Source of the DNA: Acidobacteriota bacterium
GTDB taxonomy: Bacteria; Acidobacteriota; Holophagae; Holophagales; Holophagaceae
Direction: 5' to 3'
Length of the DNA: 64,000 nucleotides
Assembly: GCA_016195985.1 (NCBI GenBank)
Contig: JACPYP010000015.1
Span: 1 to 64,000 of the forward strand
In this document: positions 1 to 64,000 of the stretch, in pieces
Numbering within the stretch: position 1 is the first letter of the stretch
Layout: every line of letters starts with the position of its first letter
Position numbers and translations under genes: made by a program
Notes under the pieces: generated by a model
Seen by the model: only the letters and a program-made list of their open reading frames with translations
What the model was told of the DNA's origin: nothing
Databases searched by the model: none

Positions 1-141
1 AAGACGGCGGATCTCTACATGTCGGCCTACGGCATGAACAATGACCGTTCCGCCACCTACGCGCTGTTCCCCCCCGTGGGCAGGGTCGCCCCCGGCGCCT
101 CCACCAAGGGCTTCGGTTTCGGCCTGCTCTACACCTTCTGA
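1..141 (+). CDS. C-terminus of an outer-membrane beta-barrel protein (partial)
   Basis: Frame 1 is open from the window edge to TGA at 139-141 and encodes the last 46 residues of a protein that starts outside the window. The tail alternates polar and hydrophobic residues and ends in G-L-L-Y-T-F. A terminal aromatic Phe after an alternating strand is the usual BAM-recognised signature of outer-membrane barrels, for example TonB-dependent receptors. A Tat-signal gene remnant starts 29 bp downstream in the same orientation, so the two were probably one operon. The exact family cannot be told from this fragment. Confidence 0.55.
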   Translation, partial: KTADLYMSAYGMNNDRSATYALFPPVGRVAPGASTKGFGFGLLYTF

Positions 142-170
142 TTCCTGACCACGATCCACAAGGAGATGAC

Positions 171-281
171 ATGAGCGAAGAGAAGAAGGCTTTGTCCAGG
201 CGGGGTTTCCTGGGCACCGGTGGAGTCGCCCTGCTTGGTAGCATGTTGCCTGCTCAAGCAGCAATCCTGAGCAGCTTTTGA
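171..281 (+). pseudogene. Truncated Tat-signal gene (leader peptide only)
   Basis: ATG at 171 follows a good ribosome site (AAGGAG, 160-165). It opens a 36-residue frame containing SRRGFLG followed by a hydrophobic stretch and LPAQA. This is a textbook twin-arginine signal peptide with a cleavage-like site, but the frame stops at 279-281, just where the mature protein should begin. The body of the gene is missing, and the next readable sequence is an unrelated kinase fragment on the other strand. I read it as a gene cut by a deletion or rearrangement at about 260-300. The original protein cannot be identified. A functional 36-residue peptide is possible but unlikely. Confidence 0.5.
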
Positions 282-303
282 TGGGTTATTACGAGGTTCT
301 GGT

Positions 304-893
304 TCACCGGTCGAGCACCTCCCGAACCTTGCGGGCCAGGTCCAAGCCTCGGAAAGGTTTCTGCAGGAACTGGGTCTCCTCCGGCAGCAGGCCAAGCTTG
401 GCCAGGATATCGCCGGTGTAGCCTGAGATGAACAGCACCTTTAGACCGAGCCGGAGCCCTAGGATTCGCTCCTGCAATTCCTTGCCGTTAAGACCAGGCA
501 TTACCACATCGGTGATCAGAAGATCCAGTGGGCCTGGGTGGTCCCGAGCCAGCAAGTAGCCGTCCAAGCCGTTCTGGGCGGATAGGACGTGATAGCCCTT
601 GTCTTCCAGAACCAGAGTGAGGATATCCACCATGGGCTTTTCGCCCTCCACGACCAGGACGGTTTTGGTTCCGCCGGGAACGGACGCTTCGAGGCCGGGG
701 CTGGTCTCGAGCGCTTCACCACCGCAATCGGGCAGGTAGATCTTCATGGAAGTGCCCAGCCCGGGATTGCTGTAGGCGGTGATAGCGCCGCTGTTCTGGG
801 TGACGATGCCGTAGGCGGTGGACAGGCCCAGCCCAGTGCCCTTGCCTTCGCTCTTGGTGGTGAAGAACGGCTCGAACAGGTGCTCTAGGGTGC
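304..893 (-). pseudogene. C-terminal remnant of a hybrid sensor histidine kinase (HATPase end + receiver domain)
   Basis: Reading leftwards, the remnant begins at LEHLFEPFFTTK and continues through GTGLGLSTAYGIV. These are the F and G2 boxes of a histidine kinase ATPase domain. A short linker then leads into a full receiver domain: TVLVVEGEKPMV, the phospho-acceptor stretch LLITDVVMPGLNG, and LQKPF with the conserved Lys. The dimerisation/phospho-acceptor domain, N box and G1 box are absent. Upstream of about 893 the frame turns into unrelated sequence, and another frame carries a GVHAAP-like continuation that would need a one-base shift. A kinase without its His box and N box cannot autophosphorylate, so this is gene debris. 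The receiver could in principle still fold. Confidence 0.75.
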
Positions 894-985
894 GGCATGG
901 ACGCCCACAGGAGCATCGATGACAGATCAAGGTAAGCGCCAATCGAACCCCACTCTGTCCGGATCAACCTCGACCCGTTAAGGTG

Positions 986-1066
986 TCACGCCTCTGAGGT
1001 GCCGTCCTTCTCTGCCCAGAGCAGCAGGGCCTCGATCTCCTCGAGGGCCTGCAGGTTGCCCCTGCA
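986..1066 (-). pseudogene. Short C-terminal coding fragment, family unknown
   Basis: Read leftwards from about 1066 the frame gives LQALEEIEALLLWAEKDG followed by TSEA and a TGA stop (986-988). The regular heptad-like helix and third-position GC bias look like a genuine protein C-terminus. There is no start codon, and the frame closes just upstream at 1067-1069. It abuts, and is the mirror of, a second coding-like fragment on the plus strand, as expected at a rearrangement junction near 1050-1070. I do not recognise the family, and the call rests on composition only. Confidence 0.3.
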
Positions 1067-1291
1067 TCATCCCATCGCACCATCTCAGTAATTGAGCATC
1101 CAGACGGAACCATTGCCATCCCAAGCGGGGAGGAACCTCCCAAACTCGGGGGGGATTGCACGGTCATTCACGTGCGGGGAGTTGAGGCCAATGAGGGCCG
1201 TCGACCAACAGAAGACGAACTTGAGGCCAAGTATCTAGGGCGCCGGGATCGACTGGCGAAGTGGGAAGCGGATCGGCGGGGAGGGGAGTAG
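1055..1291 (+). pseudogene. Startless coding fragment, family unknown
   Basis: A plus-strand frame runs to TAG at 1289-1291. It reads like a real protein end, with HRTISVIEHPDGTIAIPSGE, then CTVIHVRGVEANEG, and a basic helical tail ELEAKYLGRRDRLAKWE. There is no ATG or GTG with a ribosome site, and sequence upstream of about 1055 is better explained by the minus-strand fragment. The Asp-Gly turn between two strands and the charged helix resemble the C-terminal segment of some transposase or phage-type proteins, but I cannot name a family. The composition is poorer in GC than the genome around it, as for the two small genes that follow. Confidence 0.35.
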
Positions 1292-1339
1292 GCTGGCGGC
1301 ACAGACCGCACCCCTCAATTGCGGACTGCTGGAGGCCGC

Positions 1340-1666
1340 ATGAAGGCACTGTTAGCTGTCATGGTGATGGGCATAATCCAGGCCCAGGCACCCAAACCAG
1401 CGCCTGTTCAGGCAACTCAAATTCAACCTGCTGGGCCATCTCAAGCGGCACCTCGATTCCAGATGATCCAGCTTGGGGAATTCAGGGCAGACCAGTTCCT
1501 TTTAGACGCCTACACCGGTCGAACTTGGCGGATGGTCAAATCATCCAAGGCCGAAGAAGGACAATTGTGGGAGCCCGTTGCCTTTGTTGGAGGCTGGGGA
1601 ACCAACTTCAACTTCCCAGATACAGATGAAGACATGGCTACATCCATCCGAATAAAAAGGTCATAG
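1340..1666 (+). CDS. Small secreted hypothetical protein
   Basis: A 108-residue protein; ATG at 1340 is preceded by GGAGG at 1331-1335. The N-terminus MKALLAVMVMGIIQAQA is a plausible Sec signal peptide. A Pro/Ala/Gln-rich linker of about 25 residues follows, then a compact domain of about 60 residues containing FLLDAYTGRTWRMVKS and LWEPVAFVGGWG. Repeated Trp and Gly residues around a Thr-Gly-Arg-Thr-Trp turn recall short beta-strand domains in which a 'tag' strand reports attribute or value, but no known family is recognised. The gene lies in the low-GC debris region. Only 3 bp separate it from the next frame, so the two may be co-transcribed. Confidence 0.5.
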   Translation: MKALLAVMVMGIIQAQAPKPAPVQATQIQPAGPSQAAPRFQMIQLGEFRADQFLLDAYTGRTWRMVKSSKAEEGQLWEPVAFVGGWGTNFNFPDTDEDMATSIRIKRS

Positions 1667-1669
1667 AAG

Positions 1670-1954
1670 ATGCGGCCAGGAATGGGCTCTGGGAGCCCAA
1701 GTAATACTGCCGGGAGGCCCGTGGACCCGAGAGACCAAGCCCTTCATCGAATCCGCATCATCCTGGAGAACTCTGACATGTGGGCCAGGAACTTCCTGAG
1801 AACCCCAACTCCCCGCCCGGTGGACCTGGACCGGATGGCTTGCTCCATCGTGGACGCCCTGGAGGTGGTCCGCGGCTCAGCAATAAACAAACGGAAAATC
1901 AGGGAGCGATGGGACAAAGTAGGCTCACCTAGGCCGTTTGTTCCACTAGTGTAG
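1670..1954 (+). CDS. Hypothetical protein, possibly co-transcribed with the preceding gene
   Basis: A 94-residue frame opening 3 bp after the preceding stop. The first ~20 residues are low-complexity, and the true start may be internal (no strong ribosome site is visible before 1670). The centre, ALHRIRIILENSDMWARNFL and LDRMACSIVDALEVVRG, is predicted helical and looks coding. It ends with the basic segment NKRKIRERWDKV. No signal peptide or membrane segment is seen. The family is not recognised. Its position between debris and a tRNA gene, and its base composition, suggest acquired DNA. Confidence 0.35.
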   Translation: MRPGMGSGSPSNTAGRPVDPRDQALHRIRIILENSDMWARNFLRTPTPRPVDLDRMACSIVDALEVVRGSAINKRKIRERWDKVGSPRPFVPLV

Positions 1955-2021
1955 GTCCTGGATTTGGGCTCCTAGACTCACCTTAGACTCATGGTGAACT
2001 CTGACTATCAGAATTGTGTCG

Positions 2022-2052
2022 ATAAAAAACAACCGCCACTCAATGGTGGCGG
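2022..2052 (-). terminator. Rho-independent terminator of the initiator tRNA gene
   Basis: On the minus strand CCGCCAC / GTGGCGG (arms 2046-2052 and 2033-2039) form a 7-bp stem with a 6-nt loop, followed by a T-rich tract (2030-2022). It lies 10 bp beyond the tRNA 3' end, in the right orientation. Confidence 0.75.
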
Positions 2053-2062
2053 CGTTCGTGTT

Positions 2063-2139
<77 letters not shown>

Positions 2140-2230
2140 GTAGGGATTTGAGTGTAGCAGGGTTTGGGAGAACGGCAAGGGCGCATGTCCGTGGGGACTT
2201 GGTATGCTCGACGGACGCTCGGGAGATTCG

Positions 2231-4177
2231 ATGGGACGCCGCTTGATGCTTCTGCTGGTGATGCTCGCAGCGGCGGGTCTGACGGCGGGGCCGCGGACGT
2301 GGACTCCGGAGAAGTGGTTCGACAAGCCTCGTTCGCCGCGGATCGCCAATTACCGCATCGAGGCCGCGCTGGACTTCGAGCACAAGACGCTCGAAGGCCG
2401 GGAGACCCTCAGCTGGCGCAACACCGGCACGGCCCCCACGCAGGAACTGCCGCTGCATCTCTATCTCAACGCCTTCAAGGGGCCCCAAAGCCGGTTCGTG
2501 AAGGAAAGCGGCGGACGCCTGCGCAGGGACCATCTGGGCCGCCAGGAGGAGGCATCCTCGTGGGGCTATTGCCGTCTGCTGAGCGTCCGCCTGGACGGCA
2601 AGGACCTGGACGGGCACGACGGGGAAGATGAGACCGTGCGCTGGCTGAAGCTGCCCCGGCCCGTGGCGCCCGGCGAAACCATCCACCTGGACATCGCCTG
2701 GGAGAACCGCTATCCGAGGGTGTTCGCCCGCAGCGGTTGGGCGGGCACTTTCCTCATGTCGGGGCAGTGGTTCCCCAAGGTGGGGGTCTACCAGGGCGAC
2801 CGCTGGAACTGCCACGCTTACCACGCCAATACGGAATTCTTCGCCGATTTCGGCGTCTACGACGTGGCCCTTTCCCTGCCGAACGCGCTGGGCCTCGCGC
2901 ACACGGGCACGCAGACCAACTTCGTGACGGAGATCGAGCAGGATCCCAAGCGGCCCCTGAACGTGATCTGGCGTCTGCACGCGGAGGATGTGCACGATTT
3001 CGCCTGGGCGGTGATGCCCAGCGAAAGCTGGCGCAAGCCCGCCATGTACCAGTACCGCGACGTGCAGGTGTTCTACTACATCGACGGGGCGAACCGGAGC
3101 AATTTCGCCCGGCAGCGCCGCGCCGTGGAGAACGCCCTGCGCTGGAGCGAGGAGTGGTGTTTCAAGTACCCCTATCCCACACTCACGGTCATCGACACGC
3201 CCAAGGAGGCTTCCGGCGCCGACGGCATGGAATATCCCACCTTGATCACCGCCGGTTCCGTGGCCTTCGATCCGCTGCAGTTCCGCGGGGAACCGGAGCT
3301 GGTGAGCGTCCATGAATTCGGGCATCAGTATTTCTACGGGATGCTGGCCAGCAATGAGTTTGAGGAGCCCTGGCTGGACGAGGGGTTCACCAGCTGGTTC
3401 ACCCACAAGGCGCTGGAACGCAGCTACCACGCCCTGATGAGCGGGCGGCGCTTCCAGGTCGGCACGGATTTCGTGGAGTGGGTGGGGTACTGGTCCCTTC
3501 CCAGCAGTGATCCCCTCACCCGGTTCGGCTTCAAGACCCTGAACGGCCAGGCCTACTACACTGCCGCCTACGCCAAGCCCACGCTGGTGCTCAACCAGAT
3601 GGAAGCCATGCTGGGAAGGCCGGTGATGGAACAGGTCATGCGCGCCTACGCGCAGGAGATGGCCTTCCGCCACCCCAACCGGAACGACTTCCGGCGCATC
3701 GCCGAGAGGGTTTCCGGCCGGGATCTCAGCGCCTTCTGGCGTGATTTCGTCGAAGGCACCGAGGTGCTCGACTACGCCATCCGCGGGGTGAAGAACCAGG
3801 ATGTTCTGCAAGGGGGCTGGCTCTACTCGGACAAGCCCCCGGTTTTCGCCGCCCCGCAGCCGGCGGCGCCGGGCCGGGTGGGTTCGATCACGCTGGAGCG
3901 GCGGGGCGGTATCCGGGTTCCCATCACCCTGTGGGTGCGCCTGGAAAACCACGAGGAACAACGGTTCGTCTGGGACGGGCAGGACCGCTGGATCACCTAC
4001 GAGTTCGATTCACCGGTGGCCGCGGCGGTGCTGGATCCGGACGGGAACTACCCCATGCTGAAGGACCGCCTCCACGCCAGCTACAACCCCAAGCCCATCC
4101 GCCGCGGTTTCCACTACTGGGCCCAGATGGTGTGGGGTGCCGTGGCGGGCTGGATGCAGGGGTGCGGCATCGGCTGA
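2231..4177 (+). CDS. Secreted M1-family zinc metallopeptidase
   Basis: A 648-residue protein. The start is taken at 2231 because this ATG follows a purine-rich site (GGGAGA) and begins a signal peptide (GRRLMLLLVMLAAAG); an ATG 27 bp upstream would disrupt it. An N-terminal beta-saddle domain precedes the gluzincin catalytic domain. The zinc site HEFGH is at residues 361-365, with the third ligand Glu384 in WLDEGF, exactly the HEXXH-X18-E spacing of M1 aminopeptidases. The substrate-recognition GxMEN element appears as GADGMEYP. Members hydrolyse N-terminal residues from peptides, here probably in the periplasm. A second, cytoplasmic-looking M1 enzyme lies at 43246-45024. The gene stands alone between the tRNA and a convergent gene. 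Confidence 0.9.
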   Translation: MGRRLMLLLVMLAAAGLTAGPRTWTPEKWFDKPRSPRIANYRIEAALDFEHKTLEGRETLSWRNTGTAPTQELPLHLYLNAFKGPQSRFVKESGGRLRRDHLGRQEEASSWGYCRLLSVRLDGKDLDGHDGEDETVRWLKLPRPVAPGETIHLDIAWENRYPRVFARSGWAGTFLMSGQWFPKVGVYQGDRWNCHAYHANTEFFADFGVYDVALSLPNALGLAHTGTQTNFVTEIEQDPKRPLNVIWRLHAEDVHDFAWAVMPSESWRKPAMYQYRDVQVFYYIDGANRSNFARQRRAVENALRWSEEWCFKYPYPTLTVIDTPKEASGADGMEYPTLITAGSVAFDPLQFRGEPELVSVHEFGHQYFYGMLASNEFEEPWLDEGFTSWFTHKALERSYHALMSGRRFQVGTDFVEWVGYWSLPSSDPLTRFGFKTLNGQAYYTAAYAKPTLVLNQMEAMLGRPVMEQVMRAYAQEMAFRHPNRNDFRRIAERVSGRDLSAFWRDFVEGTEVLDYAIRGVKNQDVLQGGWLYSDKPPVFAAPQPAAPGRVGSITLERRGGIRVPITLWVRLENHEEQRFVWDGQDRWITYEFDSPVAAAVLDPDGNYPMLKDRLHASYNPKPIRRGFHYWAQMVWGAVAGWMQGCGIG

Positions 4178-4203
4178 GGGCAGCGGCCAGAAACAGCACC
4201 GGC

Positions 4204-5169
4204 CTAGGGATGTTCCGGCGCCGCGTCTCCCATGCGGATGGCCTGGATGTCGCCCTTGGCGTTCAGCGTGATCAGGATCGGGAACCAGGCCAGGCCCACT
4301 TTTTCGAAGGCGGTCCGGCTGGGCGCGAACTGGGCGTTGCGCCCGGCTTCACGGAGGCGCTGGCCCAGGGCCTGGCCCTCGTCCATGAGGGGGGCGCTGA
4401 GGCTCGCGTCCGCCGCATCCTGGTAGCCGGTCTCGCTGGGGAGGATCCAGGCGGTGCCGGCGGGAAGCGGCGGCAGGGCGTCCTTGAGGGCCGGGCAGAC
4501 CCAGATGCGCGAGGCGCCCAGCTGGTCCAGGCGCAGGTCCTGGTAGTCCAGGCCGGGCAAGGTCCACAGGCGGAAGACGGGGGAGGGGCCGCCGATCAGC
4601 CCGAAGAGGCGCTGGAAATCCTTGAACGTGCTTTCCGAATCGGCACCCGGGGCCGGCCGGAGGGCGGCCAGCCGGGCTTCGTCCTGTTCGGCCAAGGCCC
4701 AGCAGAGGGCGTGGCGCAGCCCGTAGCCGCGGGTGAGGGCCGGGCCCGCGGCCAGAAGGCGGTCCTCCCAGAGGCGGCGCAGCGCGGCATCGAAGGCGCC
4801 GCCGCGTGCCTGGAGGCGGCCCCAGCGCCAAAGGGCCAGGGCCGTGCCGGCGCGCCGCAGGGGCAGGTCCTTCAGGGCGGCGGGAAGCTGCTTCTTGGGC
4901 GTCTTCAGGAGGCGGCGGAGCGCCTCGGCCTCCTGCCGGTCCGGGCCGCCCGCGAAGGGATCGGCGGGAAGACCGCGCTCCGGCTCGAAGGTGGCCGCGG
5001 CCCGCAGCCAGCGGTAGGACAGGGCTGCGGCCCCCTTGAGCTTCGGGAGGGCGGGGAGGGGCTTCTCCCAGTCAAAGGCCTCCAGAAGGGCGATCTCCGG
5101 CTCCTGGTCCCGGGAAGCGGGATCGGGGGCGGTGATGGCGGGGGGGGCTTGCAGGGCGGGGAGGGGCAT
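4204..5169 (-). CDS. Hypothetical protein with a possible degenerate thioredoxin-like C-terminus
   Basis: A 321-residue protein. ATG at 5169 follows AGAGAGGT; a longer frame with an upstream Met lacks a ribosome site. There is no signal peptide. Residues ~1-190 are mostly helical and Ala/Leu/Arg-rich (RLLKTPKKQLPAALKDLPLR), resembling helical-repeat scaffolds. The last ~110 residues alternate strands and helices (RIWVCPALKDALPPL, GTAWILPSE, GLAWFPILITLNAKGDIQAI). They end in a strand-turn-strand motif like the C-terminal half of TlpA/AhpC thioredoxin folds, without a CxxC motif. The gene is divergent from pyrF (51 bp between starts). I do not recognise the family. Confidence 0.6.
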   Translation of the reverse strand: MPLPALQAPPAITAPDPASRDQEPEIALLEAFDWEKPLPALPKLKGAAALSYRWLRAAATFEPERGLPADPFAGGPDRQEAEALRRLLKTPKKQLPAALKDLPLRRAGTALALWRWGRLQARGGAFDAALRRLWEDRLLAAGPALTRGYGLRHALCWALAEQDEARLAALRPAPGADSESTFKDFQRLFGLIGGPSPVFRLWTLPGLDYQDLRLDQLGASRIWVCPALKDALPPLPAGTAWILPSETGYQDAADASLSAPLMDEGQALGQRLREAGRNAQFAPSRTAFEKVGLAWFPILITLNAKGDIQAIRMGDAAPEHP

Positions 5170-5220
5170 CGATACCTCTCTTAATGGCAGAATGGTCCTC
5201 CGCATCATACGGGAGTCCCC

Positions 5221-5946
5221 TTGTCCGCACCGCATTCGACCCTCTCGCTCCGAGATCGCCTCGTGGTGGCCCTGGACGTGCCCACGGCCCGGGAGGCCCT
5301 GGCCCTGGCCGAGCGGCTGTCGGGTCGGGTAGGCATGCTCAAGGTGGGCCTAGAGCTGTTTTGCGCCGAGGGGCCGGCCTTCGTGCGGGACCTGCAGGCG
5401 ATGGCGCCGGTGTTCCTCGACCTCAAGCTCCACGACATTCCCACCACCGTGCGGCGGGCCATGGAGGCGGTGCTGCGGCTGGATCCGCGCCTAATCAACG
5501 TCCACGCCCAGGGCGGGCCCGCCATGCTGGAGGCGGCGGTGGAGGCCGTGCGCGCCCATCGGGACGCAGGGGGACGCACCGAGCTGCTGGCGGTCACGGT
5601 GCTCACCAGCTTGGACCGCGAGGCCCTGGCGGCCCTGGGCCATGCGGCTCCACCGGAGGATCTGGCCCTGGCCTACGCCCGGCTGGCCCAGCAGGCCGGC
5701 GTGGGCGGGGTGGTGTGCTCCGCCTGGGAGGCGGCGGCCATCCGCGAAGCCTGCGGCGAGGGCTTCCACCGCCTCACCCCGGGCATCCGTCCCTCCGGCT
5801 CGGCCGTGCAGGATCAGGCCCGGGTCATGACGCCTGCCCAGGCCCTCAAGCAGGGCGCCACCTGGCTGGTGGTGGGCCGCCCCATCACCCACGCCCCGGA
5901 TCCCGCTGCCGCGGCGGAAGCCATCGTGGCGGAGATGCAGGTCTGA
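5221..5946 (+). CDS. pyrF: Orotidine 5'-phosphate decarboxylase
   Basis: A 241-residue single-domain TIM barrel that converts OMP to UMP in the last step of pyrimidine synthesis. The start codon is TTG at 5221, placed by the N-terminal strand RLVVALDV expected in the family. The catalytic DLKLHDIP (residues 67-74) supplies the Asp-Lys-Asp charge network, and LKVGLE supplies the early Lys. The phosphate-binding loops are LTPGIRP and WLVVGRPIT near the C-terminus. Length and order match the bacterial short PyrF group. Its stop overlaps the start of the next gene (TGATG), giving a tight three-gene operon with a membrane protein and a PnuC-type transporter. Confidence 0.96.
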   Translation: MSAPHSTLSLRDRLVVALDVPTAREALALAERLSGRVGMLKVGLELFCAEGPAFVRDLQAMAPVFLDLKLHDIPTTVRRAMEAVLRLDPRLINVHAQGGPAMLEAAVEAVRAHRDAGGRTELLAVTVLTSLDREALAALGHAAPPEDLALAYARLAQQAGVGGVVCSAWEAAAIREACGEGFHRLTPGIRPSGSAVQDQARVMTPAQALKQGATWLVVGRPITHAPDPAAAAEAIVAEMQV

Positions 5947-6488
5947 TGTCGGCTGGTTCCCCCCTCGTCTTCCGGCCCTCCTTCGCCCAGCGCGCCATGG
6001 CCATGCTGCTCTTCGCGGGCTCTTGGCTGGTGGGGGTGCGGGCCCTGGCGCAGATCCTGGAGCGGTTGCCGGTGCTCCGGGCCTCCCTGAAGGTGGCCGA
6101 GGCCGCCGGCGAACCCACCTGGTCTTTCTGGGTGGCGGTGACGGCGGCCTTCGGGGCCGTGGTGGTGGGCAGCTTCCTGCTGCTGGGCACCCTGGTGGGG
6201 GTGCTCATGGTGGAGGGCTCCCAGGTGATGCTGGACGACCTGGGCCTGTCGGTGGAGCATTCGGCGCTGCCCGCGCCCCTGGCCCGGCGCTTCGGCGCAG
6301 GCCGGCTGCTTTGGAAGCAGATCTCCCGGGTGGATCGCTCCGGCCCCTTCTTCGTGCTGCGCGGAGGCGGCGAACCCTCCGCCCACCTGCGGAAGGATCC
6401 GACCCTACGCTTCCTGCTGGTGGACGAGCTGGAGCGTCTGGTGCTCATCATCCTCGAGCGCAGCCCCAACCTGAAGCACGAGGACTGA
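5946..6488 (+). CDS. Small two-pass membrane protein with a C-terminal cytoplasmic domain
   Basis: A 180-residue protein starting in the TGATG overlap with pyrF. Two hydrophobic helices are visible (about residues 17-38, AMAMLLFAGSWLVGVRALA, and 62-90, WVAVTAAFGAVVVGSFLLLG). A ~90-residue basic domain follows with a PH-like strand pattern (GLSVEHSALP, LLWKQISRVDRSGPFFVLRG) and a final helix ELERLVLIILERSP. This layout resembles bacterial PH-domain (YdbS/YcxB-like) membrane proteins, but the match is weak. It overlaps the following pnuC by one base, so all three are co-translated. No function can be assigned. Confidence 0.75.
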   Translation: MSAGSPLVFRPSFAQRAMAMLLFAGSWLVGVRALAQILERLPVLRASLKVAEAAGEPTWSFWVAVTAAFGAVVVGSFLLLGTLVGVLMVEGSQVMLDDLGLSVEHSALPAPLARRFGAGRLLWKQISRVDRSGPFFVLRGGGEPSAHLRKDPTLRFLLVDELERLVLIILERSPNLKHED

Positions 6489-7093
6489 TGCCCTCCTTCA
6501 TGGAAGTCTTCGGCTTCATCACCGGGGCGGCCTGCGTGGCCCTGCTGGTGCGGCAGAGCATCTGGAACTGGCCCCTGGGCATCGCCAACAACCTCGTGTT
6601 CATCGTGCTGTTCTACCGGACGGGCCTCTATGCGGACGTGGGGCTGCAGGGCTTCTACATCGCCATCTCGCTGTACGGCTGGTGGCACTGGCTGCACGGC
6701 GGGCGGGACCACGGAAAGCTGGCTGTGAGCCGCATCCGGCCCCTGGCGGGCCTCCTCCTGGCCCTGGCAGTGGCGGCCCTCACGGCCACGCTGGCCTGGC
6801 TGCTGCGCCGCTACACCAACAGCACGGTGCCCGTGCTGGATTCGCTCATCACGGCCCTCAGCCTGGTGGCCCAGTTCATGATGACGCGCAAGTGGATCGA
6901 GAACTGGCCTGTGTGGATCGCGGCGAACTGCCTTTCCGTGGGCCTGCTGATCTACAAGGGGCTTTACGTGGCCAGCGCCCTCTACGCGGTCTACCAGGTG
7001 CTTTGCGTCCTGGGCCTCCGCGAGTGGCGCCGGGAGCTGAATGCTGTAGATTCGGAGACTGCACCCCCGGCGGCTACATCTTCGGCCGGCTGA
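6488..7093 (+). CDS. pnuC: PnuC-family nicotinamide riboside transporter
   Basis: A 201-residue integral membrane protein with about seven transmembrane segments. The two diagnostic Trp-rich motifs are present: WNWPLGIANN at residues 26-35 and QFMMTRKWIENWPVWI at residues 129-144. These form the vitamin-binding centre of PnuC facilitators, which import nicotinamide riboside (some relatives carry other vitamins) for NAD synthesis. The start at 6488 overlaps the preceding stop. The usual partner nadR is not adjacent, so the substrate rests on family membership only. The 3' end overlaps the convergent radical SAM gene by 20 bp. Confidence 0.9.
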   Translation: MPSFMEVFGFITGAACVALLVRQSIWNWPLGIANNLVFIVLFYRTGLYADVGLQGFYIAISLYGWWHWLHGGRDHGKLAVSRIRPLAGLLLALAVAALTATLAWLLRRYTNSTVPVLDSLITALSLVAQFMMTRKWIENWPVWIAANCLSVGLLIYKGLYVASALYAVYQVLCVLGLREWRRELNAVDSETAPPAATSSAG

Positions 7094-8741
7094 GGTAGGC
7101 TTCGGCGCCCTTCATCTCGGCGGTGGGGCCGTGGGCGGGCTTTTTCGGACGGGCCCCCTTACGCGCATCGGTCCGCTTCAGGCCCCAAAGGGCGGCCAGC
7201 TCCGTGGCTTCGGGATTGCCGGGGGCCAAGGCCAGCACTTCCGCCAGGTCAGCCCGGGCCTTGTCAGTCTGGCCCAGCTTTTCGCGCAGCAGGGCCCGTT
7301 TCATGAACCCCCAGGGATTCTGGGGCTCCCGGGCGATGATCTCGGCGTATTCCGCTTGCGCCTCGGTCCAGCGGCCTTCTTCTTCGGCGGCCTCGCCGCA
7401 GAGCAGGTTGGTGACGGCGCAGAAACCCAGCCAGGCCTTCTGCTGGGCGAACTCGGCGGGGCTGAAGCGGGACTTGGCCTTGGCCTTCTGGGCGGCCTGG
7501 TCCAGGTGCCGCAGGGCCTTTTCGGTGTGGCCGTCCACCCGGGCGAAGATCTCGGCGTCGCCGCTGGCCCGGTAGAAGTCCTTCCGGATGCGGCCTTCGG
7601 CGCGGTACTGGTCGAACATGCGGGTGCCGGGGTACAGGGCCAATGGGCTGATCTGGCAGTCGCTGGGCCGCGTGTCGCGGATGAAGGTGGCGGTCTCCTC
7701 CACGTCGGCCCAGGTCTCCCCCGGGATGCCCGTGATGAGGTAGATGCCCAGGTTCATGCCCACCTTGCGCACCAGCTCCAGGGCGCGGCGGGCGTGGCGG
7801 AGGTTGGTGCCCTTGTCCAGGAGCTGCAGCACACGCTCGCTGCCGTGCTCCACGCCGAACTGCATGAATTCGCAACCGGCCCGCTTCATGGCCACCAGGC
7901 GGTCTTCGTCCACCAGGTTCACGCGGCTCTGGCAGTTCCAGAGAGGATGGAGGCCGCTGTCCTGGATGCCCGCCATGAGCTTGAGCACGCGATCGCGGTT
8001 GGCCGTGAAGGTGTCGTCCCGGAAGCTGAAGTAGGTGAGGCCGTGGGCCTCCCTCAGCCTCCGCATCTCGCGCAGCACCGAGTCCGCGCTGCGGAAACGG
8101 ATGGAGGTGCCCCAGAATTCCGGCGTGTTGCAGAAGTTGCAGGTGGCAGGGCAGCCCCGGCTGGAGCTCAGGTAGGCCAGCTGGCCCACGTCGTCGAGGA
8201 AGTCCGCCTCCAGGTGCTCGGCGGGGATGCCCACGGTGTCCAAATCCTCCAGGGGAGGCTGGGGCAGGGTGGCGCCCTCGCGGAGGATGAGTCCCGGCGT
8301 GCGACGCCAAAGATCAGAGCCCGGGGCGGTCTTCAAGCGTTCCAGGATGCCCAGGAGCACGGTCTCGCCTTCTCCCTGCACGATGGCGTCCAGGGCCGGG
8401 CAGTCCTCGAAGACCTCCTCCGCCAGGTGGGTGGGGTGGGGGCCGCCCGCCAGCAGGATGGCGTCGGGGCAGGCCTCCCGGGCCCAGGCCAGCAGCTCAT
8501 AGGAGCGCTTCCGGTTGAAGGTGAACATGGAAATGCCCACCACGGCCGGGTTCTGGGCCCTGAAGTAGGCGATGGCCTCCTTCCGGCCCTTGCCGCTGAG
8601 GTTGGCCACCCTGCAAGGATGGGACCGGGACTTGAGCATGGCCTGCAGGTACCCCAGGCCGATGGGCAGGAAGGTCATCCACTCGTCCCCGAAGCCGCTC
8701 CGGGGGGCGCTGTAGGCGAGTAGGGTCCGGGGTGGGGTCAT
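7074..8741 (-). CDS. B12-binding-domain radical SAM protein with C-terminal TPR repeats
   Basis: A 555-residue protein. Residues ~1-135 form a cobalamin-binding (B12-BD) Rossmann domain. The radical SAM core follows, with C197-x3-C201-x2-C204 (GCPATCNFCN) for the 4Fe-4S cluster, then GVEHGSERVL and ITGIPGETWADVEE. From about residue 430 onwards helical repeats resemble tetratricopeptides (AQAEYAEIIAREPQNPWGFM, KARADLAEVLALAPGN). The family includes methyltransferases and ring-forming enzymes acting through methylcobalamin or a 5'-deoxyadenosyl radical. The substrate is unknown, and no biosynthetic cluster surrounds it. The TPR tail is uncommon and may bind a protein partner. It is divergent from the PilZ gene, with starts about 50 bp apart. 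Confidence 0.88.
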   Translation of the reverse strand: MTPPRTLLAYSAPRSGFGDEWMTFLPIGLGYLQAMLKSRSHPCRVANLSGKGRKEAIAYFRAQNPAVVGISMFTFNRKRSYELLAWAREACPDAILLAGGPHPTHLAEEVFEDCPALDAIVQGEGETVLLGILERLKTAPGSDLWRRTPGLILREGATLPQPPLEDLDTVGIPAEHLEADFLDDVGQLAYLSSSRGCPATCNFCNTPEFWGTSIRFRSADSVLREMRRLREAHGLTYFSFRDDTFTANRDRVLKLMAGIQDSGLHPLWNCQSRVNLVDEDRLVAMKRAGCEFMQFGVEHGSERVLQLLDKGTNLRHARRALELVRKVGMNLGIYLITGIPGETWADVEETATFIRDTRPSDCQISPLALYPGTRMFDQYRAEGRIRKDFYRASGDAEIFARVDGHTEKALRHLDQAAQKAKAKSRFSPAEFAQQKAWLGFCAVTNLLCGEAAEEEGRWTEAQAEYAEIIAREPQNPWGFMKRALLREKLGQTDKARADLAEVLALAPGNPEATELAALWGLKRTDARKGARPKKPAHGPTAEMKGAEAYLSRPKM

Positions 8742-8787
8742 GGGGGTACGATTCCAGAGCTATCCAGTCTACGGGACCCGTTTCATC

Positions 8788-9957
8788 ATGGAAGCAAGAA
8801 CCCTTGGAGGCAGCTTGGCGGGCACCCTGATCCGGAACACGGATACGATCGCGGACATCTTCAAGCGCGCATGCGAACGGCGCGAGTTGATGATCCTGGT
8901 GACGCCCTACCTCCGTTTCGAATCCTCCTTCCTCAAGGTCGAGGGCCCGGAAGTGCAGGTGGTGGCCACCATGGGCCGGGAGGACGCCACCTACGGCCTG
9001 CGCAATGCGGCCCTGAAGATGCGCTTTCCCCATGGCGTCAGCTTCCTGGAGGCGCCCACGGAGCTGAAGGGCTTCGGCATGCACGACGGCCGGCGCACCC
9101 TCCGTCTGGCCATCCCGGCGGTGCTTCACGAGGAGGACCACCGGGGGTCCTACCGGGTGGATCGCGTGGGCAGGGTGCCCGTGACGTTCAGCACGCCGGA
9201 TTTCGATCTGGTGACCGGCACATTGGTCGACATCAGCACCACGGGGGGCCGGATCTACAGCACCAGGGATTTCATGGAAGGGGAACTGGAGGCCGGGCAG
9301 GACATGGCGGTCACCATCCCGCTCACGGACCATATCCGCATCAACACCCAGGTGAAGCTGCGCCACGTGCACGGCCGCACCTTCGGCGTGGAGTTCCGGC
9401 CCCAGCTGGGCGAAGCGGTCCTGATTCCCCTGTCCCGCTGGGTGTTTGAGAAGCGGGAGGAAGATCTGGACCGCCTCGCCCGCCGCGGCGTGGATACCGC
9501 CTCGCCCGCGGGACCCATCGGCAAGGTGGCCACGGGCCGGCCTTCGGGCCTGCTGCTGGTTTCCGCCGAGGCCGGGCTGGAGGCCTCCCTGCAGGGCCTG
9601 CTGGGAGGCCTCCAGCCGCTCACCCGGATTCCTCCGGCCATGGCCGCCCTGAAGGACGCCATGAACCAGAGGCCGGCCCTGGTGCTGTACCACGTGCCCA
9701 GCCTGAGCCTGGACGACAAGCGCCGCCTGCGGCCCATGGTGGAATGCATCCAGGGCCGGGCCCCGCTGCTGCTGCTGGGCACGGGATTGGAAGGGGGCGC
9801 CCTCCTGGAACTGGGCCAGGAACTCAAGGCCACGGTTTCCATCAGCTTCAACCCCGAACGGGGCGTCTTCTTCCAGCGCCTGGTCCAGGGGGTGCTGCGC
9901 CGCACCTACGAGGGTGGGGAATCCCCCATGGCGCCGGTGGAGCCTCAAGGCGATTAG
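8788..9957 (+). CDS. PilZ-domain c-di-GMP effector with a C-terminal receiver-like domain
   Basis: A 389-residue protein if ATG 8788 is used; an in-frame ATG at 8740 would overlap the start of the divergent gene. Neither has a strong ribosome site. Residues ~15-110 form a YcgR-type N-terminal beta domain. The PilZ domain carries both c-di-GMP motifs: R119-x3-R123 (RGSYRVDR) and D148-I-S-T-T-G (residues 148-153). After ~residue 245 a segment with alternating strands and helices (GLLLVSAEAGLEASLQGLL, PALVLYHVPSLSLDD, APLLLLGTG) looks like a CheY-type receiver without an obvious phospho-acceptor Asp. YcgR-like proteins usually act on flagella or polymer synthesis. The 3' end lies in a short tandem repeat. 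Confidence 0.85.
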   Translation: MEARTLGGSLAGTLIRNTDTIADIFKRACERRELMILVTPYLRFESSFLKVEGPEVQVVATMGREDATYGLRNAALKMRFPHGVSFLEAPTELKGFGMHDGRRTLRLAIPAVLHEEDHRGSYRVDRVGRVPVTFSTPDFDLVTGTLVDISTTGGRIYSTRDFMEGELEAGQDMAVTIPLTDHIRINTQVKLRHVHGRTFGVEFRPQLGEAVLIPLSRWVFEKREEDLDRLARRGVDTASPAGPIGKVATGRPSGLLLVSAEAGLEASLQGLLGGLQPLTRIPPAMAALKDAMNQRPALVLYHVPSLSLDDKRRLRPMVECIQGRAPLLLLGTGLEGGALLELGQELKATVSISFNPERGVFFQRLVQGVLRRTYEGGESPMAPVEPQGD

Positions 9958-10026
9958 CCATTGGAGCATCAAGGCGATTAGTCATCGGCACCGCAAGGCG
10001 ATTGGCCCTCGGCGCCGCAGGGCGGG
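9940..10026 (+). repeat. Imperfect 24-bp tandem repeat at the 3' end of the PilZ gene
   Basis: Three complete units (9940-9963, 9964-9987, 9988-10011) and a partial fourth share the core CAAGGCGATTRGYCVTYGG-type sequence. Because 24 is a multiple of 3, each copy is in the same frame (E-P-Q-G-D-stop in the first). The first copy supplies the gene's stop codon. It probably arose by slippage; no function is evident. Confidence 0.7.
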
Positions 10027-10090
10027 CGGCGGATGTCAAGCCTCGTTCATGCGCTCTGGAGCCGCTAGAATCAAGGCTTCCGGAGCCTCC

Positions 10091-12391
10091 ATGTCCGCTG
10101 CCCACGAACCGGCTGTCACCGAATCCCTGGCCCTGGAGCTGGGCCTCTCCAAGGACGAATGGCAGGTCATCCTGCGCCTCCTGGATGGCCGCCTGCCCAC
10201 CTATGCGGAACTGGGCGTGTTCAGCGCCATGTGGAGCGAGCACTGTTCCTACAAATCCAGCCGGATCCATCTGAGGATCCTGCCCACGGAAGGCCCGCGG
10301 GTCATCGAAGGTCCCGGCGAGAACGCGGGCGTGGTGGACATCGGCGATGGCTGGGCTGTTTGCTTCAAGATGGAAAGCCACAACCACCCCAGCTTCATCG
10401 AGCCCTACCAGGGCGCGGCCACGGGCGTGGGCGGCATCCTGCGCGATGTGTTCACCATGGGCGCTCGGCCTTTGGCCAACCTCAACAGCCTGCGCTTCGG
10501 GGACCTGGACGCCCCGCGGATGAAGAGCCTGGTGAAGGGCGTCTCCGCCGGCATCTCGGGCTACGGCAACTGCATGGGCATTCCCATGCTGGGTGGCGAC
10601 TGCGCGTTTGATGGCAGCTACAACGGCAACATCCTCGTGAATGCCTTCACCCTGGGCGTGCTTCGCAGCGACAAAGTGTTCAAGGGCTTCGCCTCGGGCG
10701 TGGGCAACAAGATGATGTACATCGGCTCCAAGACGGGCCGCGACGGCATCCACGGCGCCAGCATGGCCTCGGCCGAGTTCGGCGAAGGCAGCGAAGAGAA
10801 GCGCCCCACGGTGCAGGTGGGCGATCCCTTCACCGAGAAACTGCTGCTGGAGGCCTGCCTCGAGATCTTCAAGACCGACTGGGTGATCGGCATCCAGGAC
10901 ATGGGCGCCGCGGGCCTCACGTCCAGCAGCTTCGAGATGGCCAGCCGCGCGGGCACGGGCCTGGAGATCCGCCTGGACCAGGTGCCCATGCGCGAAGAGG
11001 GCATGACGCCCTTCGAGCTCATGCTGAGCGAAAGCCAGGAGCGCATGCTGCTGGTGGCCCGCCCGGGCTGCGAGCCCAACATCATCGCCGTCCTGCACAA
11101 ATGGGGCCTCGACGCCTGCGTGGTGGGCGAGGTGACGGACAGCGGGCGCTTCATCGGCAGCTGGCACGGCCAGCCCGTCATCAACCTGCCCATCCAGCCC
11201 CTGGTGGATGCCGCCCCCAAGTACGACCGGCCCCGGCAGCGGCCCGCCTACCTGGATTCCGTGGCCGCGGATCCCCTGCCCGGGGACCTGAAGCCCGCCG
11301 AGGTGGAGCGCACCCTCCGCCGGATCCTGCAGTCCCCCACGGTGGCCAGCAAACGCTGGATCTTCGAGCAGTACGACGGCACCGTGCGCAGCAACACGCT
11401 ACTGGGCATGGGGCGCGGCGACGCGGGTATCATCCGCGTGAAGGACGAGGCGGGCCAGGATACGGGCAAGGCCGTGGCCATGAGCAGCGACTGCAACAGC
11501 CGCTTCTGCTACCTCGATCCCTTCTGGGGCGCGGCCCACGCCGTGGCCGAGGCCTGCCGCAACTTGGCCTGCGTGGGCGCCGAGCCCATCGGCCTCACGG
11601 ACTGTCTCAACTACGGCAACCCCGAGAAGCCCGAGAACATGTGGACCTTCGAGCAAGGCTGCCTGGGCATCCGCCAGGCCTGCCTGGCCCTGGACGTGCC
11701 CATCGTCAGCGGCAACGTGAGCCTCTACAACGACACCGAAGGCCAAAGCATCTTCCCCACGCCCATGATCGCGGCCGTGGGCCTGGTCGAAGACTGCGCC
11801 GGCCCCGTGGCCATCGACGCCCCGGACGCCACGGCCCTGTCCAAGGTGGGCAACCGCATCTGCGGGTCCGGCTTCCGCGTGGCCCACGATGGCATCTTCC
11901 TCCTGGGCGAAACCCGCGACGAGCTGGGCGGCAGCGAGTACCTGAAGCAGCGCACGGGCAAGACCCAGGGCGCCTGTCCCGAGCTGCGCCTGGACGAGGA
12001 ACTGCGCCTGCAGGCCTGCGTGCGCGAAGGCATCCGCCTGGGCCTCATCCGCAGCGCCCACGACACCAGCGAGGGCGGCCTGCTGACCACGGTGCTGGAA
12101 AGCGCCTTCGGCGGGGAGATGGGCTGCCAGCTGCTGCTGACCAAGGGGTCCCTGCGCCTGGACAGCCTGCTCTTCGGCGAATCCGTGGGCCGCATCGTGG
12201 TCTCCGTCGGCCCCGAAGGAGAAGGCAGCCTGGCCACCCTCTGCGCCACCCACCGGGTGCCCTTCGCCAAGATCGGCACCACGGGCGGCAGCCGCCTCAC
12301 CCTGGCCGTGGACGGCCAGCCCCTGCTGGATGCGGACGCGGCGGAGCTGAAGGCTCTCTACTCGGGCGCCCTGGAAGCGGCCCTGGTCTAG
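10091..12391 (+). CDS. purL: Phosphoribosylformylglycinamidine synthase, synthetase subunit
   Basis: A 766-residue protein. The ATG at 10091 begins the conserved N-terminus; the frame is open further upstream but non-homologous. It catalyses ATP-dependent FGAR to FGAM conversion with ammonia from PurQ (step 4 of purine synthesis). Visible motifs are MWSEHCSYKSS (47-57) and KMESHNHPS (93-101), GAATGVGGILRD, MGAAGLTSSS, and the second-half GGNVSLYN-type motif VSGNVSLYND. The length marks the small Bacillus-type PurL that needs PurS and PurQ. Both are encoded at 15713-16647, separated by an amidase, a small secreted protein and an AraC regulator. Confidence 0.96.
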   Translation: MSAAHEPAVTESLALELGLSKDEWQVILRLLDGRLPTYAELGVFSAMWSEHCSYKSSRIHLRILPTEGPRVIEGPGENAGVVDIGDGWAVCFKMESHNHPSFIEPYQGAATGVGGILRDVFTMGARPLANLNSLRFGDLDAPRMKSLVKGVSAGISGYGNCMGIPMLGGDCAFDGSYNGNILVNAFTLGVLRSDKVFKGFASGVGNKMMYIGSKTGRDGIHGASMASAEFGEGSEEKRPTVQVGDPFTEKLLLEACLEIFKTDWVIGIQDMGAAGLTSSSFEMASRAGTGLEIRLDQVPMREEGMTPFELMLSESQERMLLVARPGCEPNIIAVLHKWGLDACVVGEVTDSGRFIGSWHGQPVINLPIQPLVDAAPKYDRPRQRPAYLDSVAADPLPGDLKPAEVERTLRRILQSPTVASKRWIFEQYDGTVRSNTLLGMGRGDAGIIRVKDEAGQDTGKAVAMSSDCNSRFCYLDPFWGAAHAVAEACRNLACVGAEPIGLTDCLNYGNPEKPENMWTFEQGCLGIRQACLALDVPIVSGNVSLYNDTEGQSIFPTPMIAAVGLVEDCAGPVAIDAPDATALSKVGNRICGSGFRVAHDGIFLLGETRDELGGSEYLKQRTGKTQGACPELRLDEELRLQACVREGIRLGLIRSAHDTSEGGLLTTVLESAFGGEMGCQLLLTKGSLRLDSLLFGESVGRIVVSVGPEGEGSLATLCATHRVPFAKIGTTGGSRLTLAVDGQPLLDADAAELKALYSGALEAALV

Positions 12392-12399
12392 CGGAGGGT

Positions 12400-12585
12400 C
12401 TAGCGGAGCAGGCGGCCGGGCAGGAGGAAGAGCCCCCGCACGATCCCGAAGGCTCCTTCCACCGCGAAGCCGAGGATGCGGAAGGGCAGGAGCAGGAGCC
12501 AGATCAGCGGATAGAGGACGAGGAACAGGATCGCCAGGGGCCAGCAGATCACCAGCAGGATGAGCCAGAGCAGGAACGCGGCCAT
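12400..12585 (-). CDS. Small hydrophobic membrane protein
   Basis: A 61-residue protein with a strong ribosome site (AGGAGG, 8 bp upstream of the ATG at 12585). It is nearly all hydrophobic (LLWLILLVICWPLAILFLV, then LIWLLLLPFRIL) with a short basic C-terminus (GRLLR), giving two membrane segments or one hairpin. It converges on purL with an 8-bp gap. Its family is not recognised. The good start signal and amino-acid bias support a real gene. Confidence 0.65.
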   Translation of the reverse strand: MAAFLLWLILLVICWPLAILFLVLYPLIWLLLLPFRILGFAVEGAFGIVRGLFLLPGRLLR

Positions 12586-12711
12586 GAAAGCCTCCTGCCC
12601 AAGGATCCCCGCCAGGGCTGCCGCCTGCCCGGGCGGATCGGCGAACGGGCCATGGGCATCGGCGGACAGTCTGCTGTTGGATATGATCCTTTCAAACTCA
12701 CGGGGCCCTCG

Positions 12712-14343
12712 ATGCCGCTACAAGACGCCTCCCTGACGCTTGATCGCCGAACCTTCCTGGGCGCAGGCCTGGCCGCAGGTCTGAGCGGGAGGTTGGCCAC
12801 GGCGGCCGTGGCGCTTGCGGGCGGTAATGCCGAAGCCCCGCCGGCAGCCCCGGGCCTGGTGCTGGAAGAGGCCACGGTGGATCAGTTGCAGGCCGGCATG
12901 GCCGCCGGACATTGGACTTCCGCGGACCTGGTGCGGCGCTACGCCGCGCGGATCCGGGCCTTCGACCAGGCGGGGCCGAAGGTGAACGCCGTGATCGAGC
13001 TGAACCCGGAGGCCGCGGCCATCGCCCGGTCGTTGGACGCGGAGCGGAAGGCGGGCCGGGCGCGGGGACCGCTGCACGGCATTCCCGTGCTCATCAAGGA
13101 CAACATCGACACTGCCGACCGCATGAAGACCACGGCGGGCTCCCTGGCCCTGGCCGAGGCTCCCCCGCCGAAGGAGGATGCCTTCGTCGTGAAGAAGCTG
13201 CGCGAAGCGGGCGCGGTGATTCTGGGCAAGACCAACCTCAGCGAGTGGGCGAACCTGCGCTCCACCCGCAGCAGCAGCGGCTGGAGCGGACGGGGCGGCC
13301 AGACGCGGAACCCCTACGCCCTGGACCGCAGCCCCAGCGGATCCAGCTCCGGATCGGGCGCCGCCGCGGCCGCCAGTTTCTGCGCTGTGGCCGTGGGCAC
13401 GGAAACGGATGGCTCCATCGTCAGTCCCGCCAGCGCCAACGGCCTGGTGGGACTAAAGCCCACCCTGGGCCTGCTGAGCCGCAGCGGCATCATCCCGATT
13501 TCGCAGACGCAGGATACGGCGGGCCCCATGGCCCGCACCGTGCGGGATGCGGCGCTGCTGCTGGGGGCACTGGCGGGCAGCGATCCGAAGGATGCCGCCA
13601 CGGCGGAGGCCGCCGCGCGCCGCGAGCCGGACTACGCCCGCTTTCTCGCCGAGGACGGTCTCCGGGGGGCGCGGCTCGGCGTGGTGAAGAACCTCCTGGG
13701 CATCCACGCTCACGTGGACGCCGTCATCCAGCCGGCCCTGGACTTGATGAAGGCCCAGGGCGCCACCCTGGTGGAGGTGGAGCTGAAATCCTCCGCCTAC
13801 GAAGAGGCGGAATTCGAGGTGCTGCTCTATGAATTCAAGGTGGGCCTCAACGCCTACCTGGCCGGGCGGGGCGGCGCGGTGAAGGACCTGGAGGGCCTCA
13901 TGGCCTTCAACGAGGCCCGGGCGCAGGAAGAGCTGCCCTACTTCGGGCAGGAGCTGCTGAAGCAGGCCCAGGCCAAGGGGCCTCTGTCGGATCCCGCCTA
14001 CCTCAAGGCCCTGGAGGCCTGTGCCCAGGCCCGGCGCGGGATCCTGGAGCTGCTGGCCAAGGGGCGCCTCCAGGCTCTCGTGGGGCCCACGGGCATTCCG
14101 GCCTGGCTCATCGACCACGTGAACGGAGACAGCTCCGGGTTCAGTTTCTCCACGCCGGCGGCCGTGGGCGGATGCCCGCACATCACGGTGCCGGCGGGCT
14201 TCGCCTTCGGCCTGCCCGTGGGCCTCTCCTTCGTGGCGGGGCCCTGGCAGGAGGGGCCTCTGTTGAAGCTGGCCTACGCCTTCGAGCAGGCCTCGCGGGC
14301 CCGCCGCGGGCCAAGATTCGCGGCCACGGCGGCGCCCCGTTGA
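12712..14343 (+). CDS. Tat-exported amidase-signature hydrolase
   Basis: A 543-residue protein. Residues 11-30 (DRRTFLGAGLAAG) form a twin-arginine signal, so the folded enzyme is sent to the periplasm. The amidase-signature core has the Ser-cisSer-Lys triad: Lys129 in IPVLIKDNIDT, Ser211 in SPSGSSSGSG and Ser235 in GTETDGSIVSPAS. Family members hydrolyse amide bonds (for example amino-acid or peptide amides), and the subfamily also includes GatA. The export signal and lone position argue against GatA here. The start at 12712 is chosen for the intact Tat motif; the longer open frame upstream overlaps purL. Confidence 0.9.
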   Translation: MPLQDASLTLDRRTFLGAGLAAGLSGRLATAAVALAGGNAEAPPAAPGLVLEEATVDQLQAGMAAGHWTSADLVRRYAARIRAFDQAGPKVNAVIELNPEAAAIARSLDAERKAGRARGPLHGIPVLIKDNIDTADRMKTTAGSLALAEAPPPKEDAFVVKKLREAGAVILGKTNLSEWANLRSTRSSSGWSGRGGQTRNPYALDRSPSGSSSGSGAAAAASFCAVAVGTETDGSIVSPASANGLVGLKPTLGLLSRSGIIPISQTQDTAGPMARTVRDAALLLGALAGSDPKDAATAEAAARREPDYARFLAEDGLRGARLGVVKNLLGIHAHVDAVIQPALDLMKAQGATLVEVELKSSAYEEAEFEVLLYEFKVGLNAYLAGRGGAVKDLEGLMAFNEARAQEELPYFGQELLKQAQAKGPLSDPAYLKALEACAQARRGILELLAKGRLQALVGPTGIPAWLIDHVNGDSSGFSFSTPAAVGGCPHITVPAGFAFGLPVGLSFVAGPWQEGPLLKLAYAFEQASRARRGPRFAATAAPR

Positions 14344-14391
14344 CAGGGCCGGGCGGACCTTCCACCCTGGCCATTCCCCACAGGAGAACCC

Positions 14392-14682
14392 ATGAACCGA
14401 GCCCTGCTTTCCCTGCTGCTGGCGGCTTCGTCCGTCCTGGCCATGGCCCAGGCCAAGCCCGCCCCCGCTCCCGCCGCCAAGCCGGCCCCGGCCAAGGCCG
14501 CTCCCGCCCCGGCTCCCGCCAAGGCCACCGGCGCCATCCTGGCCAACAAGGATTCCAAGATCTACCATCGCGCCGATTGCAAGACCGCCGCGAAGATCAA
14601 GGACGCCAACAAGACCTCCTTCGCCTCGGCCGCGGAAGCGGACAAGGCCGGCTACAAGGCCTGCAAGGTCTGCAAGCCCTGA
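14392..14682 (+). CDS. Small secreted protein with an Ada-type zinc-binding-like domain
   Basis: A 96-residue protein, ATG 14392 after AGGAGAA. A Sec signal peptide (MNRALLSLLLAASSVLAMAQA) is followed by a ~25-residue Ala/Pro/Lys linker. The ~50-residue domain has KIYHRADCKTAAKI and AGYKACKVCKP. The spacing Cys-(x~25)-Cys-x2-Cys resembles the metal-binding domain of Ada, also seen after secreted thermonucleases. Outside the cell this domain cannot serve methyl repair, so a structural or metal-binding role is more likely. A strong terminator follows at once. Confidence 0.8.
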   Translation: MNRALLSLLLAASSVLAMAQAKPAPAPAAKPAPAKAAPAPAPAKATGAILANKDSKIYHRADCKTAAKIKDANKTSFASAAEADKAGYKACKVCKP

Positions 14683-14697
14683 CCCGGCCGCCGGAGC

Positions 14698-14730
14698 AAG
14701 GAAAAGCCCGGCTCAGCCGGGCTTTTCCTT
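14698..14730. terminator. Strong bidirectional terminator
   Basis: Perfect inverted repeat AAGGAAAAGCCCGGCT / AGCCGGGCTTTTCCTT around one base, with A- and T-rich outer arms. It can terminate both the small secreted gene (plus) and the AraC gene (minus), which converge on it. Confidence 0.85.
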
Positions 14731-14744
14731 GCGATCCATACGCG

Positions 14745-15605
14745 TCAGGGCTTCTTGGGGAACTGCCGGTCGTAGGCTTCCTGGGCGTACTCGCTGGGGG
14801 GCACGCCGAAGCGGCGCTTGAAGGCGCGGGTGAAGGCGCTGGCATCGTAGAAGCCGAGGATCTTGGCCACGTCGCTGGGACGTTCGCCATTGGCCAAGAG
14901 CGTGACGGCGCGCTGCAGGCGCCGCTCGATGAGGTACTGGTGGGGCGTGGTGCTGGTGGCTTCACGGAAGAGGCGGATGAAGTGGTCCGGCGTGCAGCGG
15001 GCCATGGTGGCCAGCTCGGGCACGCTGTTCTTGGCGCCCAGGTGCACTTCCATGTGGTCCAGCACCAGCTGCAGGGTGGAGCGGTTCAGGCGGTAGGGGA
15101 AGCGGCCCCGGTCCTCTTTCTCCGTGAGGCGGGACAGCTCCGCGCCCAGAAGGATGAGGAACAGCTCGCGGGTCATGAGCTGGACGCCATCGGGATTCGC
15201 CAGCTCCTGGCTGAAGATGCTGAAGAGCTGCTTGAGGCTGAGGCTGCGGAGCACCGCGAAGCTGGATTCCTGCCACTTGCGGGGCGGGTGCTGCAGCGAG
15301 GAGAGCAGGGGCTCCGGGAAGGGGCCCTCCATGAACAATGCCGTGAATCCGAAGGGCGTGTTGGCGTGGTGCCGCTTCAAGGTATGGCCGAAGCCTGGCA
15401 GCAGCAGGGCCAGATCGCCGGAGCGGATGACGCCCTCTTCGCGGTCTTCCCCGGTGCACACGCGCACCGCATGGGTGGGCTGCAGCAGCGTCCAGGCGTC
15501 CCTGGCCGGCAGGAGCTTGCCCGGAACGGGGTCGCGCTTCAGCACGGCCAAGCGGAGCGGTCCGCTGGTGTAGGTCAGGAGGTTTTTGGTTTCAGGATCG
15601 CTCAT
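14745..15605 (-). CDS. AraC-family transcriptional regulator
   Basis: A 286-residue protein. The N-terminal ~170 residues form a cupin-like sensing domain (SGDLALLLPGFGHTL). The C-terminal ~100 residues carry two helix-turn-helix units: VPELATMARCTPDHFIRLFR and PSDVAKILGFYDASAFTRAF, ending with RRFGVPPSEYAQE, the AraC signature. Target and inducer are unknown. The 107 bp upstream hold short inverted segments (AGAAACAG 15615-15622 with CTGTTTCT 15693-15700) that might be operator half-sites, but this is speculative. It is transcribed away from purQ's 3' end. Confidence 0.92.
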   Translation of the reverse strand: MSDPETKNLLTYTSGPLRLAVLKRDPVPGKLLPARDAWTLLQPTHAVRVCTGEDREEGVIRSGDLALLLPGFGHTLKRHHANTPFGFTALFMEGPFPEPLLSSLQHPPRKWQESSFAVLRSLSLKQLFSIFSQELANPDGVQLMTRELFLILLGAELSRLTEKEDRGRFPYRLNRSTLQLVLDHMEVHLGAKNSVPELATMARCTPDHFIRLFREATSTTPHQYLIERRLQRAVTLLANGERPSDVAKILGFYDASAFTRAFKRRFGVPPSEYAQEAYDRQFPKKP

Positions 15606-15712
15606 GGCTCAGGAAGAAACAGAGATGCCTACCGAGGCGTTCCGGAAGAATGGCAGGAAAAATCATCTCTGGGGCATGAAATTTTCACACCACTGTTTCT
15701 TTGTGATTCTGG

Positions 15713-16410
<698 letters not shown>

Positions 16411-16411
<1 letters not shown>

Positions 16412-16647
16412 CACACCACCTCGATGGAGGCCTTCTCCATCACGGGATTGACCAGCAGCTTCTCGCACATGGCCAGGGCCTTGGCCTTCACCTCGGAAGG
16501 ATCGGTGCCCGGCACGTCCATCTCGATGAGACGCCCGATGCGGACATGGTCCACGGCGAACCCGAAATCATGGAGGCCATGTTCCACCGCCTTGCCCTGG
16601 GGATCCAGGATCCCGGGCTTCAACTGCACCGACACACGCACCTTCAT
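16411..16647 (-). CDS. purS: Phosphoribosylformylglycinamidine synthase, PurS subunit
   Basis: A 78-residue alpha-beta protein. The ATG at 16647 has GGAGG in good position; the frame extends upstream but only by chance. The strand MKVRVSVQLKPGILDPQGKA at the N-terminus and VRIGRLIEMDVPG in the centre are characteristic of PurS. It bridges PurL and PurQ and helps channel ammonia. Its presence agrees with the small size of PurL. Confidence 0.94.
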
Positions 16648-16687
16648 GGGGCCCTCCGGCATCCAGTCTACCTGATGCGGGCGGTCT

Positions 16688-17050
16688 TCAGCTGCGCGGC
16701 CTCCAGCGGTGGGCCTCCAAGTCGAGGTTGCCCAGGTCATCCACTTCGATGCCCTCGTCCCGCAGCCGCCCGATCTGCTCGAAGGCCCCCCACCAGCGGC
16801 CCCGGCTGGGCACGTAGCCTTGGGTGTTGACCACCCGGTGCCAAGGCAGCTTGGTGCCCTCCGGCAGGCCCGAAAGCACCATGCCGACCTGGCGGGGCCG
16901 CCGCGGGAACCCAGCCAGCGCCGCCACCTGGCCGTAGGAGGCCAGCTTGCCTTTGGGGATCCGGCGCACCACGGCCAGCACGAGGGCGCGGAAATCCTTT
17001 TCCGGAGCATCCTCGGGCTGCTCTGCCTGCCCCGCCTTCGCGCGGGCCAT
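16688..17050 (-). CDS. Alkyltransferase-like protein (ATL), MGMT homologue without active-site Cys
   Basis: A 120-residue protein homologous to the C-terminal DNA-binding domain of O6-alkylguanine-DNA alkyltransferase. The helix-turn-helix region is GKLASYGQVAALAG (the Tyr39 region turns the base out). The active-site PCHRV is replaced by PWHRVVN (Trp70). ATL proteins cannot transfer the alkyl group; they bind O6-alkylguanine and direct it to nucleotide excision repair. A ~20-residue charged N-terminal extension precedes the domain. It begins immediately after the stop of the DUF2203-type gene, so the two form an operon. Confidence 0.9.
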   Translation of the reverse strand: MARAKAGQAEQPEDAPEKDFRALVLAVVRRIPKGKLASYGQVAALAGFPRRPRQVGMVLSGLPEGTKLPWHRVVNTQGYVPSRGRWWGAFEQIGRLRDEGIEVDDLGNLDLEAHRWRPRS

Positions 17051-17413
17051 TCAGGCCTGCACGCCGGGGCGCTGATGGGCCGGCACGCGGGAGCCGAAGC
17101 CCCCTTCGTAGCTGTGCCAGTGTCCCAGCTCGCCTTCGGGATAGGCCCAGCACCAGTAGCCGTCGCCGGAATCGAAATCCACGAGCCAGAGGCCCTTCAC
17201 TTCGGCTTCGAGATCCTGCATGCTCTGCTGCCAGCTCTGCACGAGGGTCTGCAGGCGCTCCCGCAGGGCTTCCGCATGCGCGTCGTCGCCGGCCTCTTCG
17301 GCCTGGCTCAATTCCTCCGCCAGACTGGCGGCCAGGGCGTAGACAGGCTCGGTGGTGGCTTTCACCTGGGGCATGAGGGCCCTCGCTTCTTCCAGGGTGA
17401 AAATGCGGCCCAT
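17051..17413 (-). CDS. DUF2203-like protein
   Basis: A 120-residue cytoplasmic protein. The start at 17413 gives MGRIFTLEEARALMP, the typical beginning of DUF2203 proteins. A long helical hairpin follows (LAEELSQAEEAGDDAHAEAL onwards), then the conserved end GLWLVDFDSGDGYWCWAYPE and GHWHSYEGGF. The family's function is unknown. It directly precedes the ATL gene (stop and start touch). Confidence 0.85.
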   Translation of the reverse strand: MGRIFTLEEARALMPQVKATTEPVYALAASLAEELSQAEEAGDDAHAEALRERLQTLVQSWQQSMQDLEAEVKGLWLVDFDSGDGYWCWAYPEGELGHWHSYEGGFGSRVPAHQRPGVQA

Positions 17414-17441
17414 GGTGCCTCCGTTGCTCCATGATAAACCC

Positions 17442-18164
17442 ATGCGGTTCGTGCCCCTGATTCCATCCTGTTTCGACCCTGTTCCTTGGCAGTCCCTGGC
17501 GCCCCTCATGCTCCGTTGGGAAGGCGCCCTTCACGAGGGTTGGACCTCCGCCGCCCGGAGGGGCTTGGCGGTTCACGCCGTGATCCTCCCGGGCCTGGCC
17601 CCCGTCGAAGAAGCGCTGGAGGCCCTGCGCCACGGTCTCGGCCCGGATTTCCTCGTGGTTCCCGTCCGGAAACCTGGAAACCGCGAGGAAGGCTTCCGCC
17701 TCCTGGGGGCTTTGGAAACCTTGCTTGAAGCCACTTCGGGAAGGGGCGTGAAGCTGGCCCTGCGCCCTGAAAGCGGCGCGGAGGCGGCGGTGCTGGACCT
17801 CCTGCGCCAGGCTCACGGCGAAGCGGTGGGCTTCTGCTGGCATCCCGGCATCCGCGACGCCGAGCCGCTGGCGGACCGGCTCTGGTGCGGCCAGTGCGAG
17901 CCCGGATCGGACCTGCGGCCCCTTCAGGCCCTGGGCTACCGCTGGGACATGGCGGTCGAGGCTGAAGATCCGCAGGATTTCCGCGCCAAGGCGGCCCTGC
18001 TGCGGGCGGCCCACCCGCCCGTGCTTTTCCCCGCGGAGATGCCCGCGACAGCTTTGGGACGGCCTGTGGTGGCCGATGACAGCGTGACCTTCGGCCGGCA
18101 TCTCCAGCCCGGAGAACCCCAGCCCGGAGAATCCCAGCCTGGCCGGCCGCGAGGCCAGGCATGA
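17442..18164 (+). CDS. Hypothetical protein, possible TIM-barrel/sugar-isomerase-like fold, upstream of lpxB
   Basis: A 240-residue protein from ATG 17442 (weak ribosome site). Alternating strands and helices (GLAVHAVILPGLAPVEEAL, DFLVVPVRKPG, GVKLALRPESG, AVGFCWHPGIRD, YRWDMAVEAEDP, PPVLFPAEMPA) suggest a (beta/alpha) barrel like sugar-phosphate isomerase relatives, but catalytic metal ligands are not obvious. The C-terminus has a short Q-P-G-E repeat. Its last four bases overlap the lpxB start (ATGA), implying translational coupling and perhaps a role tied to the envelope. The family is not recognised. Confidence 0.6.
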   Translation: MRFVPLIPSCFDPVPWQSLAPLMLRWEGALHEGWTSAARRGLAVHAVILPGLAPVEEALEALRHGLGPDFLVVPVRKPGNREEGFRLLGALETLLEATSGRGVKLALRPESGAEAAVLDLLRQAHGEAVGFCWHPGIRDAEPLADRLWCGQCEPGSDLRPLQALGYRWDMAVEAEDPQDFRAKAALLRAAHPPVLFPAEMPATALGRPVVADDSVTFGRHLQPGEPQPGESQPGRPRGQA

Positions 18165-19288
18165 GCCAGACGCTCCTGGTGGTCGCGGGCGAGGATTCGG
18201 GCGATTTGCATGGCGCCGAATTGTTGCGTGAGCTGAAAGCGCGGCGGCCCGGCCTCCGCATCGTCGGGGTGGGAGGGCCCCGCATGACGCCCTACCTCGA
18301 CCGCAAGCTCGCGGACGTGAAGGACCTCGCAGTGGTGGGCTTCATCGAAGTCATCAGGCACTTGCCGCACCTGAACCGGCTCTTCAAGCAGATCCTGGCG
18401 GCGGCGCAGGAAGAGGCCGTCGCGGGCGCCCTGCTCATCGACTATCCGGGATTCAACCTGCGGCTGGCCAAGGCCCTGCGGAAGCAGATGCCCGCGGTGA
18501 AGCTGCATCAGTACGTCTGCCCCCAGGTGTGGGCCTGGAAGAAAGGCCGGATTCCTGATCTGGGCCGCACCCTCGACACGCTTTATTGCCTCTTCGATTT
18601 CGAGCCGGAGCTGTTCCGGGGCTACCCCGTGGAGGCGCAGTTCGTGGGCCATCCGCTGGTGGAGGTGGTGAAGCCCGAATGCGGCCGGGAGGCCTTCTTC
18701 GCTGAAACTGGACTCGATCCTTCCCGGCCGCTGGTGGCCCTGCTGCCGGGCAGCCGCCGCGGCGAAATCCAGCGCCTGCTCCCGCCCATGGCCGACCTGG
18801 CGCGGCGCTGGCGGCAGGAGCGGCCCGAGGTGCAATGGGTGCTGCCCGTGGCCCCCACGCTGGAGCCCGCCTTCGTGCGGGCCTACGTGGGCGACGCTCC
18901 CATCCGCCTGGCGCAGGATCGCACCTACGCCGCCCGGGCCCATGCGGATGCCGCCCTGGTGGCCTCGGGCACGGCCACGCTTGAAACGGCCCTGCTGGGC
19001 ACGCCCTTCGCCATCGTCTACCGCCTCAACGCCCTCACCTACCAGCTGGCCCGGCACATCGTGAAGGTGCCCCACTTCGGCCTCGCCAACGTCGTGGCGC
19101 GCCGGGAGGTGGCCCGGGAGCTGCTGCAGGGCGAGGTCGAGGCCGGGCGGCTCGGGCGGGAGCTCAGCCGCTTGCTGGATCCGGACGTGGCCCGCCAGGT
19201 CCGGGCGGACTTGTCCGAAGTGCGCGGCCACCTCGGGGCCCCCGGCGCCGCAGGCCGGGTGGCGGAAGACCTCCTGAAAAAACTCTGA
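18161..19288 (+). CDS. lpxB: Lipid-A-disaccharide synthase
   Basis: A 375-residue GT-B glycosyltransferase that joins lipid X and UDP-2,3-diacylglucosamine into the lipid A disaccharide at the inner face of the cytoplasmic membrane. Signature segments are GEDSGDLHGAELL, VVGFIEVIRHLPHL, LIDYPGFNLRLAKA, YVCPQVWAWKKGR, FVGHPLVE, LLPGSRRGEI and ASGTATLETALLGTP. It is the only lipid A gene in the window, so it is unlinked from a lpxD-fabZ-lpxA cluster here. It proves an LPS-bearing outer membrane. Confidence 0.97.
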   Translation: MSQTLLVVAGEDSGDLHGAELLRELKARRPGLRIVGVGGPRMTPYLDRKLADVKDLAVVGFIEVIRHLPHLNRLFKQILAAAQEEAVAGALLIDYPGFNLRLAKALRKQMPAVKLHQYVCPQVWAWKKGRIPDLGRTLDTLYCLFDFEPELFRGYPVEAQFVGHPLVEVVKPECGREAFFAETGLDPSRPLVALLPGSRRGEIQRLLPPMADLARRWRQERPEVQWVLPVAPTLEPAFVRAYVGDAPIRLAQDRTYAARAHADAALVASGTATLETALLGTPFAIVYRLNALTYQLARHIVKVPHFGLANVVARREVARELLQGEVEAGRLGRELSRLLDPDVARQVRADLSEVRGHLGAPGAAGRVAEDLLKKL

Positions 19289-19340
19289 TTCCTTTCAACC
19301 GGACGTCCACTTCGGCGCATCTCATGGGGCGGAGGTGTCC

Positions 19341-19859
19341 ATGAACCCCTTCTTCCTGCTGATCCCCCTGGTGGCTTCGCCGGCCCCGGAAGCCCCCATT
19401 CCCGACATCGAAGCCAAGGATCTGCCCGCCGCGCCCCGGGGCCCCATGGTCCCCCGGGCCCGGGACTTCGGGGCTGAGCGCGGCATCATGGGAGACGTGC
19501 GCCGCGGCGCCCGGAATGGGCCTTCCATCCCCGCGCTGCAGCTTCCCGCGGGCAACGTCCGGGTGAAGGACAAGGTCCCCGACATGAGCGGCTGGCGGGC
19601 CTACGCCATCGAGGTGCCGGCCGGCGGCTTCGTGAAGGCCCACGTGGTGGAAGGGCGCAAGGCCTGGTTCCGGGTGCTGGGCGTCAACGAATGGGGCCGG
19701 GATGAGCCCGGGCTTCTGCAGAACCGTGTCTACCTCGGCGAGCCCCAGGCCACCTACAAGAACCCGAATTCCGTGGCCCGGACCATCTACTTCATCGTGG
19801 ACACCCAGGACGCCAACATGGTGGGCGAACCCTTCACCCTGGAGGTCACTCGCGGCTAG
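19341..19859 (+). CDS. Secreted hypothetical protein
   Basis: A 172-residue protein. The ATG at 19341 has GGAGG five bases upstream; a GTG two codons earlier overlaps that site. MNPFFLLIPLVASPAPEAP is a short signal-like N-terminus. A Pro/Arg-rich stretch follows, then a ~100-residue beta-rich domain with WRAYAIEVPAGGFVKAHV, AWFRVLGVNEWG and ARTIYFIVDTQD. This looks like a carbohydrate- or peptidase-accessory (PPC-type) beta-sandwich. Its stop overlaps the 3' end of the convergent Ig/SPOR gene by 14 bp. Function unknown. Confidence 0.7.
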   Translation: MNPFFLLIPLVASPAPEAPIPDIEAKDLPAAPRGPMVPRARDFGAERGIMGDVRRGARNGPSIPALQLPAGNVRVKDKVPDMSGWRAYAIEVPAGGFVKAHVVEGRKAWFRVLGVNEWGRDEPGLLQNRVYLGEPQATYKNPNSVARTIYFIVDTQDANMVGEPFTLEVTRG

Positions 19860-21045
19860 GCGCAGGCCCTGCGGCGATCCTGGGGAGTTCCTGAGGCAGG
19901 GCGTCCCCGAAGGCCTGGCGCAGGGCCTTCGGAGCCTTGAGCCAGGCGTTCTGGGCCTCCCCGCGGCTGGCGAAGGTGCCGTAGCAGCCCTGCCAGATGC
20001 GCAGGCCGTCCCGGCGGAAATAGGGCAGGATGAGGATGTCCTGGGCCTTGGGCCCGGCGGCGCGGGCCACCTGCTTCAGCCCTTCCGTGCGCCCCGAGAT
20101 CACCATCCGGATGGTCCAGGAGCCTTCCGGCGCGGCGTTCCTCCGGGCTTCGCCCCAGTGGAACGCCTCCGCGAGATCCATGCTTTCCAGGGGCTTGGCA
20201 GCTGCTTCGGGGTTCTCCAGATCCTTCTCCGTGAGCAGGATGCGAGGGGCCTCCACGCGGACTTCCACGCTGCGGGAGGAACCTCCCATGAGGTTGCTCA
20301 CGCTCAGGGTGTACACGGTGGTCTTGTCGGGCACCACGGCGATGCTGGACCGGCCGTCCAGCTCCAGGCCGCCGGGTTCCAGACGCACCTTGGCGTCGCC
20401 CTGGCAGATCCACTTCAGGTCCACCTGTTCGCCTGGTTTTACAAGGGTGCGGCTGGCCTCGAAGGTGCAGACGGAGGCCGTGCCTGTGGCCGGAGGCGCC
20501 GCTTGAGCCGCCCGGCCCAGGACGGCGATCTCCAGCGTGCGGCTCTGGCCCCCCGCGGCGTTGTTGGCGGTGATGGTGTAGCGGGTGCTTTCCTGGGGCG
20601 TGACCGTGACTTCGCTCTTGCCGTCCAATTCCAGGCCGCCGGGCTCGAGACGCACCTTGGCGCTTCCGGCGCATTCCCACTTCAGTACCACCGGGTCGCC
20701 GGGGAGCACCGCCTTGGCGCTGGCGTCGAAGGCGCAGATGCGGGCGGGGTCGCCCAGGGCCAGCCCCGGGGTGATGCGCACTTCCGCACGGCCGAGTTCC
20801 AGACCGCCGGGCCGCGCGTCGAACACGCGGTAGGTGGTGGTGTAGGCGGGCCGCAATGTCACCTGGAAGCTGCCCGGCAGCACCATGCCACCGGGTTCCA
20901 GGCGCACTTGGGGCGCCTGGGCGCAGGCCCAGGTCAGCAGCACCGATTCGCCAGGGCGCACTTCCCTGGGCTCCAGGGTCATGGCGCACGGTGCGGGAGC
21001 CTGGGCGAGGCTGAGCAAAGGAGCCAGAAGGAAGGGGAGGGGCAT
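19846..21045 (-). CDS. Secreted protein with three Cys-paired Ig-like repeats and a C-terminal SPOR-like domain
   Basis: A 399-residue protein with a signal peptide (MPLPFLLAPLLSLAQA). Three repeats of ~85 residues start near residues 20, 105 and 195. Each has the plan C-x-(F/L)-x..PG(E/D)xVxLxWxC, then KVRLEPGGLELDG and a Thr/Tyr-rich strand (TRYTITANNAAGG, TTVYTLSVSNLMGG). The two Cys in each repeat suggest an internal disulphide. After ~residue 290 a SPOR-like domain (SWTIRMVISGRTEG, LPYFRRDGLRIWQGCYGTFA) may bind denuded peptidoglycan. A periplasmic scaffold or cell-wall adaptor is plausible. It is distant from any division gene. Confidence 0.72.
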   Translation of the reverse strand: MPLPFLLAPLLSLAQAPAPCAMTLEPREVRPGESVLLTWACAQAPQVRLEPGGMVLPGSFQVTLRPAYTTTYRVFDARPGGLELGRAEVRITPGLALGDPARICAFDASAKAVLPGDPVVLKWECAGSAKVRLEPGGLELDGKSEVTVTPQESTRYTITANNAAGGQSRTLEIAVLGRAAQAAPPATGTASVCTFEASRTLVKPGEQVDLKWICQGDAKVRLEPGGLELDGRSSIAVVPDKTTVYTLSVSNLMGGSSRSVEVRVEAPRILLTEKDLENPEAAAKPLESMDLAEAFHWGEARRNAAPEGSWTIRMVISGRTEGLKQVARAAGPKAQDILILPYFRRDGLRIWQGCYGTFASRGEAQNAWLKAPKALRQAFGDALPQELPRIAAGPAPSRE

Positions 21046-21101
21046 GGTCGGAGTCTATCAAGATCCGGGCCTAGGATCCGGGCCTGGGCTTGATGGGCGA
21101 A

Positions 21102-21917
21102 TCAGTTCCCCAGATAGGTGAACCAGAAGCGCACGCCCAGGTAGGGGCCTTCGAAGCCTTCCGGCAGGCGCTGCAGGGGGGCGGAGCGCAGCACGGCCAT
21201 GCGGGCGCTTTCATCCATGGCGGCGTTGCCGCTGGGAATTTCGACGCGCACGCGGTCGAGGTTGCCGTCCTTGGCGATGCGGAAGTAGATCTGCACCCGG
21301 CCCTGGGTGCTGGACACCCGGTTCCAGTTGCTGGTGATGCGGGCCTGCACCTGCTGCAGGTACCAGGTGAAGGGGAAATCGCCGTCCACTCCGCCCACCA
21401 GGCCCAGGCCGCCCTGGACGCCGGAGGTGGGGTTGAGGCCCGGAATGCCGCTGCCCGCGCCGAAGGCGGCGCCGTTGCCGCTGCCCACGGCGCCGGCCAC
21501 GGGATTCGGCGCGGCGGTCTTGCCCTTGGCGGCGGTGGTGCCGGTGCCCTGGCTGGTGGCGTCCTTGTTATCGCCCTTGGCGGCGGCCTTGGTGGTCTTG
21601 AGGGAGAAGGGATCCGGGGCCGTGGCCGAGGGCGAGGTGGCGCGCACCGGAGCCACTTCCTCCACGCGGCGGAGCCGCTCGCCGGTCTTGCCCACCTCCA
21701 TGGCTTCCGAGCCGCCGGAGGTTCCCGCCTGGGCCGCGGGCAGGTTCACCCAGGTGACCTTCACCTCTTCGGGCTTGTCCGCCTCTGTGCCCCTCGGCCA
21801 GAAGAAGGCCAGGCCCAGGCTCAGGTGCAGGCCCAGGCTCAGGGCCAGACCCGGGCCCCAGCGCAGTTCTCCAAGGTGGGCGCGGCTGCGGAGGAAGGCC
21901 TGGAGGTCCTGGCTCAT
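21102..21917 (-). CDS. TonB-family energy-transducing protein
   Basis: A 271-residue protein with one N-terminal membrane anchor ([18 protein letters not shown], about 22-40). A long Ala/Gly/Thr/Lys-rich periplasmic linker follows. A C-terminal TonB-like domain ([37 protein letters not shown]) sits at about residues 190-271. It would pass proton-motive energy from ExbB/ExbD to outer-membrane receptors, or act in a Tol-like system. It overlaps exbD by four bases (ATGA). No exbB is found next to them in the window. Confidence 0.85.
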
Positions 21918-22342
21918 TTCACATCGATCAGCGGCGCCGCCGGCGCCGCGGCGGTGGCGAAGCCCACCTGGGTGAAGCCTGCCTCGCGGATGGCATCCAC
22001 CACCTGGATGACGCGGCCGTAGGGCACGTTGTGATCCGCGCGGACCAGCACGGGCCGCTTGCCTTCGGCCTGGGCTTTGGCCTTCAGCTGGTTGGCCAGC
22101 ACCGGAAGGGCCACGAAAGTCTGGCCGAACTGGAGGCGGCCGTCGAAGGTGATGGATACCGTGAGAGCCTCGCTCTCCAGGTTGCGGCCCGTCCGGCTTT
22201 CGGGCAGCTTCACGTCCACGCCGGTGGTCATCATGGGTGCCGCGATCATGAAGATGATGAGCAGGACCAGCATCACGTCGATGAGCGGCGTCATGTTGAT
22301 GTCGGCCATCGCGCCGCGCCTGGATCCGGGTGTGAAGGCCAT
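21914..22342 (-). CDS. exbD: ExbD/TolR-family proton-channel subunit
   Basis: A 142-residue protein; ATG 22342 ([10 protein letters not shown]). A single membrane helix follows the conserved [19 protein letters not shown], in which the Asp is the proton-carrying residue of ExbD/TolR. The periplasmic domain contains [20 protein letters not shown] and [10 protein letters not shown], typical of the family. It forms an operon with the TonB-like gene. The partner ExbB/TolQ must lie elsewhere in the genome. Confidence 0.92.
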
Positions 22343-22396
22343 GGGACTCCTGGACTGAAGATTCCAGTCTAGCAAGCCTGTCTGAGGGTGGACCTT

Positions 22397-24565
22397 CTAC
22401 TCAGCGCCCGTCTTGCCCAGGCGGCTCCAGTAGAAGGAGCGGAAGTCCGCGGGACTCATGGGATGCCCGTAAAGAAATCCCTGGGCCCGGTGGCAGCCGC
22501 GGTCGAGCAGGAATTTGGCCTGATCGGCGTGTTCCACGCCTTCGGCGATGAGTTCCATGCCGAGGCTCTGCCCCATGGCAATGATGGCGGTGGCGAGGCT
22601 GCGGCTCTGGGCCGCGTGGCTGAGGGACTGGACGAAGGACTGGTCGATCTTGAGGATGTCGAAGGGGAGCTGGTGCAGGTAGCTGAGGGAGCTGTAGCCG
22701 GTTCCGAAATCATCCAGCGCCAGGGTGATGCCCAGCTGCTTCATGCGCTGGAGGGTGGCGACGGCCCGGTCGGAGCTTTCCAGCAGCACGCTTTCGGTGA
22801 CCTCCACCTCCAGGCAATGGGGCTCGGCGCCGCTGAAGGCCAGGCAATGCTCCAGCCGGTCCAGCAGCTGGGGGTCCAGCATCTGGACGCTGCTGAGGTT
22901 GACCGCCACGCGGATGGGCGGAAGCCCCTCGTCCTGCAGGCTCCGGGTGAAGCGCAGCGCCTCGCGGAAGACGTATTCGCCCAGCTCCACGATGAGCCCC
23001 GTCTCCTCGGCCACGGGGATGAACTTGGCGGGGGCGATGGAACCCATCTCCGGATCATCCCAGCGGAGCAGGGCCTCCATGCCGAGGATCTCTCCGGAAC
23101 GGGCGTCGATCTGCGGCTGGAAATGCACGTGGAAGGCGCCGTGGGCCAGACCATAGCGCATGCCTTCCTCCAGCCGGAACCGCTCCTGCAGGCGGGAACT
23201 CATGGACGGATCGAAGAACTGGAAGCGGTTCCGGCCAGCCTCCTTCGCCGCGTACATGGCGCGGTCCGCGTTCTTTAGGAGGGTGTCCGCATCCCGCCCG
23301 TCCTGGGGCATGAGGGCGATGCCGATGCTGGGCGTGACCACCAGCTCGTGGCCGTCGAGGGAGATGGGTTGGCGCAGGACGTCGAGGATGCGCGTGGCCA
23401 CCCGGGCCGCATCCGTGGGGGTGGCGATCTGGCTGAGGATCAGGCAGAACTCGTCTCCGCCGATGCGGGCCACGGACTCGCCGTCGCTGTTGTCGGCCCG
23501 GGCCAGCAAGTCCGAGGGGCGGAGGACGCCGGAAATCCGCGCGGCCACTTCCTTCAGCAGGTCGTCGCCCACCGCGTGGCCCAGGGTGTCGTTGATCCGC
23601 TTGAAATTGTCCAGGTCGAGGTAGAGCAGGGCGGCCGCCTTGGGATGGGGCGAAGCCTCGCTGCGGGCCAGATCGATGAAGAGGCGCTCCAGGGTGGAGC
23701 TCAGGGCATAGCGGTTCCACAGGCCCGTGAGGGCGTCGTGGTAGGCCATGTGCCGGATGCGCTGCTCGAAGACCTTCCGCTCGGTGATGTCCCGGAGCAT
23801 CACCAGGACCTTGTCCTCGGCGCAGGCGATGAACCGGCCCTCCCAGAACCGGGGCTCCTCCTGGAAGGGATCGGCGAATTCCAGACAGCGCATCTCTGCG
23901 GGATTCGCCAGGGCCTCCTGGCAGTGCTGCACCGCCAAGGCCGCCAGATGGTCCGGCAAGAGTTCGTCGATGTCGCCCAGGGGCGGGCGGCTGGTGTTGC
24001 TCTCGCCCTGGATGCCGGAATGGACCAGGGTGACCACGCCCTTCGACGTGAGCGTGAAGATGGGATCCGGGTGGGCCGCGAAGAGGGAGTTCAGGGTCCG
24101 GGTGCGCTCCTGCAGGGCGGCGAAGGCCTCGGTGGCCCGCAGCACGTGGCGCAGCCGGTAGGGGAGATGTCTCCAGTGCAGGGGCTTGGTGAGGAAGTCG
24201 TTGGCGCCGACTTGGTAGGCCATCTGGATGGAGGCCAGGTCCTCCATGCTGGTGAGCATCACCACCGGCAATTCTTCTTTGGACCAGGTCAGCCGGATAT
24301 CGCTGCAGATGCCGAAGCCATCCTCGCCGACCAGCACCACGTCGAGCAGCACCAGGTCCGGCCTGAGGTCGCGGATGAGCTGCAGGCCGCGCTTCCCGTC
24401 CTGCGCCGTGCGGCAGGTGAACCCATCGGCTTCGAGGGTGTGCGTGACGGCGCGGAGGATCAGCGGGTCGTCATCGATGGCGACCACCAGTCGCTTCGGT
24501 CCATCGGAAGGCTGGAGGGATTCCTCCGTCTGGCCTTCCATGGGGCCCCTGGGCTGTTGTGTCAT
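22397..24565 (-). CDS. Response regulator with REC-PAS-GGDEF-EAL domains (c-di-GMP turnover)
   Basis: A 722-residue protein. The receiver domain (residues ~24-145) has DDD at 31-33, the likely phospho-acceptor Asp75 and Lys127. A PAS-like segment (~160-265) ends in LRDITERKVFEQRI. The GGDEF domain follows (~275-455) with an intact GGDEF at 369-373. The EAL domain (~465-715) has EALLRW at 497-502, AVNLSSVQM, LALDDFGTGYSSLSYL and IAEGVEHADQ. Both catalytic motifs are present, so it could make and break c-di-GMP. RPSD (349-352) resembles the inhibitory I-site, but ~11 extra residues separate it from GGDEF. No cognate kinase is adjacent. Confidence 0.94.
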   Translation of the reverse strand: MTQQPRGPMEGQTEESLQPSDGPKRLVVAIDDDPLILRAVTHTLEADGFTCRTAQDGKRGLQLIRDLRPDLVLLDVVLVGEDGFGICSDIRLTWSKEELPVVMLTSMEDLASIQMAYQVGANDFLTKPLHWRHLPYRLRHVLRATEAFAALQERTRTLNSLFAAHPDPIFTLTSKGVVTLVHSGIQGESNTSRPPLGDIDELLPDHLAALAVQHCQEALANPAEMRCLEFADPFQEEPRFWEGRFIACAEDKVLVMLRDITERKVFEQRIRHMAYHDALTGLWNRYALSSTLERLFIDLARSEASPHPKAAALLYLDLDNFKRINDTLGHAVGDDLLKEVAARISGVLRPSDLLARADNSDGESVARIGGDEFCLILSQIATPTDAARVATRILDVLRQPISLDGHELVVTPSIGIALMPQDGRDADTLLKNADRAMYAAKEAGRNRFQFFDPSMSSRLQERFRLEEGMRYGLAHGAFHVHFQPQIDARSGEILGMEALLRWDDPEMGSIAPAKFIPVAEETGLIVELGEYVFREALRFTRSLQDEGLPPIRVAVNLSSVQMLDPQLLDRLEHCLAFSGAEPHCLEVEVTESVLLESSDRAVATLQRMKQLGITLALDDFGTGYSSLSYLHQLPFDILKIDQSFVQSLSHAAQSRSLATAIIAMGQSLGMELIAEGVEHADQAKFLLDRGCHRAQGFLYGHPMSPADFRSFYWSRLGKTGAE

Positions 24566-24629
24566 GGCATGACTGTAGTGGATTTAAGGGCGAGGAGGTA
24601 TTGGGTAGATTCCGCCGGTCAGGGGCCGG

Positions 24630-25760
24630 TCAGGGGTTGGTGTAGGTCACCCGCTGCAGGGTGCCCCCGCCGCCCCGGCAGAGGACCAGGACCGAGCCGT
24701 CCGGGGCCACCCGCAGGTCCACCGGGCTGGAGAACCCGGTCAGCCAGTCGCTGACGGTCCCCGTGGCGGGATCCATGGTGCGGAGCCAGCCTCCGCAGTA
24801 GTCCATGAACAGGTACTGATGGAGGAAGGCCGCCGGGAAGGCGGGCGTGGCTGGATCGTAGAAGTCCGCGCCCACGATGGAACACCCGCTCACGGCGCCG
24901 CCGCTGTGGGGATAGGCGTACAGGGGCGACACGTAGGCGGGATTGCTGGTGGCGCCTTCGGTCCCGGGCCAGCCGTAGTTGCCGCCGGCGCGGCCAGGGT
25001 TGACCTCTTCCCAGGCGTCCTGGCCCACGTCGTTGATGAACAGCCGCCCGGTGCCGGACTGGAAGGCGAAGGTGTAGGGGTTGCGCAGGCCCATGGCCCA
25101 GATGAGCCGGTTCTTGCCCGTGGTCTGCGCCAGGAAGGGGTTGTCCGCGGGCGCGCTGCCATCGGGGTTGAGGCGGAGCAGCTTGCCCAGGAGGTTGTTG
25201 AAGCTCTGGGCATTGGCTCCGCTGGCGTTCTCGCCCACGCCCACGTAGAGCTTTCCATCGGGGCCGAAATGGAGGGCGCCGCCGTTGTGGTTGTTGGCCG
25301 TGCTCAGATCATCCAGCTCAAGGAGGATGGTTTCGCTGCCCGGCTGGGCCACGTCTCCCGCCGCCACGAAGCGGCTGAGGCGGTTGTGGGTGGTCGGCGT
25401 GGAGGCCGTGTAGTAGACGTAGACGAAGCCGTTCTGCGAGAAGCTGGGATCCACGGTAACGCCCAGCAGCCCGCGCTCTCCGGCGACGCTCGTGGGCACG
25501 GTGACGAAGGGGGCCGGAAGCAGGGCCCCGCCCTTGATTACCCGGAGGGCGCCGCCCTGCTCGCAGACGAAAATGCGGCCATCCGGAACCAGGGCCAGGG
25601 CCGTGGGCTGGGCGAGTCCCGTCACGAGAGGAGCCACGTGGAAAGACCCTCCGGCCGGGGGAGTGACCGGCGGGGGCGTCGTGGGAGGGGTGCTTTGCGT
25701 GCTTCCTGATCCGCAGGCGAGCAGGCAGATCAACGGCAGGATGGGCATCCAGTTCCGCAT
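24630..25760 (-). CDS. Lipoprotein of the glucose/sorbosone (PQQ-type) dehydrogenase family
   Basis: A 376-residue protein. The lipobox LICLLAC gives Cys16 as the lipid-anchored residue, followed by a Thr/Pro-rich tether. A six-bladed beta-propeller of the GSDH family follows, with GLAQPTALALVPDGRIFVCEQ, SVAGERGLLGVTVDPSF, NNHNGGALHFGPDGKLYVGV, RNPYTFAF, GQDAWEEVN and GGNYGWP. The RGLLG and NGG(x)LxFGPDG motifs match soluble aldose dehydrogenases that oxidise sugars with PQQ. Whether PQQ is made here is unknown, and no electron acceptor gene is adjacent. It is probably tethered to the outer membrane or periplasmic face. Confidence 0.9.
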   Translation of the reverse strand: MRNWMPILPLICLLACGSGSTQSTPPTTPPPVTPPAGGSFHVAPLVTGLAQPTALALVPDGRIFVCEQGGALRVIKGGALLPAPFVTVPTSVAGERGLLGVTVDPSFSQNGFVYVYYTASTPTTHNRLSRFVAAGDVAQPGSETILLELDDLSTANNHNGGALHFGPDGKLYVGVGENASGANAQSFNNLLGKLLRLNPDGSAPADNPFLAQTTGKNRLIWAMGLRNPYTFAFQSGTGRLFINDVGQDAWEEVNPGRAGGNYGWPGTEGATSNPAYVSPLYAYPHSGGAVSGCSIVGADFYDPATPAFPAAFLHQYLFMDYCGGWLRTMDPATGTVSDWLTGFSSPVDLRVAPDGSVLVLCRGGGGTLQRVTYTNP

Positions 25761-25888
25761 GGGGGGCTCCGGGGTTGGGCCTTGGATGCCGCCGGAAGCC
25801 AGATGGTTTCTAAGGAAAGGCGGACCGAACCTTTGGCGGATCTGGGGCCAGAACCTTCGGTGTAGACGTCTTGAGCCCGCTTCCCGGC

Positions 25889-26743
25889 TCAGACCTGGAC
25901 GGGGGTCACCAGGTACCTCCCCTTCGCATCGCGGCCGACGGTGCCGGCGGGGATGTCGGGATCATGCTCGAACACGCAGATGGCGCCACGGTCCGTGACT
26001 TCGTCCAGGAGCTTCTGGCGTTCGTTCACGCAGGTGACCACGTCCAGGTCGTAGCCCATGCACCAGGCGGGCTGGATGTGGCGGGCGGTGGGAATGAGGT
26101 CCGCCAGGTAGACGAGGCGGCGTCCGCCGCCCTCGATGACCACGTTCTGCAGGCCTTCGATGTGGCCCGGGGCGGGGCGCACGGAGATGCCCGGCAGAAT
26201 CTCGGCCACGCCATCCACGGTATCCAGGAGACCGGCGGCTTCCAGGGGTTCCCAGGTCGGCGGCAGGTAGCTGGCTTTCACCCGTAGATGCGGGGCCTTG
26301 GCGTCGGCCAGGTCCCGGGCCTGCACCAGATAGCGGGCATTGGGAAAGCTGGGAACGGCCCGTCCCGCCGTGTCGAAGCGGGTGCTGCCCCCCGCATGGT
26401 CGAAGTGCAGATGGGTGAGGATGCAGAGGGTGATGTCGGCGGGCTTCACGCCATGCTTGGCGAGGTTGGCGTCCAGCACGCCCCGGCCCTCGAATTTGAA
26501 GCGGGCCATGAAGTCGTCGCTCTCTTTGTCGCCGTTGCCGTTGTCGACGAGGATCACGTGGCGCTTGCCGTCCGCTTCGCCGCGGATCAGCAGGCAGTTG
26601 GTGGCCATGAGGATCTGGTTGTCCTCGTCGGCGGGGTAGATCTTGTTCCACACGACCTTGGGCACCGTGCCGAACATGGCGCCGCCATCGAGCCGGAAAG
26701 TGCCGCCGCTGACGATCTGCACATCCCAGTGACCGAATTGCAT
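25889..26743 (-). CDS. Metallo-beta-lactamase-fold hydrolase
   Basis: A 284-residue cytoplasmic protein. The metal site HLHFDHAGG is at about residues 111-119, with the later His ligand in APGHIEG, the bridging Asp in VYLADLIP and the last His in VFEHDPDI. These match the binuclear zinc fold of AHL lactonase and related quorum-quenching or thioesterase-like hydrolases. The substrate cannot be decided from sequence. Between its start and the next gene lies an inverted CACCACGGAG-type repeat. Confidence 0.9.
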   Translation of the reverse strand: MQFGHWDVQIVSGGTFRLDGGAMFGTVPKVVWNKIYPADEDNQILMATNCLLIRGEADGKRHVILVDNGNGDKESDDFMARFKFEGRGVLDANLAKHGVKPADITLCILTHLHFDHAGGSTRFDTAGRAVPSFPNARYLVQARDLADAKAPHLRVKASYLPPTWEPLEAAGLLDTVDGVAEILPGISVRPAPGHIEGLQNVVIEGGGRRLVYLADLIPTARHIQPAWCMGYDLDVVTCVNERQKLLDEVTDRGAICVFEHDPDIPAGTVGRDAKGRYLVTPVQV

Positions 26744-26766
26744 GGAGACCTCGGAGGGGAAAGATT

Positions 26767-26843
26767 CACCACGGAGTCACGGAGATCACGGAGGGAAACA
26801 CAGAGAAGGAATGGTTCTCGGTGCCCTCCGTGTCTCCGTGGTG
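26767..26843. repeat. Intergenic inverted repeat with CACCACGGAG arms
   Basis: Left arm CACCACGGAGTCACGGAG (26767-26784) pairs with the right arm, the complement of CACCACGGAGACACGGAG (26826-26843); 17 of 18 bases match. Extra ACGGAG iterations lie in the left flank (to 26794). It fills nearly all the space between the hydrolase and E1 genes. Similar arms occur in the repeat at 43164-43240. Confidence 0.8.
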
Positions 26844-26849
26844 GATCAG

Positions 26850-28913
26850 TTAGAACGCCAGGACCTTCCGCGCCGCCGCCAGCACCTTGTCAGCGTTGGG
26901 CAGGGTGGCGCGCTCGAGGATGCGGTTGAAGCCCACGGGGGTGAACTCGGAGCCCACGCGCTCCACGGGGGCATCCAGCCAGGGGAAGCATTCGGAGGCG
27001 GCGATGGCCGCCAACTCGCCGCCGAAGCCGCCGAAGACCTTGTCCTCATGGGCGATGAGCACGCGATGGGTCTTCTTCACCGACTTGACGATGGCGTCCG
27101 TGTCCAGGGGGCTGAGGCAGCGGAGGTCGATCACCTCGGCCGACTTGCCTTCCTTCTCCAGCTTGGCGGCGGCTTCCAGGGCGAAATGCACCGGGGTGCC
27201 GTAGGCCAGGATGGTGAGATCGGCGCCTTCGCGGCGGACCCGGGCCTTGCCGAAGGGCACGGCGAAATCCGGGGGCACGACGGCATGGGCCATCTTGGCG
27301 TTGTAGAGGAATTTCGGCTCAAGGTAGAGGGTCGTTCCGCGGCTGCGCATGGCGGTGCGCAGCAGGCCCGCCGCGTCGTCGGCGAAGGCCGGCACCACCA
27401 CGCGGATGCCGGGCAGCGTGGTGAGCCAGCCCTCGACATTCTGCGAGTGGTAGAGGCCGCCGCCGATGTAGCCGCCGGAAGCGATGCGGACGGTGATGTT
27501 GGGGGAGAACTGGCCGTTGCTGCGCCAGTAGTCGTGGCTGGTCTCCACGATCTGTTCGGCCGCAGGCCAGATGTAGTCGGCGAATTCGGCGCCTTCCACC
27601 ACCACGCGGATCTTGTCGTCCAGGCGCGTGAAGCCGTTGGCGGTGCCCACGATGAAATCCTCGGCGATGGGTCCGTTGAACACGCGCGCTTCGCCGAACT
27701 CCTGCTGCATGCCCTTCGACACGTTGAAGATCCCGCCCTTGTCCTTGTTGGCCATGTCCTGGCCCCAGATGAAGGTGTCGGGGTTGCGCCGGAATTCCTC
27801 CTTGAGGGTCTGGTTCAGGGCCGCGATGAGGCTGAGGCTGTCGCCGGCCGCCTGGTGCGTGCCGTCCGGGTACTGCGCGGACACCCAGCCCTCGGGGATG
27901 ACGAAATCCTGGATGCTGGCGGAGTCGGGATTCGGCGCGGCCATGGCCCTGTCGTGGGCGGCCAGGTAGTGGGCCTGGTTTTCGGTTTCGATGGCCTTCA
28001 ACTCCTGCTCGTTGAGGCCCTGCTCCAGGCAGTAGGCGCGGAACTTCGGCAGGGGATCCCTGGCCTTGGCCTCGGCGCGTTCCACATCATCGCGGTAGAG
28101 CTCGTGGCGGTCGGAGTTGGAGTGGCTGCCGATGCGCACGCAGGTGGCATAGACCATGGCCGGGCCCGCGCCGGTCCTCACATACTCGACGGCTTCCTGC
28201 ATGGCGCGCATGGAATCGGGGAAGTCCAGGCCGTCGCACTTGATGATCTTCAAATTAGGGAAGCCGCTGAAGTTGTCGCAGATGTGCTCGTTGGAGCTCT
28301 GATCCTTCTTGGGAACGGAAATGCCGTAACCGTTGTCCTGGATGATGAACACCACCGGGAGCTTCTCGCGGTCCGCGCCGTTGATGCTCTCGAAACAATA
28401 GCCCTCGGAAAGGGAGGACTCGCCCTGGCTGCTGAACACAACAGCATCCCGGCCGTAGTGCTTCACGGCGCGGGCCAGGCCCACGGCGTGCTGGGTGTGG
28501 TTGCCGGTCAGGCTCGACACGTTCTGGATGCCGATGGACGGCTTCCCGAAGTGGTTGCTCATGTGGCGTCCGCCGCCCGCGACATCCGTAGCCTTGGAGA
28601 TGCCGTTGAGGATGATCTCCTCGGCGGTGAGGCCCCCGGCGAGGCAGGTGAGCAGGTCGCGGTAGTAGGGGAAGAGGAAGTCCTTGCCGGCCCGGAAGGT
28701 GAGGCCCGCCGCGAGCTGAATGCCGTCGTGGCCTGCGCAGGGCGCGTGGTAGGACCAGCCGATGGCCTGCTTGAGGTAGTTTGGAGCCTTGTCATCCAGG
28801 ATGCGCCCGAGGTGCATCAGCTCGTACCAGTGCGAGAGATCCTCATGGCTGGGGCTTTCTTGTCCGTCCAGCGCGTTCAGGGTCGCCTTCACCAGGGTCG
28901 GAGTGTCCAACAT
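26850..28913 (-). CDS. Fused alpha/beta E1 component of a 2-oxoacid (branched-chain type) dehydrogenase
   Basis: A 687-residue protein; ATG 28913 follows GGAGG. The first ~330 residues are the E1-alpha thiamine-diphosphate domain (PYYRDLLTCLAGGLTAEEI, the GDG-type motif as SSQGESSLSEGYCFESIN, then PVVFIIQDNGYGIS). Residues ~365-687 are the E1-beta transketolase-like half (FIWGQDMANKDKGGIF, GPIAEDFIVGTANGF, and RCLSPLDTDAIV). Such fused E1 proteins decarboxylate 2-oxoacids and acylate the E2 lipoyl domain. No E2 or E3 gene is adjacent. Substrate specificity (branched-chain, pyruvate or other) is not clear from sequence. Confidence 0.92.
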   Translation of the reverse strand: MLDTPTLVKATLNALDGQESPSHEDLSHWYELMHLGRILDDKAPNYLKQAIGWSYHAPCAGHDGIQLAAGLTFRAGKDFLFPYYRDLLTCLAGGLTAEEIILNGISKATDVAGGGRHMSNHFGKPSIGIQNVSSLTGNHTQHAVGLARAVKHYGRDAVVFSSQGESSLSEGYCFESINGADREKLPVVFIIQDNGYGISVPKKDQSSNEHICDNFSGFPNLKIIKCDGLDFPDSMRAMQEAVEYVRTGAGPAMVYATCVRIGSHSNSDRHELYRDDVERAEAKARDPLPKFRAYCLEQGLNEQELKAIETENQAHYLAAHDRAMAAPNPDSASIQDFVIPEGWVSAQYPDGTHQAAGDSLSLIAALNQTLKEEFRRNPDTFIWGQDMANKDKGGIFNVSKGMQQEFGEARVFNGPIAEDFIVGTANGFTRLDDKIRVVVEGAEFADYIWPAAEQIVETSHDYWRSNGQFSPNITVRIASGGYIGGGLYHSQNVEGWLTTLPGIRVVVPAFADDAAGLLRTAMRSRGTTLYLEPKFLYNAKMAHAVVPPDFAVPFGKARVRREGADLTILAYGTPVHFALEAAAKLEKEGKSAEVIDLRCLSPLDTDAIVKSVKKTHRVLIAHEDKVFGGFGGELAAIAASECFPWLDAPVERVGSEFTPVGFNRILERATLPNADKVLAAARKVLAF

Positions 28914-29010
28914 CCACCTCCAAAGAGCCTGGCCCAACCGGCGGGGCCAGAGCCTTCAATCATCCCATGGACCCGGGATGCGGGCCAGCGACGAGGTGTC
29001 CGGACACCCG

Positions 29011-30003
29011 TCAGCCGTGGTTCCACACGCGCGCCAGCCCTTCCCGATTGGCGTCCGTAAAGGCTTTGGCAGCGCGGCTCAAAGCTGACTTCATGGTCAT
29101 ATCCTTGCCGTCCGGAAGCCAGAGGGTCGCTCCCGTGGGGTGCCGGCCGAGGCTCTGCTGCAGCCGGTCGAGCAGCACCTCGGCGCCGGTGTCGGCAGTG
29201 TGGGGGAGCATCAGCAAGTACTGATCCGCGGAAAGCTCCAGCAGCAGATCTTCGCCTCTCAGATGGGCGGCCGCGGCGGCCAGCTTGCCCTTGGTGCCGG
29301 GGACCATGGGCTGCGACCACAGGGCCAGGGCCATGGGTTCGCGCCGGCGCCGGGCCATGAAGAGCGAAGCCCGCAGCCAGATGTCGAGGTAGCGCCGATT
29401 GGGCAGGCCCGAGCGGGCGCTCACGAGGGCGCTGTCCTCGACCACCGCGCTGCTGAGCTCCAGCGCATCCATGGCCGCTTGCAGTTCCTGCTTGATGTTC
29501 TCGGTTTCCAGCGTCCGTTCCACCAGGTGGCCAAGGGTTTTCAGCAGGGCCAGCTCCGCCCGGGAAAAGGCGCGGGGCGCGTGATGCTGGACGCAAAGCG
29601 TTCCGTGTACCTGGTCGCCCACCATCAGGGCCACCCCGGCATAGGCGCGGATGCCCAATTCCAGGTAGCCGGAGGCTTTCCGCCAGCGGGGCTCGTGGGC
29701 GGAATCCCGGATGGTGAGGGGCCGCTCAGGGTGTGCGATGACGAAGGGACAGAATCCCTTTTCGGGCGTTTCAAAGATGCCGGTCAGGGGCGTGTCCGGC
29801 GCCGAGGCCCACCACAGCACCTCATGGCCCAGGTGCGTGACCCGCGTGAGCAGCGCCTGGTCCACATGGAAGGTCTGCACCAGCATCTCGAGGCCGTGCT
29901 CGAAAAGGCGCGCGGCATCGCTGCGGCTGTCTTGGAGCAGGTCGGACAGCGCGGTGAGATGGCCGGACGTGCCTGCGCGGCGCTTCTGGGATTTGACCAC
30001 CAC
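29011..30003 (-). CDS. GAF-domain protein with a degenerate GGDEF-like C-terminus
   Basis: A 330-residue cytoplasmic protein. The GAF domain (about residues 28-170) includes FHVDQALLTRV, CPFVIAHPERPLTIRD and RAYAGVALMVGDQVHGTLCV. A helix then leads to a ~130-residue domain beginning RSGLPNRRYLDIWL, which is the DxLTGLxNRR entry of GGDEF domains. Where GGDEF should stand the sequence is ELSADQYLLMLPHT. The active site is therefore lost, and this is probably an enzymatically dead receptor or regulator. It lies upstream of the E1 gene on the same strand with a 97-bp gap. Confidence 0.85.
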   Translation of the reverse strand: MVVKSQKRRAGTSGHLTALSDLLQDSRSDAARLFEHGLEMLVQTFHVDQALLTRVTHLGHEVLWWASAPDTPLTGIFETPEKGFCPFVIAHPERPLTIRDSAHEPRWRKASGYLELGIRAYAGVALMVGDQVHGTLCVQHHAPRAFSRAELALLKTLGHLVERTLETENIKQELQAAMDALELSSAVVEDSALVSARSGLPNRRYLDIWLRASLFMARRRREPMALALWSQPMVPGTKGKLAAAAAHLRGEDLLLELSADQYLLMLPHTADTGAEVLLDRLQQSLGRHPTGATLWLPDGKDMTMKSALSRAAKAFTDANREGLARVWNHG

Positions 30004-30100
30004 TTCGGGTTTCTCCGGGAGACTGCCTCTAGCTTGGCCTCCTTTTCGGCCGTTGCAAGTCTTAACGGCTTTCGGCTTCCCGTTCCCGCGAGGGGATTAT

Positions 30101-30245
30101 TCCTACCAGCTGACCACGCGGAGGCTGGGACTGATCTCCACTCGGCACGGCCTGCGGCCGCGACCGAGGCGCCTGCCTGCACTCGGGGCCGGGCCTCGGA
30201 TGGGCGTCCTACCAGCTGACCACGCGGAGGCTGGGACTGATCTCC
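30101..30245. repeat. 39-bp direct duplication of the nfu 3' end
   Basis: The 39 bp at 30101-30139 and 30207-30245 are identical. The second copy encodes the last residues and stop of the Nfu protein; the first lies downstream of it, separated by a 67-bp GC-rich spacer. The duplicated piece keeps the stop codon. Confidence 0.9.
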
Positions 30246-30754
30246 TCTTGGAGCAAGCCTTCGATGTAGCGCAGGGTGCCACTGGTGGAGGAGGGGCAGG
30301 ATCCGCAAGCGCCGTGGTAGCTGATCTGGAGGGTCTGGCCGTCGAAGGAGATCACCTCCAGGCCACCGCCATCCCCTGCCAGGCCGGGCCGGATGCGCGA
30401 GTCGAGCAGCTGGTTGATGCGTGCCAGAGTGGCGTCCGCATCGCCGCCGGGGGTGAGCGGAGCGGAGTCGCCCAAGTCGTTCTCAGGGAGCTTCAGATCT
30501 TCGATGGCCTCACAGATGGGATCGATGAGATCCGTCCATTCCGCGGAAGGCTCTTTGTTCACGGTGACGAAGCGGTCCATGTAGAACACGGAAGTGATCT
30601 TGCCCAAGCCGAAGAGGCAGGAGCCCAGCGGATCCCCCACGGCGGCGCCGAAATCCTTGAAGGAGCGGGAACCCGCCTTCAGGATGGCCGGATGCACCAG
30701 GAACTTGAGTGCATCGGGGTTGGGCGTGGGTTCGATGTTGATGACCTTGGGCAT
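30209..30754 (-). CDS. Nfu-type iron-sulphur cluster carrier
   Basis: A 181-residue protein. The N-terminal Nfu_N (scaffold) domain starts INIEPTPNPDALKFLVHPA and includes LFGLGKITSVFYMDRFVTV. The C-terminal NifU domain carries the cluster ligands in ACGSCPSST (Cys-x2-Cys). Such proteins carry 4Fe-4S clusters to client enzymes; the architecture matches eukaryotic/bacterial Nfu1. Its promoter region is shared with a divergent Dph6-like gene and contains a 24-bp motif also present upstream of bacilliredoxin. Confidence 0.94.
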   Translation of the reverse strand: MPKVINIEPTPNPDALKFLVHPAILKAGSRSFKDFGAAVGDPLGSCLFGLGKITSVFYMDRFVTVNKEPSAEWTDLIDPICEAIEDLKLPENDLGDSAPLTPGGDADATLARINQLLDSRIRPGLAGDGGGLEVISFDGQTLQISYHGACGSCPSSTSGTLRYIEGLLQEEISPSLRVVSW

Positions 30755-30769
30755 GGCGGTCTCCCAATA

Positions 30770-30793
30770 AAGTTTACCAAATTCGTCAGGATT
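30770..30793. promoter_or_regulatory. Shared 24-bp motif in the nfu / Dph6-like divergent promoter (copy 1)
   Basis: AAGTTTACCAA-N4-GTCAGGATT at 30770-30793; the same 20 fixed bases with the same spacing recur at 59044-59067. It lies 15 bp upstream of the nfu ATG and 50 bp before the divergent start. On the minus strand TAAACT could serve as a -10 box directly ahead of the nfu ribosome site. Confidence 0.55.
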
Positions 30794-30842
30794 TGCGAGG
30801 GCCCATGCCCATCTTCCATACTTCCTTCAGACAGGAGTTTCC

Positions 30843-31511
30843 ATGGCACGAACGAAGACCCTGCTGAGCTGGTCCAGCGGCAAGGACGCCGCCTGGGCGC
30901 TGCACACCCTCCGCCGGACGGGGGAGGTGGAGGTCGTGGGCCTGCTCACCACCACCAACGAGGCCTTCGAAAGGGTGGCCATGCACGGGGTGCGGGAGGC
31001 GCTGCTGGAGGCTCAGGCGGAAGCCGCGGGCCTGCCGCTCTGGAAGGTGCCGCTGCCCTGGCCCTGCTCCAACGAGGCTTACGAGGCGCGCATGGCCGCC
31101 GTGTGTGCCGAGGCCAAGACCCAGGGCATCGAAGCCATGGCTTTCGGCGACCTCTTTCTGGAGGACGTGCGGGACTACCGCATCCAAAAGCTGGCGGGAA
31201 CGGGGCTGCGTCCCCTCTTCCCCATCTGGAATCCGGATACCGCGGGTCTGGCGCAGGAGATGGTCGGGGCCGGGCTCCAGGCCACCCTGGCCTGCGTGGA
31301 TCCGCGTGTGCTGGCCGCGGGATTCGCCGGGCGGGATTTCGACGCGGCCCTGCTGGCTGATCTTCCCCGGGAGGTGGATCCCTGCGGTGAGCGGGGCGAG
31401 TTCCACACCTTCGCCTGGGGAGGGCCCATGTTCCGGCATCCCGTGGCCATCCGCCGAGGCGAGGTGGTGGAGCGGGACGGCTTCGTTTTCGCCGATCTGC
31501 TGCCGGCCTGA
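30843..31511 (+). CDS. Dph6-like adenine nucleotide alpha-hydrolase (PP-loop ATP pyrophosphatase)
   Basis: A 222-residue protein with the ATP-binding PP-loop LSWSSGKDAAWAL near the N-terminus. The downstream Dph6 family motifs are AFGDLFLEDVRDYRIQ, PLFPIWNPDTAGLAQEM and CGERGEFHTFAWGGPMF. In eukaryotes and archaea this fold amidates diphthine; bacteria lack diphthamide, so the bacterial members have another, mostly unknown substrate. The good ribosome site (CAGGAG) supports the start at 30843. It is divergent from nfu. Confidence 0.88.
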   Translation: MARTKTLLSWSSGKDAAWALHTLRRTGEVEVVGLLTTTNEAFERVAMHGVREALLEAQAEAAGLPLWKVPLPWPCSNEAYEARMAAVCAEAKTQGIEAMAFGDLFLEDVRDYRIQKLAGTGLRPLFPIWNPDTAGLAQEMVGAGLQATLACVDPRVLAAGFAGRDFDAALLADLPREVDPCGERGEFHTFAWGGPMFRHPVAIRRGEVVERDGFVFADLLPA

Positions 31512-31552
31512 GCCAGGCGCGGGCGTGTGACAATCGGGTTGGGACGGTGATC

Positions 31553-32329
31553 ATGTTCGAGACGCAACGGGATGCCTGTGTGGCCGCGGCTGAGGCTGGC
31601 AGCAACGTGCTGCTGGCCCATTTCCGCCAGCTGGATCCCGCCACGATCACCGAAAAGACCAAGAACGATTTCGTGAGCGAGGCGGACCGGGCCTCCGAGG
31701 AGGCCATCCGCGCCGAACTCGCTTTCCGCTTTCCCCAGTACGGGTTCGTGGGCGAAGAAGGCGGCGCCACCGGCGATGCCGAGCGCCGCTGGATCGTGGA
31801 TCCCTTGGACGGCACGCTGAACTTCGTCCAGGGCTTCCCCCACTGGTGCGTGTCCGTGGCCCTGTGGGACGCGGAGGGCCCCGTGGCGGGCTGCGTGCTT
31901 GATCCCCTGCGCGGGGACTGCTTCGTGGCAGCGCGCGGCCAGGGGGCCACCTGGAACGGCAAGCCCATGGGCGTTTCGCAGCAGCCGGGCCTGGATGGCG
32001 CGTTCCTGGCCACGGGCTTCGCCTATCAGCTGGGAGACCGCTGGCCCCGCTTCCATGCGGCCCTGGGCCGCGTCTTCCCGCGCGCCATGGGCATCCGCCG
32101 CGCGGGCAGCGCCGCGCTGGATCTGGCCCACACCGCCTGCGGCATCTACGACGGCTATTTCGAACTGGGCCTCAAGCCCTGGGATCTCGCGGCAGGCGTG
32201 CTGCTGGTGCAGGAGGCGGGCGGCCTCCTCATGGACTGGGAAGGAGGCCAGTCCTGGTTCGACAGCGGCAACCTGGTGGCGGGCAACCGCCAAGTGGCGT
32301 CCGGATTGGTGGCCGGACTGGCCGGTTGA
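31553..32329 (+). CDS. Inositol-1-monophosphatase family phosphatase
   Basis: A 258-residue Mg-dependent phosphatase. The start is set at ATG 31553 with GGGACGG upstream (a GTG two codons earlier is possible). Metal-binding motifs are GEEGG, WIVDPLDGTLNFVQGFP (the DPLDGTxN site) and the C-terminal KPWDLAAGVLLVQEAGG. Family members dephosphorylate myo-inositol 1-phosphate or related sugar and nucleotide phosphates (SuhB, CysQ-like). It follows the Dph6-like gene by 41 bp and may be co-transcribed. Confidence 0.93.
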   Translation: MFETQRDACVAAAEAGSNVLLAHFRQLDPATITEKTKNDFVSEADRASEEAIRAELAFRFPQYGFVGEEGGATGDAERRWIVDPLDGTLNFVQGFPHWCVSVALWDAEGPVAGCVLDPLRGDCFVAARGQGATWNGKPMGVSQQPGLDGAFLATGFAYQLGDRWPRFHAALGRVFPRAMGIRRAGSAALDLAHTACGIYDGYFELGLKPWDLAAGVLLVQEAGGLLMDWEGGQSWFDSGNLVAGNRQVASGLVAGLAG

Positions 32330-32406
32330 TTTCTCTGGGCCCGGTCAGCGGCCCCGGAAACGGGTCGGGGCGAGAAACGTTCTAGACCGGAAGGTGGATC
32401 CTTCGT

Positions 32407-32540
32407 CCATCCGCATGGATGGGGTGTAAGTGGACCATTGATTTTTCTTGAGAAGCGGATCTATGCGCAGATTCGCTTCTGGCGTTTATGGAGAAATCAA
32501 TCCCCCCACTGGCTGTCCGGCAGCGCAGTTGAATGCCGGG
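32407..32540 (+). promoter_or_regulatory. Structured 5' leader: nested stem-loops before the DUF1800/DUF1501 unit
   Basis: Three structures are visible. CCATCC/GGATGG lies at 32407-32422. A nested element follows: the outer stem TTGATTTTTC (32438-32447) pairs with GAGAAATCAA (32491-32500) and encloses a 12-bp hairpin AGAAGCGGATCT (32451-32462) / AGATTCGCTTCT (32469-32480), with one G-U pair in each stem. A third stem is CCGGCA/TGCCGG (32517-32522, 32534-32539). The element ends about 70 bp before the first start codon. It matches no riboswitch class I know. Confidence 0.5.
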
Positions 32541-32607
32541 GCCTTTCCTATCCCAAGGCCTCTCCACTGATCCTTTCCCAGTGCGCGGGTCCTCGCCATG
32601 GGTCTCC

Positions 32608-33114
32608 ATGTCCTTCCCGGCCTCCTCGCACGCCAAATCCGTCGCCTCCTTGCGGAGCCTCGCAGCGGGCCTATGGCTGGCTGCGATCCTGGCCTGTTCA
32701 GGCAACTCGGGGTCCGCGCCAGCTCTCAGCCCGCCGCTGCCTCCTCCACCACCGGCGGCGGTGACCTTCTCCGCGGACATCCACCCCTCGCTGCTGCTTC
32801 CCTTCTGCGGGTCCGCCACCGCCGGATGCCACGGTCAAAGCCCGTTGCCGCAGGGCTTCGTCCGCTTCGATGTGAGCGACACGCGCAGCCTTCGGCAGTG
32901 CTACGACGAACTGAAAGCCTACCCCCTGAGCCTGCCGGGCTGGGAAGTGGTGAAACCGGGCGACGCCACGCACTCCCTCCTCTACGACAAGCTGGCCAGC
33001 GGCCTGGAGAACCGCCAGCCGGTCACGGGCCATCCCATGCCGCCGAACGCCCAGCTGGATCCCAAATTCGCCACCCTTGTCCGCGCCTGGATCGACCAGG
33101 GCGCCCCCTTTTAG
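32608..33114 (+). CDS. Cytochrome-like (PSCyt-type) lipoprotein
   Basis: A 168-residue protein. The start at 32608 is chosen because it opens a signal peptide with a lipobox (GLWLAAILAC, Cys about residue 30); the ribosome site is weak. A Pro-rich linker precedes a domain with LLLPFCGSATAGCHGQSPLP. Here Cys-x6-Cys-His stands where c-type haem proteins have CxxCH, followed by GFVRFD, GDATHSLLYDKL and HPMPP. This is the layout of the cytochrome-like domains found beside DUF1800/DUF1501 genes. The longer Cys spacing makes haem attachment doubtful. It is 10 bp upstream of the DUF1800 gene. Confidence 0.75.
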   Translation: MSFPASSHAKSVASLRSLAAGLWLAAILACSGNSGSAPALSPPLPPPPPAAVTFSADIHPSLLLPFCGSATAGCHGQSPLPQGFVRFDVSDTRSLRQCYDELKAYPLSLPGWEVVKPGDATHSLLYDKLASGLENRQPVTGHPMPPNAQLDPKFATLVRAWIDQGAPF

Positions 33115-33124
33115 CGAGGAAGCC

Positions 33125-34822
33125 ATGGCAGGACTATTCGATGCCGCCAAGAGCAGCTGGACCCAGGACGACGTGCTTCATTTCGCCCGGAGGGCCGGCT
33201 TCCATCTGAAACCCGAGGAGGCCCAGACCCTTGTCGCGGGCGGGCCCGCCGCCACGGTCGATGCATGGCTGGACGCCAGGGCCGATGAGGCAACCTTCAA
33301 GACCGCCCTGGATGCGAAAAGCGATGTCTACTTCGATTCTGGAGCCGACGGCAGCAACCAGGGGGCCCATGGTTTCACCCTGACCCCGCCGGGCTGGCTG
33401 AAGGAGGCGCAGGGCCACTTCTGCTTTTCCATGCAGTTCAATCCCAACCAAGCCAAGGAAAGGCTGGCGCTCTTCTGGCACCAGCTCCTGGCCACGGGCG
33501 CCACCAAGGTGGACAACGTCGCCCTGATGATCAACCAGATCCAGCTGTTCCGGGACAAGGGCCGGGGCCCTTTCCTGGATCTCCTGAAGGCCGTGAGCCA
33601 CGACCCGGCCATGCTGCGCTGGCTGGACGGCATCGCCAACAGCGTGGACGGGAGCGGGAAGGCGCCCAACGAAAACTACGCGCGGGAGGTCATGGAACTC
33701 TATTCCCTGGGGCCCTACAACGGCTACGGGGAGGAGGACATCAAGGCCTTCGCCCAGCTGTTCGCCGGATGGACCTTCTACGCCAGCGGGTCGGAACTGG
33801 TCCCTGATCCTGGGGCTCCCTACGTCGCCAACAACGGCCACCCCATCGTGGCCATGGGCCAAGCGAATCCCGCGGGGAGCCCCCTGTTGCTGGATGGGAG
33901 GGGAGACACCCTCGCGGCGGGCGCGAGGCTGCCCAACCGCCGGAATATCCCATCGGGCACCACCGTGAGCCTGCTCGGGGCCACCGCGCCGGTGATGGGA
34001 ACCGATTACGGAGAGGACGCCCTGAACCTCATCACCACCAACCGGGCCAATGAATGCGCCCAGTTCCTGGCCCGAAGGATCCTCCGGCACTTCCTGGCGC
34101 CCGAGGCCGATCTCAGCACGCAGGTGTTCAACGATTTCGTGACCACGCTCAAAGGCGAGAGCTTCCACATCGGGAATGTGCTGAAGAAGCTCTTCAAGAG
34201 CGAGACCTTCTACCAGCCCGCCTACCGGTTCGCCCTGGCCGAAGGTCCGGTGGCCTGGCTGATCCGCCAGGCCCGGGCCCTTTGCCCCAATCTGGCTCAG
34301 GCCCTGGCGAAGCCGCTCACGGGCACCACCGTGCCGAGCTTCCCCATGTATGCCGGGGGCAATTCCAACACCATCGAAAAAATCGTGTGGTATCTCGAGT
34401 ATGCGGGCCAGAAGCTGCTGGATCCCAAGGGCCCCAACGGCTGGGGCGAGCACCTGGCCTGGATCAACAGCAACACGGCTCGCTACCGCAGCAGGTTGGC
34501 CGCGGCCCTGGCCTACGGCCCCAGCGACTGGACCTTGGATGGCCGCAACCACGCCAACCTGACTGATGTGGGCTTCTTCCCCACGGATCCGCTCCAGTGG
34601 TTCCCGGCCAACCCCACGGGCCCCATCGACGTATGGAACCGCCTGGTGGAGCTGATCCAGCCCGCCCCCATTCCTCCGGCGCTGCGGGATCAGACGCTCA
34701 CGGGGACCAGTGGCCTTTGGGGCCCAGGCAACGCCTTCTCGGGATGGAACGCCACGGATCAAAAAAAGGCGCGGGACCTGGCCTTCCTCCTGCTGTCCAC
34801 CCCCTACGCCCAGGTTCACTAG
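33125..34822 (+). CDS. DUF1800 family protein
   Basis: A 565-residue protein; ATG 33125 after GAGGAAG. Conserved DUF1800 blocks are HFARRAGFHLKPEEAQTL near the N-terminus, RLALFWHQLLATG, NENYAREVMELYSLG (usual form NENFARELLELFTLG), IKAFAQLFAGWTF, and LARRILRHFLAPE in the centre. DUF1800 proteins are widespread partners of DUF1501 proteins; their biochemical role is not established. No clear signal peptide is present, although its partner has a Tat signal, so the pair might be exported together by hitch-hiking. It is followed after 9 bp by the DUF1501 gene. Confidence 0.92.
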   Translation: MAGLFDAAKSSWTQDDVLHFARRAGFHLKPEEAQTLVAGGPAATVDAWLDARADEATFKTALDAKSDVYFDSGADGSNQGAHGFTLTPPGWLKEAQGHFCFSMQFNPNQAKERLALFWHQLLATGATKVDNVALMINQIQLFRDKGRGPFLDLLKAVSHDPAMLRWLDGIANSVDGSGKAPNENYAREVMELYSLGPYNGYGEEDIKAFAQLFAGWTFYASGSELVPDPGAPYVANNGHPIVAMGQANPAGSPLLLDGRGDTLAAGARLPNRRNIPSGTTVSLLGATAPVMGTDYGEDALNLITTNRANECAQFLARRILRHFLAPEADLSTQVFNDFVTTLKGESFHIGNVLKKLFKSETFYQPAYRFALAEGPVAWLIRQARALCPNLAQALAKPLTGTTVPSFPMYAGGNSNTIEKIVWYLEYAGQKLLDPKGPNGWGEHLAWINSNTARYRSRLAAALAYGPSDWTLDGRNHANLTDVGFFPTDPLQWFPANPTGPIDVWNRLVELIQPAPIPPALRDQTLTGTSGLWGPGNAFSGWNATDQKKARDLAFLLLSTPYAQVH

Positions 34823-34831
34823 GAGTCTGCC

Positions 34832-37036
34832 ATGACCACTCGGCGCACCTTCATCCAAGTGATGGCCTCCGGTGCCACGGCCGCCCTGGGCCTTGGCTGC
34901 AGCGGCGGCGGATCCGGAAGCAAGGATTCGGGCGGTGGCACGCCCGGCGGCGACCCCCGTCTCGATTCCCTCTCGCCGGGGCACGGCAAGGCCGGGGACA
35001 GCCTCACGCTGAACGGCCAGAACCTCGCCGCCACCAGCCAGGTGTTCTTCGGCACCACCAGCACCGCCCCCACGGCCGTCACGGCCGCGACCCTGGCGGT
35101 GACGGTGCCCGCAGGACTCGCCCCCGGAGCGGTGTCCGTCACGGCCCGGGTGGGATCCGCCACCACCAATGCCCTGACGTTCACGGTGGACGGGGTCGGC
35201 AATGGTCCCCACTTGACTGACGCCGCCCCCGCCCACGCGCTGCCCGGAACCACCATCCAGCTCAACGGCCAAAACCTGGCCGCGGTGGTGGAGGTGCGCT
35301 TCGGCACCACCACGGCGGTTCCCCAGGGCTTGACGGCCACCTCCCTGAACGTGGTGGTGCCCTCCCTCGCGGTGGGCCCCGTGCAGATCGTGGCCCACAG
35401 CGCGGCCGGGGACAGCAACGCGCTGCCCTTCTCCGTGGATGGCATCGCCCCGGTGCCCCAGCTCACCAGCGTGGCCCCGGCCAGCGCCGCCGCGGGCGCT
35501 TCCGTCCAGCTCACGGGCCTGAACCTGGCGGCGGTGGATGCGGTCAAATTCGGAACCGTGTCCGCGGTCCCGCAAAGCGCCACGGCCACCACCCTGAACG
35601 TGGTGGTGCCCGCGGGCCTGGCCCTGGGGGCCACCTCCATCGTGGCCCACAGTTCCGGCGGCGACAGCAACGCCCTGGCCTTCACGGTTCTGGAGGGCAC
35701 CCGGCCCGTGGTGGCCGATCCGATCCTCGTCCACATCTACCTGAACGGCGGCAACGACCTCCTGGACACGCTGCCCCCCCTGGACACGGCCGAAGCAGCC
35801 GCCTACCTCAAGGCCCGCCCCAAGATGCACATCGACGCGGCGGATACCTTCGACACGGGCAAGGGCTTCGGCATCAGCAACCGCTTCCTCTACGCCAAGA
35901 AATGGTGGCAGGACGGGCGGCTGGCCCTGATGCCGGGCATCGGCGTGGACCACCCGAACTACAGCCACTTCGTCAGCCACGATGTGTGGAATTGGTCGAC
36001 GGCCTCCACCCCGGACAACACCGGCTGGCTGGGCCGATGGGCCGATACCGCCTTCGGCAACAGCGACACCATGCGGGCCCTCTGCATCGACAGCTCGCTG
36101 CCGGGACTGGCCCAGGGAAAGGATCGCCAGTTCGTGGCCATCAGCAGCATCGACGGCTTCCGCTGGCCCTCCATGCTCGCCCCCTGGGAATGGAATAACA
36201 GCAAGGATTTCGGCGTGGCCACCTGGTCCAACGAAGACCGGCTGCGAACCTTGTACGAACCCTTCCTCGCCGCCGCCAAAACCGAGACCAACGCGGCGGT
36301 AAAGGGGGTTGGCGGCGGTTACAACCTGTTCTACACGGCACAGGGGGAATTCAACCAGCGCATGGCAGCCTTCCTGGTTTCCAACCGCACGATCCAGGAC
36401 TTCGAGAAAGTGCTTTACCCGGGCGATACGGGCTATGCCTTGGATCCGGCCCTTCCCCTTCCGTCCGGCGCGTCCGGCCGGATCACCGCCAAGTTCGGTT
36501 CGGAGTACAGCCATGTCTACCTGGCCGCCGAGCTCAAATTCATCGCCAAGATGATCGCCGCGGACATGCCCACCCAGGTCTACACCGCCGAGCTCGCCGG
36601 CTTTGACACCCACGCGGACCACCAGGCCACCCACGAGTACCTCATCGCCGCGCTGGGGGCCTGCATCGAATCCTTCTTCGATCAGTTGAAGCTGATCAGC
36701 ACGGCCAAGGGGGCGGCCGAGGACCGGGTGATCGTGGTGGTGTGGAGCGAATTCGGACGCCGCATCGCGGAAAGCGACAGCGGCACCGATCATGGCGCCG
36801 GCGGACTGGCCTTCGCGGTGGGCAAGCCCGTGAAGGGCGGAGTCCACAGCGCCTATCCCAGTCTCGTGGCCAGCCTTGCGGACAGGGCGCTGGAAGGGAA
36901 CCTGGAAACCACCGTCAACTACCTGCGCCTACAGGCCACCCTGCTGGAGAAGTGGCTGCCGGGCGGGGCCGGAAAAACCGCCGCCATCCTGGGCTCCAGC
37001 GATCCGAAGTACATTCAGCCCATCCCCTTCCTCTAA
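34832..37036 (+). CDS. Tat-exported DUF1501 protein with three IPT/TIG repeats
   Basis: A 734-residue protein. It begins with a twin-arginine signal (TTRRTFIQVMASGATA), and LGLGC suggests a lipobox. Three IPT/TIG (Ig-like) repeats of ~85 residues follow (starts near 43, 128 and 210). Each has LxxxxPxxxxxGxxxxLxGxNLAA, VxFGT, and a closing SNALxFxV strand. The DUF1501 domain spans ~290-734: VHIYLNGGNDLLDTLPP, GIGVDHPNYSHF, YTAELAGFDTHADHQATHEY and VVVWSEFGRRIAES, resembling the alkaline phosphatase/sulphatase metal fold. Substrates of the family are unknown. tatA follows within 40 bp, consistent with dependence on Tat export. Confidence 0.92.
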   Translation: MTTRRTFIQVMASGATAALGLGCSGGGSGSKDSGGGTPGGDPRLDSLSPGHGKAGDSLTLNGQNLAATSQVFFGTTSTAPTAVTAATLAVTVPAGLAPGAVSVTARVGSATTNALTFTVDGVGNGPHLTDAAPAHALPGTTIQLNGQNLAAVVEVRFGTTTAVPQGLTATSLNVVVPSLAVGPVQIVAHSAAGDSNALPFSVDGIAPVPQLTSVAPASAAAGASVQLTGLNLAAVDAVKFGTVSAVPQSATATTLNVVVPAGLALGATSIVAHSSGGDSNALAFTVLEGTRPVVADPILVHIYLNGGNDLLDTLPPLDTAEAAAYLKARPKMHIDAADTFDTGKGFGISNRFLYAKKWWQDGRLALMPGIGVDHPNYSHFVSHDVWNWSTASTPDNTGWLGRWADTAFGNSDTMRALCIDSSLPGLAQGKDRQFVAISSIDGFRWPSMLAPWEWNNSKDFGVATWSNEDRLRTLYEPFLAAAKTETNAAVKGVGGGYNLFYTAQGEFNQRMAAFLVSNRTIQDFEKVLYPGDTGYALDPALPLPSGASGRITAKFGSEYSHVYLAAELKFIAKMIAADMPTQVYTAELAGFDTHADHQATHEYLIAALGACIESFFDQLKLISTAKGAAEDRVIVVVWSEFGRRIAESDSGTDHGAGGLAFAVGKPVKGGVHSAYPSLVASLADRALEGNLETTVNYLRLQATLLEKWLPGGAGKTAAILGSSDPKYIQPIPFL

Positions 37037-37074
37037 CGCGGCGCACCCTGTCCGCCCCTGATCCGGAGCCTGCC

Positions 37075-37254
37075 ATGGGCAACCTGGGCATCACCGAAAT
37101 CCTGCTGATCGGTCTCGCGCTGCTGCTGTTCTTCGGTCCCTCCCGCCTGCCTGAACTGGGCAAGAGCCTGGGCAAGGGCATTCAGGAATTCAAGAAGGCG
37201 GGGAAGGAGCTGACCGAAGCCGTGAGCGAGGAGGTCGGTGCCGAACGGAAGTAG
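37075..37254 (+). CDS. tatA: Twin-arginine translocase subunit TatA/E
   Basis: A 59-residue protein; ATG 37075 after CCGGAG. A short membrane helix (ITEILLIGLALLLFF) is followed by the FGP hinge and amphipathic helix FFGPSRLPELGKSLGKGIQE and a charged tail, the complete TatA plan. It would form the pore for Tat substrates; two in this window (the DUF1501 protein and the amidase at 12712) have Tat signals. No tatB or tatC is adjacent. Confidence 0.94.
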   Translation: MGNLGITEILLIGLALLLFFGPSRLPELGKSLGKGIQEFKKAGKELTEAVSEEVGAERK

Positions 37255-37281
37255 CCGGGAAGACCCCACGGCCTTCCCGGC
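37254..37281. terminator. Probable terminator hairpin between convergent genes
   Basis: GCCGGGAAG (37254-37262) pairs with CTTCCCGGC (37273-37281), a 9-bp perfect stem with a 10-nt loop. No long T tract follows, so the call is moderate. It lies between tatA and the convergent secretin-domain gene. Confidence 0.45.
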
Positions 37282-37297
37282 CTGAGATTCGAGGGCC

Positions 37298-38152
37298 CTA
37301 TTTCAGGCGGCGGGCCGTGACCACTGTGATAAGGCCCTGGTCCCTGACGACCGAAGTGCCCACGACGACATGCTCGCCCTCTTTCAGGTTCACGCTGGTC
37401 TCGATCTTGGCCAGGCCGATGCCGCCCGCGCGGGTGCGCTCGTCCAGGGACAGTTGGAATTTGGGGATCTGCAGCGTGGAGGCGGCGTCCAGCTTGGGTT
37501 CGAAACCCCGTGCTGGCGCGGCCTCCCAGTCGATCCGCAGCTGCGAGGGATCCTTGAGGGTGCCGAAGCCGAAGGGGGCTCCGTCGACCTGCCCCGTCCC
37601 CTGGATGGCCAGGCCGTGACTGAGGTCCCAGCGCTGGACGAAGGTGGCGGCCAGGGTGTAGCCGCGGTAGCTGAGGGCGCCCTTCAGGGACTTGACCACG
37701 GATTGGAGTTCCTCAGGGAGGCTGCCCTCAGGCGCCGGATGCCTGGAAGCGAAGAGCACCTGTACGTGCAGCTCCACCTCCTGGGCCGCGGCGACGGCCG
37801 GCGGGCCGTCCACCTGCTTGAGCGCTGCCTCGATCAGGGCGAGGTTCTCCGGAAAGTCGCGGACGCTGATGGTCCTGATGCCGTCGGAATCCTCGGGATC
37901 GATGCGCGAGCCCCGCACGCCGCTACAGAGGGCCCTCAGGCTGTTGACCAGCCGGTACGGACTCCGGTGGACCACTTCGAAGACCCGGCTCTTCATGGCC
38001 TTGAGCACGGCGGGATCAGGGTCCGGATCCTGGGCCGGCGCGGGCTGATGGCTCGTTTGGGGGGCCGCTTGGGGGGCTGGCCTGGTCTGGGCCTGGCCCG
38101 GGAGGCCCGAGACGAGGAGGGCGGCGAGGGCGAGGGAGGGAAGGGCGGTCAT
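37298..38152 (-). CDS. Secreted protein with a secretin-type short N-terminal domain
   Basis: A 284-residue protein; ATG 38152 overlaps the anti-sigma gene (ATGA). A signal peptide (LPSLALAALLVSGLPGQAQ) and a Pro/Gln linker precede a ~60-residue domain FEVVHRSPYRLVNSLRALCS ... RTISVRDFPENLALIEAALK. This is the N1/NolW-like (secretin, STN-like) fold. The C-terminal part has ELHVQVLFAS, a Gly-rich centre and GEHVVVGTSVVRDQGLITVV, resembling the start of secretin beta domains but far too short for a pore. As third gene of a sigma/anti-sigma operon it may be a periplasmic sensor or target. Confidence 0.75.
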   Translation of the reverse strand: MTALPSLALAALLVSGLPGQAQTRPAPQAAPQTSHQPAPAQDPDPDPAVLKAMKSRVFEVVHRSPYRLVNSLRALCSGVRGSRIDPEDSDGIRTISVRDFPENLALIEAALKQVDGPPAVAAAQEVELHVQVLFASRHPAPEGSLPEELQSVVKSLKGALSYRGYTLAATFVQRWDLSHGLAIQGTGQVDGAPFGFGTLKDPSQLRIDWEAAPARGFEPKLDAASTLQIPKFQLSLDERTRAGGIGLAKIETSVNLKEGEHVVVGTSVVRDQGLITVVTARRLK

Positions 38153-38745
38153 GGTGCCTCCAGTGGGGTTTGGATCGGTTCGGATGGCGGCTTGGCCTGG
38201 GCCAGCCAGATGATGCGGACGGCGGGATCGCTGGTCTGGAATTCGATGCGGGCGGGTTCGGCCAGGGGCGGTGACTCCGGGCTTCGGGCGCGGCTGGGCC
38301 TGGCCGCGGGGCGAGGCCGCGAAACCTGGGGAGTCGGCTCCGGGCGGGAGGGCGGCATCGCCGAGGACAGGGGAGCCGGAAGGCCAGGGTGGACCGGGCG
38401 GCTTGGCCTCGCGCGTTCCAGGTTCCAGATCAGGGAGGCCAGGAGAAGGGTGGCCGCGGAGGCCAGGAGCAGGCTCCGGCGGAGCGGCATCCGGGGTCCC
38501 GGTTTGGCGGTGGCGCCGGTGCAGATCTGTTCCATCACCCGGGCCCGAAGGCGCTGGCGGTCCGGGGCCTCGAAGGGTGGCTCCAGGGCCTCGCGCAGCC
38601 AGGCCTGGCTGTCCCGGAGGCGTTCCGCGGCCCGGCGGCATTCCGGGCACTGAGAGAGATGGGCCTCCAGGGCGGCGGTTTCCGGGGCGGCGAGGTCGCC
38701 CTCGATCCACAGGGGCAGCTGATCGAGGACATGCGGAGTCATCAT
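38149..38745 (-). CDS. Anti-sigma factor with zinc-finger (ZAS) domain
   Basis: A 198-residue protein. The N-terminal zinc-binding anti-sigma domain contains HLSQCPECRRAAE (H-x3-C-x2-C). A single transmembrane helix (SLLLASAATLLLASLIW, about residues 90-107) and a Pro/Arg-rich outer domain ending in EFQTSDPAVRIIWLAQA follow. It would hold the cognate ECF sigma factor at the membrane until an envelope signal arrives. It overlaps both neighbours by four bases. Confidence 0.9.
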   Translation of the reverse strand: MMTPHVLDQLPLWIEGDLAAPETAALEAHLSQCPECRRAAERLRDSQAWLREALEPPFEAPDRQRLRARVMEQICTGATAKPGPRMPLRRSLLLASAATLLLASLIWNLERARPSRPVHPGLPAPLSSAMPPSRPEPTPQVSRPRPAARPSRARSPESPPLAEPARIEFQTSDPAVRIIWLAQAKPPSEPIQTPLEAP

Positions 38746-39368
38746 GGGCGTCCTCCCTGGGGCGCGGCCATGAGGCGCGCGCAGAAGGCCTGGATCTTGG
38801 CCCGAGCCGAAGCCACTTGCGAACGGACAGTGACGGGGCGGATCCCCAACATCCGGGCGACCTCCTCGGTGGAAAAGCCTTCCAGATCCCGCAGCACCAG
38901 GGCGGCGCGCTCTCCCGGGGGAAGGCCCGCCAGCCCCTGGCGCACCAGAGTCCGGCGCTGCTGCAGCAGGAAGCTCTCCTCGGCGGAGGAGGCAGCCTCT
39001 CCCGGAAGCTCAAGGAATTCGATCGGAACGGCCCGGGGCCCCCGCTTCCGGCCCAGGTCGTAGCAGACGTTCACGGCGATGCGCACCAGCCAGGGTTCGA
39101 AGGGTTCGCCCAGGCGGAAGCCGGGCAGGGAGCGGAACACCCGGAGGTAGGTCTCCTGGGCCGCATCCTCGGCCAGGTGGCGATCACCCAGGATCCGCCA
39201 GGCCACGGAAAGCACGCGCTTTTCCGTTTGGAGCATCAGCCCCTCGAAGGCTTCCGTCTCGCCGCCCTGGACGCGCCGGACCAGCTGCTCCAGCGGATCC
39301 GCCACCGGGATTTCCAGAAGCGGAGAGAGCCCCTCCTCCATCAGCACGGCTTCGGTTGCCTGGAGCAC
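38742..39368 (-). CDS. ECF-type RNA polymerase sigma factor
   Basis: A 208-residue sigma-70 family protein from GTG 39368 (GGAGG upstream); ATG 39341 is an alternative. Region 2 (GETEAFEGLMLQTEKRVLSV, then EDAAQETYLRVFRSLPGF and EPWLVRIAVNVCYD) binds core and the -10 element. Region 4 (LPPGERAALVLRDLEGFSTE, VARMLGIRPVTVRSQVASAR) binds -35. A proline-rich or conserved-domain extension is absent. It heads a three-gene operon with its anti-sigma factor and a secretin-domain protein. ECF operons are commonly autoregulated; a candidate promoter lies in the AT-richer 39369-39440. Confidence 0.93.
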   Translation of the reverse strand: MLQATEAVLMEEGLSPLLEIPVADPLEQLVRRVQGGETEAFEGLMLQTEKRVLSVAWRILGDRHLAEDAAQETYLRVFRSLPGFRLGEPFEPWLVRIAVNVCYDLGRKRGPRAVPIEFLELPGEAASSAEESFLLQQRRTLVRQGLAGLPPGERAALVLRDLEGFSTEEVARMLGIRPVTVRSQVASARAKIQAFCARLMAAPQGGRP

Positions 39369-39458
39369 GCCACGATTCCTCCCTCACCCATGCATACCGG
39401 GAGCTTGGATCAATCGTTGACTCGAAAAACCGGATTTGGCGAAAAAAACCGTCCAATC

Positions 39459-40949
39459 TCAGCCGCAGTGCAGGTGGCGGTTCACCAGATCCTTCAGGGA
39501 ATCGGCGTTGCCGAACATCTTCTCGCTCATGTTGAGGTCGTTGAAGGCCTGGAGGTTCTTGATGAGGGAGTCGATGAGGCCCGGCGGGAAAACGCCGCCG
39601 TCTTCGTAGCGGGCCCGCTCGCGGCGCAGGCACTCGGCGGATTCGAAACAGGAGGCGGGCAGCTGTTTCAGGGAGGCCACCTTGGAGGCGTCGGCCTTCA
39701 CGTAGAGCTGCTCGGCCACTTTCAGGGCCTCGGGATGCTCAAGGCCGTAACGGGCGGCCACCGCCATGCCGGCCAGCAGCAGGTGGACATTGGCACTTCC
39801 GTCGGGGCTGCGCAATTCCACCGTCTGGTTGTTCTCGATGGGGCTCATGGTGTCGGCGGGTTCCTGGGGGTTGGCGTGGCGCAGCATCTTGTCGCCGACG
39901 CCCAGCCAGCCCAGGGGCACGCGGACCAGCACCGAGCGGTTGCGGTCGCCCCAGCAGATGCTGGTGGGAGCCTCCTGGTGGGGCACCAGCCGCAGGAAGG
40001 AGGTGGGCACGGTGTTGCCGAAGGCCGTCAGGGATTCGGAGCTCATGAGGTAGCCCGCAATGACCTTTTTCGCGGTGTCTGTCAGGCCCCGGTCATCGGC
40101 CATGGCGTTCACGCCGTCCTTCATGAACCGCGTGTGGACGTGGAGCCCGCTGCCGGCCTGGCCCACGATGATCTTGGGGGCGAAGCTCACTTCCAGATCG
40201 TGCTTGTAGGCCACTTCGCGGATGGCCCACTTGGCCATCACCAGCTGATCGGCAGCCTCTTCGATGGGCGTGGGCAGGAACTCGATCTCGTGCTGCACCA
40301 TCTCCAGGTCGCCGTGGATGATGTTGCCCACCTCGGCGTGGCCGTATTTGATGTTGCCGCCCATCTCGCTGATGACCTGCATGGCCTCCCGCCGCACCAG
40401 GCCCCACTTCGAGAAGGGATGGGATTCGTGGTAGCCCTTCTGCTCGGTGATGGGGTAGATGCGGTCGATCTCTGAGAAGAGGTAGTACTCCAGCTCCCCG
40501 AGGGCCTCCATCACCAGTCCCGTGCGCGCCTTCAGCTCCCGCTGGGCCTTGCGGAGGATGTATTCCGGGGCGCTCTCCAGGGGATCACCCTGGTTGTTGA
40601 AGAAGGAGCAGATGACATCGATGGTGGGCACCTCCGTGAAGGGATTCACGAAGGCGGTGCGGTAGCGCGGCACCACGTAAAGGTCGCTGGATTCGGCTTG
40701 GACGAAGGGGAAGAGGCTGGAGCCGTCCACCCGCTCGCCCATGGACAGCACCCGGTCCAGGTGAGCCTTGCTGTTGATGACGAAGTTCAGCTTCTTGAGG
40801 CGCCCGTCCCCGGCCACGTAGCGGAAGTTGAGCATGCGGATGCCGTTCTGCTCGATGTAGCGGATGAGGTCCTGCTTGGTGAACTCCGCGGCGGGTTTCC
40901 CGAGGACCTTGACGATCTTGTTGGGATTGAGGGCGATGCTGTCGTTCAT
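39459..40949 (-). CDS. Glutamine synthetase family protein (type I fold)
   Basis: A 496-residue protein; ATG 40949 after GGAG. It converts glutamate and ammonia to glutamine with ATP if canonical. Motifs: the beta-grasp domain IRMLNFRYVAGDGRLKKLNF; metal ligands in MEALGELEYYLFSE and GNIIHGDLEMVQHEIEFLP; the ATP/glutamate region GSGLHVHTRFMKDG; NRSVLVRVPLG and QTVELRSPDGSANVHLLLAG. The adenylylation Tyr region of GSI-beta is not obvious. Several substitutions from classical GlnA leave room for a gamma-glutamyl-amine or other GS-like ligase. It is transcribed after the OPT transporter with a 128-bp gap. Confidence 0.88.
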   Translation of the reverse strand: MNDSIALNPNKIVKVLGKPAAEFTKQDLIRYIEQNGIRMLNFRYVAGDGRLKKLNFVINSKAHLDRVLSMGERVDGSSLFPFVQAESSDLYVVPRYRTAFVNPFTEVPTIDVICSFFNNQGDPLESAPEYILRKAQRELKARTGLVMEALGELEYYLFSEIDRIYPITEQKGYHESHPFSKWGLVRREAMQVISEMGGNIKYGHAEVGNIIHGDLEMVQHEIEFLPTPIEEAADQLVMAKWAIREVAYKHDLEVSFAPKIIVGQAGSGLHVHTRFMKDGVNAMADDRGLTDTAKKVIAGYLMSSESLTAFGNTVPTSFLRLVPHQEAPTSICWGDRNRSVLVRVPLGWLGVGDKMLRHANPQEPADTMSPIENNQTVELRSPDGSANVHLLLAGMAVAARYGLEHPEALKVAEQLYVKADASKVASLKQLPASCFESAECLRRERARYEDGGVFPPGLIDSLIKNLQAFNDLNMSEKMFGNADSLKDLVNRHLHCG

Positions 40950-41077
40950 CTGGAGACTCCATGCAACGGCGCGAGTCAGTGTGACAGTGGGCCAGGGCCC
41001 CCCGCGGCGATCTGTGCCTTCGATCAAAAGGGGACGCGGTCGCCCCGCGCGGCCACGCCTCTCTTTGAAAACAGGCC

Positions 41078-43132
41078 CTAGGCTTCTGCCTTCGCCCGGC
41101 GGCTGTAGACCACCACGTAGAGGACGAGGGCGACGAGGGCCGCGAGTCCGATGCGCTCGCCCAGGGCGCCAGTGGCCTGGGCCTCGTTGAGGATGGGGAA
41201 GCCTTCCCGCCAGGCATCCTTGGCCTTGATGGCCGCGGCGATGACGCCCATGATCGCGCCGCCGGCCATGAGGCCGCTGGCGATGAGGACGCCCCGGTTC
41301 TCGCGGGCCTTGGCGTCGGCTTCGCTGGTGCCTTTCTTGGGCCGGTTCACCCAGTGGGCCATGAGGCCGCCCAGGAAGAGGGGCGTGTTCAGCTCGATGG
41401 GCAGGTACATGCCCAGCGCGAAGCCCAGGGCGGGCAGTTCCACCATGCGCAGCACGATGGAAAGCATGATGCCGAGGCCGAAGGCGTACCAGCGCAGGGG
41501 CATGGACACGGTGCCGAAGATGCCTTCGAGGATGGCCTTCATGGCGCTGGCCTGGGGGGCAGGCAGGGCATTGGTGCCGATGGCGTAGGCGCCGTCGGGG
41601 AGCTTCTGGTTGGCCAGCAGCCACATGGCGATGCCCGTGAACAGCGCGGCCACCAGGGTGCCCACGAACTTCCAGCCGATCTGCCGGGCGGGGGTGGCGC
41701 CGATCCAGTGGCCGATCTTGAGGTCCGTGCTGAAAGCGCCAGAGGCCGCCAGGGCCGTGCAGACGATGCCGCCCACCATCATGGTGAGGAACATGCCGTA
41801 GCCGCCTGTGAAATGGAGCTTCAGCATGAGGCCTCCGGTGATCACCAAGGTGAGCATGGTCATGCCGCTGATGGGGTTGGTGCCGATGGTGGCGATGGCG
41901 CGCGCCGCCACGGGGGCGAAGAAGAAGGCGATGACCATGATGACGGCGGTGGCCACCAGGGCGGGCACCAGCGCGTTCTTGATGCCCAGACCGAAGGAGA
42001 GGAAGAGCAGAATGCCCAGGGCGCACACCACCAGGCCTGTGGCGATCATGCCGCCAGGCAGGGTGCGGTCCGTGCGCTTGACGGCGGTGACCTCGGCGCC
42101 GGGCTTTTCGCCCGCCAGCAGGGCCTTCATGTTGCTGATGATGGAGCGGATCATGTTGGGCATGGAGGCCAGCACGCCCATGACGCCCGCGCCCGCGATG
42201 GCGCCCACGCCCACGATGCGGATGTAGGAGAAGAAGACCTGTTCCGGCGTCATGTCGGCGATGAGCTTGGTGCCCGGGGCGATGACGAGGGGCACATGCT
42301 GGCCGATGGCATGGAAGAGGGGCACCAGCACGAACATGCTGAAGAAGGATCCGGCGGCCATGACGGCGCTGTAGCGCAGGCCGATGATGTAGCCGATCCC
42401 CATGGTCGCGGCGTTGTTAAGGAAATTGAAAGCGAGGAAGCGCTCCCGCATCGCGGTGCCGACCCACATGCTCTTGAGCGTCAGGTTCTCGCCCATGAGG
42501 CGGAAGACGCTGGTGAGCGAGTCGTACAGGGCGCCGATGCCCGCGGCCACGGCCAGTTCCTTGGCCTGGTTGCCCGCCTTTTCGCCCGTCACCAGAATCT
42601 CGGCGGTGGCTGTGGCTTCGGGCCAGGGAAAGATGCCGTGGTTTTCCACCATGAAGTGGTGGCGCAGGGGGAGGATGAAGAGAATGCCGATGCAGCCGCC
42701 CAGGAAGCTCACCAGGCAGACCTGCCAGAGGGTGGGGGTGGGCACGCCGCTGCCGGGCGTGTTGGCCAGCACATAGAGGGCCGGGATGGTGAAGGCCGCC
42801 CCGCTCACCACATGGCTGCTGTTGGCGCCGATGGACTGGACGATGACGTTCTCGAGGATGGTGTTCTTGCGGGGGAAGAAGCGGCTCAATCCCACGGCCA
42901 GAATGGCGATGGGAATGGCGGCCTCGATGCCTTGGCCCACCTTCAGGGCCAGGTAGGCGGCGGCCATGCTGAAGATGGCGCAGAAGACGAGGCCCATGGT
43001 GATGGCCCGGGGGGTCGTCTCGGGTAGGCCATCCTGGGGCACCAGCGGCACATACTCCTCGCCGGGCTCCAGCGCGCGCCGCGCGTTGGCGGGCAGGCCT
43101 TTGATCTCCTGGGGGGCAGAATCGTGGGACAT
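41078..43132 (-). CDS. OPT-family oligopeptide transporter
   Basis: A 684-residue polytopic membrane protein with about 16 transmembrane helices. Family landmarks include AAYLALKVGQGIEAAIPIAI near the N-terminus, NTILENVIVQSIGANSSHVV, HGIFPWPEATATAEILVTGE and LPIELNTPLFLGGLMAHWV. OPT carriers import oligopeptides (or metal-siderophore conjugates in plants) with protons. The four-gene peptidase cluster downstream favours peptides as substrate. The start at 43132 follows a run of repeat DNA. Confidence 0.93.
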   Translation of the reverse strand: MSHDSAPQEIKGLPANARRALEPGEEYVPLVPQDGLPETTPRAITMGLVFCAIFSMAAAYLALKVGQGIEAAIPIAILAVGLSRFFPRKNTILENVIVQSIGANSSHVVSGAAFTIPALYVLANTPGSGVPTPTLWQVCLVSFLGGCIGILFILPLRHHFMVENHGIFPWPEATATAEILVTGEKAGNQAKELAVAAGIGALYDSLTSVFRLMGENLTLKSMWVGTAMRERFLAFNFLNNAATMGIGYIIGLRYSAVMAAGSFFSMFVLVPLFHAIGQHVPLVIAPGTKLIADMTPEQVFFSYIRIVGVGAIAGAGVMGVLASMPNMIRSIISNMKALLAGEKPGAEVTAVKRTDRTLPGGMIATGLVVCALGILLFLSFGLGIKNALVPALVATAVIMVIAFFFAPVAARAIATIGTNPISGMTMLTLVITGGLMLKLHFTGGYGMFLTMMVGGIVCTALAASGAFSTDLKIGHWIGATPARQIGWKFVGTLVAALFTGIAMWLLANQKLPDGAYAIGTNALPAPQASAMKAILEGIFGTVSMPLRWYAFGLGIMLSIVLRMVELPALGFALGMYLPIELNTPLFLGGLMAHWVNRPKKGTSEADAKARENRGVLIASGLMAGGAIMGVIAAAIKAKDAWREGFPILNEAQATGALGERIGLAALVALVLYVVVYSRRAKAEA

Positions 43133-43163
43133 CTGGCGCTCCTAAGGGCTAAAGACGACTGAT

Positions 43164-43240
43164 CACCACCAAGACACCAAGATCTGCCGGGGAGTGATCT
43201 TTTTGGGCTTTTCTTGGTGCCTTTTGGTGTCTTGGTGGTG
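43164..43240. repeat. Intergenic inverted repeat with CACCACCAAG arms
   Basis: Left arm CACCACCAAGACACCAAG (43164-43181) faces its complement at 43223-43240 with one mismatch; an extra partial CTTGGTG lies at 43213. It fills the gap between the M1 peptidase stop (43246) and the OPT start. The arm layout (CACCAC, AG, CAC, AG) matches the repeat at 26767-26843. Confidence 0.8.
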
Positions 43241-43245
43241 AGATT

Positions 43246-45024
43246 TCAGGCAGGGTAGGCTTCGAGGACGGACTGGACCACGCGGCGCGAGAGGCCGTGG
43301 TAGCCGGGGCTGGCGGCGGCGAAGATCTCGCGGGCCAGGGCGCGGGTGCGGGCGTGCCGGCCCAGGGCGCCGTAGAGAGGACGCAGGTATTTCATGCGGC
43401 CCACCCGCATCAGCACCTCGCGGATGCGCGGGAAGGCAGGCTCGTACTCCGCGGCGGCGGCCAGGGTGAGCCACTCCACGAGGATCTCGTGGTTGCCGCG
43501 GTCCATGAGCTTGAAGTGCTCGTCCAGCCAGGCGCAATCGGCCTGGGTGAGCTGGCGGGGCAGTTTCTGGAGGTAGACCTGCAGCTCTGCGGGTTTCCAG
43601 GAGGCGATCTGGTGGGCGCTGGGCCGGCCGCCATCGGTCCAGCTTTCGGCCAGCACCGTGAGGGTGTCCAGCTGGACGCTGCGGAACTCCGGCGCCGTGT
43701 CCGGCAGGCCGGGCTTGTCGAGGTAGGCGGCGGCGTTCACGGCCTTCAGTGCCCCGGGCAGCTTGGCCTCCACGAAGGAGCAGAACTGCTCCGTGGTGAT
43801 CGAGGTGAAGCGGAAGGCATCCATGTACTCGCGGATGAAGCGAAGGAAGCGGTCTTCGCCCACTTCCTTCTCCAATGCCGCCACCAGGCGCGCGCCCTTT
43901 TCGTAGGGGATGCTGGAGAAGGCGTCATCGGGGTCGATGCCCTCCAGGTGCATGCGCAGCACCGTGAGGTGGGGCTCGTTCTTGAAGCGGGCCAGGCTGT
44001 CTTCGAGGGCTTTTTGTCCCATGGCCCAGCCCAGGGCCGCGGCGTCATCGCCATGAAGGATGCGCAGGATGCGGCGCTCGGCCCACACGGTGAAACCTTC
44101 GTTCAGCCAGAAGTGCTCCATGCTCGCATTGGTGACCAGGTTGCCCGTCCAGCTGTGGGCCAATTCATGGGCCACCACGTCCACCAGGCTGCGGTCGCCG
44201 GCCAACAGCGTGGGCGTGAGGAAGGTCATGCGGGGGTTCTCCATGCCGCCGTAGGGGAAGGAGGGGGGCAGTACCAGCATGTCGTAGCGGTCCCATGGGT
44301 AAGCGCCGAAGAGCCCCTCGGCCTTGAGGATCATGTCCTCCACGCCCGCGAACTCCCAAGCGGCGGCGGCCACGGTTTCCGGCTCGGCCCACACGCGGGC
44401 GCGGGGGCTGAGGTCACGGGATTCCAGCCGGCCCACGGCCAGGGCCATGAGGTAGGAGGGGATGGGCTGGGGCATGTTGAAGCGGAATAGGTGGCGGCCG
44501 TCGGGCAGGTTCTCGTCGCCCGCGGGGCCCGCGGACATCACGGCGGTGAGGCCTCCGGGTACGATGACTTCGGCTTGGTAGGCAATGCGGGCCACGGGCG
44601 TGTCCTGGCAGGGCACCATGGTGCGCGCGTGGATCTGCTGGCACTGGCTGAAGAGGTAGGGCGCCACCTTGCCTTCGGTCTGTTCGGGATCCAGCCACTG
44701 CAGGGCCATGGCCTCCGGGCCCGTGCGGTAGGTGATGGCCACCTCCTGTGTGCCTTCCGGCGCCTGGATGCTGAGGCGCTGGCCTAGGATGGCGTCCACG
44801 GGACCCAGCTCCCAGGTGGCGGGCCCATGGCCCGGCACCTGCACGGAGAGGATTTCCAGGCCCTTGGTGTCGAGGTCGATGGGGCCCGCGAAGGCGCTTC
44901 CGAACTCCAGCACCACTTCGCCGTCGATGCGCTTGGCCTTGAAATCCACTCCGAGCCGCAGCCGCAGACGGCGGGCCTTGGGCTGGGCGGCATCGTAGTA
45001 GGAATGCGGATCGGGGCGATGCAT
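43246..45024 (-). CDS. M1 aminopeptidase of the leukotriene-A4-hydrolase type
   Basis: A 592-residue protein; ATG 45024 (MHRPDPHSYY) fits the family start, without a signal peptide. The exopeptidase signature PYGGMENP is followed by the zinc site HELAH (286-290) and Glu309 in WLNEGF. A helical C-terminal domain (AWLDEHFKLMDRGNHEILVE, then AFPRIREVLMRVGRMKYLRP) is the LTA4H_C armadillo-like module. Bacterial members are cytoplasmic aminopeptidases that trim imported peptides; epoxide hydrolase activity is not implied. It lies between the OPT transporter and a C69 dipeptidase. Confidence 0.93.
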   Translation of the reverse strand: MHRPDPHSYYDAAQPKARRLRLRLGVDFKAKRIDGEVVLEFGSAFAGPIDLDTKGLEILSVQVPGHGPATWELGPVDAILGQRLSIQAPEGTQEVAITYRTGPEAMALQWLDPEQTEGKVAPYLFSQCQQIHARTMVPCQDTPVARIAYQAEVIVPGGLTAVMSAGPAGDENLPDGRHLFRFNMPQPIPSYLMALAVGRLESRDLSPRARVWAEPETVAAAAWEFAGVEDMILKAEGLFGAYPWDRYDMLVLPPSFPYGGMENPRMTFLTPTLLAGDRSLVDVVAHELAHSWTGNLVTNASMEHFWLNEGFTVWAERRILRILHGDDAAALGWAMGQKALEDSLARFKNEPHLTVLRMHLEGIDPDDAFSSIPYEKGARLVAALEKEVGEDRFLRFIREYMDAFRFTSITTEQFCSFVEAKLPGALKAVNAAAYLDKPGLPDTAPEFRSVQLDTLTVLAESWTDGGRPSAHQIASWKPAELQVYLQKLPRQLTQADCAWLDEHFKLMDRGNHEILVEWLTLAAAAEYEPAFPRIREVLMRVGRMKYLRPLYGALGRHARTRALAREIFAAASPGYHGLSRRVVQSVLEAYPA

Positions 45025-45096
45025 GGGGACCTCGGGGGAACCGCCCATCATCCCACGGGCCGAGGTTCGGCGAAGGTCACAAGTCTCCCTCAACGG

Positions 45097-45123
45097 CACG
45101 GGCCCCGCCATGCGGGGCCCGTG
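45097..45123. terminator. GC-rich perfect hairpin, probable terminator
   Basis: CACGGGCCCCGC (45097-45108) and GCGGGGCCCGTG (45112-45123) form a perfect 12-bp stem. It lies 34 bp beyond the C69 peptidase stop on the minus strand and before the next start. There is no T tract, so termination may be partial. Confidence 0.55.
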
Positions 45124-45157
45124 TGATTCCGGGGGCCTTCGGCCCACGGCGGGGAGG

Positions 45158-46789
45158 TTATTCTTCCTCGGGGGCGAGCCCGTCGACCTTCTTCACCTTG
45201 ATGACGTCGCCGTGCTCCTTGACGATGCAGCGCAGCCAATCCTCGGGGGCCTTGGGGTGGGTCACTTCGCCCTTCTCGTTGCGCACGTTGCCGTCCAGGT
45301 ACTTCCAGATGAGGAACTCGCCCAGCTTCTTCCAGCGGGCCATAAGCTGGCTGGAGTTCTTGGCGGCCACCTGGGTCAGGTAGTCCCTGGCCAGGCCGGG
45401 GTTCTGCTTGTAGAGGTCCAGGGCCATGCGGTCCACCTCGGCCTGGTCGGCGAGGTAGCCGCCCTCGAACTCGCGCTGCACTTTCAGGACATCGACGATC
45501 ATGTCGCTCCAGCGGGAGTAGGTGTAGTTGGACACGAAGTTGAAGGTCCAGAAGGCGCTGTCCCAGTTGAACTCGTTGAAATTCCCGGTGCCTTCGGCGA
45601 AGGCCTTGGGAGCCTCCTTGATGCCGCAGGAGATGGGCTGGTAGACGGTGGTGTAGGTGTCATCCACGCCGAACCAGATGACGCCGCCCACGGGATCGGG
45701 CAGCCAGGAGCGGCTCTGGGTCACGAAGGAGAAGCCGGTCTGCTGGGTGCTGATGGCGCGCTCGTGGACATAGTCCTGGCCGTCGATTTTGAAGCCCATG
45801 GGCCGCCACCGGTAAGGCAGCTTGTAGGGGCCGGCGCCCACATCCTTGGTCATGTCGAAGTCGGTGCCCTCGTAGTGGTCGCGCATCAGCTCCATGGCGT
45901 CGCGTACGTCCAGCTTCTGGTCGGGCTTCACGAAGAGGGGCATGGGCTTGGCGCCCTTTTCGGCCTTCACGAAATCCATGGAGATGTTCTGGCTCTTGGC
46001 GGCGCGGTTGAAGATGCTCCACACCCGGGCCTCGCAGCCGCGCAGGGAACCGAAACTGAGCGGCGCGTAGGCGTCCACGAAGCTGAAATCCTTGTCCTCG
46101 CCCTTGAAGTAGCCGGCCTTGCGGGCGAAGGAAATGAGATCCTTGCTGAAGACGGCCGATTTGGGATCGCTCTGGGGGAACTGGCGGATGCGGGCCTGGT
46201 TGGCATGGGCGCTGATGGTGCCATCGGGCAGCTTGTAGGCCACCCAGAGGGCGCCCTTCTGGCCTTTGCCCTTGCCGATCATTTCGAGGATCCACACTTC
46301 GTTGGGATCGGCGATGGAGAAGCTCTCGCCCTCGGAAGCGTAGCCGTGGGCCTCCACCAGGCTGGTCATGACTTCGATGGCCTCGCGGGCAGTCTTGGCG
46401 CGTTCGAGGCCGATGTAGATGAGGCTGCCGTAATCGACCAGCCCGCTGGGCCCATGCAGCTCCTTGCGGCCGCCGAAGGTGGTCTCGGCGATCACCAGCT
46501 GGTGCTCGTTCATGTTGCCCACGCGGGTGTAGGTCACCGGCGCCTCGGGGATGCGGCCCAGGAACTTGCCGGTATCCCACTCGATGATGTCGCGCATCTC
46601 GGAGGCCAGATGGCGGCCGCCATGCTTGAAGTAGAGTTCGCCGTACAGCGTGTGGCTGTCTGCGGCGTAGGTGATCATGGTGGAGCCGTCCTTGCTCGCG
46701 CCCTTGGTCACGAGCAGGTTGGTGCAGGCATCCAGGGCCGCGCCCGCGGCGAGGAGACTGGTGAGGATGAGGAGGGGGCGAAGACGCAT
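45158..46789 (-). CDS. Secreted C69-family dipeptidase (Ntn hydrolase)
   Basis: A 543-residue protein. The start is set at the second of two nearby ATGs (46789) because AAAGG then has normal spacing. The signal peptide (LRPLLILTSLLAAGAALDA) is followed directly by CTNLLVTKGASKDG, where the first Cys is the N-terminal nucleophile exposed by processing. IAETTFGG and EHQLVIAE are further C69 (PepD) landmarks, and the C-terminal part is helical. Such enzymes cleave dipeptides with broad specificity. It belongs to the peptide-degradation cluster 41078-51518. Confidence 0.93.
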   Translation of the reverse strand: MRLRPLLILTSLLAAGAALDACTNLLVTKGASKDGSTMITYAADSHTLYGELYFKHGGRHLASEMRDIIEWDTGKFLGRIPEAPVTYTRVGNMNEHQLVIAETTFGGRKELHGPSGLVDYGSLIYIGLERAKTAREAIEVMTSLVEAHGYASEGESFSIADPNEVWILEMIGKGKGQKGALWVAYKLPDGTISAHANQARIRQFPQSDPKSAVFSKDLISFARKAGYFKGEDKDFSFVDAYAPLSFGSLRGCEARVWSIFNRAAKSQNISMDFVKAEKGAKPMPLFVKPDQKLDVRDAMELMRDHYEGTDFDMTKDVGAGPYKLPYRWRPMGFKIDGQDYVHERAISTQQTGFSFVTQSRSWLPDPVGGVIWFGVDDTYTTVYQPISCGIKEAPKAFAEGTGNFNEFNWDSAFWTFNFVSNYTYSRWSDMIVDVLKVQREFEGGYLADQAEVDRMALDLYKQNPGLARDYLTQVAAKNSSQLMARWKKLGEFLIWKYLDGNVRNEKGEVTHPKAPEDWLRCIVKEHGDVIKVKKVDGLAPEEE

Positions 46790-46813
46790 GGACATCCTTT
46801 CGTTGGGTATGGA

Positions 46814-47425
46814 TCAGAAGCGGTAGGTGGCCCCGAAGGCCGCGTAATTCCGGTTGCTGCTGTAGCGATGGTTTCCCTCGAAAGCGAGATCGGTATGCAC
46901 GTAGCGGGCCTCGACAGAGGCATGGGGGTTGAACCGCCAGCCCAGGCCGGCGCTCGCTGTGAACCCCAGGTCGGTGTCGTGGCCCCCCCAAAGGCTGGGG
47001 TCCGCCTGATGGATGCTTTCATTCCAGACCGTGCCGCCCATGCCGAGAATACCGAAGAAGCCGCTGTGGGAATGCGCCTCTAGGTGGGGCATCCATTCGT
47101 AGACCACGCTGTAACCTTCCATCCGGCTGGAGGCATAGGTCGTCGCCGTGTCCCAGCCGCTTCCGTTCCAACTGGCCACGGTGCCGTAGGGAATGGGCTT
47201 ACGGTTATCCATCTGCATGTAGTCGACGCGGAGTCGCCCCAAGTGGCGACTCTCCCGGTTGAAGTGGATCTGAAGGCCGAACTGGAAGCCGGACCCGAAG
47301 GTGTCGGAGAACCCACCAGTGGCCGTGGTGGCGGCCAAGGACAGGCCCATGCGGTTGCCGCCGGGGTTTTCCTGGGCGCAGAGGCCGAGGCTCAGGAGGA
47401 AAAGGATGGAAGTCCGTGTGTGCAT
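46814..47425 (-). CDS. Small outer-membrane beta-barrel protein
   Basis: A 203-residue protein with a signal peptide (TSILFLLSLGLCAQ). About eight amphipathic strands alternate (for example GFQFGLQIHFNRES, GRLRVDYMQM, YSVVYEWMPHL, FGILGMGGTVW, HASVEARYVHTDLAF). The chain ends with AAFGATYRF, the terminal-Phe barrel signal. Size and strand count fit the OmpW/OmpX-like eight-stranded group. It stands between the C69 and M13 peptidases, suggesting a role in the same surface-associated peptide system, but this is inference. Confidence 0.82.
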   Translation of the reverse strand: MHTRTSILFLLSLGLCAQENPGGNRMGLSLAATTATGGFSDTFGSGFQFGLQIHFNRESRHLGRLRVDYMQMDNRKPIPYGTVASWNGSGWDTATTYASSRMEGYSVVYEWMPHLEAHSHSGFFGILGMGGTVWNESIHQADPSLWGGHDTDLGFTASAGLGWRFNPHASVEARYVHTDLAFEGNHRYSSNRNYAAFGATYRF

Positions 47426-47429
47426 GGGG

Positions 47430-49448
47430 TTACCAGATGGCGGGGCGGTCCTTCTCGGGCCGCTTCATGGGATCCCCGTCCTTGCAGCCGAAGGCCTCAA
47501 AAAACTCGGGAAGGTTGGAAAGGGGGCCGTTCACCCGGAACTTGGCGGGGCTGTGGGGATCAGTGTTGACGCGCAAGCGGGCCGCTTCCTCGCGGGTGAG
47601 GGTGCGCCAGGTTTCCGCGTAGCCCAGGAAGAAGCGCTGTTCGGGGGTGAAGCCCTCGATTTTGCCGCCAACTCCGGATTGGGGCGCCTTGCCCTTCTGG
47701 CTCAGCTTCCAGGCGCTCCAGGCGATCTTGAGGCCGCCCAGGTCGGCGATGTTCTCGCCCAGGGTGAGCTTGCCGTTCAGGTGCAGGCCGGGCAGGGGCT
47801 CGTAGGCGTCGAACTGCTTGGCCACCAGCTCCGCGCGCTGGTTGTAGGCCTTCTCGTCTTCGGCGGTCCACCAGCTTTTGAGGTTGCCGTCGGCGTCGTA
47901 CTGGCGGCCCTCGTCGTCGAAGCCGTGGGTCATTTCGTGGCCGATGGTGGCGCCGATGTTGCCGTAGTTCACCGCGTCGTCCGCCGTGGCGTCGAAGTAG
48001 GGCGGCTGTAGGATGCCCGCGGGGAAGGCGATCTCATTCATGGAGGGGCTGTAGTAGGCGTTGTTGGTCTGGGGCGTCATGTCCCATTCGTTGCGGTCGA
48101 TGGGCTGGCCCAGGTGGGCCAGGCGGCGCTGGAATTCGAAACGGCGGGTTTCCAGCACGTTCAGGACGTAGGGCTGGGGCCGGATCTGCAGCTTGGTGTA
48201 GTCGCGCCACACGTCGGGGTAGCCGATCTTCACGCGGATGGCGGCCAGCTTCTCCTTGGCCTTGAGCTTGGTGGGGGCGCTCATCCATTCCAGGCCCTCG
48301 ATGCGGGCCTTCAAGGCCGCGCGCAGGTTCTCCACCATCTCCAGCACCTTGGCCTTGCTGCTGGCGGGGAAGGCGCGCTGCACGTAGAGCTTGCCCAGGG
48401 CCTCGCCCAGGCCGCTGTCCGCGGCGTACATCACGCGTTTCCAGCGGGGATGCTGGGCGGTGGTGCCCTTCAGCTTGGTGCCGTAGAAGGCGAAGTCCTC
48501 CTGCTCGAAGGCCTTGGGCAGGGCCGAGGCGGTGCTGCGCAGCAGGTTCCAGCGCAGGTAGACGCGCCACTGGTCCGCGGGCAGGTCCTGGATCATGCGC
48601 CCCAGTTCCGCCAGGAACGCGGGCTGCCGCACCACGAAGCGGTCGGGGGCGGGGATGGCCAGGGCCTTGAGGTAGAGGTCCACCGGGAAGCCCGGGACGG
48701 CGGCCTTGAGCTGGGCCGGGCTCATGGCGTGGTAGATGGCGTTGGGATCGCGCAGTTCCACGCGGGTCATGCTGGCCTTGGCCAGCCGGGTCTCCAGGGC
48801 CAAGACGCGGTCGGCATCCTTGGGGTCGAGGCCAGCCAGGCCCAGCATTTTCGCCATGTGGGCGCGGTAGGCGGCGAGGATCTCCTTGGACTTGGCGTCA
48901 TCCTTCAAGTAGTAGTCGCGGTCGGGCAGGCCCAGGCCGCCCTGGCTCAGCATGAGGGAGTAGCGGGAGCTCTCCTTGTCGTCCTGTTCGACGCCGAAGG
49001 AGAAGGCGGCGAAGGCCCAGCGCTGGTGGAGCTCCGCCAGCACGGCCATGAGGGTCGGGGCGTCCTTCACTCCGTCGATCCGCGCGAAGAGGGGCTTCAG
49101 GGGCGTGAGGCCCTGGGCCTCGATGCCGGCCTCGTCCATGCCGCTGGCGTAGAAATCGCCCACCTGTTGGGTTTCGGAACCCGTCTTGGCCTTGGCCATG
49201 GCCGCGGCTTCCATGATCTCCTTCAGGATCTGGTGGGTGCGGGCGTCGATCTCCTGGTCCACTCCATAGCGGTCGTACTCGGGGGGGATGGTGGTGCGTT
49301 TGGCCCAGGTGCCCACGGCGTACTGGAAGAAATCCTGGGTGGGTTTCACGCTGGTGTCGAGGTTGGCCGGGTTGAACCCCTTGTAAGGCATCTGGGCGGC
49401 CAGGGGCGCCAGCAGCGCCAGGGCGAGGAAAGCGGGTCGAATCGTCAT
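47430..49448 (-). CDS. M13-family (neprilysin-type) zinc endopeptidase, copy 1
   Basis: A 672-residue protein; ATG 49448 has AAAGGA upstream and starts a signal peptide (RPAFLALALLAPLAAQ). Catalytic motifs: NAYYSP with FPAGILQPPYFD, the zinc site HEMTH (504-508) followed by GFDDEGRQYD, and ENIADLGG with the third ligand Glu. The family ending is PEKDRPAIW, close to the usual C-x-x-W. M13 enzymes cut oligopeptides on the N-side of hydrophobic residues, here in the periplasm or outside. Its closest relative in the window is the next gene. Confidence 0.95.
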   Translation of the reverse strand: MTIRPAFLALALLAPLAAQMPYKGFNPANLDTSVKPTQDFFQYAVGTWAKRTTIPPEYDRYGVDQEIDARTHQILKEIMEAAAMAKAKTGSETQQVGDFYASGMDEAGIEAQGLTPLKPLFARIDGVKDAPTLMAVLAELHQRWAFAAFSFGVEQDDKESSRYSLMLSQGGLGLPDRDYYLKDDAKSKEILAAYRAHMAKMLGLAGLDPKDADRVLALETRLAKASMTRVELRDPNAIYHAMSPAQLKAAVPGFPVDLYLKALAIPAPDRFVVRQPAFLAELGRMIQDLPADQWRVYLRWNLLRSTASALPKAFEQEDFAFYGTKLKGTTAQHPRWKRVMYAADSGLGEALGKLYVQRAFPASSKAKVLEMVENLRAALKARIEGLEWMSAPTKLKAKEKLAAIRVKIGYPDVWRDYTKLQIRPQPYVLNVLETRRFEFQRRLAHLGQPIDRNEWDMTPQTNNAYYSPSMNEIAFPAGILQPPYFDATADDAVNYGNIGATIGHEMTHGFDDEGRQYDADGNLKSWWTAEDEKAYNQRAELVAKQFDAYEPLPGLHLNGKLTLGENIADLGGLKIAWSAWKLSQKGKAPQSGVGGKIEGFTPEQRFFLGYAETWRTLTREEAARLRVNTDPHSPAKFRVNGPLSNLPEFFEAFGCKDGDPMKRPEKDRPAIW

Positions 49449-49496
49449 GTCAATCCTTTCACTCACTCCGGAATGCACGGCATTCCGGGGCAGGGA

Positions 49497-51518
49497 TCAC
49501 CAGATGGCGGGGCGCACCTTCGCGTCGCGTTTCATGGGCTGGCCATCGGCGCAGCCGAAGGCCTCGTAGAATTCGGGCAGGTTGGACAGGGGGCCGTTGA
49601 CGCGCTGCTGGCCGGGGCTGTGGGGATCGGTCTTGAGGCGCACGGACAGCGCCGCTTCGCGGATGTGGTTGCGCCACACGGCGGCAGCGCCCAGGAAGAA
49701 GCGCTGAGGTCCGGTGAAGCCGTCGATGGGGGCGGGCGCGGCCTTGCCCTTCAGGCTGTTCTGGTAGGCGGCGAAGGCGATCTTGAGGCCGCCGATGTCG
49801 GCGATGTTCTCGCCCAGGGTGAGCTTGCCGTTCACGCGCTCGCCCTTGAGGGGCTCGTAGGCGTCGTACTGCTTCACCACGAGATCCGTGCGGGATTCGT
49901 AGGCCTTTTTGTCCGCGTCGGTCCACCAGTTCTTGAGGTTGCCCTCGGCGTCGAACTGGCTGCCGCTGTCGTCGAAGCCGTGGGTCATCTCGTGGCCGAT
50001 GACGAAGCCGAGGGAGCCGTAGTTCACGGCATCATCGGCCTTGGGGTCGAAGAAGGGGGGCTGGAGGATGCCGGCCGGGAACACGATCTCGTTCATGGTG
50101 GGGCTGTAGTAGGCGTTGACGGTGGGAGGCGTCATGCCCCATTCCGCGCGGTCGATGGGCTTGCCGAGCTTGTTGAGGTTTTCCCGGATGCGGAAGGCTG
50201 AGGCGCGGCGCACGTTGCCGAAGTAGTCGTCGCGGGCGACGTCGAAGGGATAGGTCTTCCACTTGTCGGGATAGCCGATCTTCACGCCGAAGGCATTGAG
50301 CTTCCTGATGGCCTGGGCCTTGGTTTCCTCGCCCATCCAGTCGAGGTTGGTGATGCGCTCCCGCAGGGCCACGCGCATGTTCTCCACCATCTCGAGCACC
50401 TTCTTCTTGGCCTCGGGGGGGAAGGCCACCTTCACGTAGAGCTGGCCCAGGGCTTCACCCAGGGTGTTGTCGGTGGCAGCCTCCACGCGCTTGGCGCGGG
50501 GCTCCTGTTCCGGCGTTCCGTTCAGTGTCTTGCCGTGGAAGGCGAAGGATTCATCACCGAAGGGCTTGGGCAGGAGACTGGCGCAGGCGCTGAGGAGGTG
50601 CCAGCGCAGATAGGTCTGCCACTGGGCGGCGGGCACCTCCGCGGCCAGCTTTCCGAAGGCCTGGAAGAAGGAGGGCTGGCTGAGGTTCAGATCCTCCAGT
50701 TGGACGCCGCGGCCGGCAAAGTAGGCCTTCCAGTCGAAGCCGGGCACTTCCTGGACGACCTGGTCCAGGGTGCGCTTGTTGTAGCGCTTCTGGGGGTTCC
50801 GCAGTTCCACGCGGGTCCACTGGGCCTGGGCCAGGCGGGTTTCGAGCTCCAGTACCTCCTTGGCGTGGGCTCCAGCCTGGGCCGGGGCCTCGCCGGCCAG
50901 CTCGAACATCCGGGCGATGTGGGCCTCGTACTTGGCGCGGATCTCCTTGCTGCGGGCGTCGTCCTTCAGGTAGTAGTCCCGGTCCGGCAGGCCGGTGCCG
51001 CCCTGGCCCAGGGAGCCCATGTAGCGGGTGGACTGCTTGGCGTCCTGTCCCACGAAGAAGCCGAAGCCGCAGGGCAGGCCCTGGCCGTGCAGTTCGGCAA
51101 GCAGGGCGGGGAGCTGCTTGTTGTCCTTCAGGCCCTCGATGCGGGCGAGCACGGGCTTGAGAGGCTCAAGGCCCCGCTTGGCGATGGCGGCCTCATCCAT
51201 GCCCGAAGCGAAGAAATCGCCCACCTTCTGTTCGATGCTGCCCTTGGCCCAGGTGGTCTTGGCGCTGGTCTCGGTGAGGATTTTCTGGAGGATGGCGCGG
51301 TTCCGCTCGCTCACTTCCTCGAAGGCGCCGAAGCGGGACTTGTCCGAGGGGATGCCGTGGCTCTTGAGCCAGCCGCCATTGGCGTAAGCGTAAAAATCTT
51401 CGCAGGGCTTCACCGTGGCATCGAGGTTGAGGGGGTCGATGCCGGGCTTGGAGGCCGCGAGGGCGAAGGTCGCGAGCCCAAGACTGAGGGCGAGGGAAGC
51501 GCGAAGGGGGGAAGCCAT
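49497..51518 (-). CDS. M13-family (neprilysin-type) zinc endopeptidase, copy 2
   Basis: A 673-residue protein from ATG 51518 (GAGGT upstream) with a signal peptide (ASLALSLGLATFALAA). The zinc site HEMTH is at 509-513, then GFDDSGSQFD; ENIADIGG follows. The C-terminus LSNLPEFYEAFGCADG ... RPAIW is almost the same as in copy 1. The conserved order, near-equal length and 48-bp spacing mark a tandem gene duplication, now clearly diverged. The two enzymes may differ in peptide preference. Confidence 0.95.
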   Translation of the reverse strand: MASPLRASLALSLGLATFALAASKPGIDPLNLDATVKPCEDFYAYANGGWLKSHGIPSDKSRFGAFEEVSERNRAILQKILTETSAKTTWAKGSIEQKVGDFFASGMDEAAIAKRGLEPLKPVLARIEGLKDNKQLPALLAELHGQGLPCGFGFFVGQDAKQSTRYMGSLGQGGTGLPDRDYYLKDDARSKEIRAKYEAHIARMFELAGEAPAQAGAHAKEVLELETRLAQAQWTRVELRNPQKRYNKRTLDQVVQEVPGFDWKAYFAGRGVQLEDLNLSQPSFFQAFGKLAAEVPAAQWQTYLRWHLLSACASLLPKPFGDESFAFHGKTLNGTPEQEPRAKRVEAATDNTLGEALGQLYVKVAFPPEAKKKVLEMVENMRVALRERITNLDWMGEETKAQAIRKLNAFGVKIGYPDKWKTYPFDVARDDYFGNVRRASAFRIRENLNKLGKPIDRAEWGMTPPTVNAYYSPTMNEIVFPAGILQPPFFDPKADDAVNYGSLGFVIGHEMTHGFDDSGSQFDAEGNLKNWWTDADKKAYESRTDLVVKQYDAYEPLKGERVNGKLTLGENIADIGGLKIAFAAYQNSLKGKAAPAPIDGFTGPQRFFLGAAAVWRNHIREAALSVRLKTDPHSPGQQRVNGPLSNLPEFYEAFGCADGQPMKRDAKVRPAIW

Positions 51519-51550
51519 GGTGAACCTCGTAAGTTGAGGGGTAAAGCCTA

Positions 51551-52015
51551 TCAGGAAGGCTGATTCAGAGCTATGTGGATAACCTTGTCGACTTCGGCAT
51601 GGACCTCTCCCGCCTCGTCCACGAGGTGGATGCGGTAGGTGCGGTCCACCTTGGGTTGCTCTCGGAGGAGGCGGCGGATCTCCTCCAGTTCCGAAACGTC
51701 CAGCAGGAAGGTGGCGTGAAGGAGGCTCCGGCCCGGCCGGCGGAAACGGATGGTGGCGGCCTTGTCCCATACCACGTATCCGGGGCCCAGGTTTTTCATG
51801 AGCATGAGCATGAAGAAGGGATCCACGGCCCCGTACAGGCTGCCGCCGAAGGTGGTGCCCACGTAGTTGCGCGTGCGCCAGGAGAGAGGCAGGCGCACGC
51901 GGATCTCGCGCCAGTCGCTGGCGATGAAAGCTACCCGCCCTCCGGTTCCCCGGAAACAGGGCCAGACATTGAATCTCCAGCGCGCAAGACGGGTGCGGAG
52001 GGATTCGCCGCCCAT
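51551..52015 (-). CDS. DUF4442 / hotdog-fold thioesterase-like protein
   Basis: A 154-residue protein. The hotdog core is visible in the central helix NYVGTTFGGSLYGAVDPFFM (entry of DUF4442) and the strands KAATIRFRRPGRSLLHATF and DRTYRIHLVDEAGEVHAEVD. The family includes PaaI-like acyl-CoA thioesterases and proteins of unknown substrate. A second DUF4442-type gene is at 63131-63616. It overlaps no neighbour and is separated by one base from glpX, suggesting co-transcription. Confidence 0.85.
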   Translation of the reverse strand: MGGESLRTRLARWRFNVWPCFRGTGGRVAFIASDWREIRVRLPLSWRTRNYVGTTFGGSLYGAVDPFFMLMLMKNLGPGYVVWDKAATIRFRRPGRSLLHATFLLDVSELEEIRRLLREQPKVDRTYRIHLVDEAGEVHAEVDKVIHIALNQPS

Positions 52016-52016
52016 G

Positions 52017-52997
52017 CTAGAAGCGGACGGTGGTGAACTCGCCTTCCTTCATGTGCACGGTGTCGATGAAACGCACTTGGCGGCTGCCGTAGGTGAGGAT
52101 GAGGCTGGAGGTGCGCACGCCGTGGCCGAAGTGCATGACGCCCTTCAGGAGGTTTCCGTGGGTGACGCCGCAGGCGGCGAAAACGATCTCCTTGCCCGGG
52201 CAGAGGTCATCGGTGAAGTAGATGCGGCCGAAATCCACGCCCATGGCCTCGGCCTTTTCGCGGCTGGCGGTGTTGGTGTCGACCTTGAGGCGGCCCTGGA
52301 TTTCGCCGTTGAGGCACTTGAGGGCGGCCGCGGACAGCACGCCCTCGGGCGCGCCGCCGATGCCCATGACCGCGTGGATGCCCGTGCCGCTCACGGCCGA
52401 GCTGATGGCCGCGCTAAGATCGCCGTCGCCGATGAGCTGAATGCGGGCCCCCGCCTTCCGGATGTCGGCGATGAGCTGGGCGTGGCGTTCCCGGTCAAGC
52501 ACGCTAACGGTGATTTCGGAGACCTGGCGGTTGAGGGACTGCGCGATGATCTGCAGGGTTTCGTGGACAGGCGCGTCGAGGTGGACCTTGCCTTTGGCGG
52601 AGGGGCCGACCACCAGCTTTTCCATATAGAGGTCCGGCGCGTGAAGCAGGCCGCCCTTTTCCGTGGCCGCCAGCACCGCGATGGCGTTGGGCGCGCCGGT
52701 GGCGCAGAGGTTGGTGCCTTCCAGCGGGTCCACGGCGATGTCCACTTCCGGGTGGTCGCCATCCAGATCCGCGCCCATGCCCACCTTTTCCCCGATGTAG
52801 AGCATGGGAGCCTCGTCCCGCTCGCCCTCGCCGATGACGATGGTGGCATCCATGCGAACGGACTCCATGGCCTTGCGCATGGCTTCCACCGCGAGCTGGT
52901 CGCTGAACTTGCGGCGGCCATGGCCGATGGAAGTCGAACAGGCGATGGCGGCATGCTCAACCACTCGCAGGAATTCGAGGGACAGGGTCTGTTCCAT
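52017..52997 (-). CDS. glpX: Class II fructose-1,6-bisphosphatase
   Basis: A 326-residue protein of the lithium-sensitive phosphatase fold that converts fructose 1,6-bisphosphate to fructose 6-phosphate in gluconeogenesis. Motifs: [31 protein letters not shown] (metal site), [20 protein letters not shown], and [15 protein letters not shown]. Length matches bacterial GlpX. It is preceded by cutA on the same strand with a 28-bp gap. Confidence 0.96.
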
Positions 52998-53025
52998 GGG
53001 GGCTGCTCCTGGAGGGACGAGCTGT

Positions 53026-53352
53026 TCAGGCCAGGCGGTTGACGCTCTGGCGGATCCAGTCGAGGAAAGGCTCGGAGCCTTCCTCCACGGGAAACATGAG
53101 AATTTCGGGGACCTCGTAGGTATGCAGGTCGCTGATCACGTCAGAGACCTGCGGGAAGAGCTCCCGGGTGGTCTTGATGATCAGCATGACTTCTTCATCC
53201 AGGTGGGTCTCGCCTTTGAAGTAGTAGTAGCTCTTGATGCTGGGGAGGATATTGACGCAAGCAGCGTAGGCCTGATCCACCAGCGCAGCGGCGATGGTCA
53301 GGGCGGTTTCCTCGCTGCCACAGGTGGTCATGATCGTGCAGGCATCGGTCAT
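53026..53352 (-). CDS. cutA: CutA1-family divalent-cation tolerance protein
   Basis: A 108-residue trimer-forming ferredoxin-like protein. Conserved parts: [55 protein letters not shown] and [17 protein letters not shown]. It is linked genetically to copper tolerance in E. coli, with unclear mechanism. It heads the cutA-glpX-thioesterase run. Confidence 0.94.
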
Positions 53353-53768
53353 CGTTGGGCTCCCCGCCTGGCAGGCGGAACTGGTTATTGTAGCTTGGGA
53401 TCGGGGAGGCCGCAGATCACGAAAGGCCGGGGAGGCTGAGAGAGTGGTCTGACCACACTGCCAGGACCCGGCGCCCTGTCCTCCGCCTGATCCCCGTTCG
53501 GCGAAGCCTGGCGAATCAAGCGAGGACGGTCCTCCGGATGCCCTAGCCAGGGAGGGGCTGATCAGCCTGGTTCAGGTCCCGCCCGACCATTCCAGTCCTT
53601 TTGGCAGTGGCTAGTCCCTTTGGGGGCTGCCATATAGATAATAGTGCATGGATGGTTGTCGTTATTGATTATGAGTGTGAAAATAAAGTCAAAATAATGC
53701 TGGCACCGGCAATTGATCGACTCCACCCTGGGGCATCAGGAAGCCCTGATTTGCATAGGAGTCCCCCC
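53353..53768. other. 416-bp intergenic region with an AT-rich leader
   Basis: No convincing gene is seen. 53400-53620 is GC-rich with no long repeat. 53628-53700 is strikingly AT-rich for this genome (TATAGATAATAG at 53634-53645, later AAAATAAAG and AAAATAATG), and probably holds the promoter of the coiled-coil lipoprotein. A short frame through it (53601 onward) reads only as an extension of that gene. Confidence 0.5.
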
Positions 53769-54905
53769 ATGAGAGTCCTTCGATTCCTCACGCTTGGCGC
53801 CTTGCTGGCCACATTGCCCTTGGCCCTCACCCTCGGTTGCGACAAGAAAACCGAAAGTGAGACCGCGGAGGCCCGTGACCTGACCCAGAAGGTGGCTGAG
53901 GCCGAAAAGGCAGAGAATCTCGCCCAGGGCACCACCAAGGCCCAGAAGGAGGCCCTGGCCAAGGCCGGTGTTCAGCCTGACACCGCCGGAGTCCAACTGA
54001 CGGAGGCGCAGCGTGGCCTTCTGGAGGCCCGGGTGAAGGCCGAGAAGAACAACGGCACCGCCGCGCTGTTGCAGGAAATCCTCGACCGGGACAAGCAGAT
54101 CGCGGAGCTGGATGCCAGGGTGGCGAAGCTGCGCAGCGAACTGCCCCGTCCGATCATCGCCAAAGAAAACGACAGCCACTTCGCCCTGGCCGTGCGGTAC
54201 CTGAAGGGCCGGGGCCTCTCGGAGGAGAAGGCCAAGCTGGCGGCGGCCCGGGCCAATCTCCTGGAAGAATTGCAGCCCGGCTGGCAGGTCTACCACCAGT
54301 ATGTGGGCGGCACCTACATCACGGCCGTCACCCAGGGCAAGGCCGAGGTGGGCCCCACGGAGTACCTGACGAATCAGCGGGTGGCCCTCCAGAAGGAGCG
54401 GGATGACAGCATCCAGTCGGCCCAGCGGCTGACCACGCAGGTGGAAGGACTGGTGGCGGAGCGCACCAAGGTCCAGGAGGACGTCGACGCGCTGCGCACC
54501 GAGAAAACGACCCTCCTCACGCAGGTCAGCGAGCTGTCCACCCTGAGCCAGGCCCAGAAGTTGAAGCTCAACGCCATGCACTACCTGATCGGGAAGCGGA
54601 AGGATCTGGAGAACGACGGCACCATCGTCGTTCCCGTGTTCGCCAAGGACCGGATGGGCCCCAAGGCCCTCAACGCCAAGTTCGACAAGGATCTTCCGCT
54701 TGACGGCCCGAACCCGGAAGTGGTTATCCAGGCCGCGGATCTGGGCTTGGACAAGATCAGCAAGGTGAACGTGGTTCCGGGTTCTTTGGAAAAGGGCAAG
54801 CACTACACCTTGACCTTCTCGGAGGACCACAAGAACGCCACCATCCGCATCCTCGACGCGGATCGCCTGCGGAACGACCGGGTGGTGCTGGCGGTGACGG
54901 ACTAG
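53769..54905 (+). CDS. Coiled-coil lipoprotein
   Basis: A 378-residue protein; ATG 53769 begins a signal with lipobox LALTLGC (Cys about 24). Long helical, heptad-rich segments follow (TQKVAEAEKAENLAQ, DKQIAELDARVAKLRSELP, LTTQVEGLVAERTKVQEDVD, LLTQVSELSTLSQAQKL). A C-terminal ~100-residue beta domain (TIVVPVFAKDRMG, KHYTLTFSEDHKNATIRILD) closes the chain. It resembles peptidoglycan-linking or envelope spacer lipoproteins, but no family is recognised. The AT-rich leader upstream and the strong terminator downstream make it a single-gene unit. Confidence 0.8.
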   Translation: MRVLRFLTLGALLATLPLALTLGCDKKTESETAEARDLTQKVAEAEKAENLAQGTTKAQKEALAKAGVQPDTAGVQLTEAQRGLLEARVKAEKNNGTAALLQEILDRDKQIAELDARVAKLRSELPRPIIAKENDSHFALAVRYLKGRGLSEEKAKLAAARANLLEELQPGWQVYHQYVGGTYITAVTQGKAEVGPTEYLTNQRVALQKERDDSIQSAQRLTTQVEGLVAERTKVQEDVDALRTEKTTLLTQVSELSTLSQAQKLKLNAMHYLIGKRKDLENDGTIVVPVFAKDRMGPKALNAKFDKDLPLDGPNPEVVIQAADLGLDKISKVNVVPGSLEKGKHYTLTFSEDHKNATIRILDADRLRNDRVVLAVTD

Positions 54906-54923
54906 CTGTTTCCTGGGCTCGCT

Positions 54924-54956
54924 GAAGCGCCCCATTTCGGGGCGCTTCTTTTTTTT
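54924..54956 (+). terminator. Rho-independent terminator
   Basis: GAAGCGCCCC / GGGGCGCTTC (54924-54933, 54939-54948) with a 5-nt loop and a run of eight T (54949-54956), 19 bp after the lipoprotein stop. Confidence 0.92.
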
Positions 54957-54957
54957 G

Positions 54958-55474
54958 GGGGGGGGATTCGAACTGCGCCTGGCTGCTGCCAGCCGCCGGT
55001 CTCGCTCCCGACAGCGCCCCGCGCTGTCTCCGCGATCCCACTCGGGCACCTCTCGGCGTGGGCATCATTATCTCCGTATTTGGGCTCGGCGGGTTTGGGG
55101 GGATTCGAACTGCGCCTGGCTGCTGCCAGCCGCCGGTCTCGCTCCCGACAGCGCCCCGCGCTGTCTCCGCGATCCCACTCGGGCACCTCTCGGCGTGGGC
55201 ATCATCATCTCCGTATTTGGGCTCGGCGGGTTTGGGGGGGATTCGAACTGCGTCTGGCTGCGCCAGCCGCCGGTCTCGCTCCCGACAGCGCCCCGTGCTG
55301 TCTCCGCGATCCCACTCGGGCACCTCTCGGCGCGGGCATCATCATCTCCGTATTTGGGCTCGGCGGGTTTGGGGGGATTCGAACTGCGTCTGGCTGCGCC
55401 AGCCGCCGGTCTCGCTCCCGACAGCGCCCCGCGCTGTCTCCGCGATCCCACTCGGAGGTCCGAATCCTCTCGCC
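54958..55474 (-). repeat. 3.6-copy array of 137-bp tRNA-like tandem units downstream of tRNA-Pro
   Basis: The anchor GATTCGAACTGCG begins at 54965, 55102, 55240 and 55376 (periods 137, 138 and 136 bp). Units are ~90-95% alike by eye; the last is cut at ~55455. On the minus strand three units contain GAGAGGTGCCCGAGTGG, which resembles the 5' half of a class II tRNA (Ser type). All carry a hairpin built on GACAGCGC/GCGCTGTC, then GTTCGAATCCCCCC, a T-loop-like tail. T and acceptor stems do not pair well, so these are not normal tRNAs. Frames through the array give Arg/Ser-rich repeats and are unlikely to be proteins. Confidence 0.85.
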
Positions 55475-55485
55475 TGCTTCCGATC

Positions 55486-55596
<111 letters not shown>

Positions 55597-55641
55597 CGAA
55601 GAGATGACTGTACTGGAAATGGCGGGTGCCGTCCAGCGTGG

Positions 55642-56037
55642 CTATCCGGATTCGAGGCCGAGGCGGATCCGTTCGAGCCGGCGCGCTTCCAGCAGGCGCA
55701 TGGCCCGGCGCAGGGGATCGGCATCCCGGGGGCGCTCGACAGCCTCCACCGGCGGATCGCAGGGCACGATCTGGAGGCCCATGAGGCTCAGCCCCAGAGC
55801 TCGCTGGATGCGGTCGCGCACCTGGGGCCACACGGCGGTGGCGGCTTCCCTCAACGGGGCGATGCGGGAGAGTTCCCAGCAGCCCATGACCAGGATGTTG
55901 CCCTGCACCCGCAGGGGGCGCGTGCGCTCGGCCAGGGCCGGACCCACGACGAAATGCCAGGCCAGGCGCAGGCGCGCCTCGGCCAGTTGATTGGGCAGGC
56001 GGGCGCCCACGGGCACGAGGCGGGGGGCGCGTTTCAC
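55642..56037 (-). CDS. DUF721 / DciA-like protein
   Basis: A 131-residue protein. The DUF721 core reads ARLRLAWHFVVGPALAERTR, PLRVQGNILVMGCWELSRIA and LGLSLMGLQIVPCDPP. DciA proteins of this family help load the replicative helicase in bacteria without DnaC. The match is to the core only, and the C-terminus (RRLERIRLGLESG) is short. It overlaps the upstream CoA-transferase gene by four bases. Confidence 0.75.
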   Translation of the reverse strand: MKRAPRLVPVGARLPNQLAEARLRLAWHFVVGPALAERTRPLRVQGNILVMGCWELSRIAPLREAATAVWPQVRDRIQRALGLSLMGLQIVPCDPPVEAVERPRDADPLRRAMRLLEARRLERIRLGLESG

Positions 56038-57152
56038 GGTTTCCAGCGGGGAGGGGGCAGGGAGGCGCAGGCCCGCTCGCCGTTCAGCAGCAGCGGGGAG
56101 GCCAGGGTGGGCACCATGGTGTTGGTCTCCACCTCGAAGAGCGGCTGCAGCAGGTTGTGCAAGATCCCGCCCTGGCGGAAAAGCACCTCGTCCACGGTGC
56201 GCACGCGGCTGGCGGGGATGGCGTTGGCCTCGCAGACGGTGAGCACTTCTTCCACGGTGCTCTGACGGGTGCGGGCCTCAATGAGGGCCACGAGTTCTTC
56301 GCGGTCCTTCACGCGGCCCCGGTTCTTCCGCCATTCGGGCCGGGCCTCCAGGTCGAGCCCCAGCCATAGGGCCAGCACCTCGAATTGCCGGTCGCTGCCC
56401 ACCCCGATGGCCACGTCGCCGTCGCTGCAGAGAAAGGATTGGTAGGGCACGATCTGGGGGTGGGCGTTGCCCCAGCGCTCCGGCGCCTTCCCGGTCATGA
56501 GGGAACCCGCCGCCACGTTGACGAGCCCCGCCAGGGCCGCTTCCATGAGGGGAACCTCGATGTGGATGGCTTCGCCGGTGCGTTCGCGGTGCAGCAGGGC
56601 GGCCTGGATGCCGTTGGCGCAGTAGAGGCCCGCCAGCACGTCCACCAGGGCCACGCCCACCTTCATGGGGCGGCCCTCGGGCTCGCCGGTGATGGCCATC
56701 CAGCCGCTTTCGGCCTGGATGATGAAGTCGTAGCCGGCCCGGCGCGAGGCTGTGACATCCGAGGCGAAACCTCGCACGGAGGCCAGGATGAGCTTGGGGA
56801 ATTTGGCGTGGAGCCGCTTCCAGCCCAGGCCCAGGCGATCCGCGGAATCCGCGCGGAAATTCTCCACCAGGACGTCGGCATCCTTCAGCAGGTCGAAGAG
56901 ATCGGCCTTGCCCTCCTCCGTATGCAGGTCGATGTTGCGCGTCCGTTTGCCGCGGTTGGCGGCGCGGAAGTAGGCGCTTTCGCCACTGTCCCCCTCCTCG
57001 AAAGGGGGCCCCCAGCCGCGGGTGGGGTCGCCTCCGGGAGGCTCCAGCTTCTGCACCTCGGCGCCGAAATCCGCCAGCAGCTGAGTGGCGAAGGGAGCGG
57101 CCAGCACACAGGACAGGTCCACGATCCTGAAGTGGGATAGGGGCTTGGGCAT
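56034..57152 (-). CDS. Class III CoA-transferase (CaiB/BaiF family)
   Basis: A 372-residue protein with the intertwined-ring fold of formyl-CoA transferase relatives. Motifs: FRIVDLSCVLAAPFATQLLADFGAEVQKLEP at the N-terminus (split here by conserved Gly/Pro), NRGKRTRNIDLHTEEGK, LKDADVLVENFRADSADRLG, and GVALVDVLAGLY with the likely catalytic Asp. It moves CoA between carboxylic acids; substrates cannot be inferred. It is in an operon with the DciA-like gene, a surprising pairing. Confidence 0.92.
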   Translation of the reverse strand: MPKPLSHFRIVDLSCVLAAPFATQLLADFGAEVQKLEPPGGDPTRGWGPPFEEGDSGESAYFRAANRGKRTRNIDLHTEEGKADLFDLLKDADVLVENFRADSADRLGLGWKRLHAKFPKLILASVRGFASDVTASRRAGYDFIIQAESGWMAITGEPEGRPMKVGVALVDVLAGLYCANGIQAALLHRERTGEAIHIEVPLMEAALAGLVNVAAGSLMTGKAPERWGNAHPQIVPYQSFLCSDGDVAIGVGSDRQFEVLALWLGLDLEARPEWRKNRGRVKDREELVALIEARTRQSTVEEVLTVCEANAIPASRVRTVDEVLFRQGGILHNLLQPLFEVETNTMVPTLASPLLLNGERACASLPPPRWKP

Positions 57153-57173
57153 CGCGGGTCTCCAGGAACCAGC

Positions 57174-58544
57174 CTACTTCATGTCCACCTGGACCTCGCC
57201 TTCGAGGTAGGCCTGGGACCTGAAACCCTCCTGGCCGGTGGCGACGGACGCCACGCGGAAGGCTTTCAGGGAGCCGCTGAGCTGGAGATGCGGGGCCAGT
57301 TGGCGGTTCAGGCCCGCCTGCACGGCTTCGCGCAGGCCCTGGAATTGCTGGTCCATGAGGAAGTGGGCTTTGTCGGCGAGCAGCTTGCGGAGATCCGAGT
57401 GGTAGATCCAGTCGCCCATGCGGGCCAACCAGCTCTGGCTGTCCAGGGTGAAATCCAGGTCCGCAAGGCGCAGGGAGCTGGTGGCGGGATCGGAGAGGGG
57501 TTTTCCCGCGAGGGTCACCTTGCCCGTGATGCGGCCCTTCAGTCCGACCTCCAGCATGGCCTTGCCCTGATCACCCCAGACTCGGGCGGAGGTGATTTCG
57601 AATCGTCCCTTGGCGGTGTCGAAGACCTTGCCCACCACTTGGCCGGCCAGCTGCTGGCTGGCGTGAGTGTAGGAAAGGTCCGCCTCTACCCGCATCCGGA
57701 AGCCGGGTTTCGGAGTGGCGTTCACTTCCAGATCGGGCAGGGGAGCCGTGCCGGCCTGGGGCCTGGGGCCAAGCACCAGGCGGGGCTGGGCCTCGATCTC
57801 GGGGGTGATGATCACCGTCCGCCCCTGGGTGCTGATGGGTGCCAGCCGGATGCGGCGGGGCTGGAACAGGAGGTAGAGATCTTTGCCGAGTTCGATGGGC
57901 TGGTTGAACTGAGCCCAGGCCTCTTGGGCCTTTTGCCGGGCCAAGGCGTTCTCGCGCACCAGGTTGGCCAGCATGTCCGCTCCGGCGGAGATGTTCTCCT
58001 TCATGCCGGCCACCACCTGATCCGTGATGTCGAAGCCGAGAAAGGTCACTTCGCAGGTGTTGAGGGGCATCACGTCGAGGGCCGTCTGCCGGAGATCCAG
58101 GCCCCAGCCCGGAAGCACGCTGAGATTGGTCTTGAGTTCGAGCATCACCCGGCGCGGGAGCTCGGGATTGCGCCCGCAGGAGCCCATCACCGTATAGCGG
58201 TTACCGATGGTGCGCAGCCCCACGTCCATGCCGAAATTCGCCACCAGCCGCACGGACACCTGGGAATCCTTCACCCTCACGCTCAGGGGCTCGCGGATGA
58301 GGTTGAAGCGGAAATAGGTGCGCGGCTTGCCCTTGATCTCGGCCCAGGTCTCGATGTTGGGCGGCGACAGGGGCACCTGGGCCTCCACCTGCTTCATGAG
58401 AGGCCCCAGCTCCACCCGGATGGGCAGGGAGAGGGTGGAGGGTTCCAGCTCTTCGACGAAGGCCGAAGAGGGGGCCGAGGGCGGCGCCTGTCCTGCCAGG
58501 GGCAAGGCTGAAGCGATGAGAAGGCAGGAGAAGCAGCGGCGCAT
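57174..58544 (-). CDS. Secreted DUF4403 family protein
   Basis: A 456-residue protein. ATG 58544 (MRRCFSCLLIASALPLAGQ) opens the signal peptide; a TTG further upstream is less likely. The body is two long beta/alpha repeats typical of DUF4403, with SLPIRVELGPLMKQVEAQVP, LDVMPLNTCEVTFLGFDIT, LYLLFQPRRIRLAPISTQGR and VGKVFDTAKGRFEITSARVW; it ends in EGEVQVDMK. DUF4403 has similarity to lipid-binding BPI/SMP-like proteins, but its function is not established. The gene lies 21 bp downstream of the CoA-transferase on the minus strand. Confidence 0.85.
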   Translation of the reverse strand: MRRCFSCLLIASALPLAGQAPPSAPSSAFVEELEPSTLSLPIRVELGPLMKQVEAQVPLSPPNIETWAEIKGKPRTYFRFNLIREPLSVRVKDSQVSVRLVANFGMDVGLRTIGNRYTVMGSCGRNPELPRRVMLELKTNLSVLPGWGLDLRQTALDVMPLNTCEVTFLGFDITDQVVAGMKENISAGADMLANLVRENALARQKAQEAWAQFNQPIELGKDLYLLFQPRRIRLAPISTQGRTVIITPEIEAQPRLVLGPRPQAGTAPLPDLEVNATPKPGFRMRVEADLSYTHASQQLAGQVVGKVFDTAKGRFEITSARVWGDQGKAMLEVGLKGRITGKVTLAGKPLSDPATSSLRLADLDFTLDSQSWLARMGDWIYHSDLRKLLADKAHFLMDQQFQGLREAVQAGLNRQLAPHLQLSGSLKAFRVASVATGQEGFRSQAYLEGEVQVDMK

Positions 58545-58594
58545 GAGGCATCCAGGGACCCCCAAACGCTAGCAGATCACCTGGCGCCAGCAGA

Positions 58595-59023
58595 TCACCC
58601 GGCGGCCACGGTCTGGCGATAGGCGTCGCCCAAGGCAGTGGCAATCTCTTCCGGGGCATGACCCAGGAAATCCGAGCGCTGCATGAGGTGCACCAGTTGG
58701 CCGTCCTTGAGGATGGCGGCCTGTGGGCTGGTGGGCATGGCGCCCTCGAAATATTCGCGGGCCTGGGCCGTGGCCTCTTTCTCCATGCCGGCGAACACCG
58801 TGACCAGGTGGTCGAACTTCAGGCCCTGGGTGCGCAGCGCCTCCGTGACGCCCGGCCGGGCGCCGGCAGCGGCGCAACCGCAGACACTGTTGACCACCAG
58901 CAGGGTGGTGCCGGGCTGCTGCAGGGCCTGATCCACCTGGGCCGGCGTCAATAGCTGCCGGAAGCCGGCCTGCACGAGCTCTTCACGCATCGGTGCGACC
59001 ATGTGTTCGGGATAGTTGGACAC
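58595..59023 (-). CDS. Bacilliredoxin (BrxA/BrxB, YphP/YqiW family)
   Basis: A 142-residue thioredoxin-fold protein with the hallmark CGC site (VNSVCGCAAAGARPG, Cys48 and Cys50). Other family parts are LDVxFAGxxKEATxxAR-like (VFAGMEKEATAQAREYFEG) and GAMPTSPQAAILKDGQLVHLM. In Firmicutes these remove bacillithiol from proteins; outside that group the thiol partner is unclear. It shares a promoter region with the divergent FMN reductase gene and a 24-bp motif with nfu. Confidence 0.93.
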   Translation of the reverse strand: MSNYPEHMVAPMREELVQAGFRQLLTPAQVDQALQQPGTTLLVVNSVCGCAAAGARPGVTEALRTQGLKFDHLVTVFAGMEKEATAQAREYFEGAMPTSPQAAILKDGQLVHLMQRSDFLGHAPEEIATALGDAYRQTVAAG

Positions 59024-59043
59024 GAGATCCTCCAGGGATGAAA

Positions 59044-59067
59044 AAGTTTACCAATCGAGTCAGGATT
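59044..59067. promoter_or_regulatory. Shared 24-bp motif in the bacilliredoxin / FMN-reductase divergent promoter (copy 2)
   Basis: AAGTTTACCAA-N4-GTCAGGATT, the same as at 30770-30793 in 20 fixed bases with equal spacing. It is 20 bp upstream of the bacilliredoxin ATG and 27 bp upstream of the reductase ATG. Confidence 0.55.
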
Positions 59068-59094
59068 GATCCAGATCACATTGAAGGAGGAATC

Positions 59095-59637
59095 ATGCGG
59101 CTGGTCTTGATGGGCGGAAGCCTCCGTCCCCAATCCTTGAACGGTAGGCTGCTCAGGCATTTGGCCCGGGAACTGGAAGGGCGCGGCCATGAGGTCGCGG
59201 CTTTCGGCGGAAGGGCCCTCCGTATGCCGCTGTACGAGGACGGGTTGGCGCCCGCGGAAGAAACCAGGGCCCTGAGCGAGGCCCTCCAGGGAGCCCAGGG
59301 CCTGGTGATCGTTTCGCCGGAGTACAACGCGGGCATTCCAGGCCACTTGAAGAACGCGGTCGACTGGTTGAGCACCCTGAAGCCCAGCCCCTGGCCGGGC
59401 CTGCCCGTGCTGCTTTGCGCCGCGAGCCCAGGGGCCTTCGGCGGCGCCCGCGGCCTCATGGCCTGGCGGGCCACCCTGGCGAACATGGGTGCCCTGGCGC
59501 TGCCGGAATCGCTCACGGTGCCCCATGCGGACCAGCAGCTGGACGAAGATGGCCGCCCGGTGGAGGCCCGCACCGCCGCCCTGGTGCCCAGGCTGCTGGA
59601 CGGCTTCCTGTCCCTGGCCGCGCGGTTGCGGCCCTAG
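59095..59637 (+). CDS. NAD(P)H-dependent FMN reductase
   Basis: A 180-residue flavodoxin-fold enzyme; ATG 59095 has AAGGAGG at ideal spacing. FMN-binding GSLRPQSLN (residues 7-15) and the PEYNAGIPGHLKNAVDW motif identify the NADPH-dependent FMN/quinone reductase family (SsuE, ArsH and ChrR relatives). Substrates may include quinones, chromate or azo compounds. It is divergent from bacilliredoxin, and the pairing fits redox stress. Confidence 0.94.
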   Translation: MRLVLMGGSLRPQSLNGRLLRHLARELEGRGHEVAAFGGRALRMPLYEDGLAPAEETRALSEALQGAQGLVIVSPEYNAGIPGHLKNAVDWLSTLKPSPWPGLPVLLCAASPGAFGGARGLMAWRATLANMGALALPESLTVPHADQQLDEDGRPVEARTAALVPRLLDGFLSLAARLRP

Positions 59638-59680
59638 CCGGCGGATTATGCGATCCTGAAATCCCCCTTTCGGAGCTGTC

Positions 59681-61456
59681 ATGAAGGATTTCTTCAAGAC
59701 TTTTTTCGCCGCGCTGCTGGCCCTCACGGTGGCGGGCGGGCTGGCCTTCGTGTTGTTCTTCGGGCTGCTGGCTGTGATCGGTTCCTCGGGGAAACCCACG
59801 GTGCCCGGCAAGGCCGTGCTGGTCTTCGATCTGGACACCAACCTCTCCGACGCTGAGCGCGAACCGGATCCCAGCGAGGTGGTCAACGAGGTCATGGGCA
59901 TCGGCGGCTCCCACGGCCAGCCGCTGCCCGCCATGATCGAAGCCCTGGACCGGGCCGCTTCGGATTCCCGCATCAGCGCCCTGTTCCTGACCGGCAGTCT
60001 GCAGGGCGGGGGCCCCGCCCAGCTGCGGGAACTGCGCGAGGCCATTCAGCGCTTCAAGGCCAAGAAGCCCGTGCTGGCCTACAACCTGGGCTGGAGCAAG
60101 CGGGACTTCTACCTGGCGGCGGGCGCCACCACGGTCTTCATCAATCCCTTCGGCGAGATGGAAGTGAACGGCCTGGCCAGCGAACCCATGTTCTTCGGCG
60201 AGGCTTTCAAGAAGTACGGCGTGGAGGTGCAGGTCACCCGAGTCGGCAAGTACAAAAGCGCCGTGGAGCCCTTCATCACGGATCACATGAGCGAACCCAA
60301 CCGCGAGCAGGTCCAGAAGCTGCTGGAGGACATCTGGAGCGAGTGGAAGGAGACGGTGGCCAAGGACCGGAGGAAGGCCCCGGCCGATCTCCAGGCCCTC
60401 GCCGACGAGAATGGCATCATCGAGGCGGAGGAGGCCCGCAGGCTGGGCCTGGTGGACCGCGTCGCGCCCTACGACGAAGTGCTCAATGAGTTGAAGAAGG
60501 TCGCGGGCAAGGAGGCGAAGGACAAGGATTTCCCCCAGATCGCCCTCGCCACCTACGCCGGCATTCCCGGTGAGGCCCGGTCCGGGAAGACCCGCCTCGC
60601 GGTGCTGGTGGCGGAAGGCGAGATCGTGGACGGCGAAGGCAAGGCCAGCCAGGTGGGGGGCGAGAAACTGAGCCGCGAGCTGCGGCGCCTCCGCATGGAC
60701 GAGCGGGTCAAGGCCGTGGTGCTGCGCGTGAACAGCCCCGGTGGCAGCGCCTCCGCGTCCGAGCTGATCCAGCGCGAAGTGGTGCTCACCAAGAAGGTGA
60801 AGCCCGTGGTGATTTCCATGGGCCATCTGGCGGCGTCCGGCGGCTACTGGATCAGCACCTACGGCGACCGCATCTTCGCGGAACCCACCACCATCACGGG
60901 GTCCATCGGCGTTTTCGGGATGTTCGCCAACGTGAAGAAGCTGGCCAATGAGCACGGCATCACCTGGGACAGCGTCCAGACGGCCAAGCTGGCCAATCCC
61001 GCCACCCTCACGCGGCCCAAGAGCGAACTGGAACTGAGCCGCCTCCAGGGCCTGGTGGACCGCATCTACGATCAGTTCATTGCCAAGGTGGCCGACAGCC
61101 GCAAGCTGAAGAAGGAAGCCGTGCAGGAGATCGCCCAGGGCCGCGTGTGGTCCGGCCAGGAGGCTCTGAAGCTGGGCCTGGTGGACGAACTGGGCGGGCT
61201 GGACGCGGCCCTGAAGCACGCCGCCAAAATGGCCAAGGCCGAGAACGATTTCTACGTGGCCGGCCCCGAGCGGGAGCCCGACGCCCTGCGGGAATTCCTC
61301 AAGGGACTGAGCCAAGGCAAGAGCCGGAAGCTGGCCAAGCAGGGCCCCGTGGAGGCGCTGGCGGGATCCTTCAAGGCGCAGCTGGAACGCCTGTCTTCCC
61401 TGAACGATCCCCAGGGCGTCTATGCCCGCATCCCCTTCGAGATCGACCTCAAGTGA
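59681..61456 (+). CDS. sppA: Signal peptide peptidase SppA, double-length type
   Basis: A 591-residue membrane-bound serine protease with two ClpP-like halves. The N-terminal helix (LLALTVAGGLAFVLFFGLLA) anchors it. The catalytic Lys192 in GKYKSAVEPF (N-half) and the nucleophile Ser386 in AASGGYWIST (C-half) match the E. coli 67-kDa SppA dyad. The GSIGVFGMFANV oligomerisation strand follows. It digests released signal peptides in the periplasmic face of the membrane. A GC hairpin follows the stop. Confidence 0.95.
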   Translation: MKDFFKTFFAALLALTVAGGLAFVLFFGLLAVIGSSGKPTVPGKAVLVFDLDTNLSDAEREPDPSEVVNEVMGIGGSHGQPLPAMIEALDRAASDSRISALFLTGSLQGGGPAQLRELREAIQRFKAKKPVLAYNLGWSKRDFYLAAGATTVFINPFGEMEVNGLASEPMFFGEAFKKYGVEVQVTRVGKYKSAVEPFITDHMSEPNREQVQKLLEDIWSEWKETVAKDRRKAPADLQALADENGIIEAEEARRLGLVDRVAPYDEVLNELKKVAGKEAKDKDFPQIALATYAGIPGEARSGKTRLAVLVAEGEIVDGEGKASQVGGEKLSRELRRLRMDERVKAVVLRVNSPGGSASASELIQREVVLTKKVKPVVISMGHLAASGGYWISTYGDRIFAEPTTITGSIGVFGMFANVKKLANEHGITWDSVQTAKLANPATLTRPKSELELSRLQGLVDRIYDQFIAKVADSRKLKKEAVQEIAQGRVWSGQEALKLGLVDELGGLDAALKHAAKMAKAENDFYVAGPEREPDALREFLKGLSQGKSRKLAKQGPVEALAGSFKAQLERLSSLNDPQGVYARIPFEIDLK

Positions 61457-61459
61457 CCC

Positions 61460-61479
61460 GGCGCCGAGCGATCGGCGCC
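61460..61479 (+). terminator. Probable terminator after sppA
   Basis: GGCGCCGA (61460-61467) and TCGGCGCC (61472-61479) form an 8-bp perfect stem with a 4-nt loop followed by CTTTCCC. It lies just after the sppA stop. Confidence 0.5.
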
Positions 61480-61497
61480 CTTTCCCCGGGAGTTCCC

Positions 61498-61812
61498 ATG
61501 CTTGGATCCAGGCCCATGTCGGAGTGGATCCAAGCCTACGCCCTCAGCCACCAGCACCCGGTCAACCAGGCCTGCCATGCGGTGGGCATTCCCCTGGTGG
61601 CCCTGTCGATCCTGACGCTGGCGGCCTCGCCCTGGGTTCATGGCCTGTGGAAGGGCGGGCTGCTTCTGTTCGGGGTGGGCTGGGTCTTTCAGTTCCTGGG
61701 GCATGCGATGGAAGGCAAGCCTCCAGAATTCTTCAAGGACTGGCGGTTTCTCCTGGTGGGGCTCCGTTGGTGGTTCGTGAAGGTATCGGGCCGCAATCTT
61801 CCCATTCATTGA
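61498..61812 (+). CDS. Mpo1-like (DUF962) membrane protein
   Basis: A 104-residue protein; ATG 61498 has GGGAG five bases upstream (an alternative ATG is at 61516). Conserved family segments are HQHPVNQACHAVGIPL and FQFLGHAMEGKPPEFFKD, around two hydrophobic helices (VALSILTLAASPWVH and GGLLLFGVGWVFQFL). Yeast Mpo1 is a dioxygenase for 2-hydroxy fatty acids; the bacterial role is inferred only from homology. Confidence 0.88.
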   Translation: MLGSRPMSEWIQAYALSHQHPVNQACHAVGIPLVALSILTLAASPWVHGLWKGGLLLFGVGWVFQFLGHAMEGKPPEFFKDWRFLLVGLRWWFVKVSGRNLPIH

Positions 61813-61878
61813 CAGATCGCCAAACACGCGCAGGCTTGCCCGGGTGGCCGCCCAGGCCCCGGGCTATGCTGGGAATCT

Positions 61879-62493
61879 ATGGATTCCTCCTCATTCATCT
61901 CGGCCATCGTCCTGCTGGTGCTGGTGACGGATCCCCTGGGCAACATTCCGCTCTTCGTGGGGCTGTTGCGCCAGGTGGATCCGGCCCGGCGGCAGCGCAT
62001 CATCGTGCGCGAGGTGCTCTTCGCCTTCGCAATCCTGGTCTTCTTCGCCCTCTTCGGCCAGCGGGTGCTCAAGCTCATGCACCTGACGGACACCTCGCTG
62101 GGCATCGCCGGCGGCGTCATCCTCTTCCTCATCGCCCTGAAGATGGTCTTTCCACATCCTGAGGGCCGGCCGGGACACCCCATCCATGGCGAGCCCTTCC
62201 TGGTGCCGCTGGCCATCCCCTTCATCGCGGGGCCTTCGGCCATCGCCACCGTGTTGTTGCTGGTGAGCCGGGAACCCCATCGCCTTTGGGAGTGGCTGGG
62301 AGCGCTTTCGGTGGCCATGGCGGTGTCCGCCGTGGTGCTTGGCTTCGCCGAAAAAATCTCCGACTTCCTGGGCGAGCAGGTGACCATGGCCTTCGAGCGG
62401 CTCATGGGGCTGGTGTTGACCGCCATCGCCATCGAGATGCTGCTGGCGGGCATCCAGAAGTTCGTGCAGCAGATCCACGTGGCGGCCATTTGA
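61879..62493 (+). CDS. MarC-family integral membrane protein
   Basis: A 204-residue protein with six membrane segments. The opening ISAIVLLVLVTDPLGNIPLF and PLAIPFIAGPSAIATVLLL are the MarC repeat motifs (D-P-x-G-N and P-x-x-x-G-P). Family members were once linked to multiple-antibiotic resistance, but the effect is not confirmed. It stands between the Mpo1-like gene and a lipoprotein gene. Confidence 0.92.
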   Translation: MDSSSFISAIVLLVLVTDPLGNIPLFVGLLRQVDPARRQRIIVREVLFAFAILVFFALFGQRVLKLMHLTDTSLGIAGGVILFLIALKMVFPHPEGRPGHPIHGEPFLVPLAIPFIAGPSAIATVLLLVSREPHRLWEWLGALSVAMAVSAVVLGFAEKISDFLGEQVTMAFERLMGLVLTAIAIEMLLAGIQKFVQQIHVAAI

Positions 62494-62552
62494 ACCGATA
62501 GTGTCTCAAGGATCGTTCGGGCTTTGTCGATGGGTGGGTAAGGAGAGGGTGG

Positions 62553-63122
62553 ATGCGCCTCGGAACTTGCTTTGCCATAAGTCTGACGGGACTGATCATG
62601 CTGCTCATGGCCTGCGGGCGGGCCGAAGCCCGCCGGGCCCGCCAGGTGGATGCCCTGGTCAAGGCCATGTCGACGGAGTTGTACGCGGCCTCGGAGGAAG
62701 CCGCCGGCGCCTTCAGCCGCAGGCCCGATTTTGAAGCGCTGCGCAAATCCTTCGGGGATGATCGCTTCGACACCGGGATTCCGCTGGGGCCTGCCTTCCA
62801 GACCACCCTTGCGACCATGATCAGGGATCTGGAGGCCCAGTTGCGGAAAGAACCCAGGGATGCGGAATTCCCGAAAAAGGCGGTCCGCAAGGTTCGGCAG
62901 ATCCATCAGTGGTGGGGCTTTGTCCGGCAGCAGCTGCAGGGCCGGAGGGATCAGCTGGTGAACGGGCGCCAGGAGGGTGAGGCCCAGCGCCTGCTGGGGG
63001 GCCGCCCGCGCAATATGGACGTGGCGGAAGTCCTGAGCGAAACCATCCAGGTGATGAATGGCTTCGAAGCCATCACCCAGCGCTGCATCCGCGGCATCGA
63101 AGAGATCATCACCCAGCCCTGA
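62553..63122 (+). CDS. Lipoprotein of unknown function
   Basis: A 189-residue protein; ATG 62553 after GGAGAGG. The lipobox LIMLLMAC puts the lipid at about Cys21. The remainder is almost all helical and basic (QVDALVKAMSTELYAASEEA, TLATMIRDLEAQLRKEPRD, KVRQIHQWWGFVRQQLQGR, EVLSETIQVMNGFEAITQRC), suggesting a helical-bundle surface protein. No family is recognised. It converges with the minus-strand thioesterase gene. Confidence 0.8.
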   Translation: MRLGTCFAISLTGLIMLLMACGRAEARRARQVDALVKAMSTELYAASEEAAGAFSRRPDFEALRKSFGDDRFDTGIPLGPAFQTTLATMIRDLEAQLRKEPRDAEFPKKAVRKVRQIHQWWGFVRQQLQGRRDQLVNGRQEGEAQRLLGGRPRNMDVAEVLSETIQVMNGFEAITQRCIRGIEEIITQP

Positions 63123-63130
63123 GCCAGGCG

Positions 63131-63616
63131 TCAGGCGCGCCGCTTGAGGCTGAGTTCCAGCACGAATTCCGCGACAGGCTCGAAGCTTCCATCGGCCGCC
63201 CTGACGGCCGCCTGCACCCGCACGGGCCCGGTGACGCGGTCTTCCGAGGCCAGGGCGCGCTGGACTTGCTCGCGGATGGCGGCGCCCTCTTCGCACGTGA
63301 AGTACACATCGCTTTCGGGGCGTTTCAGGAAGGCGGCCTGAAACGCCTTGAAGACCAGCGACACCTCCTGCTTCGACCGCTTGATCAGCTCCATGGCCAG
63401 CAGGCCCCCGGCGCAATCGGCCCCGATGGCCAGGGCGCCGAAGTACATGGAACCCAGGTGATTCCGGGTCCAGCGCCGCAGGGGCACGCGCACCACGCAG
63501 CGGGTTTCGCTGAGCTCGATGACGCTGGGCCGGACGGAGGCCAGCATGGGGATTTTCAACCAGCCGAACAGGCGCATGCCGAAGGTCTGTTTCAGGCGTT
63601 CCAGGGAGGGAGTCAT
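63131..63616 (-). CDS. DUF4442 / PaaI-like hotdog thioesterase
   Basis: A 161-residue protein; ATG 63616 (MTPSLERLKQTFG) fits a conserved start; the longer frame overlaps rimM. The core NHLGSMYFGALAIGADCAGG is the hotdog helix, with RCVVRVPLRRW before it and EVSLVFKAFQAAFLKRPESD after. Possible acyl-CoA thioesterase; substrate unknown. A paralogue-like gene is at 51551-52015. It begins 11 bp after the rimM stop, so the two are probably co-transcribed. Confidence 0.85.
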   Translation of the reverse strand: MTPSLERLKQTFGMRLFGWLKIPMLASVRPSVIELSETRCVVRVPLRRWTRNHLGSMYFGALAIGADCAGGLLAMELIKRSKQEVSLVFKAFQAAFLKRPESDVYFTCEEGAAIREQVQRALASEDRVTGPVRVQAAVRAADGSFEPVAEFVLELSLKRRA

Positions 63617-63627
63617 GCCGCTGATTC

Positions 63628-64000
63628 TCAGCGATCGGCCTGGTTCAGGTCCAGCAGTCCTTCGGGGGGATCGAGGTCCATGCGGCGGTTGGGCAGGTCG
63701 AGGGTCCACCAGGCCTTGATGTAGGGGATGTCGCGCTGCCCCGTGCGGCCCGGGCGGAGGTCGCGCATGATCACCATGTCGTAGCCCGCGGGCCCTGGAT
63801 CGAGGCGCAGGACTTCGCCCACCTTCCGGCCGGCGACGAAGACCTCACAGCCGATCCATTGGTGCCGGAAGGATTCGCCTTCCTCCAGGGTCGCGGCGGA
63901 TTCGGGCATCCAGAGCGCCCAGCCTTTCAGGGGCTCTGCGGCGGTGCGGTCGGGAATGCCCTCGAAGGCCACGCAGGGCCGGTCCTGATGCCATCGGAAG
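63628..64000 (-). CDS. rimM: Ribosome maturation factor RimM (3' part)
   Basis: The frame is open to the window edge. The visible ~124 residues contain the end of the N-terminal domain (FRWHQDRPCVAFEGIPDRTA then AEPLKGWALWMPES) and the C-terminal PRC-barrel: WIGCEVFVAGRKVGEVLRLD, YDMVIMRD and DIPYIKAWWTLDLPNRRMDL. It ends in PPEGLLDLNQADR. RimM binds the S13/S19 region during 30S assembly. The usual downstream trmD is not present here; a DUF4442 gene follows instead. Confidence 0.93.
   Translation of the reverse strand, partial: FRWHQDRPCVAFEGIPDRTAAEPLKGWALWMPESAATLEEGESFRHQWIGCEVFVAGRKVGEVLRLDPGPAGYDMVIMRDLRPGRTGQRDIPYIKAWWTLDLPNRRMDLDPPEGLLDLNQADR

Follow-up and report, generated by a model that had tools for sequence, protein, structure and literature searches.

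The DNA analyzed here is a stretch of 64,000 nt (the window). It represents contig C23 in a genome of 4.26 Mb from the genus Geothrix (Holophagaceae, Acidobacteriota). Towards its end a 24-bp motif lies in an intergenic stretch of 71 bp between the divergent genes of a bacilliredoxin and an FMN reductase family protein, and a twin copy is located between the gene of an Nfu-type Fe-S carrier and a divergent gene of the Diphthami_syn_2 family (Table 1). The names bacilliredoxin, FMN reductase and Fe-S carrier had been given in a first-pass annotation of the letters, and family scores back all three. The bacilliredoxin sequence contains VCGCAAAG, and a CGC motif is the mark of BrxA/BrxB bacilliredoxins. 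BshC-like matches above the family cut-off were observed in 74 of 93 genomes of the class and, with 39 bits, in the own genome, which makes bacillithiol production likely; most of these matches are weak and in two pieces, and they are present also in genomes of genus g11 without a bacilliredoxin match.

Table 1. Positions of the two motif copies, the neighbouring genes and the abutting site in the window
Feature	Position	Strand	Evidence and remarks
Nfu-type Fe-S carrier (Nfu_N and NifU domains)	30209..30754	-	PF08712 72.2 bits; PF01106 66.8 bits; start 15 bp from motif
Second copy of the candidate operator, before nfu	30770..30793		own-genome profile E 6e-5, the site itself being in the training set
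Diphthami_syn_2 family gene, divergent	30843..31511	+	PF01902 89.8 bits; start 49 bp from motif copy
Bacilliredoxin (BrxA/BrxB family), GTG start	58595..59023	-	TIGR04191 168.9 bits (cut-off 100); PF06491 171.1 bits; GGAGG 5 bp upstream
Candidate operator, IscR-like (Rrf2-type), before bacilliredoxin; minus-strand reading AATCCTGACTCGATTGGTAAACTT	59044..59067		exact copy; 41/43 genus loci; own-genome profile E 6e-5, the site itself being in the training set
CRP/FNR-like site, minus-strand TGTGATCTGGATCAAT	59065..59080		overlaps candidate operator by 3 bp; probably serves FMN reductase
NADPH-dependent FMN reductase family protein, divergent	59095..59637	+	PF03358 (FMN_red) 111.8 bits; not at this place in 11/43 genus loci (tblastn of neighbours)
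Peptidase family S49 gene	59681..61456	+	PF01343 269.4 bits; adjoins bacilliredoxin divergently in the 11 loci that have no FMN reductase at this place

The motif before the bacilliredoxin gene reads AAGTTTACCAATCGAGTCAGGATT and its twin AAGTTTACCAAATTCGTCAGGATT, so that 20 of the 24 bases are common to both, namely fixed stretches of 11 and 9 bases around 4 others. The first-pass annotation had described the copy at 59044–59067 as exact in all 20 fixed bases and as lying within 30 bp of both start codons; coordinates and identity were confirmed, and we measured a gap of 20 bp to the GTG of the bacilliredoxin (59021–59023, minus strand) and of 27 bp to the ATG of the FMN reductase (59095). When the pattern AAGTTTACC-N5-AGTCAGGATT was searched with at most three mismatches, these two copies were the only matches in the 64-kb window and none was found in 100 dinucleotide shuffles, while 4e-9 exact 20-base matches per 64 kb would be expected from base composition alone. 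A looser pattern gave 300 matches in 47 genomes of the genus compared to 72 for the pattern read backwards, and nine compared to five in the own genome, where the matches before the genes named here were followed. A strict palindrome was tried as a description of the motif and rejected: among 35 aligned sites the dyad score exceeded the 95% level of shuffles only in 4 of 5 ispH sites, and it stayed at or below this level for all brx, nfu, suf, sod and iscR sites.

The bacilliredoxin gene is present in 44 of the 47 genus genomes, and 43 loci were aligned upstream (G025, whose two matches lack the N-terminus, was left out). This phylogenetic footprinting, which had been proposed as a check along with the first annotation, revealed the motif before bacilliredoxin in 41 of the 43 loci, and it is conserved in some of the sister genera as well (see below). 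Forty of the 41 reach 29.7 or more with a matrix built from six own-genome sites, the brx site among them, and L082, where the contig end cuts the locus within the motif, was counted by eye. The canonical motif is absent in L072 (best score 3.0) and in L087, which has a weaker stretch (24.5) further off. In the stretches fetched for these two loci we found no FMN reductase, S49 peptidase or DUF4403 gene, and their bacilliredoxin therefore seems to sit in another neighbourhood. Their upstream sequences differ from the rest and have CATTACAA-like words in common.

We then asked which of the two divergent genes the motif follows. The divergent neighbour is the FMN reductase in 29 of the 43 loci, the S49 peptidase in 11 and neither of them in 3. 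As the motif is kept in 11 of 11 loci without FMN reductase at that place, it belongs to bacilliredoxin; its distance from the bacilliredoxin start is nearly constant, with the core GTA 23–27 bp upstream in the 41 loci. The FMN reductase is accompanied by a separate site. The sequence TGTGATCTGGATCAAT abutting the motif is close to the CRP consensus, and of the genus loci that have the FMN reductase 23 of 29 show TGTGA-N6-TCA at this position, versus 0 of the 11 that do not (Fisher p 5e-6, ancestry ignored). The abutting sequence TGTGAYCTRGATCA is similar to operators of the CRP/FNR family in its likeness to this consensus, but the second half of the window site is TCAAT and not TCACA. In the own genome TGTGAYCTRGATCACA with at most two mismatches gave 12 strand matches (10 places) versus 0 in the backward control. 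The CRP/FNR-like site is thus kept with the FMN reductase, and each of the two divergent genes probably has a site of its own, the two sites adjoining. The proposal of the first-pass annotation that one 24-bp element could control both genes at once was not borne out by these loci: at 20 bp from one start and 27 bp from the other the element is near enough to act on both, but with the motif retained where the FMN reductase is missing and the reductase tracking the abutting site we regard joint control as rather unlikely. A side effect of the box on the FMN reductase may nevertheless occur, because the box lies 27 bp from its start.

For the search beyond the window we built a sequence-only profile from 35 genus sites and scored at most 150 first-look candidates per genome (150 of 381 in the own genome). 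At E ≤10 the own genome has at least seven matches, which precede nfu, bacilliredoxin, ispH, sufB, a DsbH/YyaL-like gene, an IscR-like gene and the SOD gene; six of the seven belong to the training set, and the DsbH/YyaL-like site (E 0.012) does not. The gap between box and start is 20 bp for brx, 15 bp for nfu, 30 bp for SOD, 28 bp for sufB, 29 bp for the IscR-like regulator gene, 11 bp for ispH and 2 bp (to an ATG) for the DsbH/YyaL-like gene. The box contains TTGACA at sufB and TTGACT at iscR. The earlier idea of a small redox regulon that links thiol repair to the Fe-S carrier 28 kb away thus gains from sites of the same type before nfu, sufB, ispH, SOD and the IscR-like gene, as far as a shared regulon is concerned, and 'small' appears roughly right in view of at least seven profile matches among the 150 of 381 candidates scored.

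Eight Rrf2 proteins are encoded in the own genome, and the product of the IscR-like gene, located outside the window at C32:68359 (L045:7360-7866), is our candidate regulator. This C32 regulator scores best to the IscR model among the eight (122.6 bits, the others 28–70), carries the Rrf2 winged-helix domain (PF02082, 108.8 bits) and matches the solved E. coli IscR 4hf0 over residues 1–135 (phmmer E 1.3e-28). The residues described as contacting DNA in IscR are S40, Y41, E43, Q44 and R59 (PMC11475020); of these positions E43, Q44 and R59 are kept in the C32 regulator, S40 is replaced by P and Y41 by F. In IscR a [2Fe-2S] cluster controls DNA binding; the cysteines 92/98/104 that hold this cluster are absent in the C32 regulator, and the position of His107 is Arg. 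No cysteine was found between residues 72 and 132 in 30 genus proteins and 13 aligned family proteins. In the 13 family members, including two at 45–46% identity, C71, C133, C141, C144 and C146 do not vary at all, and C165 is kept almost throughout. Because the protein fails the cysteine test and with 122.6 bits also lies below the NCBIfam IscR equivalog cut-off of 207.55 bits, we classed it as an IscR-like variant. The AlphaFold model, with a mean pLDDT of 71 and values under 50 within the cysteine tail, is too weak to show whether this tail would bind Fe-S or zinc or sense thiols. The gene has a start codon other than ATG and adjoins a PP-loop gene, upstream of which it lies, and not suf.

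Eight Rrf2 proteins also leave room for a different one to bind the box, be it either of the two encoded on C17, the protein on C1 that resembles CymR, or one of the rest. However, none of the other seven genes adjoins a profile match among the matches listed, and by eye the E43-Q44 pair in the recognition helix is present only in the C32 regulator, so that we find a different Rrf2 protein very unlikely. The box lies before the gene of the C32 regulator itself. In the genus we read 30 regulator loci from 44 genomes with a match (45 rows), and in all 30 the box is AAACTTGACTCAWTCRCTCARGAAT or a slight variant of it. In genera g3–g10 18 loci (of 23) were fetched, and a significant box precedes the regulator gene in all 18, the weakest being that of G061; for each of them none of 100 shuffles scored as high. 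In genus g2 the box is not significant or borderline in both loci (p 0.18 and 0.05). Here and for the sufB boxes described next the shuffles preserve base composition only.

Presence of the regulator and of the sufB box coincide. Among the genomes tested, the box was found before sufB in all 7 that have the regulator and in 0 of the 17 that do not (Fisher p 3e-6, ancestry ignored), and within the family in 7 of 7 with versus 0 of 4 without (g11); three g2 genomes were left out of this test, as were G049, G057 and G086, in which SufB has no match. As all genomes with a close regulator belong to one family, the co-occurrence does not represent many independent events. The three genomes of g2, a genus with small genomes, all have (L229, L231, L232) a palindrome TTGTGGACTT-N3-AAGTCCACAA with a GACTT-AAGTC core before sufB, which is perfect in two of them and shows one change in G054. 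The g2 regulator is 45–46% identical to the C32 regulator and has lost Arg59 and Gln44, and judging from the sequences box and regulator seem to have changed together in this genus. By a contig scan, which depends on the presence of a short conserved peptide and may overlook relatives, the regulator was recognized at 45–97% identity in 58 loci of Geothrix, Holophagaceae, Holophaga and Acidobacteria MAGs, and relatives at 34–38% identity were found in three Clostridia. Two MAGs labelled Deltaproteobacteria and Bacillota among the regulator loci appear to be the family members G067 and G068.

We applied the profile also to 46 genomes of other genera, none of which contributed to training. A match at E ≤1 was obtained in 22 of 23 genomes with a close regulator (at least 54 matches), in 9 of 20 genomes without the regulator (at least 14 matches) and in two of the three g2 genomes (at least 2 matches). 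From 70 listed matches of other genera 30 were read, 22 from genomes with the regulator and 8 from genomes without a close regulator or of g2. Nine of the 22 precede nfu, five precede sufB, three lie between AhpC and arginine deiminase, two precede a PALP-family gene, two lie elsewhere and one, at a contig end, directly follows the TPR gene that in the own genome is located upstream of sufB. At these loci nfu and sufB were recognized by their N-termini, and at four loci also by Pfam. Outside the genus the box was found before bacilliredoxin in 9 of 19 loci (G059 of g4, G060 of g5, G067 of g7 and six of g9), at −68 to −19 before the start, with shuffles that preserve base composition only. It is absent in the other ten (five of g6, three of g2, G061 and G079), seven of which (five of g6, G061 and G079) belong to genomes with a close regulator.

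The spread of the sites bears on a further explanation, according to which the box would be recognized by a particular sigma factor as part of a promoter, with the GGTAAACT half acting as a −10-like sequence. TAAACT indeed points at the gene in the own-genome brx, nfu and sod sites, and there the site ends 15–30 bp before the start codon. However, TAAACT in this orientation is absent from the sites of sufB, iscR and ispH, the ispH sites are for the most part dyads, and the element tracks the presence of one Rrf2 regulator and also precedes the gene of that regulator. A half-site that doubles as −10 element is compatible with the operator and the promoter view alike, and taken together we consider a sigma factor element highly improbable.

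Comparison with known systems places the candidate regulon next to that of IscR. From its targets and sites its function looks like that of an IscR type 1 regulon, and the asymmetric box is similar to the E. coli IscR type 1 sequence. As in E. coli, the C32 regulator has an Rrf2 fold with E43, Q44 and R59 and a box before its own gene, and Fe-S assembly genes (nfu, sufB) are likely targets in the own and sister genomes, judging from their sites. In Yersinia, nfuA and erpA are reported to have predicted type 1 IscR sites (PMC4055776). In contrast to E. coli IscR, the C32 regulator has conserved C-terminal cysteines instead of Cys92/98/104 and His107 and P/F instead of S40/Y41, and its gene lies before the PP-loop gene and not in an isc operon; moreover, suf has the same kind of box as the other targets here and bacilliredoxin is among them. 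In Myxococcus xanthus, the Rrf2 protein RisR is described to repress Fe-S operons through negative feedback, with GAC-N7-GTC as the core of its site (PMC9973013), and most boxes here have GAC-N7-GT(A/C). According to the same account, which places Acidobacteria members in the RisR group IS6, RisR keeps C92/C102/C108, is without E43/Q44/S40 and is located in the suf operon (PMC9973013); the C32 regulator, by contrast, is without these cysteines and its gene is not located by suf. With CymR, the Rrf2 protein of cysteine metabolism, the system shares the box before PALP-family genes in the sister-genus loci L162 and L164, but the C32 regulator reaches 98.7 bits against a cut-off of 195 and the targets here are mostly Fe-S assembly genes.

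From these findings we consider it quite probable that an IscR-like Rrf2 factor of the Holophagaceae, which would regulate its own gene, has the 24-bp element as its operator and that its regulon includes the bacilliredoxin served by the site at 59044. Points that speak against this reading are the low score of the C32 regulator to IscR and its missing cluster cysteines, the weak dyad symmetry outside ispH, the bacilliredoxin loci that have no box in spite of a close regulator, and the profile matches in genomes that have no such regulator. The likely regulon in this genome comprises nfu, sufBCD, ispH, SOD, bacilliredoxin, the regulator itself and perhaps the DsbH/YyaL-like thioredoxin-fold gene. 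With enough Fe-S or with reduced thiols the C32 regulator would occupy the box 2–30 bp before the seven starts and block transcription, while Fe-S or thiol stress would free the box, so that Fe-S assembly, superoxide removal and thiol repair would rise together. By analogy with IscR and RisR, occupancy of the box should fall when Fe-S supply fails. The box probably acts in repression; this may occur by promoter overlap, although a consensus scan for a sigma-70-like promoter found none at either window site. The box could instead be an activator site, in the way that E. coli suf is reported to be activated by IscR from a type 2 site (PMC9973013, PMC12594620), which we hold to be distinctly unlikely because the seven own-genome boxes end 2–30 bp before the start codons, a position better suited to repression. 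The operator reading suggests that bacilliredoxin is linked directly, at the genetic level, to the supply of Fe-S clusters. What was a single repeated motif thereby becomes a regulon that can be tested and for which a candidate regulator is named, in a phylum that has received little study. In the titles and abstract openings of mostly open-access literature we found no such bacilliredoxin/Fe-S Rrf2 regulon of Geothrix or Holophaga.

A more tentative proposal, to which we give somewhat less than even weight, concerns the sensor. The regulator may be derived from IscR with a moved sensor, in which the C-terminal C133, C141-x2-C144-x-C146 and usually C165 would bind a metal or Fe-S cluster or react with thiols, and bacilliredoxin would be driven together with Suf, Nfu, SOD and IspH. 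If this is true, thiol repair would be part of Fe-S homeostasis and not of a general disulfide-stress response. IscR-like DNA recognition that is kept while the cysteine places have changed would show how sensing and DNA recognition evolve apart.

Some further boxes were recognized during the analysis. In the sister genera the loci L162, L164, L171, L175 and L178 have boxes before a PALP-family (cysteine-synthase-like) gene or between AhpC and arginine deiminase, and in L164 another stretch that resembles the box lies directly upstream of the profile match. L156 (G049), from a class member without a close regulator and without a SufB match, has the IscR-like box ATCTTGACTAAAATGGTCAACT, which is a strong match (E 0.014). 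A recurrent match of the genus before a DEAD-box RNA helicase gene was left out of the profile and is not among the own-genome matches listed; in L127–L131, L134–L136 and L146 the helicase promoter has the similar box AATCCTGAC-N6-GGTAAACTA or a close form of it. Downstream of this helicase box a conserved leader was observed near TTCGTGATCGCAGGCGACCCCCGGTCTCCGCC, which may be an RNA element.
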